Shown piece after piece: positions 1-42,620 of a stretch of DNA of 42,620 nt. The stretch covers positions 1-42,620 of the forward strand of contig DYFL01000018.1 of assembly GCA_020725195.1 (NCBI GenBank), given 5' to 3'. Under the pieces are notes generated by a model. It made no database searches. It was not told the DNA's origin and saw nothing but the letters and a program-made list of their open reading frames with translations. How positions within the stretch are numbered: position 1 is the stretch's first letter; each line of letters opens with the position of its first letter. The DNA is from Hydrogenophilus sp. GTDB taxonomy: Bacteria; Pseudomonadota; Gammaproteobacteria; Burkholderiales; Thiobacillaceae. Both the position numbers and the translations under genes were made by a program.

Positions 1-48
1 ACCTCGCACATCAAGGCCATGATCACCGGCTGGGAAGAGACCCACTAG
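1..48 (+). CDS. C-terminal end of an unidentified protein (partial)
   Basis: Only the last 15 codons are inside the window. They read TSHIKAMITGWEETH followed by TAG. The frame is supported by the strong rho-independent terminator that starts 25 bases after the stop. The piece is too short to assign a family, and I give no function. Confidence 0.55.
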   Translation, partial: TSHIKAMITGWEETH

Positions 49-73
49 AGGAGGCTGCACCCGAGCGAGCGTC

Positions 74-103
74 CGGGGCAGGCACGACCTGCCCCGTTTT
101 TTT
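74..103 (+). terminator. Rho-independent terminator of the upstream gene
   Basis: A 9-bp perfect stem (CGGGGCAGG / CCTGCCCCG) with a 5-nt loop is followed directly by seven T residues. It lies just behind the stop codon at 46-48 and ends the plus-strand transcription unit. Confidence 0.9.
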
Positions 104-218
104 GTGCGCCGGGGGAGCGGCTCCCACGACTGACGCGGCTGTCCGGACACGGCCCGATGCGGGCCTTTGCGGCGCCGGCTGAACGGGGTGCGCGTCCTCG
201 CGCAGCGGTGCAGCCCGG

Positions 219-1238
219 CTACCTTTCCGGGCGCCCGCCCGCCAGATCGAGACCCAGCCGGGCAAGCCCCGCCGTCACCCGCGCCAGGCGCTCGTAATCC
301 AGCCTGTCGGGCGTGTCGGTCGCGGCATGGTAGTGCGGGTAGCGGTACGGCGCGGTGTCCGTCACCATCAGCGCCGGATAGCCCTCCTGCCAGAAGGACC
401 AGTGGTCCGACCAGTGCACGCCGCCCATCCAGCCCGGCGCGGCCAGGCCCTCCGCCGGGAAGGCGGTGTGCGCGCGGAAGGAGCGCACGCAGCGCTGCAC
501 CAGGTCGCGCGAGGCGAGGTTGCCGACGAAGGCGACGAAGTCGCCCCGGTCCGGGTAGAACAGGGCGAACGGAAACGGATAGCGCTGGCTGCCGCGGGCG
601 TCCGAATAGTAGCCGAGGGTCTCCAGGGACAGCATGGCGACGATGCGCTCCCCGCGCTGCGCGGCGCGGCGGGCATAGACGCGGCTGCCCATGTCCCGCG
701 TGTAGAAGAACGGCGGCTCTTCGTTGACGAAGGCGACGAAGCGCAGGCTGCGCGCCGGCCGCTCCCGCGCGAGCAGGCGCGCGATCTCCAGCAGTGCGGC
801 GACGCCGCTGGCGTTGTCGTTCGCGCCCGGGGAGCCGGCCACCGTATCGTAGTGGGCGCCGATGAGCACGATCTCGCCGGCCGGGTCGACGCCGGCCAGC
901 TCCGCCTCGAGGTTGCGCACCCGCCGGCCCTGCACCTGGTATTCCTGGGAAGCCACCTCGTAGCCCATGGCGCGCAGGGACTGCTCGATATACCCGGCCG
1001 CGGCCGTCAGCGCCTCGTACCGCCCCAGATGGCGCTCGCCGATCTCCCCCGCCAGCACCGCCACGTGCCCTTGCAGGCGCTGGCGCAGCTCGGCCTCTTC
1101 CGCGCTCAGCGGCGGCAGCGGGCCGGCGTGCGGGCTGCCCGGCATGTGCGTCATGTAGCCCAGCCCCGCCGCCAGCGCGAGCACGACCCCGAGCCAGACC
1201 CAGAGCCTGGCGGGAGGCCTGCGCAGGCCGGCCTTCAT
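219..1238 (-). CDS. M28-family zinc metallopeptidase, membrane-anchored
   Basis: A 339-residue protein of the M28 aminopeptidase/glutaminyl cyclase-like family of di-zinc hydrolases. Zinc-site residues are visible in order: HYD (about 129), the Asp of GANDNASG (141), the Glu pair in NEE (173-174), the Glu of SLETLGYY (206) and the late His of HYHAATDTPD (304). Residues 12-28 form one hydrophobic segment (LWVWLGVVLALAAGLG), so the enzyme is probably anchored with its catalytic domain in the periplasm. The ATG at 1238 is preferred: upstream codons in the same frame give a glycine/arginine-rich stretch unlike the family. Substrate cannot be inferred. It follows marC on the same strand. Confidence 0.85.
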   Translation of the reverse strand: MKAGLRRPPARLWVWLGVVLALAAGLGYMTHMPGSPHAGPLPPLSAEEAELRQRLQGHVAVLAGEIGERHLGRYEALTAAAGYIEQSLRAMGYEVASQEYQVQGRRVRNLEAELAGVDPAGEIVLIGAHYDTVAGSPGANDNASGVAALLEIARLLARERPARSLRFVAFVNEEPPFFYTRDMGSRVYARRAAQRGERIVAMLSLETLGYYSDARGSQRYPFPFALFYPDRGDFVAFVGNLASRDLVQRCVRSFRAHTAFPAEGLAAPGWMGGVHWSDHWSFWQEGYPALMVTDTAPYRYPHYHAATDTPDRLDYERLARVTAGLARLGLDLAGGRPER

Positions 1239-1306
1239 CGCGCGCTCCCGCAGGCGGCGCACATCGCCGGCATGCCGGCGGGCTTCTCGTAGCCGACCCT
1301 GACCAC
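1235..1306 (-). CDS. Possible 23-residue small ORF ahead of the M28 peptidase
   Basis: A GTG codon at 1306 follows a near-perfect Shine-Dalgarno (AAGGAGGA, 4-nt spacer). The frame runs 23 codons to a TGA that overlaps the peptidase start as TGATG. The C-terminal part contains a C-x-x-C pair (CAAC). It could be a leader whose translation couples to the peptidase. It could also simply be a ribosome-loading site. There is no homology argument, so confidence is low. Confidence 0.25.
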   Translation of the reverse strand: MVRVGYEKPAGMPAMCAACGSAR

Positions 1307-1373
1307 CCCCTCCTCCTTGCGCCACGGGCGCGCGGCCGCGGCGACTGCGGCACGATCGCGGCGCCGTGGGCGC

Positions 1374-1982
1374 CTACAGCGCCCTGAATCCATCCACCAT
1401 GAACTGCACGGCAATCACCGCCAGCAGCAGCCCCATCAGGCGGGTGACGACGCGGATGCCGCTGACGCCGAGCAGGCGGCGCAGGGTCTCGGCGAAGAAC
1501 AGCGCCGCGTAGACGATGAGGCAGGCGGCGACGATCGCCGCCAGCAAGCCCAGCTGCTGCGCCGGCGCGCCGAGCTGCTGGCGCCACACCAGCACCGTCG
1601 TGATCGCGCCCGGCCCCGCCAGCAAGGGCACGGCCAGCGGCACCAGGGCGATGTTGGCCTTGCTGATGCCTTCCTGCTCTTCCTCGGAACTGGTCTTGAT
1701 GCCGCTGGGGATCAAGGCCAGCATCTGCAAGGCGTAGATGAAGAAGATGAAGCCACCGGCGAGCTGAAACGCCGGCATGCCGATGTGGAAGAAGTGCAGC
1801 AGCGCATCGCCGCTCAGGGCGAACAGGATCAGGATCACGGCGCTGGCAGAGGCGGCCACCAGGGCCATGCGGCGCCGCTCGGCCAGGGTGTTGTCGCGGG
1901 TGAACATCAGGAAAAGCGGCAGGTTGCCCAGCGGGTCCATGATGATCAGCAGCGGCACCAATACGGCGATAAAGTCCTGCAT
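1374..1982 (-). CDS. marC: MarC-family integral membrane protein
   Basis: A 202-residue, very hydrophobic protein with about six membrane segments. It carries the MarC/UPF0056 hallmarks: an N-terminal segment containing IIMDPLGNLPLF, and a central PLAVPLLAGPGAITTVLV loop-helix. The length matches the family. The biochemical role of MarC proteins is not established, and the old link to multiple antibiotic resistance was not sustained. The start has an excellent AGGAGGAGG ribosome site. It lies 41 bp downstream of the thioredoxin-like gene on the same strand and may share its transcript. Confidence 0.9.
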   Translation of the reverse strand: MQDFIAVLVPLLIIMDPLGNLPLFLMFTRDNTLAERRRMALVAASASAVILILFALSGDALLHFFHIGMPAFQLAGGFIFFIYALQMLALIPSGIKTSSEEEQEGISKANIALVPLAVPLLAGPGAITTVLVWRQQLGAPAQQLGLLAAIVAACLIVYAALFFAETLRRLLGVSGIRVVTRLMGLLLAVIAVQFMVDGFRAL

Positions 1983-2023
1983 GCCTCATCCTCCTCCTGG
2001 GCCGCCAACCGGGCCCGCCCGAA

Positions 2024-2872
2024 TCAGCGCCCCGACCTGGCCGCAGCGTCCTTCAGGAAGGGCACGTACTGCGACCAGTCGGAGACCGGGCCCGTGTGGG
2101 AGAAGACGACCACGCCGTGCCTGTCCAGCACGTAGGTCGTGGGGAAGACCTGCGACACCTCCCGGTCCTTGATGGTCCTGCCGTCGGCGAGCCTGAGCGA
2201 GCCGTCCTCCTGGTTCGCCTCGCCGACGTCGTAGAGGGGCACGTCGATCCGCTTTTCGCGCATCCAGGCGCGGGCCTCTTCCAGGGACTCGCGCACGGGC
2301 AGGAAGACGAAGTGCAGGTCGCGCGAGGACTTCATCGTGCCGTAGAGCCGCTGCAGGTCGGGCATCTCGCGCTGGCAGGGCGGGCACCAGGAGCCCCAGA
2401 AGTGCAGGAACACGACGCGGCCGCGGAAGTCCGAGAGCTTCTGCGCCTTGCCGTCCTGGCCGCGGAAGGCCAGGTCGTGGAAGCGCTGGCCGCGCAGCAC
2501 GCCCTCGGGGGCGCGCGCCGCCTCGGCCCGCTTGAGATAGGGCCCCCAGGCGAGCGGCCAGGCCTTTGCGTCGAACACCACCTGCCGGTCGACGGCGTAG
2601 GGGAAGCAGCGCTGCTGCGTCGCCCGGCGGCAGTCCTGCAGGGCGGCATCCAGGGCCATGTCCGGGTTCGCCATCTCGGCGCGCCAGGTCCAGGTGCCGC
2701 CCGGTGCGATCACGAAGGCGCGGTGCGGCGCCGCCTTGAGGAAATCGCGATAGCCCGCCCTGCCCCGGTCGTCGAGATGGGGCACGGCCTCGGCATCCTT
2801 GAGGGGGGCGGCGTGCGCCGCGCCCAGGGCCATGGCCAGGCCGAGGCCGAGCAGCTTGAGGGTCGACAGCAT
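2024..2872 (-). CDS. Periplasmic TlpA-like thiol:disulfide protein with an extra N-terminal domain
   Basis: A 282-residue exported thioredoxin-fold protein. A signal peptide (LLGLGLAMALGAAHA) covers residues 5-21. A thioredoxin active site GSWCPPCQREMP is at about 160-171, with both cysteines (163, 166) present, in an AhpC/TSA-TlpA type domain. Residues 22-125 form a separate region with a W-T-W core, two cysteines (DC and RC, about 81 and 89) and a YAVDRQVVFDAKAW segment. Similar AL..C...C.YAVD.xVV patterns occur in other exported proteobacterial proteins, but I assign no function. ATG 2872 is chosen because it has GGAG 7 nt upstream and begins the signal peptide. It probably acts in periplasmic disulfide exchange or cytochrome maturation (inference). 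Confidence 0.8.
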   Translation of the reverse strand: MLSTLKLLGLGLAMALGAAHAAPLKDAEAVPHLDDRGRAGYRDFLKAAPHRAFVIAPGGTWTWRAEMANPDMALDAALQDCRRATQQRCFPYAVDRQVVFDAKAWPLAWGPYLKRAEAARAPEGVLRGQRFHDLAFRGQDGKAQKLSDFRGRVVFLHFWGSWCPPCQREMPDLQRLYGTMKSSRDLHFVFLPVRESLEEARAWMREKRIDVPLYDVGEANQEDGSLRLADGRTIKDREVSQVFPTTYVLDRHGVVVFSHTGPVSDWSQYVPFLKDAAARSGR

Positions 2873-2946
2873 CTTTCGCTCCGTCAGGGTCAGCACGGCG
2901 TCCATTATCCACCGCGGTGCGCCCGCGCGGAAATGGCCGGCGGCGT

Positions 2947-3024
2947 TGTGGGAGCGCCCCCGGATCGGGGTCCGGGGCAGGCTTCGGGCGCGAACGGTCC
3001 TTCGCGGCTAAAGCCGCTCCCACA
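2947..3024. repeat. REP-like inverted repeat between clpB and the TlpA-like gene
   Basis: The 78-bp block is bounded by exact inverted 10-mers, TGTGGGAGCG (2947-2956) and CGCTCCCACA (3015-3024). It contains a GCGGCT-AA-AGCCGC hairpin. This is the architecture of a paired REP element (BIME/REPIN). A related single hairpin lies at 28629-28652. Confidence 0.7.
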
Positions 3025-3041
3025 GGCGGCCGCGGGCCGGC

Positions 3042-5618
<2,577 letters not shown>

Positions 5619-5649
5619 GGTTTGCTCCTAATCGGATACCTGTGTCCCT

Positions 5650-5678
5650 AGTTGGGGTGGGGCACCCTGGATTTCAAC
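5650..5678 (-). promoter_or_regulatory. Sigma-32 (heat-shock) promoter of clpB
   Basis: Read on the minus strand, GTTGAAA (5672-5678) and CCCCAACT (5650-5657) are separated by 14 nt. This is close to the sigma-32 consensus CTTGAAA-N13-15-CCCCATNT. It sits about 32 nt upstream of the clpB start, so heat-shock control of clpB is expected. Confidence 0.8.
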
Positions 5679-5723
5679 CGGGGCGGCGCGGCAATAGAAT
5701 CGGGGCTGTCACAGGAGATGCCC

Positions 5724-6563
5724 ATGCTGCCCGACTACGCCGTCATCCAAGCCAACGTCCGCGCCGCCCTCGAAGAAGACCTGGGCGAGGCCGGCGACCT
5801 CACCGCCCAGCTCATCCCCCCAGTCCAGACCGCCCGCGCCCGGGTCATCACCCGGGAGGACGCGGTGCTCGCGGGCCGGGCCTGGTTTGATGCCTGCTTC
5901 AAGGCCCTGGACCCCGAGGTCGCGATCGCCTGGCAGGCCCGGGACGGCGACCGCGTCGCCGCCGGCCAGACCCTGTGCGAGATCGCGGGCCGGGCCCGGG
6001 CGCTGCTCACGGCCGAGCGCTCGGCGCTCAACTTCCTGCAAACCCTCTCCGGCGTGGCCACCGCCACGCGGCGCCATGTCGACGCCATCGCCGGCACGGG
6101 TGCGCGGATCTACGACACCCGCAAGACCCTGCCGGGTCTGCGGGCGGCGCTGAAATACGCGGTGCGCTGCGGCGGCGGCGAGAACCACCGGGCGGGGCTC
6201 TACGACGGCATCCTGATCAAGGAGAACCACATCGCCGCCGCCGGCGGCATCCGCGCGGCCCTCGCGCAGGCGCGGCGCCTCGCCCCGGAGGGGGTGTTCG
6301 TCCAAGTCGAGGTGGAGGACCTCGGGCAGCTCCAGGAGGCGCTGGAGGCGGGCGCCCGGCTCGTCCTCCTGGACAACTTCGGCCCGGACCAGATGCGCCA
6401 CGCCGTGGTGCTCACCGCCGGCCGGGCGCAGCTCGAGGCCTCGGGCGGCGTCACCCTGGAGACCGTGCGCGCCATCGCCCAGACCGGGGTGGATCGCATC
6501 TCCGTGGGCGGGCTCACCAAGCACCTGCGGGCGGTGGACCTGTCGATGCGCTTCGCGGATTAG
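5724..6563 (+). CDS. nadC: Nicotinate-nucleotide pyrophosphorylase (quinolinate phosphoribosyltransferase)
   Basis: A 279-residue enzyme making nicotinate mononucleotide from quinolinate and PRPP, the last step of de novo pyridine synthesis. Family signatures are clear: [14 protein letters not shown] near the N-terminus, [14 protein letters not shown], the substrate-binding [42 protein letters not shown] and the C-terminal LEASGGVTL...[10 protein letters not shown]. The ATG at 5724 is preferred over an adjacent ATG at 5718, because AGGAG (5713-5717) abuts the first but sits 6 nt before the second. It is a single-gene unit, divergent from clpB and convergent with the STAS gene. Confidence 0.96.
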
Positions 6564-6582
6564 CCGGCGGCCACCCGGCCGG

Positions 6583-6918
6583 TCAGACGCACAGGCCCAG
6601 GGTGGTCTCGAAGGCGGGGCCTTCCTTGAGGTAGTGGGACAGGCCGAAGGCCGCCGTCGGCTGCATGCGCATGCAGATCATGCGCACGTTGAGGGCGGCG
6701 CAGGCCCGCGCCAGGGTGTCGAGCCAGGCGTAATAGGCCTCGTCGATCAGGGGCAGCTCGCCCAGGTCGTAGTAGAGCACCGCGGCCCCGCTGCGCTGCA
6801 GCCGCTCGAGGATGTCCTCGATCAGCAGCGGCCGCTGGCTGATGTCGAGGCCGCGGCCCGGCTCCAGCAGGCAGCGGCCCTGCCCCAGGGGCGTGAGGTG
6901 CAGGCCCGCCGGGCTCAT
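6583..6918 (-). CDS. RsbS-like single STAS-domain protein with Glu at the phosphosite
   Basis: A 111-residue protein that is essentially one STAS (anti-anti-sigma/SpoIIAA-like) domain. In B. subtilis RsbS the phosphorylated Ser59 sits in the sequence IVDSF. Here the aligned stretch is LPLIDEAYYAWL, with Glu60 at that position. If the alignment is right, the protein cannot be switched by Ser phosphorylation and may be fixed in a phosphomimetic state. Its ATG overlaps the TGA of the RsbR-like gene (ATGA), so translation is coupled. It is last in a four-gene signalling operon. Assignment to STAS is firm from context and fold pattern; the RsbS role is inferred. Confidence 0.7.
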   Translation of the reverse strand: MSPAGLHLTPLGQGRCLLEPGRGLDISQRPLLIEDILERLQRSGAAVLYYDLGELPLIDEAYYAWLDTLARACAALNVRMICMRMQPTAAFGLSHYLKEGPAFETTLGLCV

Positions 6919-7775
6919 GCCTTGGGCAGGACCTGCAGGTTCATGCGCCGGAAGGCCTCCTTCAGGCCGTCGGACAGCGTGGCGCGGGTGGTGACGCTGC
7001 CCAGATCGATGTTGAGGCTGGTGAGCGCCCGGGCGATCTCGGGCCGGATGCCGGTGACGATGGCGTCCGAACCCATGAGCTGGATGGCCCGCACCATCTG
7101 GATGAGATGGTGGGAGACCTGGGAGTCGATGCTCTTCACGCCGGTGAGGTCCATGACCACCGCCGCGGCGCGCTCGGTGGCGATGCGGTTGAGCAGCGCC
7201 TCCATGATGATCATGGTGCGGCTCGAATCCAGGGTGCCGATGATGGGCAGGGTGAGCACCCCGTCCCAGATCTCGGTGATCGGGGTGGCCGTCTCCCTCA
7301 GCTCCGCCTCCTGGGCGTAGATGGTGCGCTCCTTCTCGTCCAGGTAGGCGTGGAACACCGCCAGGATCAGCTCGTTGAACACCCCGGACAGGTAGAGCAG
7401 GATGTCGCGCATGTCCTCCGGCTTGATGTTCTTGGCGGCGCCCAGCGCCTCGATCAGGGTGCGCTGCATGAACTGGATGTAGCGCACCAGGTCCTCCACC
7501 CGCCCGCCGCGCACCAGGATCTGGCGCGAGAGGTTGTTGAAGAACATCTCCAGGGCATGGAACTGGGGCGAGGCGTCGTCGTGGGGGTCCTTCGAGTCCA
7601 GCAGCTCGATCAGCAGCTGCAGGAATTCGAGGCAGAAGTCGGTGATCTCCTCCGGGGACAGGAGGTTGCCGCCGCCCAGGAGGTTGCGGCCCTCGCGTTC
7701 TATGGTCTCGGAAATCTGTCCGACCTGGAGCTTGAGCACCCCGATGAGGATTGCACTGCTGCTGTTCTTGGCCAT
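6915..7775 (-). CDS. RsbR-like stressosome protein (helical sensor domain + STAS)
   Basis: A 286-residue protein. Residues 1-155 are an all-helical sensor-type region without a recognisable haem or flavin motif. Residues 165-286 form a STAS domain with the RsbR-family signature LPIIGTLDSSRT...VVMDLTGVKSIDSQV and SDAIVTGIRPEIARAL. Compared with B. subtilis RsbR, the Thr171 position is Ser218 (SIDSQ) and the Thr205 position is Ala250 (GIRPEIARA). So one phosphosite is kept as Ser and the second is lost. AGGGAG precedes the start, 20 bp after the kinase/phosphatase gene. It is expected to be the substrate of the HATPase encoded immediately upstream. Confidence 0.8.
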   Translation of the reverse strand: MAKNSSSAILIGVLKLQVGQISETIEREGRNLLGGGNLLSPEEITDFCLEFLQLLIELLDSKDPHDDASPQFHALEMFFNNLSRQILVRGGRVEDLVRYIQFMQRTLIEALGAAKNIKPEDMRDILLYLSGVFNELILAVFHAYLDEKERTIYAQEAELRETATPITEIWDGVLTLPIIGTLDSSRTMIIMEALLNRIATERAAAVVMDLTGVKSIDSQVSHHLIQMVRAIQLMGSDAIVTGIRPEIARALTSLNIDLGSVTTRATLSDGLKEAFRRMNLQVLPKA

Positions 7776-7795
7776 TTCGTCTCCCTTGGAACGGC

Positions 7796-8833
7796 TCACT
7801 GTCGTGACGGCAATCGCAGGACGCAGACCGACTGGTCGTCTGAAAGCCTGCCCATGATATTCCCCAGCACATAGGCGATCAATTGGGGGGGCTGGTGGAA
7901 CAAGCCCGGAAAACTGTCTTCGTCCCAATTGCGCCGGATGCCGTCGGTGGCCGTGATCACCAGGCTCATCGGGGCCAGGGCGATGTCCACGGGCGCGGGC
8001 GTCTTGTGCTCCTTGCCGAGCACCCCGGGGGCGAAGGCATAGCCCTGGATCGGCTCGCCCGGCCTCAGCACGCTGGCGTGCATGTCGCCCACGCCGAGCA
8101 GCTGCAGCCTCGCCTCGGCCGGCGCGATCCGACCCAGGATCGCCACGGCCCCGCGCGTGCCGAAGAGCTGCCTGTCCACCGCCTCGACCACGGCCATCGG
8201 GTCGCCGTCCGCATCCAGATACCGCCCCAGGCCGGAGGTGGCCTGCTCCGCCTCCGGCCCGTGGCCGAGCCCGTCCAGGTGCAGCCAGCGCGTCCCCTGG
8301 GCATCGCTTTGGAAATAGATGTGGTCGCCGTTGTGCCGCTCGTCCGACAAGGCCCGGGAATACAGGCCCGGGCCGTCGGGGCCCGGGCCGCCGCGCGAGA
8401 AACGCGCCAGGATGGCGGTGCCGCTCCATTTGCGCGGGCCGGCCGGGGTCTCCGGCCGGGTGTAGACGTGCATCTCGTCGGCCAGGCGCTGGATGCTGCC
8501 CAGGCCCTTGCCCAGGGTGTTCGCCGTGGAATAGCCGTCCTGCTGGGCCAGGGCGATGTCGGGGATGCCGGGCCCGTAATCGAGCGCCAGGATGTCGAGC
8601 ACGGGGCCGGGCTGCTCCCAGATCTGGATCATGCCCTGGCCCCGGGCGTACTTGACCTGGTTGCTGACCATCTCCGCGGCCACCAGCGCCATGTGCTCGC
8701 GCTTGAGCTCGCCGAAGCCCAGGCGCTGGCCGATGGCGGAGATCTTGGAGCGGACCAGGATGCCCGCCGCCTCGTTCTGCACCGGATTGCTGTAATAGAG
8801 CCGGCAGCCTCGGGCGCTGTCGATCCGGCTCAT
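7796..8833 (-). CDS. RsbT-like HATPase fused to a PP2C (RsbX/SpoIIE-type) phosphatase
   Basis: A 345-residue two-domain protein. Residues 1-145 are a GHKL ATPase of the RsbT/RsbW type, with N-box EMVSNQVKYARG (Asn58), G1 box DYGPGI (85-90) and G2 box GKGLGS (109-114). Residues 155-345 are a PP2C-like phosphatase with metal-ligand Asp positions in RHNGD (170), LDGLGHGPEAEQA (187), ITATDGI and the C-terminal SDDQSVCVLRL. One polypeptide thus combines the kinase that phosphorylates STAS partners with a phosphatase that could reset them. It starts with ATG overlapping the TGA of the diguanylate cyclase gene. Confidence 0.85.
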   Translation of the reverse strand: MSRIDSARGCRLYYSNPVQNEAAGILVRSKISAIGQRLGFGELKREHMALVAAEMVSNQVKYARGQGMIQIWEQPGPVLDILALDYGPGIPDIALAQQDGYSTANTLGKGLGSIQRLADEMHVYTRPETPAGPRKWSGTAILARFSRGGPGPDGPGLYSRALSDERHNGDHIYFQSDAQGTRWLHLDGLGHGPEAEQATSGLGRYLDADGDPMAVVEAVDRQLFGTRGAVAILGRIAPAEARLQLLGVGDMHASVLRPGEPIQGYAFAPGVLGKEHKTPAPVDIALAPMSLVITATDGIRRNWDEDSFPGLFHQPPQLIAYVLGNIMGRLSDDQSVCVLRLPSRQ

Positions 8834-9816
8834 GGCGAGGGGGCCTGGGCCGGGCAGTCGTCGCTACAGCCTTCCGGAAAGGCCGGGGCGCAGACCTCCA
8901 TGACCACCCGGCCGCGCCCCGCCCGCTTCGCCTGGTACAGGGCGTCGTCGGCGCGGTGCATGAATGCCTCCAGCGTCAGGTTCCCGGGCGTCTCGGGGGT
9001 GATGCTCGTGATCCCGATGCTGACCTTGCCGCCCATCTCCGCGAGCACCTGGCGGGCCTTGAGGCAGGCCGTCTGCGCCTCGGCGAAGATCAGGATCGCG
9101 AACTCGTCGCCGCCGAAGCGGAACACGGCATCGACGTCCTCGCGGATGACGCCCAGCATGGCCTGGGCCATCTTGTTCAGGTAGGCATCGCCGTACTGGT
9201 GCCCGTGCCGGTCGTTGATCTCCTTGAAGTGGTCGAGGTCGAGGAAGATCAGGGACAGGGGCTCGGTACGCTGGCGCATGGTGCGCCGGAAGGCGGCCCC
9301 GATGCGCGCATCGAAGGCCCGGCGGTTGAGCAGGCCGGTGAGCGGGTCGGTCTCCGCCTGCTTGAGCGTGGCGTGCAGTTCCGCCTGGCGCGCCTCCAGC
9401 GCGGCCTGGAGCGAGGCGAGCTCGCGCTCGGTGCGGGCCCGCGTCTCGTCCAGATAGCGCATCATCTCCGCATTGCGCCGATGCAGCACGGCAGGGTCGG
9501 TGACCTCGGTGGACTGCTGCAGGTGCCGGCGCAGGGCCTCCACCGCGCCGGGGGCCGGCAGCGCGCGCAGGCGGGAAAGCAGGACCCAGCCGCCCCCGTT
9601 CCAGGAGATGCAGACGTCCTTGCCGTGCAGCTCTATGGCCGCCGGCAAGGGGTATCCCGTCCCTGCCCCGGCATCGCGCAGCCCCCGGGAGGCCTCCAGC
9701 GCCGCCAGGGCCGAGGCGAAGGGGTTGCCCCCCAGGCCCGATACGGCGGTCAGTGCGAACTGGATAAACCCCTGCAGGTCCGGCTCGATGGCGAGATTCA
9801 GCTTGAGCAGCTCCAC
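8830..9816 (-). CDS. Diguanylate cyclase (GGDEF)
   Basis: A 328-residue protein making cyclic-di-GMP from two GTP. Residues 1-105 form an N-terminal region of unknown type, probably the regulatory input. Residues 110-155 are a predicted coiled coil rich in E, R, A and L. Residues 155-315 are the GGDEF domain, with DPLTGLLNRRAFD, metal-binding Asp in FLDLDHFKEIND and an intact RFGGDEF (235-239). The inhibitory I-site expected five residues before GGDEF reads EDVD rather than RxxD, so product inhibition at that site is probably absent. Start: GTG at 9816 with GAGGGG three bases upstream; no ATG fits better. It is first gene of the STAS operon, so stress signalling and c-di-GMP are probably linked. 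Confidence 0.85.
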   Translation of the reverse strand: MELLKLNLAIEPDLQGFIQFALTAVSGLGGNPFASALAALEASRGLRDAGAGTGYPLPAAIELHGKDVCISWNGGGWVLLSRLRALPAPGAVEALRRHLQQSTEVTDPAVLHRRNAEMMRYLDETRARTERELASLQAALEARQAELHATLKQAETDPLTGLLNRRAFDARIGAAFRRTMRQRTEPLSLIFLDLDHFKEINDRHGHQYGDAYLNKMAQAMLGVIREDVDAVFRFGGDEFAILIFAEAQTACLKARQVLAEMGGKVSIGITSITPETPGNLTLEAFMHRADDALYQAKRAGRGRVVMEVCAPAFPEGCSDDCPAQAPSP

Positions 9817-9885
9817 CAGCCCCTCGTTGTTGTTGTGATGCCGAGAGGGGATTATGCGCCCCGAGACGCTAAAGGGAAATCCGGG

Positions 9886-10272
9886 CTAGCCTGCCAGGGG
9901 CAGGTCGGCCCGCCTCGACCCGGAGAGCAGCAGCGCCATGCCGCGCCCCTCCTGCGCGGCCTGCGAGGCCGCCAGCCGCCAGATGTCGAGCAGCACGTCG
10001 AGGGCGTCCGCATCCAGCCGGTCGGCACCCTCGATGAGCAGGCACACCCCGCCCAAGGAGGGCTCGCCGAGGCATTCCTCCAGGGCGTCCCAGTTGGCCC
10101 CGTAGTAGTCGGGCAGCGCCAGGCACGCGCCCAGGGCCGCCAGGAGCGCATCCTTGTCGGGCAGCGCCGCGGCGTCCAGGCGGGCGACGCCCGGGGGGAC
10201 AGCCGTGCCGGGCTGCAGGCGGTAGACGCCGTTGAAGGCCGGATCGGCGAGGATGCGGTCGATGGGGACCAT
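9886..10272 (-). CDS. Barstar-family ribonuclease inhibitor
   Basis: A 128-residue cytoplasmic protein with the barstar signature LPDYYGANWDALEECLGE (53-70). The loop and helix carrying these acidic residues plug the active site of barnase-like RNases. The C-terminal half (LDADALDVLLDIWRLAASQA, then GMALLLSG) matches the remaining helix and strand. It starts 3 bp after the stop of a secreted barnase-type RNase gene, so it is the natural immunity partner and protects the producer's cytoplasm. The N-terminal 35 residues are an extension relative to the 90-residue B. amyloliquefaciens barstar. Confidence 0.9.
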   Translation of the reverse strand: MVPIDRILADPAFNGVYRLQPGTAVPPGVARLDAAALPDKDALLAALGACLALPDYYGANWDALEECLGEPSLGGVCLLIEGADRLDADALDVLLDIWRLAASQAAQEGRGMALLLSGSRRADLPLAG

Positions 10273-10275
10273 GGC

Positions 10276-10656
10276 CTATTCCCGGATGCGCTGGAAGGTC
10301 CGGTAGTGGTCCGCGGTGTAGTAGGCCTCGCCGCCCTGCCCCGCCACGATGCGGCGGGCGCCGCGGTTCGGGGCGCCCGGGGTCTTCACCGTGTATTCCC
10401 GGTAGTAGCCCGGGGGCCGCTTGGGCAGCAGGCCCTCGCGGTTGCGGAATTCCGTGCCGTCCTTGGTGTAGGGGAAGGGCCCGCCGCGCTGGATGAGCGC
10501 CAGGGTGTGCACGGCCTCCGGCGGCAGCCGGGCGACGGGGATTTCCGCGCGGTCCTGGCCGCCGCCCCACCAGAAGGCCTGGGCGCCGAGGGGGGCGAGC
10601 CCCAGGCCGACGAGCAGTAAGAGCCTGAGCGCCAGGCGACTGAAAAACACCGTCAT
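10276..10656 (-). CDS. Secreted barnase-type (RNase N1/T1 family) guanyl-specific ribonuclease
   Basis: A 126-residue protein with a signal peptide (LALRLLLLVGLGLAPLGAQA, 8-27) and a barnase-like domain. Catalytic residues can be placed: the Glu of YYREYTV (87, general base), Arg in GARRIVAG (101-102) and the His of ADHYRTFQRI (117, general acid). Spacing matches barnase Glu73, Arg87 and His102. The product should be exported and cleave RNA outside the cytoplasm. It lies 18 bp downstream of thrC and directly before the barstar gene. No toxin-delivery domain or secretion-system gene is seen nearby. Confidence 0.88.
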   Translation of the reverse strand: MTVFFSRLALRLLLLVGLGLAPLGAQAFWWGGGQDRAEIPVARLPPEAVHTLALIQRGGPFPYTKDGTEFRNREGLLPKRPPGYYREYTVKTPGAPNRGARRIVAGQGGEAYYTADHYRTFQRIRE

Positions 10657-10674
10657 GCCGCCGGTATCGCCGCC

Positions 10675-12108
10675 TTAATCGTTGGCGTGGGAGGCGACGT
10701 AGTCCTTCACCGCCTGGGTGTCGGCGTCCAGGACCTCGTAGCGCTGGGGCAGGTCCTCCAGCTTCTCCAGACCCCGGGGCCGCTCGGGGTCGCGGCCCAG
10801 GGCCTCGCGGATGGCGTCCTCGAACTTGGCCGGCAGCGCGGTCTCCAGGCAGACCAGGGGCACGCCCGCCTCGCGGTGCTCCTGGCCGACCTTGAGGCCG
10901 TCGGCGGTGTGGGTGTCGATCATGACGCCGTGGCTCTCCCAGACGCGGCGGATGGTCGCCATGCGCTCGGCATGGGTGCTCGAGCCGGAGGCGAGGCCGA
11001 ATTCGGCCACGCGGTCGAAGAGCCCCGTGGGCTTGAGGTCGAAGCTGCGGCCGTGGTCCACCTCGCGCCAGAGCGCGGCCACCTGGGTAGCGTCGCGCCG
11101 GGTCAGATCGGCGACGAAGCGCTCGAAGTTGGAGGCCTTCGAGATGTCCATGGACGGGCTGGAGGTGTGCCGGGTCTCGGCCGAGGCACGGGGTCGGTAG
11201 ACCCCGGTCTGGAAGAACTCGTCCAGGACGTCGTTCTCGTTGGTCGCGGCGATCAGGCGGCGCACGGGCAGGCCCATCATGCGGGCGATGTGGCCGGCGC
11301 AGGCGTTGCCGAAGTTGCCCGAGGGCACGGAGAAGGACACCTGCTCGTCGTTGGACTGCGTGACCGCGAAATAGGCCTTGAAGTAATAGACGACCTGGGC
11401 CGCCACCCGCGCCCAGTTGATGGAGTTGACCGCGCCGATGCGGTAGCGGCGCTTGTAGGCGAGGTCGTTGGACACGCTCTTCACGATGTCCTGGCAGTCG
11501 TCGAAGACGCCGCGGATGACGAGGTTGTGGATGTTGGGGTCCTGGAGCGAGTACATCTGGGCCTGCTGGAAGCGGGTCATGCCCTCGAGCGGCGAGAGCA
11601 TGAACACCCGCACGTTCTGCTTGCCGCGCATGGCGTACTCGGCCGCCGAGCCGGTGTCGCCCGAGGTGGCGCCCAGGATGTTGATGTCCGCGCCCCGCTT
11701 CGCCAGCACGTACTCGAACAGGTTGCCCAGGAGCTGCATGGCCATGTCCTTGAAGGCGAGCGTGGGCCCGTTGGACAGCTCCAGGAGGTAGAGGCCGTCT
11801 TCCAGACGGCGCACCGGGGTGATCTGGCCGAAGTCGGAGTCCGGCCTGCCGTGGCCGTAGGTCTCGGCGGTGTAGGTCCGGTCGATCAGCGCCCTGAGGT
11901 CGGCCTCCGGGATGTCGTCGGCGAAGCGCGAGAGCACCTCGAAGGCGAGCTCGCGGTAGCCCATGCCCCGCATGCGGGCAAGGTCGGCGGCATCGAAATG
12001 GGGATAGGCCTCGGGCAGGTAGAGGCCGCCGTCGGGGGCCAGCCCGCCGAGCAGGATCTCGGAGAAGGTCTGCGCGGGGGCGTTGCCGCGGGTGGAAACG
12101 TACTTCAT
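10675..12108 (-). CDS. thrC: Threonine synthase
   Basis: A 477-residue PLP enzyme converting O-phosphohomoserine to threonine. Visible signatures are the N-terminal MKYVSTRGNAP, the LSNGPTLAFKDMAMQLLG segment with the PLP lysine (about 120), GATSGDTGSAAEYA and VPSGNFGNACAGHIARMMGLP. The length fits the longer type of threonine synthase found in proteobacteria and yeast. Its ATG is 1 bp after the hom stop, so the two are transcribed and probably translated together. The barnase/barstar pair follows on the same strand. Confidence 0.97.
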   Translation of the reverse strand: MKYVSTRGNAPAQTFSEILLGGLAPDGGLYLPEAYPHFDAADLARMRGMGYRELAFEVLSRFADDIPEADLRALIDRTYTAETYGHGRPDSDFGQITPVRRLEDGLYLLELSNGPTLAFKDMAMQLLGNLFEYVLAKRGADINILGATSGDTGSAAEYAMRGKQNVRVFMLSPLEGMTRFQQAQMYSLQDPNIHNLVIRGVFDDCQDIVKSVSNDLAYKRRYRIGAVNSINWARVAAQVVYYFKAYFAVTQSNDEQVSFSVPSGNFGNACAGHIARMMGLPVRRLIAATNENDVLDEFFQTGVYRPRASAETRHTSSPSMDISKASNFERFVADLTRRDATQVAALWREVDHGRSFDLKPTGLFDRVAEFGLASGSSTHAERMATIRRVWESHGVMIDTHTADGLKVGQEHREAGVPLVCLETALPAKFEDAIREALGRDPERPRGLEKLEDLPQRYEVLDADTQAVKDYVASHAND

Positions 12109-12109
12109 C

Positions 12110-13423
12110 TCAGCCCTTCAGCTCTTCCATGCGGATCAGCGTCACCCGGCCCTCGATGCTGCCCAGGGCCTCGATCCTCGCGATGGCGGCGTCGACGTTC
12201 TTCTCCTGGGTGACGTGGGTGAGCATGATGATGTCGGCCTGGTGCTCGCCCTCGGCCGGCTCCTTCTGCATCATGGCGTCGATGGAGATCGCGAGGTCGG
12301 CGAGGATGCGGGTGATGTCGGCCAGCACCCCGGGCCTGTCGGCGGCGCGCATGCGCAGGTAGTAGGCGGTCTCCACCTCGGCCATGGGCAGCACCGCCAG
12401 ATCGGTGAGCTGGTCGGGCTGGAAGGCGAGATGCGGCACGCGGTGGTGCGGGTCGGCCGTGTGCAGGCGGGTGACGTCGACCAGGTCGGCCACCACGGCC
12501 GAGGCGGTCGGCTCGGCGCCGGCGCCGGCGCCGTAGTAGAGGGTGGCACCGACGGCGTCGCCCTTCACCAGCACGGCGTTCATCACGCCTTCGACGTTGG
12601 CGATGAGGCGCCTGGCCGGGATCAGGGTCGGGTGCACCCTGAGCTCGATGCCGTTCTCCTTGCGCTTGGTGACGCCCAGGAGCTTGATCCGGTAGCCCAG
12701 CTCCTCGGCGTAGCGGATGTCTTCCTTGGTCAGCCTGGAGATGCCCTCGATATAGGCGGCGTCGAACTGCATGGGCACGCCGAAGGCGATGGCCGAGAGG
12801 ATGGTGAGCTTGTGCGCGGCGTCGATGCCCTCGATGTCGAAGGTCGGGTCGGCCTCGGCGTAGCCCTTGGCCTGCGCCTCGGCCAGCACCTCGGAGAAGG
12901 GGCTGCCCTTCTCGCGCATCTCGGAGAGGATGAAGTTGCAGGTGCCGTTGATGATGCCCGCCACCCACTCGATGCGGTTGGCGGTGAGGCCCTCGCGGAT
13001 GGCCTTGATGATGGGGATGCCGCCCGCCACCGCCGCCTCGAAGGCGACGATCACCCCTTTGGCCTGCGCCGCGGCGAAGATCTCGTTGCCGTGCTTGGCG
13101 ATCAGCGCCTTGTTAGCGGTGACCACGTGCTTGCCGTTGGCGATGGCCTTGAGCACGAGCTCCCGCGCGGGCGAGATGCCGCCGATGAGCTCCACGACGA
13201 TGTCGATGGCGGGGTTGTCCACCACCTCCTCGGGGTTGCCGGTGAGGCTGAGGTCGTCGCCGGCGTACTTGCGGGCCTTCTCCAGGTCGCGCACGGCGGC
13301 CTGGACGACGCGGATCTCGCGGCCGGCGCGGCGCGAGATCTCCTCCTTGTTGCGGCGCAGCACGGTGAGGGTGCCGCCGCCGACGGTGCCGAGGCCCAGC
13401 AGGCCGACGTGGATGGGTTTCAT
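12110..13423 (-). CDS. hom: Homoserine dehydrogenase
   Basis: A 437-residue monofunctional homoserine dehydrogenase, reducing aspartate semialdehyde to homoserine for Thr and Met synthesis. The N-terminal Rossmann motif is GLLGLGTVGGGTL. The central catalytic domain contains ANKALIAKHG, EAAVAGGIPIIKAIREGL and INGTCNFIL. A C-terminal ACT domain (about 350-437, RAADRPGVLADITRILADL) suggests threonine feedback. Start ATG 13423 is chosen because AGGA lies upstream and the Rossmann strand begins at once. Longer in-frame extension into the repeat-rich spacer is not credible. Confidence 0.96.
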   Translation of the reverse strand: MKPIHVGLLGLGTVGGGTLTVLRRNKEEISRRAGREIRVVQAAVRDLEKARKYAGDDLSLTGNPEEVVDNPAIDIVVELIGGISPARELVLKAIANGKHVVTANKALIAKHGNEIFAAAQAKGVIVAFEAAVAGGIPIIKAIREGLTANRIEWVAGIINGTCNFILSEMREKGSPFSEVLAEAQAKGYAEADPTFDIEGIDAAHKLTILSAIAFGVPMQFDAAYIEGISRLTKEDIRYAEELGYRIKLLGVTKRKENGIELRVHPTLIPARRLIANVEGVMNAVLVKGDAVGATLYYGAGAGAEPTASAVVADLVDVTRLHTADPHHRVPHLAFQPDQLTDLAVLPMAEVETAYYLRMRAADRPGVLADITRILADLAISIDAMMQKEPAEGEHQADIIMLTHVTQEKNVDAAIARIEALGSIEGRVTLIRMEELKG

Positions 13424-13436
13424 ATGAATTCCTGTG

Positions 13437-13567
13437 ATAAGTGAAGCGTGATAAGTGAAGCGTGAGAGGTGAAGCGTGAAGCGTGAAATGTGGATGGCAT
13501 GCGAAGCAGGGGTTTCACGTCTCACCCGATGCCGCGAAGCGGCGAGTCACTTTTCACGTTTCACATC
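13437..13567. repeat. GTGAAGCGTG tandem and inverted repeats between alaC and hom
   Basis: Two exact 14-bp units (ATAAGTGAAGCGTG, 13437-13464) are followed by a third variant unit and a 7-bp remainder (AAGCGTG). About 65 bp further on, inverted versions appear (TTCACGTCTCAC; CACTTTTCACGTTTCAC near 13550-13566). The block can fold into a long imperfect hairpin. It fills the space between the duplicated alaC tail and hom and has no coding signal. Confidence 0.65.
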
Positions 13568-13577
13568 GTTACAACAA

Positions 13578-13639
13578 CCCGTCCTTCCGGAACATGTCTC
13601 TCAGGCCCCGGATGGCCTGGCGGGTGCGATGTTCGTTTT
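13578..13639. repeat. 62-bp direct repeat, downstream copy of the alaC 3' end
   Basis: Identical over 62 bp to 13724-13785, which lies inside the alaC coding region. The copies are offset by 146 bp and enclose a palindromic element. Beyond the exact match the copies diverge (GGGCTGATC against GGGTTGTTG in gene sense). Confidence 0.95.
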
Positions 13640-13702
13640 GGCTCCGGCCGCCGCTGCGCGGCTTAACGCCGGCTTCGCCGGCATTAGCCTGCGCCGAAAC
13701 GA
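13633..13702 (-). repeat. Palindromic element copy A (downstream of alaC)
   Basis: A 70-bp element differing from copy B (26708-26777) at only four positions, two of them in hairpin loops. In gene sense it has imperfect ends (TCGTTTCGGC / AGCCAAAACGA), a 10-bp stem with triloop GAA, and a 5-bp stem GCCGC / GCGGC with triloop GCA. Exact inverted 13-mers flank it (13626-13638 and 13697-13709). They equal alaC sequence starting at the AAACGA inside its codons for ENEH. One open frame encodes AGVKPRSGGRSQN. Confidence 0.85.
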
Positions 13703-13711
13703 ACATCGCCG

Positions 13712-14899
13712 TCACTTGATCAGCCCGTCCTTCCGGAACATGTCTCTCAGGCCCCGGATGGCCTGGCGGGTGCGATGTTCGTTTTCAATCAGCGAAAACC
13801 GTACGTGGTCGTCGCCGTACTCGCCGAAGCCGACGCCGGGCGAGACCGCGACCTTGGCCTTCTCCAGCAGCAGCTTGGAGAACTCCAGCGATTTCAGATG
13901 GGCGTAGGGCTCCGGGATGGGCGTCCAGAGGAACATGGTGGCGCGCGGCGGCTCGACCTTCCAGCCCACGCCGTTCAGGCCCTTCACCAGGGCGTCGCGC
14001 CGCTTCCTGTACATCTCGCAGATGTCGGTCACGCATTCCTGGGGCCCTTCCAGGGCGGTGATGGCCGCCACCTGGATGGGGGTGAAGGTGCCGTAGTCGT
14101 GGTAGCTCTTGATGCGGGCGAGGGCGGCGCAGAGCGTGGCGTTGCCGACCATGAAGCCCACGCGCCAGCCGGGCATGTTGTAGCTCTTCGAGAGGGTGAA
14201 GAACTCCACCGCCACGTCCTTCGCCCCCGGCACCTGCATGATGGAGGGCGCCTGGTAGCCGTCGAAGACGATGTCGGCATAGGCGATGTCGTGCACCACC
14301 CAGATGCCGTATTCCTTGGCCATGGCCACCACCTTCTCGAAGAACCCGAGTTCCACGCACTGCGTGGTGGGGTTGGACGGGAAGTTGAGGATCAGCATCT
14401 TGGGCTTCGGCCAGTGGTTGCGGATCGCCGTCTCCATCTCCTCGAAGAAGTCCACCCCCGGCGTCATGGGGATGTGGCGGATGTCCGCACCGGCGATCAC
14501 CGGCCCGTAGATGTGGATGGGGTAGCTGGGGTTGGGCACCAGCACGATGTCGCCGCGGTCCAGGGTGGCCAGCGCCAGGTGGGCGATGCCCTCCTTGGAG
14601 CCGATGGTGGCGATGGCCTCCTTCTCCGGGTCGAGGTCCACGTCGTAGCGCGTCTTGTACCAGGTGGTGATGGCCTTCCTGAGCCGCGGGATGCCCTTGG
14701 ACATGGAGTAGCGGTGGGTGTCGCCGCGGCGGGCGGTCTCGATCAGCTTGTCGACGATGTGCGCCGGCGTGGGCTGGTCGGGGTTGCCCATGCCGAAGTC
14801 GATGATGTCCTCGCCGCGCCGCCGGGCGGCCATCTTGAGGTCGCCCGTGATGTTGAAGACATAGGGGGGCAGGCGCTTGATGCGGGGAAAATCGTCCAT
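13712..14899 (-). CDS. alaC: Alanine/2-oxoacid aminotransferase, AlaC type
   Basis: A 395-residue class I/II PLP aminotransferase. Signatures: [15 protein letters not shown] near the N-terminus, [17 protein letters not shown] (cofactor Asn and Pro), [13 protein letters not shown], and the Schiff-base lysine in [15 protein letters not shown] (Lys238). The closest assigned relative is AlaC, glutamate-pyruvate transaminase. In betaproteobacteria this gene commonly precedes hom-thrC, as here, sometimes annotated as a valine-pyruvate or putative aminotransferase. The last 23 codons are duplicated downstream with a palindromic element between the copies. The intact copy ends DGLIK-stop at 13712. 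Confidence 0.92.
13724..13785. repeat. 62-bp direct repeat, alaC-internal copy
   Basis: This is the copy that forms part of the alaC coding sequence (codons for [11 protein letters not shown] through RKDG). It is exactly repeated at 13578-13639. Its upstream edge coincides with AAAACGA, the same heptamer found at the element end and at the insertion point in pheS. Confidence 0.95.
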
Positions 14900-14911
14900 G
14901 GCTGACGAGGT

Positions 14912-14939
14912 CTTATAGGGGGGCGCAAAAGGATGTAAT
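14912..14939 (-). promoter_or_regulatory. Possible sigma-70 promoter of alaC-hom-thrC
   Basis: On the minus strand ATTACA (14934-14939) and TATAAG (14912-14917) are 16 nt apart, 12 nt from the alaC start. This is a moderate match to the consensus. The leader would be very short, so I treat it as tentative. Confidence 0.3.
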
Positions 14940-14987
14940 CTTACCCGACCGCCAGAAACACGGGCAATTGCCCAGGGTCAGCCCCCC

Positions 14988-15362
14988 ATGAAACTGCATC
15001 TGAACTCGCTCTCCGGCCGCTACGCCATCAGCGGCTACGGACCGGGCTTTGTGCTGGTCAACGGCCGGCGGATCGAGACGAGCCTCCTGCTGCTGCCCGA
15101 CCATCTGGACCCGGCCTGGCTCGAGGGCGGCTTCGCCGGGCTCGTGCAGGCCCATTTCGAGGCCCTGGCCGCGCACCGCCCGGAACTGGTGCTGCTCGGC
15201 ACCGGCAGCCGCCAGCGCTTTCCCCGGCCGCGGCTCTACGCCAGCCTGATGGCGGCCCGCATCGGTCTGGAGGTGATGGACCTGGGCGCCGCCTGCCGCA
15301 CCTACAACATCCTGGCCGCGGAAGGCCGCCGCGTGGCGGCGGCGCTGATCCTGGAGGAGTAA
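14988..15362 (+). CDS. Mth938-like domain protein (DUF498)
   Basis: A 124-residue protein. It shows the family pattern: YGPGFVLVNGRRIETSLLLLPDHL near the N-terminus, then PELVLLGTGSRQRFPRPRLYASL and the C-terminal MDLGAACRTYNILAAEGRRVAAALIL. The family includes mitochondrial NDUFAF3, a complex I assembly factor. Bacterial members are uncharacterised, so no specific role is claimed. It is a single gene divergent from alaC, and its stop lies 7 bp from the convergent yrfG stop. Confidence 0.85.
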   Translation: MKLHLNSLSGRYAISGYGPGFVLVNGRRIETSLLLLPDHLDPAWLEGGFAGLVQAHFEALAAHRPELVLLGTGSRQRFPRPRLYASLMAARIGLEVMDLGAACRTYNILAAEGRRVAAALILEE

Positions 15363-15369
15363 GCCGCTC

Positions 15370-16041
15370 CTACGCGAAACGCAGGCCGGCCACCGGCATG
15401 ATCTCGGCAAAGCGCCGGATGGCGCTGAATTCGCCCACGTCCTTTGCCGGCAGGCGGGTATCGGGCTGATAGACCGCGAGCAGGTGCCCGATGCCGTAGC
15501 CCTGCGCCGAGCGCAGCACCGGCAGGCTGTCGTCGACCAGCAGCGTGCGCCCGGGCTCGAAGGGCTCCTCCACCCGAAGCGCCGCCCAGAAGGCCGGGTG
15601 CTCCTTGGGCAGGCCATAGCGGTGCGAGCTGTGGATGGCGTCGAAATGCGCATCGAGGCCGGTGCGCCGCATCTTGAGGCTGAGGCTCTTGTGGTGGGCG
15701 TTGGTGACCAGGGCGACGCGCTTGCCCGCCGCGCGCGCCTGGCTGAGGAACTCCGGCACGTCGGGGTGGACGGCGATGAGGTGCGCCACCTCCTCCTTGA
15801 GCTGCGCGACGTCGAGCCCCAGTTGCTCGCTCCAGTAGTCCACGCAGTACCACTCCAGGCTGCCGCTCTTGGCGTCGTAGCGGCGCAGGCATTCGGCCCG
15901 CGCGGCCTGCGGGTCGAGGCCGTGCCGCTCGGCGTAGCGGGCGGGCACGAAGACCTGCCAGAAGTGGTTGTCGTAGTGCAGGTCGAGGAGCGTGCCGTCC
16001 ATGTCCAGGAGGACGGTGTCGATGCGCTCCCAGTCGATCAC
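15370..16041 (-). CDS. yrfG: HAD-family GMP/IMP nucleotidase (YrfG type)
   Basis: A 223-residue HAD-superfamily hydrolase. Motif I is LLDMDGTLLDLHYDNHFW (nucleophile Asp13, acid Asp15). Motif II Thr/Asn is in VALVTNAHHKSL. Motif III Lys is in GLPKEHPAFW. Motif IV is LLVDDSLPVL. The YDNHFW stretch after motif I is typical of the YrfG group, which dephosphorylates GMP and IMP. The start is GTG at 16041, overlapping the rpoS stop (GTGA), so the gene is coupled to rpoS. Confidence 0.88.
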   Translation of the reverse strand: MIDWERIDTVLLDMDGTLLDLHYDNHFWQVFVPARYAERHGLDPQAARAECLRRYDAKSGSLEWYCVDYWSEQLGLDVAQLKEEVAHLIAVHPDVPEFLSQARAAGKRVALVTNAHHKSLSLKMRRTGLDAHFDAIHSSHRYGLPKEHPAFWAALRVEEPFEPGRTLLVDDSLPVLRSAQGYGIGHLLAVYQPDTRLPAKDVGEFSAIRRFAEIMPVAGLRFA

Positions 16042-16973
16042 AGCAGCCCGTCCTTGGAGATGCCCCGGCGCCGGAGGATGCGGCGCAGGGTCTGCAGGGC
16101 CTCCAGCTGGATCTGCCGCACGCGCTCCCGGGTCACCTTGAGCACCTCGGCCAGGTCCTCCAGGGTCGACACCTCCTGGTTGTTGAGGCCGAAGCGCCGC
16201 TCGATCACCCAGCGGTGCTTCTCGGGCAGCTCGCCGAGCCACTCCTGCACGAAGCGCTCGACCTCGGCCGTGGCGAGCATGTCCTCGGGCATCTCGGAGC
16301 CCTCGTCGGCGATGGCCTCGCCGATGGAGAGGGACGGATCGATGTCCAGGGGGGCGTCCAGAGAGGCCACCCGGTCATTCAGGGCCAGCACCCGGCGCAC
16401 GTCCTCCACGGGCTTGCCGGTGAGCGCCGCGATGTCCTCGGGCCTGGCGTCGGGCACGCCGTGCATCTCCAGGTGGCGCTGCGCGCGCAGGCAGCCGTTG
16501 AGCTCCTTGATCACGTGCACGGGCAGGCGGATGGTGCGCGACTGGTTCATGATCGCCCGCTCGATGTTCTGGCGGATCCACCAGGTGGCGTAGGTGGAGA
16601 AGCGGAAGCCGCGCTCGGGGTCGAACTTCTCCAGGGCGTGCATGAGCCCCAGGTTGCCCTCCTCGATCAGGTCCAGGAGGGTCAGGCCGCGGTTGATGTA
16701 GTGCTTGGCGATGTTCACCACCAGGCGCAGGTTGTGCTCGATGAGCACCTGCCTGGCCTCGAACTCCCCGGCGCGCATGCGCACCGCGAGATCGTGCTCC
16801 TCTTCCGGGGTCAGGAGCGCCTCGCGGCCGATCTCGTTGAGATAGATCTGGGTGACGTCCAGGATCTCGTCGAACTCGAATTCCGTCTCGCAGACCGGTA
16901 CGGCGGCGGGCACCTCCTCTTGCGCCGGCTGGTCTTCCATATCCGGATCGACGTATTCCTCGTCCTGTTGCAT
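16038..16973 (-). CDS. rpoS: RNA polymerase sigma factor RpoS
   Basis: A 311-residue sigma-70 family factor directing stationary-phase and stress transcription. Regions in order: 1.2 ([21 protein letters not shown]), region 2 with [39 protein letters not shown] and [18 protein letters not shown], region 3 ([12 protein letters not shown]), and region 4 with [21 protein letters not shown] and [14 protein letters not shown]. The short acidic N-terminus and RGLTLLD suit RpoS rather than RpoD or RpoH, and the place after nlpD is diagnostic. In E. coli the main rpoS promoter lies inside nlpD; I could not identify one here. Confidence 0.96.
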
Positions 16974-16983
16974 TGGCGTTTCC

Positions 16984-17808
16984 TCAACCGGCCTTGGGCA
17001 GGTATTTCATCGGGTCCACGGGCTGGCCGTGCATGCGGATCTCGAAATGCAGCTTGACCCTGTCCGCGTCGCTGTCGCCCATCTCGCCGATCTTCTGGCC
17101 GCGGGCCACCTGCTGGCCTTCCCTGACCAGGATGCGCGCATGATGGGCATAGGCCGACAACAAGCTTTGATTGTGCTTGATGATGATGAGTTTCCCATAG
17201 CCGCGCAAGCCGTCGCCCGCATAGACCACGCGGCCGGAGGCGGCGGCATGCACCGGTGCGCCCAGGCTGCCGGCGATGTCGATGCCCTTGTTGCCGGCCT
17301 CCTCGAATCCGGCCAGCAGGGCCCCCTGGGCAGGCCAGGCCCAGCCGTCCGCCTCGCGCGCATTCGGCTCGGGCGGCGGGGGGCCGCTGGCTGCCGCAGC
17401 GCCGCCGGCCGCCGGCCGGGCAGGGGCCGGCGCCCTGCCCGGCGGGGTCTCCAGGGACCTTTCCGCGTAGCCGGCCGGGGCGGGGAGCGGATGGGTCTTC
17501 ACGGAGGCGGGCGGCGGCTGCAGGCGCAGCAGGTCTGCGGCACGGATCCGGTCCGGGTCCGCCAGCCCGTTCCAGGCGGCGAGATCCCGGTAGTCCAGGC
17601 CGTTCTCGAAGGCGATCTTGTAGAGGGTGTCCCCGGGCCGGATGAGGTAATGCCCCGCGGGTACCTTGGGCGCCGCCGGCCCGGCGTCCTGCCGCTGGGA
17701 CGGCATGCCCGCCTCCCGCACCGGCGCCATCCCCTTGGTCGAGGCGCAGCCGGCGAGGAGGACCGTCGCCAGCAGGCACAGGGAGACGCAAAGCGGCCCG
17801 GCGCTCAA
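16984..17808 (-). CDS. nlpD: Murein hydrolase activator NlpD (lipoprotein, LysM + degenerate M23)
   Basis: A 274-residue outer-membrane lipoprotein that activates cell-wall amidases at division. The signal peptide ends in lipobox LLAGC (18-22). A LysM domain (about 50-95, [20 protein letters not shown]) binds peptidoglycan. The C-terminal LytM/M23 domain (about 160-274) has [18 protein letters not shown], but the first zinc-binding His is missing (NKGIDI), as in NlpD and EnvC proteins that lack catalytic activity. The start is TTG at 17808, whose TTGA overlaps the pcm stop. A linker rich in A, P and G separates the domains. Confidence 0.92.
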
Positions 17809-18455
17809 CCCACCCCGGGCAGCAAGGGCACGAACCTGGCGGCCTCCAGGTCGCTTTCCACATTGCCCTCCATCCCGACCTCCACCATCTTCAGACGCTG
17901 GCCTTCGCCCGTCCCCACCGGGGCGACGAGCCGCCCGCCCGGCCTGATCTGGGCGAGCAGCTCGTCGGGGATGTAAGGCATGGCGGCGGCCACCACGATG
18001 GCGTCGTAGGGCGCGCCGTCCCGGTAGCCCAGGGTGCCGTCGGCGATCTTGATGGCGACGTTCGTGACGCGCAGCCCGCGCAGGGTGTTGCGGGCGCGCC
18101 CCACGAGTCCCGCGATGCGCTCGATGCTGACGACCTTCTGCGCGAGCTGGGCGAGCACCGCGGCCTGATAGCCGCAGCCGCCGCCGATCTCCAGCACCCG
18201 CTCCAGGCGCCGCCCCTGGCAGGCGAGCTCGCAGGTGCGCGCCACGGTGTAGGGGCTGGAGATGGTCTGGCCGTAGCCGATGGGCAGGGGCGTGTCGTCG
18301 TAGGCGCGGATCGAGAGGGCCTCCTCCAGGAAGACATGACGGGGGACGGCGTTCATGGCGGCCAGGACCATGGGGTCTTTGATGCCCTGCTCCCTGAGCC
18401 GCTCGATCATGCGGGCCCGGGTGCGCTGGGAGGTCATGCCGATGCCGCCGGTCAT
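17805..18455 (-). CDS. pcm: Protein-L-isoaspartate O-methyltransferase
   Basis: A 216-residue SAM-dependent repair enzyme that methylates isoaspartyl residues in aged proteins. It carries [32 protein letters not shown], the hallmark N-terminal block of the family, given here in full from about residue 40. SAM motif I is [16 protein letters not shown]. Then follow [20 protein letters not shown] and [12 protein letters not shown]. The ATG overlaps the surE stop (ATGA). A second ATG six codons in is a possible alternative start. Confidence 0.95.
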
Positions 18456-19201
18456 GCCGTCCCCTTGAGCCAGGTATCGAGCAGCCCCATCTGGCCGTAG
18501 CGGGTCAGGTCCACCTGCAGCGGCGTGAGCGAGATGCGGTTCTGGGTCACGGCATGGAAGTCCGTGCCCGGCCCGGCGTCCTGGGCGGAGCCCGCGGCGC
18601 CGACCCAGTACACCACCTGGTTCCTGGGGTTGATGGCCCGCACCGTGTCCTCGGCCTTGTGCCGCTTGCCCAGGCGGGTGATCTCCACGCCCTGGAGCGC
18701 CTCGGGCGGCACGTCCGGGACGTTGACGTTGAGCAGCATGGGCTCGGCCAGGGGCTGCTCGGCATAGCGCCTGACGAGGCCGGCGACGAAGTCGGCCGCG
18801 GTCTGGAAGTTCTCCGCGCCCACGTTGACCAGGGACACGGCGATGGCGGGCAGGCCGAGGAGGAAGCCCTCGGTGGCCGCCGCCACGGTGCCGGAATAGA
18901 CGGTGTCGTCGCCCATGTTGGCGCCGTGGTTGATGCCGGAGATCACCATGTCCGGCAGCTCGGGCAGCAGGCCGGTGACCGCCAGGTGCACGCAGTCGGT
19001 GGGCGTGCCGTTGACGTGGTAGAAGCCGTTGGGGGTCTGGCGGACCATGAGCGGCCGGTCCAGGGTCAGGGAGTTGCTCGCCCCGCTGCGGTCCCGCTCG
19101 GGGGCCACCACCGTGATGTCAGCGAACCGGGACAGCGTGGCGGCCAGGACGGCCAGGCCGGGTGCGAAGTAGCCGTCGTCGTTGCTGAGCAGGATGCGCA
19201 T
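18452..19201 (-). CDS. surE: 5'/3'-nucleotidase SurE
   Basis: A 249-residue nucleoside monophosphate phosphatase needed for stationary-phase survival in E. coli. The N-terminus [16 protein letters not shown] contains the metal-binding DD pair. Further motifs are [33 protein letters not shown] and [27 protein letters not shown] 19201 is used because family members begin directly with MRIL; the in-frame extension runs into the tRNA region. It is first gene of the surE-pcm-nlpD-rpoS-yrfG cluster. Confidence 0.96.
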
Positions 19202-19297
19202 GGACGCGGAGGATAGGATTTGGCGATGGAGACTTCCGAAGGATGGCCGGGAACCCGGGTATCCGACCCGGCACGACCCTCGCAAGTCGATGAATAT

Positions 19298-19374
19298 TGG
19301 TCGGGGCGAGAAGATTCGAACTTCCGACCCCCTGCACCCCATGCAGGTGCGCTACCAGGCTGCGCTACGCCCCG
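19298..19374 (-). tRNA. tRNA-Pro (GGG anticodon)
   Basis: A 77-nt gene including encoded CCA. The acceptor stem is CGGGGCG / CGCCCCG with discriminator A. The D arm contains AGCGCAGCCTGGTAGCGC. The anticodon stem CCTGC / GCAGG encloses ATGGGGT, giving anticodon GGG. The T loop is TTCGAAT. The anticodon loop is the same as in E. coli tRNA-Pro(GGG). Confidence 0.96.
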
Positions 19375-19385
19375 AACAGCGGCGG

Positions 19386-19414
19386 ATTATATGCGCTCCG
19401 ACCCGCCCGGTAAA
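19386..19414 (-). promoter_or_regulatory. Sigma-70 promoter of tRNA-Pro
   Basis: On the minus strand TTTACC (19409-19414) and a perfect TATAAT (19386-19391) are 17 nt apart. The predicted start of transcription is only a few bases from the tRNA 5' end. Confidence 0.75.
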
Positions 19415-19441
19415 GGCCATTCGCGTACATGGGCGGCGCGC

Positions 19442-20467
19442 TCAGCCCGCCTCGCCGGTCTCCGGATAGGGCAGGCGCTCCATGAGGTAGCACAGGCAGT
19501 CCTGGCGCACGACCCGCTCGTCCAGGGTGAGCATGGCCGGCATCAGCCGCCGCCGCAGGCGGATGCGGCCGCCGCTGAAGTCGAAGAGCCGGCCGGTGAC
19601 ATCCGCCCCGGCCGCATCGGTGGCGTGCAGACACGGCGGCGCAGCGCCGCCGATGCGCCCGAGCACGGCCCCCGGCTCCAGCTCGCGGAAGTTCATGTGA
19701 TCGAGGTCCGGCGCGAAGTCGATGTCGCAGTCGCCGCAGCCGAAGCCGAAGCTCACGCCCGCGGCCACCTTGACCGTGGCCACGGTATGGTAGAGATCGA
19801 TGTCGTGGGGGGCGACCCGGGCACGGGGCAGCTCGGACAGATGCAGGCAGGCCTCGATGTAGTCCGCGGCATGCGCCACGCCCCGGGTCACGCCGGGCTT
19901 GCCGCACTCCACGGTGACCGCGGGGCAGAACTCGGCGAAGGCCGCCGACTGCACCCCCAGGGGCCGGGTGAAATGGACCACGATGCGGGAGAACAGCGTG
20001 GCGAGCTGCAGGAAGGCGGCATCCAGCCGGTTGACGCAGGCGTAATGGGGATTGAGGCCGGTGTTGTTGTGCACGTCGATGCTGGCGAAGACCCGGCGGG
20101 CGCGCATCGCCCCGACCACCTCGCGCGTCATGGCGTGTTCGGGCAGATCGGCCTCGGCGCCCCCCGGCCAGACCCGGTTGTAGTCCACCTGCCCGTCCAG
20201 GCGCCGCAGACCCGCCCCGGCCGCCGAGACGTTGCCGACGAACAGCGACAGCGCCCGCGGCAGGGGCGCCCCGCGGTGCTTGCGCAGCACCGCCCGGGCC
20301 GCCTCCCAGCCGGCATCCTCGTTGCCGTGCAACAGCACCGAGACGAAGAGCGGCGGCTCGCGCCGCCCTGGCAGGTGGATCAGGGCCGGGCCCGGCAGGA
20401 CCTCGCCGAGACGCTGGGCGGGCAAGTCCAGCAGCCCCTCGGGCAGGTGGTCGTAAACGGTCAGCAT
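19442..20467 (-). CDS. M14-family zinc carboxypeptidase / succinylglutamate desuccinylase-aspartoacylase-like protein
   Basis: A 341-residue member of the M14 zinc-hydrolase superfamily, nearest in pattern to the AstE/AspA deacylases. The zinc site is LLHGNEDAG (H-x-x-E, about 67-70) and IDVHNNTG (His about 136), with the catalytic Glu in AVTVECGKPG. Substrate is unknown: it may remove an acyl group from an amino acid or trim a peptide. Start ATG 20467 follows a weak AGG. An ISL3 element is inserted 23 bp upstream of the start, so the native promoter has been displaced and expression may now depend on the element or be lost. Confidence 0.75.
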   Translation of the reverse strand: MLTVYDHLPEGLLDLPAQRLGEVLPGPALIHLPGRREPPLFVSVLLHGNEDAGWEAARAVLRKHRGAPLPRALSLFVGNVSAAGAGLRRLDGQVDYNRVWPGGAEADLPEHAMTREVVGAMRARRVFASIDVHNNTGLNPHYACVNRLDAAFLQLATLFSRIVVHFTRPLGVQSAAFAEFCPAVTVECGKPGVTRGVAHAADYIEACLHLSELPRARVAPHDIDLYHTVATVKVAAGVSFGFGCGDCDIDFAPDLDHMNFRELEPGAVLGRIGGAAPPCLHATDAAGADVTGRLFDFSGGRIRLRRRLMPAMLTLDERVVRQDCLCYLMERLPYPETGEAG

Positions 20468-20482
20468 GGCGGTTCAACCTGA

Positions 20483-20490
20483 ATAAAATG
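20483..20490. repeat. Left 8-bp target-site duplication of the ISL3 element
   Basis: ATAAAATG occurs exactly here and again at 21960-21967, directly abutting both ends of the element. Eight base pairs is the usual duplication length for the ISL3 family. Confidence 0.92.
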
Positions 20491-20534
20491 GCCTCTTTTG
20501 AATTTCGAGTGGGTAATGTTGCCAGACGGGGTAG

Positions 20535-20649
20535 CCTGAGGCTGCGGGTCAAGGGCGGGCGAAGCCCGGCGGAGCGAACCCTTGAGGCGCAGCCTCAGGG
20601 AATACGCTGGCGCATGGCTGGATGCGGCGGGGTCGTGCATCCAGCCATG
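20535..20649. repeat. Two cruciform-forming inverted repeats inside the IS left end
   Basis: First structure: CCTGAGGCTGCG (20535-20546) pairs with CGCAGCCTCAGG (20588-20599), TCAAGGG pairs with CCCTTGA inside, and CGGGC-GAA-GCCCG forms the core. Second: CATGGCTGGATGC (20613-20625) pairs with GCATCCAGCCATG (20637-20649). They precede the transposase and could act as subterminal binding sites or block outside transcription from entering the gene. Confidence 0.85.
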
Positions 20650-20709
20650 GAGACAAGCGCGCCGGAAGGCGTAGGATGCGCGCCCCTGTGAGATCGGAGT
20701 GACCGGACC

Positions 20710-21936
20710 ATGACCGCCAAGTTGTTCGAAGCCGCCCTGGGCATTACGCCCCCGTGGTACATCAACGGCATCGATTTCGATGCGGCCAGGAAGACGCTGA
20801 CCATCGGCGTCGATTTCGTCGCCGGCAGCCGCTTTGCCGTACCGGGCGCCGAGGGCACGCATCCGGCCCACGACACCGTGACCAAGCGCTATCGGCACCT
20901 GAATTTCTTTCAGCACGAGTGCCACCTGGAAGTCCGGGTGCCGCGGGTGCGGCTGCCCGACGGCGGCATCCGGCAGGTCGAGCCCGACTGGTGCGGCCGG
21001 CTGGCCGGCTTCACGCTGCTGTTCGAGGCCCTGATCATGACCCTGTGCCGGGAAATGACCTTCGCGGCCGTCTCCCGGCTGGTGAATCTGTCCTGGCACC
21101 AGGTGGTGGCGATCTGCAAGCGCTACGTCGATCTGGGCCTGGCGCAGGCCGACTTCTCCGCCGTCAGGCGCCTGGCGGCGGACGAGACCTCGAAGGCCCG
21201 CGGCCATGACTACATCACCCTGGTGGCCGATGCCGACGAGCGGCGGGTACTGTTCGTCACCGAGGGGCGAGGGGCCGAGACGATCCAGGCCTTTGCCGCC
21301 GACTTCACCGCCCACGGCGGCGAAGCCGAAACCGTCGAGTCCATCTCCATCGACATGTCGCCCGCTTTCATCAAGGGCGTGACCCAACATCTGCCCAACG
21401 CCCGGATCACCTTCGACAAGTTCCATGTCATCGCCCACGCCAACACCGCCGTGGACAAGACCCGCCGCATCGAGCAGCGGACCGATCCGAGCCTCAAGGG
21501 GCTGCGCTGGAAGCTCTTGAAGGATCGGGCAAGCCTGGCGCCGGCCGCCCGGGCCGATCTGGATGGGCTGATCGCCCAGGTGACGACCAAGCGCACGGCA
21601 CGGGCCTGGCTCTATAAGGAGCAGTTGCGCGAGATATTGGAGCGCAAGCAGGTCAATGTCGTGCGCGGCATGCTGCTGCAATGGGCGACCAACGTCATGC
21701 GCTCGAAAGTCGAGCCGATGAAGGAGGTGGCCAAGATGATCCGCAGCCATATCGAGGGTATCGTCGCCTGGACCCAGACGCGCCAGACCAACGGCTTCCT
21801 GGAGGCCATCAACGGCCTCTTCCAGGCCGCCAAGCGCAAGGCCCGCGGCTATACCAACTTCACCACCATCCGCACCGTGGTCTTCCTGCTCGCCGGCAAA
21901 CTCGACTTCAGCAAGATCAACCCCCATGCCGCTTAA
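20710..21936 (+). CDS. ISL3-family transposase
   Basis: A 408-residue DDE transposase, full length and uninterrupted. The catalytic acids are placed in SIDMSPAFIKGV, ITFDKFHVIAHANTAVDKTRR and NGFLEAINGLFQAAKRKARGY. The last two are the characteristic ISL3 blocks (FDxFH...N.A.D..R and E..N...Q..K...RGY). An N-terminal DNA-binding region (RLVNLSWHQVVAICKRYVD, helix-turn-helix) precedes the catalytic domain. GGAG lies 11 nt before the ATG. The gene is enclosed by the IS ends. Confidence 0.96.
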   Translation: MTAKLFEAALGITPPWYINGIDFDAARKTLTIGVDFVAGSRFAVPGAEGTHPAHDTVTKRYRHLNFFQHECHLEVRVPRVRLPDGGIRQVEPDWCGRLAGFTLLFEALIMTLCREMTFAAVSRLVNLSWHQVVAICKRYVDLGLAQADFSAVRRLAADETSKARGHDYITLVADADERRVLFVTEGRGAETIQAFAADFTAHGGEAETVESISIDMSPAFIKGVTQHLPNARITFDKFHVIAHANTAVDKTRRIEQRTDPSLKGLRWKLLKDRASLAPAARADLDGLIAQVTTKRTARAWLYKEQLREILERKQVNVVRGMLLQWATNVMRSKVEPMKEVAKMIRSHIEGIVAWTQTRQTNGFLEAINGLFQAAKRKARGYTNFTTIRTVVFLLAGKLDFSKINPHAA

Positions 21937-21959
21937 CCCACTCGAAATTCAAAAGACCC

Positions 21960-21967
21960 ATAAAATG
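21960..21967. repeat. Right 8-bp target-site duplication of the ISL3 element
   Basis: ATAAAATG, identical to 20483-20490 and directly adjacent to the right inverted repeat. Confidence 0.92.
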
Positions 21968-22099
21968 CTTATCCACAGAGGGACACAGATACACACAGAT
22001 ATTCAAGGACTTCAGCTCAGCACTTGCCTCGCCCCGCTGCTGGGACGGGGATGTCCGGCAATCACCCGTTGCACAGGGTGTCATCTGCGGATTTCAGGA

Positions 22100-23536
22100 T
22101 CAAATCTCCCACTCGTGCACCGGCGCGCCGGAGCGCTGGTTTTCCAGGTAATCGGCCATCATGCGGACGACGTCGCCGCCCCGCCGCTCCAGGCGGCGCA
22201 CCTGCCAGACCGCACCGGTCTGGCAGGTGCGCACCCGCAGCCCGACGATGTCGAGGTAGCCTCCGGCCTCCGCGTCAGCCAGGCCGTAGGCCGCCAGGCC
22301 CTGGCGGGCCAGGGGCAGGAGTTCGTCCAGGACCAGGCCGCGCAGGGCGTGGCGGCGGCCGTCCAGCCAGACCACTTCCGCCCCCAGGCCGTCGCGGGCG
22401 GCCGCGTAGGCATTGGCCTTCGCCGCCTCGAAGCCCAGGTCCGCCTCCGGGGGGGTGTGCGCCTCGGCCAGGGCCCGGACCAGGCCGTAGTAGAAGGCGG
22501 CGTTGGCCAACATGTCCACCAGGCTCGGGCCGCTGGGCAATACCCGCTGCTCGATGCGCACGTGGGCCCGGCCGGCGGCGTCGAACCCGATCAGCGGACG
22601 CACCCAGCGCCAGATGGAGCCGTTGTGCAGGCGCAGATGCGCAAAGGGCTCGGCGTCCCCGTCGATCTGCACGGGCATGAGGACAGGGAAGCAGTCCAGG
22701 TTTTCCCGGAAGAGCTCTGTGAGGCGCCCCCCCACATAGCCCAGGCCGAAGCCGACGCGGCGCACGCGCCGGTCGCCGAGCCCCCCGTAGCCCCCCGCCT
22801 CCACCGCCTGCTCGAACAGCGGGATGCGGGTCTCCTCCCAGAGGCGGCGGCGGAAGAGGTAGGGGGAGTTGGCCCCCACGCCGAGCAGGGGCGCGCAGCT
22901 GATGAGGGAGGCGTTGTAGTAGCGGGGGCTCGCCGGCTCCGGCACCTGCAGGTGCACCTGGAAGGAGGTGGTCGCGGCCTCCAGCATCACGTCCGGGCAG
23001 AGGATGTCGAGGCTGTCCTGCCTTCCCGCGATGCGGATGTGGATGGGCCTGCCGCCGCGCTGCCTGAGGATCTGCTCGTTGAGGGCCGCATAGCGGTTCA
23101 GGGCCGAGATGTGGGCGAGGCTGAGGTCGCGCTGGCGGATGGTGGGCAGGATGCCGATCATCGCCAGGACGGCGTCCATGTCGTGGGCCGCGGCCTGGCT
23201 GCTCGCCCAGGTCGCGGCCAGGGCCCGCTCCAGCTCGCCCAGGGCGCCCGGCCCCAGGGGGAGGGGGGCCACGTTGAGCTCGACGTTGTAGCGGGAGAGC
23301 TCGGGCACCACCCAGGGGCTGTTCAGGTGCCCGAGATAGGCCTCGTTGATCGGGCTGGGGTAGCCGCTGTGGTCCAGGAGCCAGGCCTCGAGCTCGAAGC
23401 CCGCGACGAAGCGCTCGTCGCTGAAGCCCCCCGCGAGGGCAAAGGCCTCCAGCCGGGCGGTCTCCGCCCTCAGCCTGTCCCGGAAGCGGGCGAAGTCGGC
23501 CTCGGTGAAGACGGTGCGAGCGATCTCCCGGCCCAT
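22100..23536 (-). CDS. Glutamate-cysteine ligase-like protein (GCS2 / YbdK-related carboxylate-amine ligase)
   Basis: A 478-residue protein of the GCS2 superfamily of ATP-dependent carboxylate-amine ligases. It has FVAGFELEAWLLD (28 residues past the initial helix), the SRYNVELNVAP strand that matches the Glu/Asn metal-binding block, TTSFQVHLQVP, and the late HVRIEQRVLPSGPSLVDMLAN. These features fit a gamma-glutamylcysteine synthetase-like enzyme, but whether the acceptor is cysteine is not shown by the sequence. It is a single gene between merR and the IS. The spacer behind it (21968-22099) contains only short repeats. Confidence 0.75.
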   Translation of the reverse strand: MGREIARTVFTEADFARFRDRLRAETARLEAFALAGGFSDERFVAGFELEAWLLDHSGYPSPINEAYLGHLNSPWVVPELSRYNVELNVAPLPLGPGALGELERALAATWASSQAAAHDMDAVLAMIGILPTIRQRDLSLAHISALNRYAALNEQILRQRGGRPIHIRIAGRQDSLDILCPDVMLEAATTSFQVHLQVPEPASPRYYNASLISCAPLLGVGANSPYLFRRRLWEETRIPLFEQAVEAGGYGGLGDRRVRRVGFGLGYVGGRLTELFRENLDCFPVLMPVQIDGDAEPFAHLRLHNGSIWRWVRPLIGFDAAGRAHVRIEQRVLPSGPSLVDMLANAAFYYGLVRALAEAHTPPEADLGFEAAKANAYAAARDGLGAEVVWLDGRRHALRGLVLDELLPLARQGLAAYGLADAEAGGYLDIVGLRVRTCQTGAVWQVRRLERRGGDVVRMMADYLENQRSGAPVHEWEI

Positions 23537-23605
23537 GCATCCCCCTGCGCATCCGCATCGGCGGGCCGCCGCGGCGGCCCGTCGGCAACGACCACGATGT
23601 TTAAT

Positions 23606-23974
23606 TTATAGCTGGAGGAGCATGAGGATCGCGCCGATCTCTTGCCTGAGCTCGGCCATGCTGAGAGGGGGACCGGGGGCTTCCGGGGCGCCGCTGCCGA
23701 CCTCGGCCTCGCTGCCCAGCCGGTTGCGGGCGCCGCTGATGGTGAAGCCCTCCTCGTAGAGGAGCTGGCGGATGCGCCGGATCAGCCTGACCTCGTGATG
23801 CTGGTAGTAGCGGCGGTTGCCCCGCCGCTTGACCGGCTTGAGTTGGGCGAACTCCTGCTCCCAATAGCGCAGGACGTGGGGCTTGACGGCGCAGAGCTCG
23901 CTCACCTCGCCGATGGTGAAGTAGCGCTTGGCCGGGATCGGGGGCAGCTCACTCTGCGGCAGGTGATCCGGCAT
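23606..23974 (-). CDS. MerR-family transcriptional regulator
   Basis: A 122-residue regulator with an N-terminal winged helix-turn-helix, [27 protein letters not shown] (given here as a region at about 16-42), followed by [19 protein letters not shown] (wing and dimerisation start). There are no cysteine metal ligands, so it is not a metal-responsive MerR. A short C-terminal tail contains a hydrophobic helix. Its 5' end overlaps ihfA by 26 bp. A MerR gene after ihfA is a common arrangement in beta- and gammaproteobacteria, where its target is unknown. Confidence 0.9.
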
Positions 23975-24257
23975 GGGCGGCCTCTACCATCGCCTTCAAC
24001 TTCTGGCTGGCATGGAACGTCACCACGCGACGGGCCGTGATGGGCATCTCCTCGCCGGTCTTGGGATTGCGCCCCGGGCGCTGGGGCTTTTCCCGGAGCT
24101 GGAAGTTGCCGAAGCCGGAGATCTTCACGCTCTCCCCGGTCTCCAGGGCGGTGCGCACCTCCTCGAAGAAGGCCTCGACCATCTCCTTGGCCTCGCGCTT
24201 GTTGAGCCCCACCTGTTCGAACAATAGATTGGCGAGTTCCGCTTTTGTTAGTGTCAT
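23949..24257 (-). CDS. ihfA: Integration host factor subunit alpha
   Basis: A 102-residue HU/IHF-fold DNA-bending protein. It has the alpha-subunit pattern [31 protein letters not shown], then [15 protein letters not shown] and the DNA-minor-groove arm [13 protein letters not shown] with the intercalating proline. It partners with IhfB encoded elsewhere. It follows pheT by 45 bp, the conserved proteobacterial order pheS-pheT-ihfA. Confidence 0.96.
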
Positions 24258-24302
24258 CGAGAACCGATCCCCTTGAATTGATGACCCGTTGCTGGAACGG
24301 GC

Positions 24303-26657
24303 CTAGGCCCGCAGTACGGCATCGAACTTGTCGGCGAGGTGGCGGACCACCTGGCCGACCGCGGCCTCGATCTCGGCGTCCGTAAGCGTTTTCTGAGTAT
24401 CTTGCAATAACATACTGAAAGCAAGGCTTTTTTTCCCTGGCTCCACGCCCTGGCCCTGGTAGACGTCGAAGAGCGAGAGGTCGACGACGGTCGCGGGGAG
24501 GTGCTGCCGGAGCGCCTCCAGCATCCCGCCGACGGCCAGGCCCGCCTCCACCACCACGGCGATGTCCCGGCGCACGGCGGGGAAGCGCGACAGCCCCGAG
24601 TAGCGCGGCGCCTCGCGGCCCGCCACCGCCGGCCAGTCGAGCTCGAAGAGGATGGGCGGGTGGGCGAACCCGTACTTCTGGGCGAGCCGCGGATGCAGGG
24701 TGCCGAGCCAGCCGACAGGGTGCCCGGCCAGCGCGATGCGGGCGCTGCGCCCCGGATGCAGGGCAGGATGCGTCGCCGCCTCGAAGCTCGCCGCCTGCGG
24801 GAAGAGCAGCGCCTCGACGTCGTTCTTCACGTCGTAGAAGTCCGCCTCGCGCGCCGGCTCGCCCCACTGCTCGGGGGCCGCCGTGCCATGGGCGAGGCCG
24901 GCGAGGCGCACGGGCTGGGCATCGATGTCTGCAGCGACGAAGCAGCGCCCCGCCTCGAACAGCCGCAGCCGCTCCTGGCCGTGATTGAGGTTGTGGCGCA
25001 GGGCCTGCACGAGGCCGGGCAGGAGGCTGCCGCGCATGCTGTCCATCTGGCTCGCGATGGGGTTGAGCAGGGGCAGGCGTGCGCCCTCGGCGCGGAAGTC
25101 GGCGTCCAGATCGGCGGCGATGAAGCTGTAGGTGACGATCTCCTGGTAGCCGCGCGCGGCGAGGAGCTGCTTCACCTCGCCCTGGCCGCGCTCGGTCTCC
25201 GCCACGGGCAGCAGCCGCGCCTCGCCGCGCGGCGGCACGATGGGGATGCGCTCGTAGCCGTGGACGCGGGCCACCTCCTCGACGAGGTCGACCTCGCGCA
25301 CGATGTCGAAGCGGAAGCTGGGCGGCGTGACCCGCAGGCCTTCGCCCGTGCTCCCCACGTCCATGCCCAGGCGGCCGAGGATGGCGGCCTGCTCCGCGTC
25401 GCCCAGGTCCAGCCCCAGGAGGCGGCGGGCCCGCTCGGGGCGGTAGGCGATGGTCGGGGCCCGGAGCGCCGCGCCCGCCACCTCGGTGACGGGACCGGCC
25501 CGGCCGCCGCAGATCTCCAGGATCAGACGGGTGGCCCGCTCCAGGGCATGGCGCGGCAGGTCGAAGTCCACCCCGCGCTCGAAGCGGTGCGAGGAATCGG
25601 TGCCGAGCCCATAGCGCCGGGCCCGGCCGGCGATGGCCGCCGGCGCGAAATGGGCCGACTCCAGGAAGATGTCGCGGGTGGCCTCGGTGACCGCGCTCGC
25701 GGCCCCGCCCATGACGCCGGCCAGGGCGAGGGGGCCGGAGGCGTCGGCGATGGCGAGGGTGTCGGCGGCGAGCTCGATGGTCTCGCCGTTGAGCAGCTCC
25801 AGCCGCTCGCCCGCCCGGCCCATGCGCACCCGGATCCCGCCCTCGAGGCGGGCCAGATCGAAGCCGTGCATGGGCTGGCCCAGCTCCAGGAGCACGTAGT
25901 TGGTCACGTCCACCACGGGATGGATGCTGCGCACGCCGCTGCGCTCCAGGCGCTCCGCCATCCAGGCGGGGGTCCGGGCCGCCGCGTCGATGCCGCGCAG
26001 CACCCGGCCGCAGTAGCGCGGGCAGGACTCGGGGGCGTCCACCGTCACGGGGAAGGTGTCAGGCGACTCGGTCGCCACCGGGCTGCAGTCCACGTGCTGC
26101 AGCCTGGCGCCGCTCAGGGCCGCCACCTCGCGGGCGATGCCCAGCACGGAGAGGCAGTCGCCCCGGTTGGGGGTGAGCTTGAGGGTGACGAGGCGGTCGT
26201 CGAGGCGGCGCCAGGCACGGAAATCCTGCCCCACCGGCGCATCGGCCGGCAGTTCGAGGATGCCCTCGGCGGCGTCCGACAGCCCCAGTTCCTTGGCCGA
26301 ACAGAGCATGCCGAAGGACTCCACGCCGCGCACGCGGGCCTCCTGGATCTCGAATTCGGGCAGCTTCGCCCCGACCAGGGCGCAGGCCGTCTTGAGCCCG
26401 GCCCGGGCGTTGGGCGCGCCGCAGACGATCTGCAGGGGTTCGCCCTCCCCCACGCTGACGCGGCAGACCTGCAGGCGGTCGGCATTCGGGTGCCGCTCGG
26501 CGCTCAGGATCTCGGCCACCACCACGCGGCTGAAGGCGGGGGCGGCGGGCTCCACCGCCTCCACCTCCAGGCCCGCCATGGTGAGCAGGTGGGCCAGGGC
26601 GTCGGTATCGAGTTCCGTGTCGGCCAGCGTGCGCAGCCAGGCTTCGGAGAATTTCAT
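24303..26657 (-). CDS. pheT: Phenylalanyl-tRNA synthetase beta subunit
   Basis: A 784-residue subunit of the alpha2-beta2 enzyme. In order: an N-terminal tRNA-binding OB fold (about 40-150, VVVAEILSAERHPNADRLQVCRV), B3/B4 editing region (about 215-380, VTNYVLLELGQPMHGFDLARL), B5 domain (about 400-470), a catalytic-like core (HGYERIPIVPP, then NPIASQMDSMRGSLLPGL), and a C-terminal FDX-ACB anticodon-binding domain (YSGLSRFPAVRRDIAVVVE). Length is normal for bacteria. It is separated from pheS by 131 bp that hold palindromic element copy B. Confidence 0.97.
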   Translation of the reverse strand: MKFSEAWLRTLADTELDTDALAHLLTMAGLEVEAVEPAAPAFSRVVVAEILSAERHPNADRLQVCRVSVGEGEPLQIVCGAPNARAGLKTACALVGAKLPEFEIQEARVRGVESFGMLCSAKELGLSDAAEGILELPADAPVGQDFRAWRRLDDRLVTLKLTPNRGDCLSVLGIAREVAALSGARLQHVDCSPVATESPDTFPVTVDAPESCPRYCGRVLRGIDAAARTPAWMAERLERSGVRSIHPVVDVTNYVLLELGQPMHGFDLARLEGGIRVRMGRAGERLELLNGETIELAADTLAIADASGPLALAGVMGGAASAVTEATRDIFLESAHFAPAAIAGRARRYGLGTDSSHRFERGVDFDLPRHALERATRLILEICGGRAGPVTEVAGAALRAPTIAYRPERARRLLGLDLGDAEQAAILGRLGMDVGSTGEGLRVTPPSFRFDIVREVDLVEEVARVHGYERIPIVPPRGEARLLPVAETERGQGEVKQLLAARGYQEIVTYSFIAADLDADFRAEGARLPLLNPIASQMDSMRGSLLPGLVQALRHNLNHGQERLRLFEAGRCFVAADIDAQPVRLAGLAHGTAAPEQWGEPAREADFYDVKNDVEALLFPQAASFEAATHPALHPGRSARIALAGHPVGWLGTLHPRLAQKYGFAHPPILFELDWPAVAGREAPRYSGLSRFPAVRRDIAVVVEAGLAVGGMLEALRQHLPATVVDLSLFDVYQGQGVEPGKKSLAFSMLLQDTQKTLTDAEIEAAVGQVVRHLADKFDAVLRA

Positions 26658-26707
26658 GGCAAGGACTCAGATAAATTAATCAGCCAAATCAAATGCGGCA
26701 AGTAAGA

Positions 26708-26771
26708 TCGTTTTGGCTTCGGCCGCCGCTTCGCGGCTTAACGCCGGCTACGCCGGCATTAGCCTCCGCCG

Positions 26772-26777
<6 letters not shown>
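26708..26777 (-). repeat. Palindromic element copy B (between pheS and pheT)
   Basis: A 70-bp element, 66 of 70 positions identical to copy A. In gene sense it runs from TCGTTTCGGCGGAGGCT to AGCCAAAACGA, with a 10-bp stem (triloop GTA) and a 5-bp stem (triloop GAA). Its upstream edge merges into a 51-bp perfect palindrome made from the pheS 3' end. One open frame encodes AGVKPRSGGRSQND. Confidence 0.85.
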
Positions 26778-27841
<1,064 letters not shown>

Positions 27842-27858
27842 TCAGGGTGAAGTCTCAC

Positions 27859-27875
27859 ACGCAGCCGGGCTGCGT
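27859..27875. repeat. Short hairpin in the pheS leader
   Basis: ACGCAGC-CGG-GCTGCGT forms a perfect 7-bp stem with a 3-nt loop, about 50 nt upstream of pheS. There is no T-run, so it is not a terminator. No Phe-rich leader peptide like E. coli pheM is visible beside it. Confidence 0.5.
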
Positions 27876-27885
27876 CTTGCCGAAA

Positions 27886-27915
27886 GCAAAAAGGGAGGCC
27901 GCATCGACCTCCCTT
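27886..27915 (-). terminator. Rho-independent terminator after rplT
   Basis: On the minus strand AAGGGAGGTC and GGCCTCCCTT form a 10-bp stem (one G-T pair) with a 5-nt loop, followed by TTTTT. It lies 19 bp past the rplT stop and about 80 bp before pheS. It should end or attenuate the thrS-rplT transcript. Confidence 0.85.
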
Positions 27916-27934
27916 CGGGTGCAACCAGGCGAGC

Positions 27935-28300
27935 TTACGCCCCCAGGCTGGCCTTGGCCTGCTCCGCGATCTTGGCGAAGGCGGGCTGATCGTACACGGC
28001 CATGTCGGCCAGGACCTTGCGGTCGATGTCGATCGAGGCCTTCTTCAGGCCGTTCATGAACTGGCTGTAGTTCATGTCCATACCCAGTTCGCGCACCGCG
28101 GCGTTGATCCGGGCGATCCACAGGATACGGAACTGGCGCTTGCGCTGGCGGCGGTCGCGGTAGGCATACTGGCCCGCCTTCATCACCGCTTCGACGGCGA
28201 CGCGGTAGACGCTGCTGCGGCGACCGCGATAGCCCTTGGCCGCCTCCAGCACCTTCTTGTGGCTGGCACGGGCGGTGGTTCCACGTTTCACTCGAGGCAT
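27935..28300 (-). CDS. rplT: 50S ribosomal protein L20
   Basis: A 121-residue, highly basic protein that binds 23S rRNA early in 50S assembly. It begins [27 protein letters not shown], the L20 signature region, and contains the [21 protein letters not shown] rRNA-binding helix. It lies 10 bp after rpmI. In E. coli, L20 represses its own operon by binding the mRNA ahead of rpmI. Confidence 0.98.
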
Positions 28301-28310
28301 GGTCTACTCC

Positions 28311-28508
28311 TTAAGCGTAGGGCATCATGGCGCGGATATGACCCGCGTCCGAGGCGTTGACGGTTTCCATGCCGCGCAGGTTGCGCTTGCGCTTGGTGCT
28401 CTTCTTGGTGAGGATGTGGCGCAGGTAGGCGTGGCTGCGCTTGATGCTGCCGCTGCCGCGGACGCGGAAGCGCTTGGCCGCCCCGCTCTTGGTCTTCATC
28501 TTGGGCAT
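28311..28508 (-). CDS. rpmI: 50S ribosomal protein L35
   Basis: A 65-residue basic protein with the L35 pattern [14 protein letters not shown] near the start and [16 protein letters not shown] in the middle. ATG 28508 is chosen because AGGAG lies 7 nt upstream and the family starts MPKMKT. The 145-bp space to infC holds a GC hairpin (28543-28561) and a REP-like hairpin (28633-28646). Confidence 0.97.
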
Positions 28509-28542
28509 GACTGCTCCTGAATGTATTGGATGCCTGCAGGTG

Positions 28543-28561
28543 ACCCCCATCCAGCGGGGGT
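28543..28561 (-). promoter_or_regulatory. Leader hairpin upstream of rpmI, possible L20 control site
   Basis: ACCCCC and GGGGGT pair with a 7-nt loop in the infC-rpmI spacer, 34 nt before the rpmI start. E. coli L20 regulates rpmI-rplT from this position. The link here rests on location only; I did not recover the pseudoknot seen in E. coli. Confidence 0.25.
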
Positions 28562-28628
28562 GCTTGACCGACCTGTCGGCACTTGTTCGGCGCGGGTATC
28601 GAGAGGCCCGCGCCAGGCCTCTGAAAAT

Positions 28629-28652
28629 CTTCGCGGCTGAAGCCGCTCCTAC
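28629..28652. repeat. REP-like hairpin behind infC
   Basis: CTTCGCGGCT-GA-AGCCGCTCCTAC, with GCGGCT paired to AGCCGC. It is the same family as the 2947-3024 element and touches the infC stop codon. A further fragment (AGCCGCTCCTACGCG) lies between the stops of the Mth938-like gene and yrfG at 15362-15376. Confidence 0.65.
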
Positions 28653-28653
28653 G

Positions 28654-29175
28654 CTATTTTTTCTTTTTCGGCGACAGCACCATCACCATCTGCCGGCCTT
28701 CCAGCTTCGGAAACTGCTCGACCAGGCCCACCTCGCCCAGATCGCCCTCGATACGCTTCAACTGCGCCACACCGAATTCCTGGTGGGCCATCTCGCGGCC
28801 CCGGAAGCGCAAGGTCACCTTCACCTTGTCGCCCTCTTCCAGGAAGCGCGTCATGTTGCGCAGCTTGATCTGGTAGTCGTTCTCGTCGGTGCCCGGCCGG
28901 AATTTCACTTCCTTGACCTGGATCTGCTTCTGCTTGAGCTTGGCCTCGTGCTGCTTCTTCTGCTCCTGGTACTTGTACTTGCCGTAGTCCATGACCCGGC
29001 ATACCGGAGGCGTGGCCTGGGGCGCGATCTCGACCAGATCCAGCTCGGCCTCTTCCGCCTTGAACATCGCTTCCCTGATGCTGACGATGCCGATCTGCTC
29101 GCCCTCCGGCCCGATCAGGCGGACCTCGGGCGCGTCGATCTCGCCGTTGATCCGCATTTCCTTTTCCTGTGCTAT
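28654..29175 (-). CDS. infC: Translation initiation factor IF-3, AUA start codon
   Basis: A 173-residue factor that keeps 30S subunits free and proofreads initiator tRNA and start codons. It has the N-terminal [19 protein letters not shown], the [12 protein letters not shown] linker, [15 protein letters not shown] and the basic C-terminal end SPKKKK. The start is inferred as ATA at 29175. AGGAG sits 7 nt upstream, while the in-frame GTG at 29181 is only 1 nt from it. Homologues use AUU or AUC there and begin MxAQEKE. Rare start codons let IF-3 repress its own translation in E. coli. It follows thrS by 40 bp. Confidence 0.94.
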
Positions 29176-29215
29176 AGCCACGCTCCTAAAAGTTCACCCC
29201 ACCAAGAGGCCCATC

Positions 29216-31120
29216 TCAGGCGCCCTTCAGCTCCTGCCGCAACCTGGCGACGAAATCCTCCGGGGTCATCTGACCGAGATCTTCGCCCCCACGGGCGCGA
29301 ACGGCCACCTTGCCTTCGGCGCGCTCCTTCTCGCCGACTACCAGCTGATAAGGGACGCGCTGCATCGAATGCTCGCGGATTTTATAGGTAATCTTCTCGT
29401 TCCTCAAGTCGGCGGCGACCCGGAAGCCTTGTTTTTTAAGGCCTTCCGCCACCTCCATGGCATAGCCCGCCTGGCCGTCGGTGATGTTCATCACCACCGC
29501 CTGCACCGGCGCGAGCCAGAGCGGGAAGTTGCCGGCGTAGTGCTCGATGAGGATGCCGATGAAGCGCTCCATGGAGCCGAGGATGGCCCGATGCAACATG
29601 ACCGGGGGCTTGCGCGAGTTGTCCTCGGCCACGTATTCGGCGCCGAGGCGCACCGGCAGGTTGAAGTCGAGCTGGATGGTGCCCACCTGCCAGAGCCGCC
29701 CCAGCGAGTCCTTCAGGGTGAACTCGATCTTGGGCCCATAGAAGGCACCCTCGCCCGGCTGCAGGTCGTAGGCGAGGTTGTTCTGCGCCAGCGCCGCGGC
29801 GAGCGCCGCCTCGGACTTGTCCCAGGTCTCGTCCGAGCCCACCCGCTTCTCCGGCCGGGTGGAGAGCTTGACCAGCACGTCCTCGAAGCCGAAGTCGGCG
29901 TAGACCGCCTGCAGCATCCGGATGAAGTCGGACACCTCGGCCTGGATCTGCCCCTCGGTGCAGAAGATGTGGGCGTCGTCCTGGACGAAGGCGCGCACCC
30001 GCATCAGGCCGTGCAGCGCGCCCGAGGGCTCGTTGCGGTGGCAGGAGCCGAACTCGGCGATCCTCAAGGGCAGGTCGCGGTAGGAATGCAGGCCGTGGTT
30101 GAAGATCTGCACATGGCCCGGGCAGTTCATGGGCTTCACCGCGTAGTCCCGGTTCTCCGAGGCGGTGGTGAACATGTTCTCGCGGTAGTTGTCCCAGTGG
30201 CCGGACCGCTCCCACATGCTGCGGTCCATGACCGTGGGGGTCTTGACCTCCTGATAGCCGTACTCGCGGAACCTGGCCCGCATGTACTGCTCGATCTCCT
30301 GCCAGACCACCCAGCCGTGCGGGTGCCAGAAGACCATGCCCGGCGCCTCGTCCTGCAGATGGAAGAGATCGAGCTGCTTGCCGAGCTTGCGGTGGTCGCG
30401 GCGCTCGGCCTCCTCCAGGCGGTGCAGATAGGCGGCGAGATCGTCCTTGTTGGCCCAGGCGGTCCCGTAGATGCGCTGCAGCATCTCGTTTCTGTGGTCG
30501 CCGCGCCAGTAGGCCCCGGCCACCTTCATCAGCTTGAAGGCCTTGAGCTTGCCCGTGGAGGGCACGTGGGGGCCGCGGCACAGGTCGACGAAGTCGCCCT
30601 CGCGGTAGAGCGAGAGGGTCTGGTCCTGGGGGATGTCGCGGATGATCTCCGCCTTGTAGCGCTCGCCCATGGACTCGAAGAACCGCACCGCGTCGTCGCG
30701 CGCCCATTCCTCGCGCACCACGGGGATGTCCTGCTTCGCGAGCTCGGCCATGCGCTTCTCGATCGCGGCCAGGTCCTCCGGCGTGAAGGGGCGCTTGTAG
30801 GCAAAGTCGTAGTAGAAGCCGTCCTCGATCACCGGGCCGATGGTCACCTGCGCCTCGGGGAAGAGCTCCTTCACCGCATAGGCGAGCAGGTGGGCGGTGG
30901 AGTGGCGGATGAGCTCCAGGCCCTCGGCGTCGCGGTCGGTGACGATGGCGAGCTCGGCGTCGCGCTCGATGCGGTAGGCGGTGTCCACCAGCCGGCCGTC
31001 GACCTTTCCGGCCAGCGCCGCACGCGCGAGGCCCGCGCCGATGCCGGCCGCCACCTGGGCCACGGTCACCGGCTCGTCGAACTTGCGCTCGGAGCCGTCG
31101 GGAAGACGGATAACGGGCAT
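29216..31120 (-). CDS. thrS: Threonyl-tRNA synthetase
   Basis: A 634-residue class II synthetase. In order: TGS domain (1-62), editing domain with [17 protein letters not shown] (H-x-x-x-H, about 72-76), the catalytic core with the zinc-binding Cys of MNCPGH, motif 2 [20 protein letters not shown] and late [21 protein letters not shown], then the C-terminal anticodon-binding domain from about 535. Start ATG 31120 gives MPVIRLPDG, matching the family; a TTG three codons upstream is possible. A terminator hairpin lies 21 bp upstream and leaves no room for a separate promoter. Confidence 0.97.
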
Positions 31121-31141
31121 CGGATCCAACTCTCAAAACAA

Positions 31142-31168
31142 CAAAAGCCAGAACGGGTCTGGCTTTTG
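31142..31168 (-). terminator. Rho-independent terminator between tRNA-Val and thrS
   Basis: Exact 11-bp arms CAAAAGCCAGA and TCTGGCTTTTG surround a 5-nt loop. On the minus strand the hairpin is followed by TTGTTTT. It lies 8 bp after the tRNA CCA end and 21 bp before the thrS start codon. Confidence 0.85.
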
Positions 31169-31176
31169 GATGTAGC

Positions 31177-31253
31177 TGGTAGGCGCGATTGGACTCGAAC
31201 CAACGACCCCCACCATGTCAAGGTGATGCTCTAACCAGCTGAGCTACGCGCCT
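31177..31253 (-). tRNA. tRNA-Val (GAC anticodon)
   Basis: A 77-nt gene including encoded CCA. The acceptor stem is AGGCGCG / CGCGCCT with discriminator A. The D arm is GCTCAGCTGGTTAGAGC. The anticodon stem TCACC / GGTGG encloses TTGACAT, giving GAC. The T arm contains GGTTCGAGTCC. Confidence 0.96.
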
Positions 31254-31265
31254 AAAGAGCTGCGC

Positions 31266-31294
31266 ATTGTATACGCATGTCCGGCCGGGGGCAA
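31266..31294 (-). promoter_or_regulatory. Sigma-70 promoter of tRNA-Val
   Basis: On the minus strand TTGCCC (31289-31294) and TACAAT (31266-31271) are 17 nt apart, ending 12 nt before the tRNA. It is also the nearest recognisable promoter upstream of thrS. Confidence 0.65.
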
Positions 31295-32593
31295 TCACCC
31301 CGCGCTCCTGAGCGCCGCCCGCCGCCCCCGCTCCACGTCCACCCCCGCGAGGATCAGGAGCCCGACCACGAAATAGGCGCCGGTGAAGAGCATGGCCAGG
31401 CGATGGTCGCCGCCGCTCGCCCAGGCGGCGGTGCCGTAGGTCATGGGGCCGAGGATGGAGGAGAGCTTCACCGCCAGGCCCCACAGGCCGAAGAACTCGG
31501 CCCGGTGCGACCTGGGGCTGAGGTAGCCGACCAGGGCGCGGCCCGCGGACTGGGAGGCGCCCAGGCACAGGCCCGCCACGTTGGCGGCGAGCCAGAAGCG
31601 GCCGGGCTCGGTCGCGGTGTAGGCCAGCCCCACCATGACGAGCCAGCCGACGAGCGTCAACGCGATGGCGCGCCGGTGGCCGAGGCGGTCCTGCACCTGG
31701 CCGAAGGCGAGCGCCCCGACGGCGGCGGTGATGTTCACCACCAGGATGAGCTGGAGGGTCTGCCGGGTGTCGAAGTGCATGGCCTCCTGGGCGTAGACCG
31801 CGGCCAGCGCGATCACCGCCTGGATGCCGGCCTGGTAGAAGACGATGCACAGGAGGAAGCGGGCGAGGTCGCGGTAGCGCCGGGCGTGGGCGAGGCTGCC
31901 GCCCACGCGCCGGAAGGCGTCGCGAACCAGGCCCTCGGCCAGCGGCCGCGGCACGGCGCGCTCCTTGAGCAGCAGGAAGGTGGGCAGGGCGCACAGCGCG
32001 AACATCCCGGCGGTGATGAGCATCACCCCGGGCACGAAGTCCTGCGCCTCGCCGCCCGCCGCCTGCACCCGCTCGACGTGGACGAGGGCGAGGCCCAGGA
32101 CCAAGAGCCCCCCCAGGTAGCCCAGGCCCCAGCCCCAGCCGGAGACCTTGCCCATGGCGCGGCCGCGGGCGAGCTCAGGCAGGAAGGCGGCGATGAGGTT
32201 CTCGCCGCTGCCGAAGAAGAAGTTGGACACCGCCACCAGGACGAAGGCCAGGGCCAGGTCGCCCGGCCCGACGAACCCCAGGGCGGCCGTGCCCAGCACG
32301 CAGCCCAGGGTGGTGGCGAGGAGCAGCCGCTTCTTGGCCCCGTACAGGTCGGCATACGCCCCCAGCACCGGGGCCGTCAGCATGATGGCGACGTAGGACA
32401 CGGCGAGCGCCGCGCTCCAGGCAAAGCTCGCCCAGTCGGCGCTGCCCGCCACCACCGCGACGAAGTAGGCGTTGAAGACGGCGGTGATGACCACCGTCGT
32501 ATAGCCGGAGTTGGCGAAGTCGTACATCGCCCAGGCCCACACCTCTCGTCGCTGCACGCCCGGATTCAGGGCGCCGGCGCGTTTTGCTGCCAA
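31295..32593 (-). CDS. MFS transporter, UMF1 (Atg22-like) family
   Basis: A 432-residue inner-membrane protein with about 12 hydrophobic segments in two halves. The N-terminal [22 protein letters not shown] and the [16 protein letters not shown] loop are characteristic of UMF1/Atg22-like members of the major facilitator superfamily. The second half shows [12 protein letters not shown]-type and [17 protein letters not shown] segments. Substrate is unknown; amino-acid export is suggested only by analogy with yeast Atg22. The start is TTG at 32593, with GGAGG exactly 7 nt upstream. Longer in-frame starts would overlap metG. It is divergent from metG. Confidence 0.85.
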
Positions 32594-32613
32594 TGTCTTG
32601 CCTCCAAGCGCGT

Positions 32614-32631
32614 AAAATAGGCGGCTATTTT
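32614..32631. promoter_or_regulatory. Palindrome in the metG / transporter divergent promoter region
   Basis: AAAATAG-GCGG-CTATTTT is a perfect inverted repeat, the only AT-rich stretch in the 56-bp spacer. Each arm resembles a -10 box (TAAAAT, TATTTT). It could be overlapping divergent -10 elements or an operator. No -35 box at suitable spacing was found. Confidence 0.4.
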
Positions 32632-32649
32632 CTGCCCAAACACCGCCCC

Positions 32650-34749
32650 ATGACACGAAAAATACTGGTCACCTCCGCCCTGCCCTATGCCAACGGCAGC
32701 ATCCACCTGGGCCACCTGGTCGAATACATCCAGACCGACATCTGGGTGCGCTTCCAGAAGATGCTGCCCAAGGAAAAGGTTGCCGAGTGCTGGTACGTCT
32801 GCGCCGACGACACCCACGGCACGCCCATCATGCTGCGCGCCGAGCGCGAGGGCGTCACCCCGGAGGTGCTCATCGACCGCATGGCCTGGGAGCACAGGCG
32901 CGACTTCGACGGCTTCCTGATCGGCTTCGACAGCTACTACTCGACCAACTCCCCGGAGAACCGGGAGTTCGCGAGCCTCATCTACCAGCGCCTCAAGGCG
33001 GCGGGCCTGATCGAGCCCCGCGTGATCGAGCAGTTCTACGACCCCGAGAAGGCCATGTTCCTGCCGGACCGCTTCATCAAGGGCACCTGCCCGAAGTGCG
33101 GGGCCAGGGACCAGTACGGCGACAGCTGCGAGGCCTGCGGCGCCACCTATGCGCCCACCGACCTCGTCGACCCCTACTCGGCGGTGTCCGGGGCCAAGCC
33201 CGTGCGCCGCGCGTCGGAGCACTACTTCTTCAGACTGGGCGAGTGCGCCGACTTCCTCAAGGACTGGACCCGCAGCGGGGCGCTGCAGCCCGAGGCCGCC
33301 AACAAGCTCGACGAGTGGTTCAGCGCCGGGCTCTCCGACTGGGACATCTCGCGCGACGCCCCCTACTTCGGCTTCGAGATCCCGGACGCGCCGGGCAAGT
33401 ACTTCTACGTCTGGCTCGACGCCCCCGTGGGCTACATGGCGAGCTTCGCCCACCTGGCCAAGGAGAAGGGCCTGGACTTCGACGAGTACTGGAAGAAGGA
33501 CAGCGCCACCGAGCTCTACCACTTCATCGGCAAGGACATCCTCTACTTCCACGCCCTGTTCTGGCCCGCGATGCTGGCCTTCTCGGGGCACCGCACCCCC
33601 ACGGGCGTCTTCGCCCACGGCTTCCTCACGGTCGACGGCCAGAAGATGTCCAAGTCGCGCGGCACCTTCATCACCGCCGAGAGCTATCTCAGGCACCTCG
33701 ACCCGGAATGGCTGCGCTACTACTACGCCGCCAAGCTGAACGGCTCGATGGAGGATGTCGACCTCAGCCTCGAGGACTTCGCGGCGCGCGTGAACTCCGA
33801 CCTGGTGGGCAAGTACATCAACATCGCCAGCCGATGCGCGGGTTTCATCACCAAGCATTTCGGCGGCAAGCTGGGCACATTCGACCATGCTGCCGCAGTC
33901 AGGGTCGAGTTCGAGTCGGCATCCAAGAGCGGCGGGATCGCGCTCGCCTACGAAGAACGCGACTACGGCCGCGCCCTGCGCGAGATCATGCGCCTGGCCG
34001 ACTCGGCCAACCAGTACATCGCCGAGAAGAAGCCCTGGGAGCTGGCCAAGCAGGCAGGCCGCGAAGCCGAATTGCACGCGGTCTGCACCACGGCGCTCAC
34101 CTTGTTCCGCGACCTGACCCTCTACCTCAAGCCGGTGCTGCCCAGACTGGCGGAGCAGATCGAGGGATTCCTGAACATCCCGCCCCTGGTTTGGGCTGAT
34201 GTCTGGACTCCGCTGCCCGTCGGCCACGCCATCAACCCCTACCAGCACCTGATGACCCGCGTCGACGCGAAGAAGATCGAGGCCATGGTCGAGGAGAACA
34301 GGCAGAGCCTCGCCCCCGCGCCGGACGCCCATTCCCAGGCCCGCCATGCGGAGCACCAGCAGCATGCGGCCACTCCCTCTCCCGGCCCTGCGGGCCACCC
34401 TCTCCCGCCTGCGGGAGAGGGGACGATCGCGCTCGACGACTTCGCCAAGGTCGAGCTGCGCATCGCCCGGATCGCCAATGCGGAGCACGTGGAGGGCGCC
34501 GACAAGCTGCTCCGGCTCACTCTGGACGTGGGACCCTTGGGCACCCGCACCGTCTTCGCCGGCATCAAGTCGGCCTACGCGCCGGAGCGCCTCGTCGGCA
34601 GGCTCACGGTCATGGTCGCCAACCTCGCCCCGCGCAAGATGAAGTTCGGGCTCTCCGAGGGCATGGTGCTCGCCGCCTCGGGCGATCAGGGCGGCCCCTT
34701 CCTGCTCGCCCCGGACGACGGCGCCGAGCCGGGCATGCGGGTGAAATAG
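32650..34749 (+). CDS. metG: Methionyl-tRNA synthetase
   Basis: A 699-residue class I synthetase. HIGH motif: [12 protein letters not shown] (12-23). Zinc-binding knuckles: [18 protein letters not shown] (about 145-162). KMSKS motif: [11 protein letters not shown] (about 333). The anticodon-binding helical domain runs to about 550, then a C-terminal EMAP-like tRNA-binding domain (from about 595, [20 protein letters not shown]). The linker between them (about 575-592, [17 protein letters not shown]) is encoded by an inserted palindromic repeat. The protein is otherwise normal. Confidence 0.97.
34371..34422. repeat. CCCTCTCCCGC palindromic repeat inside metG
   Basis: CCCTCTCCCGC (34398-34408) and GCGGGAGAGGG (34411-34421) are exact inverted arms around CT. 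A shorter hairpin GGCCC-TGC-GGGCC and another CCCTCTCCCG precede it. The block is read in frame as a proline/glycine-rich linker between metG domains. Repeats of this kind are common between genes in several proteobacteria; here it is inside one. Confidence 0.8.
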
Positions 34750-34783
34750 GGAACCCGGACTGGCCCGCAGGATTCGAAGACGG

Positions 34784-36133
34784 ATGGACCTCCTCGGCGG
34801 CGAATTCCTCTCCCTGGACGAGGCCGCGGATTCCGGCGCCAAGCCGCGCACACGCCTGGAACGCACCTCGTCGCGCGCCCATGCGGCCATCGAGTTCACC
34901 CTGCGGTGGACCTCGGAATGCGGGGTATCGGCGGAGGCTGACATGGGCGCAGACCCTGTCAAGCCGCAACGCGGCGGCCGGAGCCAAACCGTCCACCACA
35001 CCGACATCCACGTCGCCGGCCAGTTGAACCTCTGGCGGGACTACTTCATCCCGGAGCTGGAGGCGGCGGTGATGGGCCGGCCGGTCGGGCACGGCGAGAC
35101 CGCCTCCTTCCGGCCCGGCTCTCTGGTGCCCCCCCACGCGCCCGGCGACTGCCTGGAGATCGACTCCATGCGCTTCAACCGCACCTACCGGCCGTGCGCC
35201 TTCGTCGCGCCCCGGGCCGGCCGCTTCTACCCGCGGGGTTGCATCGCCGGGGTGAAGGGCATCGTCTCCGAGGACATGACGCCTTTGCGCATAGGCCGCG
35301 TGGACGGCGAGCGGCTCACCGTGGACCTCAACCATCCCCTCTCGGAGCGGCCGCTCGAGCTGACGGCCCGCATCCTGGACGCCTGGCAGGCCGGCGCCGA
35401 GCACGGCGGCCGCGCCCACGACGTGGCCGGTCTCGTCGCCGGCCACGGCCCGGGCATGCAGGCGCGCTGGCGCGGGGAAGCCACCGACTTCTTCTCGGAC
35501 TCGCCCTACCGGCGGGGCGATCCCCTGCCGGACCCGGAGTTCTACGCCAAGGCCCGCTTCGCGGACCACCTCGACCGCACGGCCCTGCGGCAGGTGGCGA
35601 AGCTCTACGGCCGGCTGCTGCCCAGGGGCGCGCGGGTGCTGGACCTGATGGCGAGCTGGAGGTCGCATCTCGACGCCGCCGAGCCCGCCCGCGTCGCGGG
35701 CCTGGGGCTCAACGCCGCGGAGCTGGCGGCCAACCCGCTGCTCGACGAGCGCGCCGTGCACGACCTCAACGCCGAGCCGCGCCTGCCCTTCGCCGACGCG
35801 AGCTTCGACGCCGCCGTCTGCACGGTCTCCGTCGAGTACCTCACCCAGCCCGTGGAGGTCTTCCGCGAGGTCGCCCGGGTGCTCAGGCCCGGCGGCCGCT
35901 TCGTGCTCGCCTTCTCCAACCGCTGCTTCCCGCCCAAGGCGGTGCAGGTCTGGGAGGAGGCACACCCCTTCGAGCGCCCTGGCCTGGTGCTGGAATATTT
36001 CCACCGCGCCGGCGGCTACGCCAAGCTCGCCACCTTCTCCCTGGCGGGCCTGCCCCGCCCGGCCGACGACAAGTACGCGGACCGCATGCCCTATTCCGAC
36101 CCCATCCATGCGGTGTGGGGGGAGAAGGCGTGA
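34784..36133 (+). CDS. SAM-dependent methyltransferase with N-terminal SlyD/FKBP-like domain
   Basis: Up to 449 residues. Residues 75-205 resemble an FKBP/SlyD-type module ([13 protein letters not shown], then [22 protein letters not shown], the SlyD-like VDxNHPLxxxxL block). Residues 235-449 form a class I methyltransferase ([14 protein letters not shown] motif [40 protein letters not shown]). Substrate unknown. The first about 75 residues lack recognisable family sequence and include palindromic element copy C. An internal ATG at 34943, with GGAGG from the element 5 nt upstream, may be the real start, giving 396 residues. It overlaps acyP by GTGA. Confidence 0.75.
34923..34992 (+). repeat. 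Palindromic element copy C (N-terminus of the methyltransferase gene)
   Basis: A 70-bp element aligned gaplessly to copies A and B, sharing CGGCGGAGGCT, the GCCGC-loop-GCGGC hairpin (loop AAC) and GGAGCCAAA. Its long stem pairs 8 of 10 positions with different bases from A/B. The flanks carry inverted GGTGGAC (34905-34911) and GTCCACC (34991-34997). The frame encodes [13 protein letters not shown]. It brings in a GGAGG and ATG suitable for starting translation. Confidence 0.8.
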
Positions 36134-36405
36134 AGCTGACCCGGCACCTGCGCCTCTACGGCCGGGTCCAGGGCGTGTGGTACCGCGAGTCCATGCGCCG
36201 CGAGGCCGAGGCGCTGGGCGTGGCGGGCTGGGTGCGCAACCGCCGCGACGGCTCGGTGGATGCCATGGTGCAGGGCCCCGAGGACGCCGTGCAGGCCCTC
36301 ATCGCCTGGGCGAAGATCGGCCCTCCCGGCGCCCGCGTCGAGCGCTGCGAGGTGAGCGAAGGCCGGGGCGACTTCACCGGCTTCGAGCGGCTGCCCAGCG
36401 AATAG
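36130..36405 (+). CDS. acyP: Acylphosphatase
   Basis: A 91-residue small enzyme hydrolysing acyl phosphates. It has the catalytic loop and Arg in [35 protein letters not shown] with the catalytic Asn, and the C-terminal FERLP end. The start is GTG at 36130, overlapping the methyltransferase stop. Confidence 0.95.
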
Positions 36406-36533
36406 CCGGCCGCAGCCCGGCGCCCCATGCCCCTGCCACGACTGGGCCTATTGCGGCTTCGAGGCAACGGCCGCAGTACAATACGGCCCCCGAGAAACCG
36501 CTCGTATGCGGGCCCACCCGAAGACTCACCACC

Positions 36534-37400
36534 ATGCCCATCACCATCAAGACCCCCGAAGAAATCGAGCAGATGCGCACCGCCTGCCGTCTGGCCTCCG
36601 AGGTGCTGGACTACATCGCCCCCTACGTCCAGCCGGGCGTGGCCACCGCGGAGCTCGACCGCCTCTGCCACGACTACATGGTGAACGTGCAGGGCTGCGT
36701 GCCCGCCCCGCTCAACTACGCCCCGCCGGGGCACGCCCCCTACCCGAAGTCCATCTGCGCCTCGGTCAACCACCAGGTCTGCCACGGCGTGCCCGGCGAC
36801 AAGAAGCTCAGGGGCGGCGACATCGTCAACCTGGACATCACCGTGATCAAGGACGGCTGGCACGGCGACACCTCGCGCATGTTCGTGGTGGGCGCGCCCT
36901 CCATCCTGGCGCGGCGGCTCATCGACACGACCCACGAATGCATGTGGAAGGGCATCGAGGCGGTGCGGCCCGGCGCGCATCTGGGCGACATCGGCCACGC
37001 CATCCAGCGTCACGCCGAGGCCCACGGCTTCACGGTGGTGCGCGAGTTCTGCGGCCACGGCATCGGCCGCGAGTTCCACGAGGAGCCGCAGGTGCTGCAC
37101 TACGGCAAGCCCGGCACCGGCGTGGTGCTCGCCCCCGGCATGACCTTCACCATCGAGCCCATGATCAACGCCGGCCGCCGCGACATCCGCATGCTGGGCG
37201 ACGGCTGGACCGTGGTCACCAAGGACCACAGCCTCTCCGCCCAGTGGGAGCACACCGTGCTGGTGACCGAGGCGGGCTGCGAGGTGCTCACCGTCTCCGC
37301 CGGCAGCCCGCCGCCGCCCGCCTTCGTCGGCGCGGACGTCGCTCAAGCGGCACTCCAGGCCGCCTCGCCCGCAGGCGGTGAAGCCCCCATCCGGGGATAG
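36534..37400 (+). CDS. map: Methionine aminopeptidase type I, with repeat-derived C-terminal tail
   Basis: A 288-residue dimetal enzyme removing N-terminal Met from nascent proteins. Metal ligands are in order: Asp of VNLDITVIKDG, Asp of HGDTSRMF, His of CGHGIGREFHEEP, Glu of FTIEPMIN and Glu of SAQWEHTVLVTE. The core ends around residue 260 (CEVLTVS). The last about 28 residues (AGSPPPPAFVGAD...GGEAPIRG) are extra compared with usual MAPs of about 264. They run into a CG-rich palindromic repeat. A -10-like TACAAT (36477) lies upstream without a good -35. Confidence 0.96.
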   Translation: MPITIKTPEEIEQMRTACRLASEVLDYIAPYVQPGVATAELDRLCHDYMVNVQGCVPAPLNYAPPGHAPYPKSICASVNHQVCHGVPGDKKLRGGDIVNLDITVIKDGWHGDTSRMFVVGAPSILARRLIDTTHECMWKGIEAVRPGAHLGDIGHAIQRHAEAHGFTVVREFCGHGIGREFHEEPQVLHYGKPGTGVVLAPGMTFTIEPMINAGRRDIRMLGDGWTVVTKDHSLSAQWEHTVLVTEAGCEVLTVSAGSPPPPAFVGADVAQAALQAASPAGGEAPIRG

Positions 37401-37413
37401 GCCGGGGTGAGGG
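37362..37413. repeat. GC-rich palindromic repeat extending the map reading frame
   Basis: CGCCT-CGCCCGC-AGGCG forms a hairpin, followed by CCCCCATCCGGGGATAGG and CCGGGGTGAGGGGG, which can pair as CCCCC / GGGGG. The first half encodes the last residues of Map and the stop codon lies in the middle. Its sequence style matches the intergenic repeats elsewhere in the window. Confidence 0.5.
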
Positions 37414-37504
37414 GGCGACCGGGGCGGGCCGCGGCGATCATGACCCGCAGCGGCGCGGATTGCCTGGATCGCCCAGGCCGCATGAACGGCGCCGCAGGGA
37501 CGGC

Positions 37505-40135
37505 ATGACCATCGCCCCGCAGACCCTGGCGCGCTGGCGGGCGGAGCTCGCCCGGGCCCGCGAGGCCCTGATCCGGGACTACGCCGCCGGGCGCCGCGCC
37601 AGCCCCCTCCTGGCGGGCCTGAGCCGCAGCACGGACCGGCTGCTCGGACAGATCTGGCAGACCCTGGAGCTGCCGCCGCACGCCGCCCTGGTGGCGGTGG
37701 GCGGCTACGGGCGCGGCGAGCTCTACCCGCAGTCCGACGTCGACGTCCTGATCCTGCTCGACGACGCCCTCCCGCAGACCGAGCGCGCGCGCTTCGAACC
37801 GCTGATCGGCCTGCTCTGGGACGTGGGCCTGCCCATCGGCCACAGCGTGCGCAGCCTCGCCGAGTGTCTGAGCGAGGGCGCATGCGACGTCACCGTCCAG
37901 ACCAACCTCATGGAAGGCCGTCTGGTCGCCGGGGAGCGCGGGCTCTACGAGCGGCTGTGCCAGGCGCTGCGCGCCGCCCTGGATCCGCCGGCCTTCTTCG
38001 AGGCCAAACGGCTGGAGCAGCAGAACCGCCACGGCCGCTTCGCCGACCGGGCCCTGCTGCTCGAACCCAACATCAAGGAGAGCCCGGGGGGGCTGAGGGA
38101 CATCCAGACCGCGCTCTGGGTCGCCCAGGCGGCGGGCCTGCCGGGCAGCCTGGCGGGGCTCGCCCGCCGGGGCCTGCTCGCCCCCGAGGAGGCGCGGCGC
38201 ATCGCCGGCCGGGTGCGTTTCCTGAGCGCCCTGCGCATCCGCCTGCATCTCGAGGCGAAGCGGCGCGAGGACCGCCTGCTGTTCGAGTTCCAGGAGGCCC
38301 TGGCCGCGCAGATGGGCTACGCCCCGCAGGGCGGCAAGCGGGCCTCCGAGCGGCTGATGCAGCACTACTACCAGGCCGCCCGGGAGGTGAGCCTCGCCAA
38401 CGAGATCCTGCTCGAGGCCCTGCGCCAGCACATCAGGCCGCCGGGCGAGGCCGAGCCCCTGCCCGGGTTCGCGGGCTTCCTGCGCCGCGGCGGCCGGCTG
38501 GACATCGCCGACGAGGCGTTGTTCCGGCAGCGCCCCGAGGCGATCTTCGAGAGCTTCCTCGTCCTCGGCCGCGAGCCCGAGCTGCAGGGGTTCGGCCCGC
38601 TCGCCCTGCGCGCCCTCTGGCGGGCCGGGCGCCGCATCGACGCGGCCTTCAGACAGGACGCCGGCAACTGGGCGCGCTTCCGGGCGATCCTCGGGGCGGA
38701 GCGGGGCGTCACCCACAACCTGCGGCTCATGCACCGCCTGGGGCTGCTGGGGCGCTACATCCCGGCCTTCGGCCGGGTGACCGGGCAGCTCCAGCACGAC
38801 CTGGTGCACATCTATCCCGTCGACGAGCACATCCTCATGGTGCTCAGGAACCTGCGCCGCCTGGCCCTGCCCCAGTTCGCCCACGAGTTCCCGCTGGCGC
38901 ACCGCCTGATGCAGGACTTCGGGCGCCACGACCTGCTCTACCTCGCCGCCCTCTTCCACGACATCGCCAAGGGGCGCGGCGGCGACCACTCCACCCTGGG
39001 CGCCGCCGACGCCCGGCGCTTCGGCATGCGCCACGGCCTGCCGCGCGCGGACACCGCGCTCGTCGCATGGCTGGTGCAGGAGCACCTCAGCCTGTCGCGC
39101 ACGGCGCAGAAGGAGGACCTCTCCGACCCCGAGGTCATCGCCCGCTTCGCCGCCCGCTGCGGCACGGTCGAGCGGCTCACCGCCCTGTACCTGCTCACCG
39201 TCGCGGACATCCGCGGCACCAACCCGCGGATCTGGAACGCCTGGAAGGAGAAGCTGCTGCGCGAGCTCTACCTCGCCAGCCGGCGCGTGCTGGAAGGCGG
39301 CCGGCCGGAAGCCGACAGCGTGGAGGCGAAGAAGGAACAGGCCCGGGCCGCGCTGCGCCTCTACGCCTTCGAGCCCGGCGCCGAGGACGCCCTCTGGGCC
39401 CGGCTCGACGAGGTCTATTTCCTGCGCCTGGAGGCCCAGGAGATCGCCTGGCAGGCGCGGCGCCTGCTGCCGCTCCTGGGCCGGGAAAACGGAGTTTCGG
39501 TGAAGGCTCACATCGGCGAAGCCGATGTCAAGCCGCGAAGCGGCGGCCGGACCGTCGTGCGCGCCCGCCTCGCCCCCATCGGCGAGGGCCTGGAGGTGAT
39601 GGTCTACGCCCCGGACGAGCCCGGGCTCTTCGCCCGCATCTGCGGCTTCTTCGCCGGCCTGCGCTACTCGGTGCTGGAGGCCAGGATCCACACCACCCGC
39701 GACGGCTGCGCCCTCGACAGCTTCCTGGTCATGGACGAGGCGGACCGCGCCGTGCCCTACCGGGACCTGCTCAGCTACATCGAGTACGAACTCGCGGCCA
39801 TCCTCAAGGCGAGGCGCCCGCTCACCGAGCTCGGCGGCGGACGCCTGCCGCGCCAGCTCAAGCACTTCCCCATCGAGCCGGAGGTCAGCCTCGCCGCCAG
39901 CGAGGGCGGCCGCGGCCACGTGCTCTCGCTGGCCGCCGGCGACCGCCCCGGCCTGCTCTACGACGTGGCCCGGGTGCTGGCCCGGCACGAGGCCAGCGTC
40001 ACCAGCGCCAAGATCCACACCCTGGGCGCCCGCGCCGAGGACGTCTTCGTCCTGAGCGGCGAGGCGCTCGCCGAGCCCGAGGTGCGCCTCGCGCTGGAGC
40101 AGGACCTGCTGGGGATGCTGAGGCAGGGGGGGTAG
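37505..40135 (+). CDS. glnD: Bifunctional uridylyltransferase/uridylyl-removing enzyme GlnD, with in-frame element insertion
   Basis: An 876-residue nitrogen sensor that uridylylates PII proteins when glutamine is low and reverses this when it is high. In order: nucleotidyltransferase (GGYGRGELYPQSDVDVLILL, about 66-85), helical GlnD linker, HD domain (LFHDIAKGRGGDHSTLGAADA, about 480-500), and two ACT domains (VMVYAPDEPGLFARICGFF, about 697; LAAGDRPGLLYDVARVLARH, about 805). Palindromic element copy D is inserted in frame at about residues 663-683, between the HD and first ACT domains. ATG 37505 is preferred over upstream codons, which read as arginine-rich spacer. Confidence 0.96.
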   Translation: MTIAPQTLARWRAELARAREALIRDYAAGRRASPLLAGLSRSTDRLLGQIWQTLELPPHAALVAVGGYGRGELYPQSDVDVLILLDDALPQTERARFEPLIGLLWDVGLPIGHSVRSLAECLSEGACDVTVQTNLMEGRLVAGERGLYERLCQALRAALDPPAFFEAKRLEQQNRHGRFADRALLLEPNIKESPGGLRDIQTALWVAQAAGLPGSLAGLARRGLLAPEEARRIAGRVRFLSALRIRLHLEAKRREDRLLFEFQEALAAQMGYAPQGGKRASERLMQHYYQAAREVSLANEILLEALRQHIRPPGEAEPLPGFAGFLRRGGRLDIADEALFRQRPEAIFESFLVLGREPELQGFGPLALRALWRAGRRIDAAFRQDAGNWARFRAILGAERGVTHNLRLMHRLGLLGRYIPAFGRVTGQLQHDLVHIYPVDEHILMVLRNLRRLALPQFAHEFPLAHRLMQDFGRHDLLYLAALFHDIAKGRGGDHSTLGAADARRFGMRHGLPRADTALVAWLVQEHLSLSRTAQKEDLSDPEVIARFAARCGTVERLTALYLLTVADIRGTNPRIWNAWKEKLLRELYLASRRVLEGGRPEADSVEAKKEQARAALRLYAFEPGAEDALWARLDEVYFLRLEAQEIAWQARRLLPLLGRENGVSVKAHIGEADVKPRSGGRTVVRARLAPIGEGLEVMVYAPDEPGLFARICGFFAGLRYSVLEARIHTTRDGCALDSFLVMDEADRAVPYRDLLSYIEYELAAILKARRPLTELGGGRLPRQLKHFPIEPEVSLAASEGGRGHVLSLAAGDRPGLLYDVARVLARHEASVTSAKIHTLGARAEDVFVLSGEALAEPEVRLALEQDLLGMLRQGG
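39492..39555 (+). repeat. Palindromic element copy D (in frame within glnD)
   Basis: It aligns without gaps to the other copies over the central part. The long stem is ACATCGGC-GAA-GCCGATGT, perfectly paired but with different bases from A/B. The second hairpin GCCGC-GAA-GCGGC is identical to copy B. The flank GAAAACGGAGTTTCGG contains a short inverted AAAC/GTTT. The right end diverges after GGCCGGA. It encodes VKAHIGEADVKPRSGGRT. Confidence 0.8.
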
Positions 40136-40344
40136 TGACGAGGACTGGGGACTGAGTGCGCCAGTCGATCCGGGTGCGCCCCCGCACAAAGGTAGCCCGG
40201 ATGAAGCGAAGCGCAATCCGGGGAGGACAGGGTTGGGCCCTCGTCCCGGATTGCGGCCTATCGGCCTGCATCCGGGCTACGAGGCTGGGGGCTGGGGAGC
40301 GGGTTGCGATGTGGCGCTTCTTGCTCAGTCCCAGCCCTCGTCAC
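40135..40344. repeat. Nested inverted repeats between glnD and the flhB-like gene
   Basis: Outer arms: GTGACGAGGACTGGGGACTG (40135-40154, one mismatch and one indel) against its inverse at 40324-40344. Inner arms: GTAGCCCGGATG (40192-40203) and CATCCGGGCTAC (40269-40280), enclosing further palindromic sequence (GAAGCGAAGCGCAATCCGGG and CCCGGATTGCGG). The block overlaps the last 29 codons of the flhB-like gene, so it has extended that protein. Confidence 0.8.
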
Positions 40345-40629
40345 TGACTCCCCCTGTTCCAGACGGTAGATCCAGGCCAGCAGCTCGGCCACGGCGACGT
40401 AGAGGCTGGGCGGGATGTGCGCGTCCAGATCCACCTGCATGAGCAGGCTCACGAGTTCCGGTGACTCGTGGACGAACACCCCGGCCTCCCGGGCCCGCTG
40501 GATGATCTCCTCGGCGATCAAGCCGCGCCCCCTGGCCACGACCCGGGGCGCGGCCTGCTCGGGGGCGTAGGCCAGCGCCACGGCCTCCAGGCGCCGCTCG
40601 GGCTTATCGGCCACGGCCGCCGTCCGCAT
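40258..40629 (-). CDS. FlhB-like protein (isolated FlhB cytoplasmic domain homologue)
   Basis: A 123-residue protein resembling the cytoplasmic C-terminal domain of the flagellar export switch FlhB without the membrane part. It has AVALAYAPEQAAPRVVARGRG in place of the FlhB NPTH segment, AEEIIQRAREAGVFVHESPELV and the IPPSLYVAVAELLAWIYRLEQ helix. No NPTH autocleavage site is present. The final 29 residues (from about SVTRAG) come from a repeat block. The start overlaps fliK by 26 bp. A role in flagellar substrate switching is inferred. Confidence 0.8.
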   Translation of the reverse strand: MRTAAVADKPERRLEAVALAYAPEQAAPRVVARGRGLIAEEIIQRAREAGVFVHESPELVSLLMQVDLDAHIPPSLYVAVAELLAWIYRLEQGESVTRAGTEQEAPHRNPLPSPQPRSPDAGR

Positions 40630-41737
40630 CCGTTGCCCCCATCGCGGCCGGCGCCGGGGTTTGCGTCTCGGGCCCCGCCTCGACCGCCAGCCCCAGCACC
40701 GCCAGCCCCGCCGCTTCCAGCCGCCCCGCCAGATCGGGCAGGGCCGCCGTCATCGCCGCCCCGGCCTGCGCCGTGTCGGCATGCAGGCGCAGCTGCAGCC
40801 CCCGGGACAGGAGCGCGATCTCGGCCGTGACGCCGCCGAGCCGCGGCAGGGTCAGGCGCAGCTGCGTGCGCCAGGGCGCGGGCTCGTCCTCCCCGGCGCC
40901 ATGCTCCGGCCTCTCCTCCACCTGCCACTGCATCGACTGCCCCGGCCAGGCGGGGCCCTGCCAGACGAAGGGCTGGCCTTCCAGCAGCTGCAGCTGCCGG
41001 CCCGCCAGGCGGGCCGCCTCTTCCGGCATGCCGTCCAGGTCGGCCACGCGCGCCTGGCCCGCCCAGTCCGGCTGGGCCAGGCGCGCCTGGGGCTCCCGCC
41101 GGATCTCGGCCAGGGACTGGTCGCCGCGCACCCAGCGGTTGAGGTGGGACTCGTAGAAGAGCCCGCTCTCCTTCACGGCCCGGCGCAGCGGCGCGAGCCA
41201 GTCCCGGCCCTGGGCCGAGGGCTGCTCCAGGAGCGGGGCTGCGGCCGGCCGGGTGGCCGCAGGACCCGGAGGGGCGACGTCGGGCAGGGCCGGCAAGGCG
41301 GCCAGGCGCCCCGCCCCGGCTGCCGGATCGGGCTGGGCGGGGGCGGCGGGCCGCGGCGGCATCCGGGCGGCATCGGCCGCCGCCCAGCGCGCCAGGGCGG
41401 CGACCTTCATGGCCGCGTCGCTCACGCGCACGCTCCGGTCGGCCCCCTGGGCCGCCCGGTCGGGGACCAGGAGGAAGGTCGGACGCGGATCCGACTTGAG
41501 GTAGAGGAGCTTCACCGTATCGCCGGGCCTCGCCTCCCCGGGCAGGGCCATGTTCAGGGACCGGTCGGCCACCTGGACCACATGGCGGCCGTTGGGCAGG
41601 CCCTGCGCGATGCGGCCGTCGTAGACCCGGCCGGGCTCGAAGGCCGGCTGCCTTTCCGAGCGCCCCGCCTGCAGCAGGGCCGCCCCCCGGCTCTTCAGCC
41701 ACTCGAGGACGGCCGGGGGCAGGACCGAAAGGCTCAC
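40604..41737 (-). CDS. fliK: Flagellar hook-length control protein FliK-like
   Basis: A 377-residue protein with low-complexity Ala/Pro/Gln-rich middle (about 115-185). The conserved C-terminal FliK domain is at about 280-370 (RTQLRLTLPRLGGVTAEIALLSRGLQLRLHAD, then LPDLAGRLEAAGLAVLGLAVE). The N-terminal about 90 residues contain a beta-rich region (VYDGRIAQGLPNGRHVVQVADRSLNMALPG). GTG 41737 is the start, overlapping the DUF2802 stop (GTGA). The position between DUF2802 and the FlhB-like gene supports a flagellar role. Confidence 0.8.
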   Translation of the reverse strand: MSLSVLPPAVLEWLKSRGAALLQAGRSERQPAFEPGRVYDGRIAQGLPNGRHVVQVADRSLNMALPGEARPGDTVKLLYLKSDPRPTFLLVPDRAAQGADRSVRVSDAAMKVAALARWAAADAARMPPRPAAPAQPDPAAGAGRLAALPALPDVAPPGPAATRPAAAPLLEQPSAQGRDWLAPLRRAVKESGLFYESHLNRWVRGDQSLAEIRREPQARLAQPDWAGQARVADLDGMPEEAARLAGRQLQLLEGQPFVWQGPAWPGQSMQWQVEERPEHGAGEDEPAPWRTQLRLTLPRLGGVTAEIALLSRGLQLRLHADTAQAGAAMTAALPDLAGRLEAAGLAVLGLAVEAGPETQTPAPAAMGATDADGGRGR

Positions 41738-42102
41738 GCGACGCGCTGGTTGAGGGCGACGATGAGCTCCGCCTCGCCCCGGGAGATGCCGCAGCGCTCG
41801 CACAGATCGCTGGCCGACAGGCCCTGGCGCGCCAGCTGGGTCGCCTGGGCGTAGGGGGACAGGGGCGCCTCTTCCTCGCGCGCCTCGAGCTGTCTCTCCA
41901 GGGCCTCGACGCGGCCCCTGAGGGCGGCCAGCTCGGCCCTGAGCGCATCCACCTCGGGGCCCGGCTCCAGGCTGGGCTCCACCCGGGGGGCGCCTTGCCT
42001 GCGCCGCCGCTTCGAGAACACGAGCGTCTCCAGCAGATAGATCAGCGTGGCCAGGACGACGGCGATGAGGAGTTCGCGCAGGCTGATGGTGATGGCGTCC
42101 AT
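41734..42102 (-). CDS. DUF2802 flagellar-cluster protein
   Basis: A 122-residue protein with one N-terminal membrane helix (LRELLIAVVLATLIYLLETLVF, about 8-29), a basic stop (KRRRR), a coiled coil (VDALRAELAALRGRVEALERQLE, about 52-74) and a C-terminal helical domain (ATQLARQGLSASDLCERCGISRGEAELIVALNQRV) resembling a helix-turn-helix. This architecture and its place beside fliK fit DUF2802. Function unknown; ATG 42102 is the first in-frame start that begins the membrane helix. Confidence 0.8.
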   Translation of the reverse strand: MDAITISLRELLIAVVLATLIYLLETLVFSKRRRRQGAPRVEPSLEPGPEVDALRAELAALRGRVEALERQLEAREEEAPLSPYAQATQLARQGLSASDLCERCGISRGEAELIVALNQRVA

Positions 42103-42184
42103 CTTGGGACCAGGGCTCGGGGATATGTCGCTCGGGCAGATGATAGCGCCCGCGGGCGGCGATGTCGCCCGCCGGGAAACGCTC

Positions 42185-42565
42185 TCAGGCCGGCTGCGGC
42201 GCCCGGCCGCCCAGGGCCTCGGTGAAGCCGAAGCGGCGCAGGTCCCGGATGCGCATGGGATAGAGGATGCCGAAGAGGTGGTCGGTCTCGTGCTGGACGA
42301 CGCGGGCATGGAAGCCCGTGACGCTGCGCTCGATGGGCTCGCCTTGGGGGCCGAAGCCCCGGTAGCGCAGATGCGTGTAGCGCGGCACCAGGCCCCTGAG
42401 GCCCGGCACCGAGAGGCAGCCCTCCCAGCCCTCCTCCATGTCCTCGGACAGCGGCGTGAGCACCGGGTTGATGAGCACGGTGTAGGGCACGGGCTGCGCC
42501 TCGGGATAGCGGGGGTTGTCCTTCACCTCGAAGACGGCCACCTGCAGCGCGACGCCGATCTGCGG
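42185..42565 (-). CDS. def: Peptide deformylase, 5' part missing (interrupted)
   Basis: About 126 residues of a type I peptide deformylase, which removes formyl groups from nascent proteins. Two of the three motifs are intact: EGCLSVPG (metal Cys) and QHETDHLFG (H-E-x-x-H). The N-terminal motif GxGxAAPQIG is cut: the sequence reads [14 protein letters not shown], but upstream of 42565 the expected codons are replaced by unrelated sequence to the window end. A GTG at 42541 could start a shorter, probably inactive product. The gene seems broken by an insertion or rearrangement. Another def elsewhere would be expected. Confidence 0.8.
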
Positions 42566-42620
42566 CCCCCCCGCGTCAGAATAGTTGTCGCCTCGATAGC
42601 TCTGTAACCTAAGGGGGTGA
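42566..42620. mobile_element. Possible end of an insertion sequence within def (tentative)
   Basis: The 55 bp beyond the def break show no similarity to deformylase in the reading frame and are less GC-rich than the surroundings, with stretches such as CAGAATAGTTGTCGCC and CTCTGTAACC. The break lies at a run of C residues. An IS terminus is the simplest explanation, but the window ends before any transposase. Confidence 0.35.

Follow-up and report, generated by a model that had tools for sequence, protein, structure and literature searches.

The duplicated alaC 3' end of a Hydrogenophilus contig as one case of a putative mobile palindromic unit that carries gene ends

The 3' end of alaC is present twice on this Hydrogenophilus contig, and sequence comparison across related genomes indicates that the duplication exemplifies a gene-end-carrying element of widespread occurrence and stereotyped form. 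Our favored explanation, which we hold with moderate confidence, is that it resulted from one insertion of a ~146-bp mobile unit composed of a gene end, an inverted copy of the insertion point, and a palindromic element (E), such that the carried end now works and the old end lies stranded beyond E. Read from sequence, the case for such a unit comprises its layout and the recurrence of that layout, its length, its tandem arrays, its return to the same codons, and the synonymous divergence of gene ends at many sites.

The alaC 3' end is duplicated around a palindromic element

The window, by which we mean the whole stretch of 42,620 nucleotides that was analyzed, contains the following features at the alaC locus:

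13712-14899, minus strand: alaC, intact; from G^AAAAC on, its end is the carried gene end (ORF and alanine transaminase family)
13724-13785, minus strand: A1, the gene end that is carried; its 62 bp match the stranded copy exactly (sequence repeat)
13772-13784, minus strand: X, the 13 nt at the insertion point, where the carried end starts
13710-13723, minus strand: final alaC codons, including the stop codon (13712-13714), and a short spacer preceding the inverted copy (sequence)
13697-13709, minus strand: X', inverted copy of X (13 of 13 positions complementary)
13637-13699, plus strand: element E, a 63-bp three-way-junction palindrome (covariance model R1, 90.5 bits; fold; pair counts)
13578-13639, minus strand: stranded gene end A0, the displaced copy of the alaC 3' end (sequence repeat)
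13569-13715, minus strand: predicted ORF that runs through E into A0, 48 residues from a GTG or 45 from an inner ATG (ORF call only)

The 62-bp direct repeat formed by A0 and A1 (offset 146 bp, by sequence comparison within the window) is exact and is not due to chance. An earlier note on this DNA had described the last 23 codons of alaC as copied exactly; the 62 bp and the offset hold to the base, but exact identity is lost partway through codon 21 of this tail, and the last residues differ (...KDGLIK* in the gene, ...KDGLL* in the stranded copy). Beyond the identity, the two ends show one synonymous and three nonsynonymous codon differences. A locus with a 62-bp identity and so few codon differences carries no information on import, and therefore import and local copying cannot be told apart from these sequences, which are too alike.

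Other parts of the earlier description were borne out. Exact inverted 13-mers flank the element (13697-13709 and 13772-13784; pairing score 13, distance 85), and a further, direct copy of the 13-mer at 13772-13784 lies at the other edge of E (13626-13638). The heptamer AAAACGA, proposed as the boundary of the copied segment, starts both gene-end copies in gene orientation. alaC is indeed kept intact, scoring 775.5 bits against the NCBIfam family 'alanine transaminase' (cut-off, 647), and a second ORF that ends in the alaC C-terminus is present, as listed above. At 13434-13564, between the stranded alaC end and hom, lie short GTGAAGC/TTTCACG-type repeats with a hairpin, which belong to a second, unrelated repeat family.

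E is a high-copy palindromic family

A DNA search with the alaC region gave 43 matches in the genome that contains the window (G000); except for those of the window itself, these matches cover the segment that separates the repeats. With a covariance model built from 18 copies, the number of E matches in G000 was 88; the alaC copy has the top score in the genome and was among the copies from which the model was built. The model also detected E in 24 of 40 relatives (G000 not counted) and, at a stricter limit, in 29 out of 120 genomes from the order, a count that includes G000 and G002. Stretches from named records with an exact pattern match, 29 in number, all came from Betaproteobacteria or from bins labelled only Proteobacteria. 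Plasmid and phage collections contained no match to positions 13630-13720 of the window, and an Rfam scan of 13400-14000 returned nothing at gathering score (top hit, 19.9 bits; gathering score of that family, 197).

On the gene-reading strand, E together with X' and X is predicted to fold into a three-way junction with a 13-bp terminal stem (-36.2 kcal/mol, z -6.7); the predicted fold of E alone is unremarkable (z -1.5). Across the 18 copies, 94.4% of stem pair cells are formed and 16 cells carry double changes, compared with 4.4 in shuffles, the structure having been derived from the same alignment that was used for these counts. The number of stem pair types in the 18 copies is not above that in shuffles (10 and 10.1, respectively).

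Two variants of the family were seen. At L055-L068 of G000, a copy of E lies inside a ~237-bp repeat with inverted ends (ACGCCAACCCATAAGTT type), of which there are 14 copies with identical E; this repeat is apparently a MITE that was amplified with E in it. A subfamily of E (G000 C42:18244, L140, L157, and L161) has a fixed 5' hairpin (CAACA..GCCGC..GCGGCTTGTTGCGG type) that replaces the target-derived inverted copy.

A stereotyped unit recurs near gene ends

Read in the direction of the gene, many copies show a common order: the gene, AAAAC-X, the remaining gene end with its stop codon, a spacer, X', GTTTCGG-E-GCC, and then AAAAC-X again with the second gene end. The unit is ~146 bp long, with ~70 nt derived from the end of the gene in which it sits, then the insertion-point sequence in inverted form (mostly 11-15 nt), and then the 63-bp E; it occurs singly or in tandem. 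Insertion sites resemble G^A(A/G)AAC, the unit being placed ahead of the first A, and are found near the gene end or, less often, the gene start. In agreement with the earlier note, the duplication belongs to the element and is not the product of cut-and-paste insertion with a short target duplication.

From 8 genomes, 148 sites were analyzed for layout: 79 of the 88 G000 matches and 69 from the others. Of these sites, 133 are unique. The X'-X pairing score reached at least 9 at 55 of the 133 unique sites, compared with 4 of 133 when the flanks were shuffled. In a later set of 17 genomes from other families (64 matches), 29 of 59 unique sites reached the same score, compared with 1 of 59 after shuffling, and 87 was the most frequent distance. 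Distances between E and X fall into classes of 8 nt (the mini-hairpin AAAC-GNA-GTTT), 18-48 nt (some short hairpins), and 72-96 nt (the main class), while longer distances come mostly from array neighbors. X' matches the X of its own unit better than the next copy at 20 of 46 sites, worse at 5, and equally well at 21. A larger version of the unit with a transposase within the loop was not found in the 0.7-1.5 kb beside the sites, and six long-range X matches turned out to be array neighbors.

Length statistics were taken from 21 coding units picked by hand. On average, E lies 84 nt from the insertion point (sd 5.4), and the tail, from the insertion codon to the stop, measures 55 nt (sd 12.9). 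Because these two quantities are correlated (Spearman 0.66, p 0.001), the length of the carried piece is narrow yet gene-dependent, and no pure ruler sets it. Next to an Xer-like gene on C42 of G000, a copy of E is located past the stop codon. Rescue is not required there, yet a 65-bp duplication is present; since the extra copy is bounded by an E-like end, this duplication may be an array too.

E also occurs in other forms, and the window contains the following further copies and the genes that they touch:

26712-26774, plus strand: second copy of E, located at the 3' end of pheS (covariance model)
26772-26822, no strand: perfect 25-nt fold-back (arms 26772-26796 and 26798-26822) that contains the pheS stop codon
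26789-27808, minus strand: pheS, which terminates within the fold-back (ORF; pheS family above cut-off)
34926-34988, minus strand: fourth E copy of the window, without a clear inverted copy (covariance model)
39495-39557, minus strand: E copy in frame within glnD (ORF 37460-40135, plus strand), with ~20 residues added (covariance model; glnD family above cut-off)

Tail copies are those of the alaC type and are frequently tandem: recR and a motA-like gene of G000 have 2 E and 3 gene ends, a G044 array contains 5 E, and arrays of G010 contain, among the matches listed, 4 E at acs and 3 at accB. In hairpin copies, X and X' are almost adjacent; pheS in the window is an example, with a seemingly decayed stranded piece downstream. 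Mini copies are read through in frame within genes, including glnD in the window and lysS and bioB in G002, and encode a peptide like ENEVSAQANxGEAxVKPxxxGGRSQN.

Units occupy the same codons in different genera

In G013, a unit with its own sequence is present at the same GAAAAC codon of alaC. Ten other alaC loci (L100-L102 and L104-L110), inspected by eye, have no unit within ~320 bases past this codon. The earlier note looked to relatives with the duplication and no element as evidence against its reading; none was seen in the 12 loci read of 18 alaC loci.

Other genes are occupied more widely. Units are present at ccmE in five members of the family (G000, G002, G009, G013, and G021) and in L205 (and, judged by eye, in decayed form in G018), at argF in G000, G010, L187, and L206, at ftsW in G000, G010, G013, and L200, at recR and the motA-like gene in each of G000, G010, and G013, at dapD in G010, G103, and G113, and at metK in G021 and G059. 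At the 5' end of an acetyl-CoA acetyltransferase gene (L185, L204, L208, and L209), it is the ribosome site, start codon, and N-terminus that the carried piece supplies. tRNA genes are hit as well: one unit (L129) has an intact tRNA-Leu gene on its carried side and another (L161) an intact tRNA-Ser gene on its stranded side, and ARAGORN gave no confirmation of a tRNA-Ser-like stretch on C7 of G000.

Gene names rest on NCBIfam matches above cut-off, at one locus each, for recR, argF, accB, dapD, metK, pheS, glnD, bioB, and the motA-like gene (flagellar motor protein); for ftsW, acs, ttcA, lysS, and a gapA-like gene, whose ORFs are truncated, the best family was below cut-off, and the acetyl-CoA acetyltransferase assignment was made on L209. 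Hit genes also include ones that we take to be dapB and a gene for a CBS protein.

Carried and stranded ends often differ synonymously

A duplicated end (at least 31 of 48 positions alike, at distances of 60-100) was present at 46 of the 133 unique sites, and at 40 of these 46 the ends could be read to a stop codon in a fixed phase; the six left out include both motA-like units of G000. The 40 sites contain 133 synonymous and 71 nonsynonymous codon differences, where 49.6 synonymous differences were expected (binomial p 7e-35, a value that ignores the non-independence of array units, which have a common history). Seven sites whose ends are decayed, shifted, or non-coding (C70, C80, C41, C18:5541, L149, L095, and L145) account for 56 of the 71 nonsynonymous changes; this grouping was made after the fact. 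Synonymous and nonsynonymous differences in clean cases number 12 and 0 at ccmE of G002, 10 and 1 at argF of G000, 8 and 0 at acs of G010, and 6 and 0 at accB of G010. The excess is weaker in the later set, with 30 synonymous differences, 38 nonsynonymous differences, and 16 synonymous expected, decayed sites counted in.

The ends at ccmE illustrate the range of divergence. Over 54 nt, they differ at 9 positions in G002, 10 in G009, and 10 in G021, approximately as native ends of different genera do, and they are nearly or fully identical in G000 (1 difference) and G010 (0); G013 was left out of this comparison because of a shift. A copy that was never used should lose its peptide and its stop codon, and therefore, at many sites, either the carried end would have arrived from a diverged lineage or both ends would once have been in service. 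Plain target duplication at all sites was dropped as an explanation, given that stranded ends retain their peptide, and was kept for the birth of units.

An array of G010 contains a unit with another gene's end, and ccmE of G010 is duplicated without E

Among the matches listed for G010, the ttcA array contains a unit with the end of the motA-like gene (98.9% identity over 88 nt by BLAST), and this unit is 87.5% identical to one in a third array. Since these arrays already hold E, recombination between E copies is a possible source, and the ectopic unit could have been placed in this way.

A duplication without the element, which the earlier note would have taken as evidence against its reading, was found at a gene other than alaC. 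ccmE of G010 (L250) has a tandem duplication with a period of 137 at the same codon, exact for 85 nt and followed by a small shift; E is absent, and a palindrome of the GTAGGAGCGGC type sits in its place. This duplication is consistent with a hot spot at the codon or with loss of E.

Candidate enzymes for the movement of E

No transposase linked to E was found in the comparison of Y1_Tnp matches across genomes or in the Y1 stretches read. G000 contains two Y1_Tnp genes, Y1_Tnp has no match in G013 (46 E) or G018 (22 E, 92% complete), and G003 is free of E, yet has four Y1_Tnp matches. The best score for E near Y1 genes was 16.8 bits (14 and 12 Y1 stretches, overlapping in part and a subset of all matches), and the consensus of the 18 E copies lacks a GTAG-type tetranucleotide. 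RAYT as the mover of E was thus considered unsupported, given E-rich genomes without Y1_Tnp and no E linked to the Y1 stretches read. A reverse transcriptase was rejected as well, the sole RVT_1 match in G000 being a group II intron maturase with no link to E seen. Matches to the integron integrase in G000 consisted of four pieces, all below cut-off, as in all 14 controls. The orientation of E in G002 showed no replichore bias (32 versus 24 of 56 copies, with the terminus assumed near 1.36 Mb).

Possible origin and spread of the units

We infer that E is probably a single-strand, REP-like element, born by long copying and fold-back, that then travelled with the gene end. At birth, insertion of E would involve a copying step in which ~70 nt of the target are duplicated and the copy folds back for ~13 nt. 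Unit and gene end would then move together between lineages, either as single-strand DNA whose inverted copy pairs with the matching gene site or by homologous recombination, and units would persist mostly at gene ends, where the carried piece suffices for rescue of the gene. It is possible, though we lean against it, that the unit is a homing element able to remain harmless without a gene of its own, in which a recoded host gene end is combined with an 11-15 nt guide, entry occurs at the same codon in new strains, and the gene is rescued on entry. If this were true, the unit would be a natural ~146-bp analogue of a rescue-type gene drive in bacteria.

Alternatively, each duplication could result from a local template switch during replication or repair at an E already present in a GAAAAC codon, fixed since the gene was restored, which generalizes what the earlier note had suggested for alaC. 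The perfect 25-nt hairpin at pheS and the 13-bp stem of the three-way junction are expected traces of self-primed copying, the two ends of alaC match over 62 bp, and fold-back copying is the simplest route to the inverted 13-mer, such that an origin of this kind is possible; a single local accident at alaC, however, is unsupported because the layout recurs at dozens of sites and at the same codons across genera, with ends that often differ synonymously. Local switching would require dozens of complex events per genome and would leave stranded ends free to decay, yet many retain peptide and stop codon with synonymous differences, and a unit with another gene's end is found in the ttcA array. 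We consider local switching unlikely as a general explanation. We give still less weight to a scheme without dedicated mobility, in which gene end and E circularize and reinsert by homologous recombination between direct repeats or E copies, as for displaced rhs tips: stretches of 60-75 bp are short for efficient recombination, and the scheme leaves unexplained the inverted copy that fits its own unit, the fixed point before AAAAC, and the first insertions of E. It does account for tandem arrays, displaced ends, and ectopic units that were seen, among the matches listed, only in arrays already holding E, and the rhs model gives a similar picture (PMC2935791, in part).

That E is a standard REP/RAYT family, spread by a Y1 HUH transposase with the gene-end copies incidental, would fit a short, high-copy, hairpin-forming sequence in a genome with two Y1_Tnp genes. 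The distribution of Y1_Tnp (missing in G013 and G018, fourfold in E-free G003), the low E scores in the Y1 stretches read, and the lack of GTAG in the consensus argue against it, and we regard it as improbable. An assembly artefact could be suspected in G000, which consists of 108 contigs, but the same layout is present in public bins that were assembled separately and in G002, whose sequence is one contig of 2.72 Mb, and we give this explanation practically no credence.

Relation of E units to known elements

Integron cassettes are likewise tandem short units with a structured palindrome at the end; E units, in contrast, are gene ends, and no integron integrase exceeded the cut-off in G000. 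Phages and islands that reside in gene 3' ends also bring a replacement gene end, whereas the E unit is ~146 bp long, has no integrase, and carries a different end for each gene. Long variable direct repeats are a feature of IS1634, and single-strand transposition of the IS200/IS605 type shows an orientation bias with replication. Engineered IS608, a member of the latter group, has been directed to 12/17-nt targets through longer pairing (PMC5934647, in part), and recognition of the target by base pairing with the element, over a length close to that of the inverted copy, may be a point of analogy with E. The matching sequence here differs in being natural, gene-specific, and downstream of the insertion point; moreover, no TnpA was found with E, nor was a replichore bias.

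REP/REPIN sequences with their RAYTs share with E a short, high-copy, hairpin-forming, and non-coding nature, and a single-strand logic is plausible. E units, unlike these, carry ~70 nt of the target gene end, have no linked Y1 gene in the stretches read, and lack GTAG, a REP feature (PMC8266576, in part). Rickettsia palindromic elements, compared here by description only, also insert in frame within protein genes (PMC10969869, in part), as E does in glnD, lysS, and bioB; a copy of the host gene end goes unmentioned in the portion of that paper on which we draw. In rhs genes, a new C-terminal piece displaces the old one, which is stranded downstream in arrays, and the pieces are alternatives of one gene family (PMC2935791, in part), whereas the piece in an E unit is tiny, usually encodes the same peptide, and is found at unrelated housekeeping genes with one palindrome family. 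Among the titles and abstracts listed in searches of openly licensed papers, none described such gene-end-carrying units.

If our favored reading is correct, the units would show how a non-coding palindrome can sit harmlessly in housekeeping genes (pheS, recR, ftsW, and a tRNA gene), and they would leave a record in the form of stacked displaced gene ends, each functional until the next unit came. They would also allow a test of whether long base-pairing guides direct single-strand insertion in nature, as they do in engineered IS608. In addition, annotation pipelines may label stranded ends and read-through ORFs as small genes.
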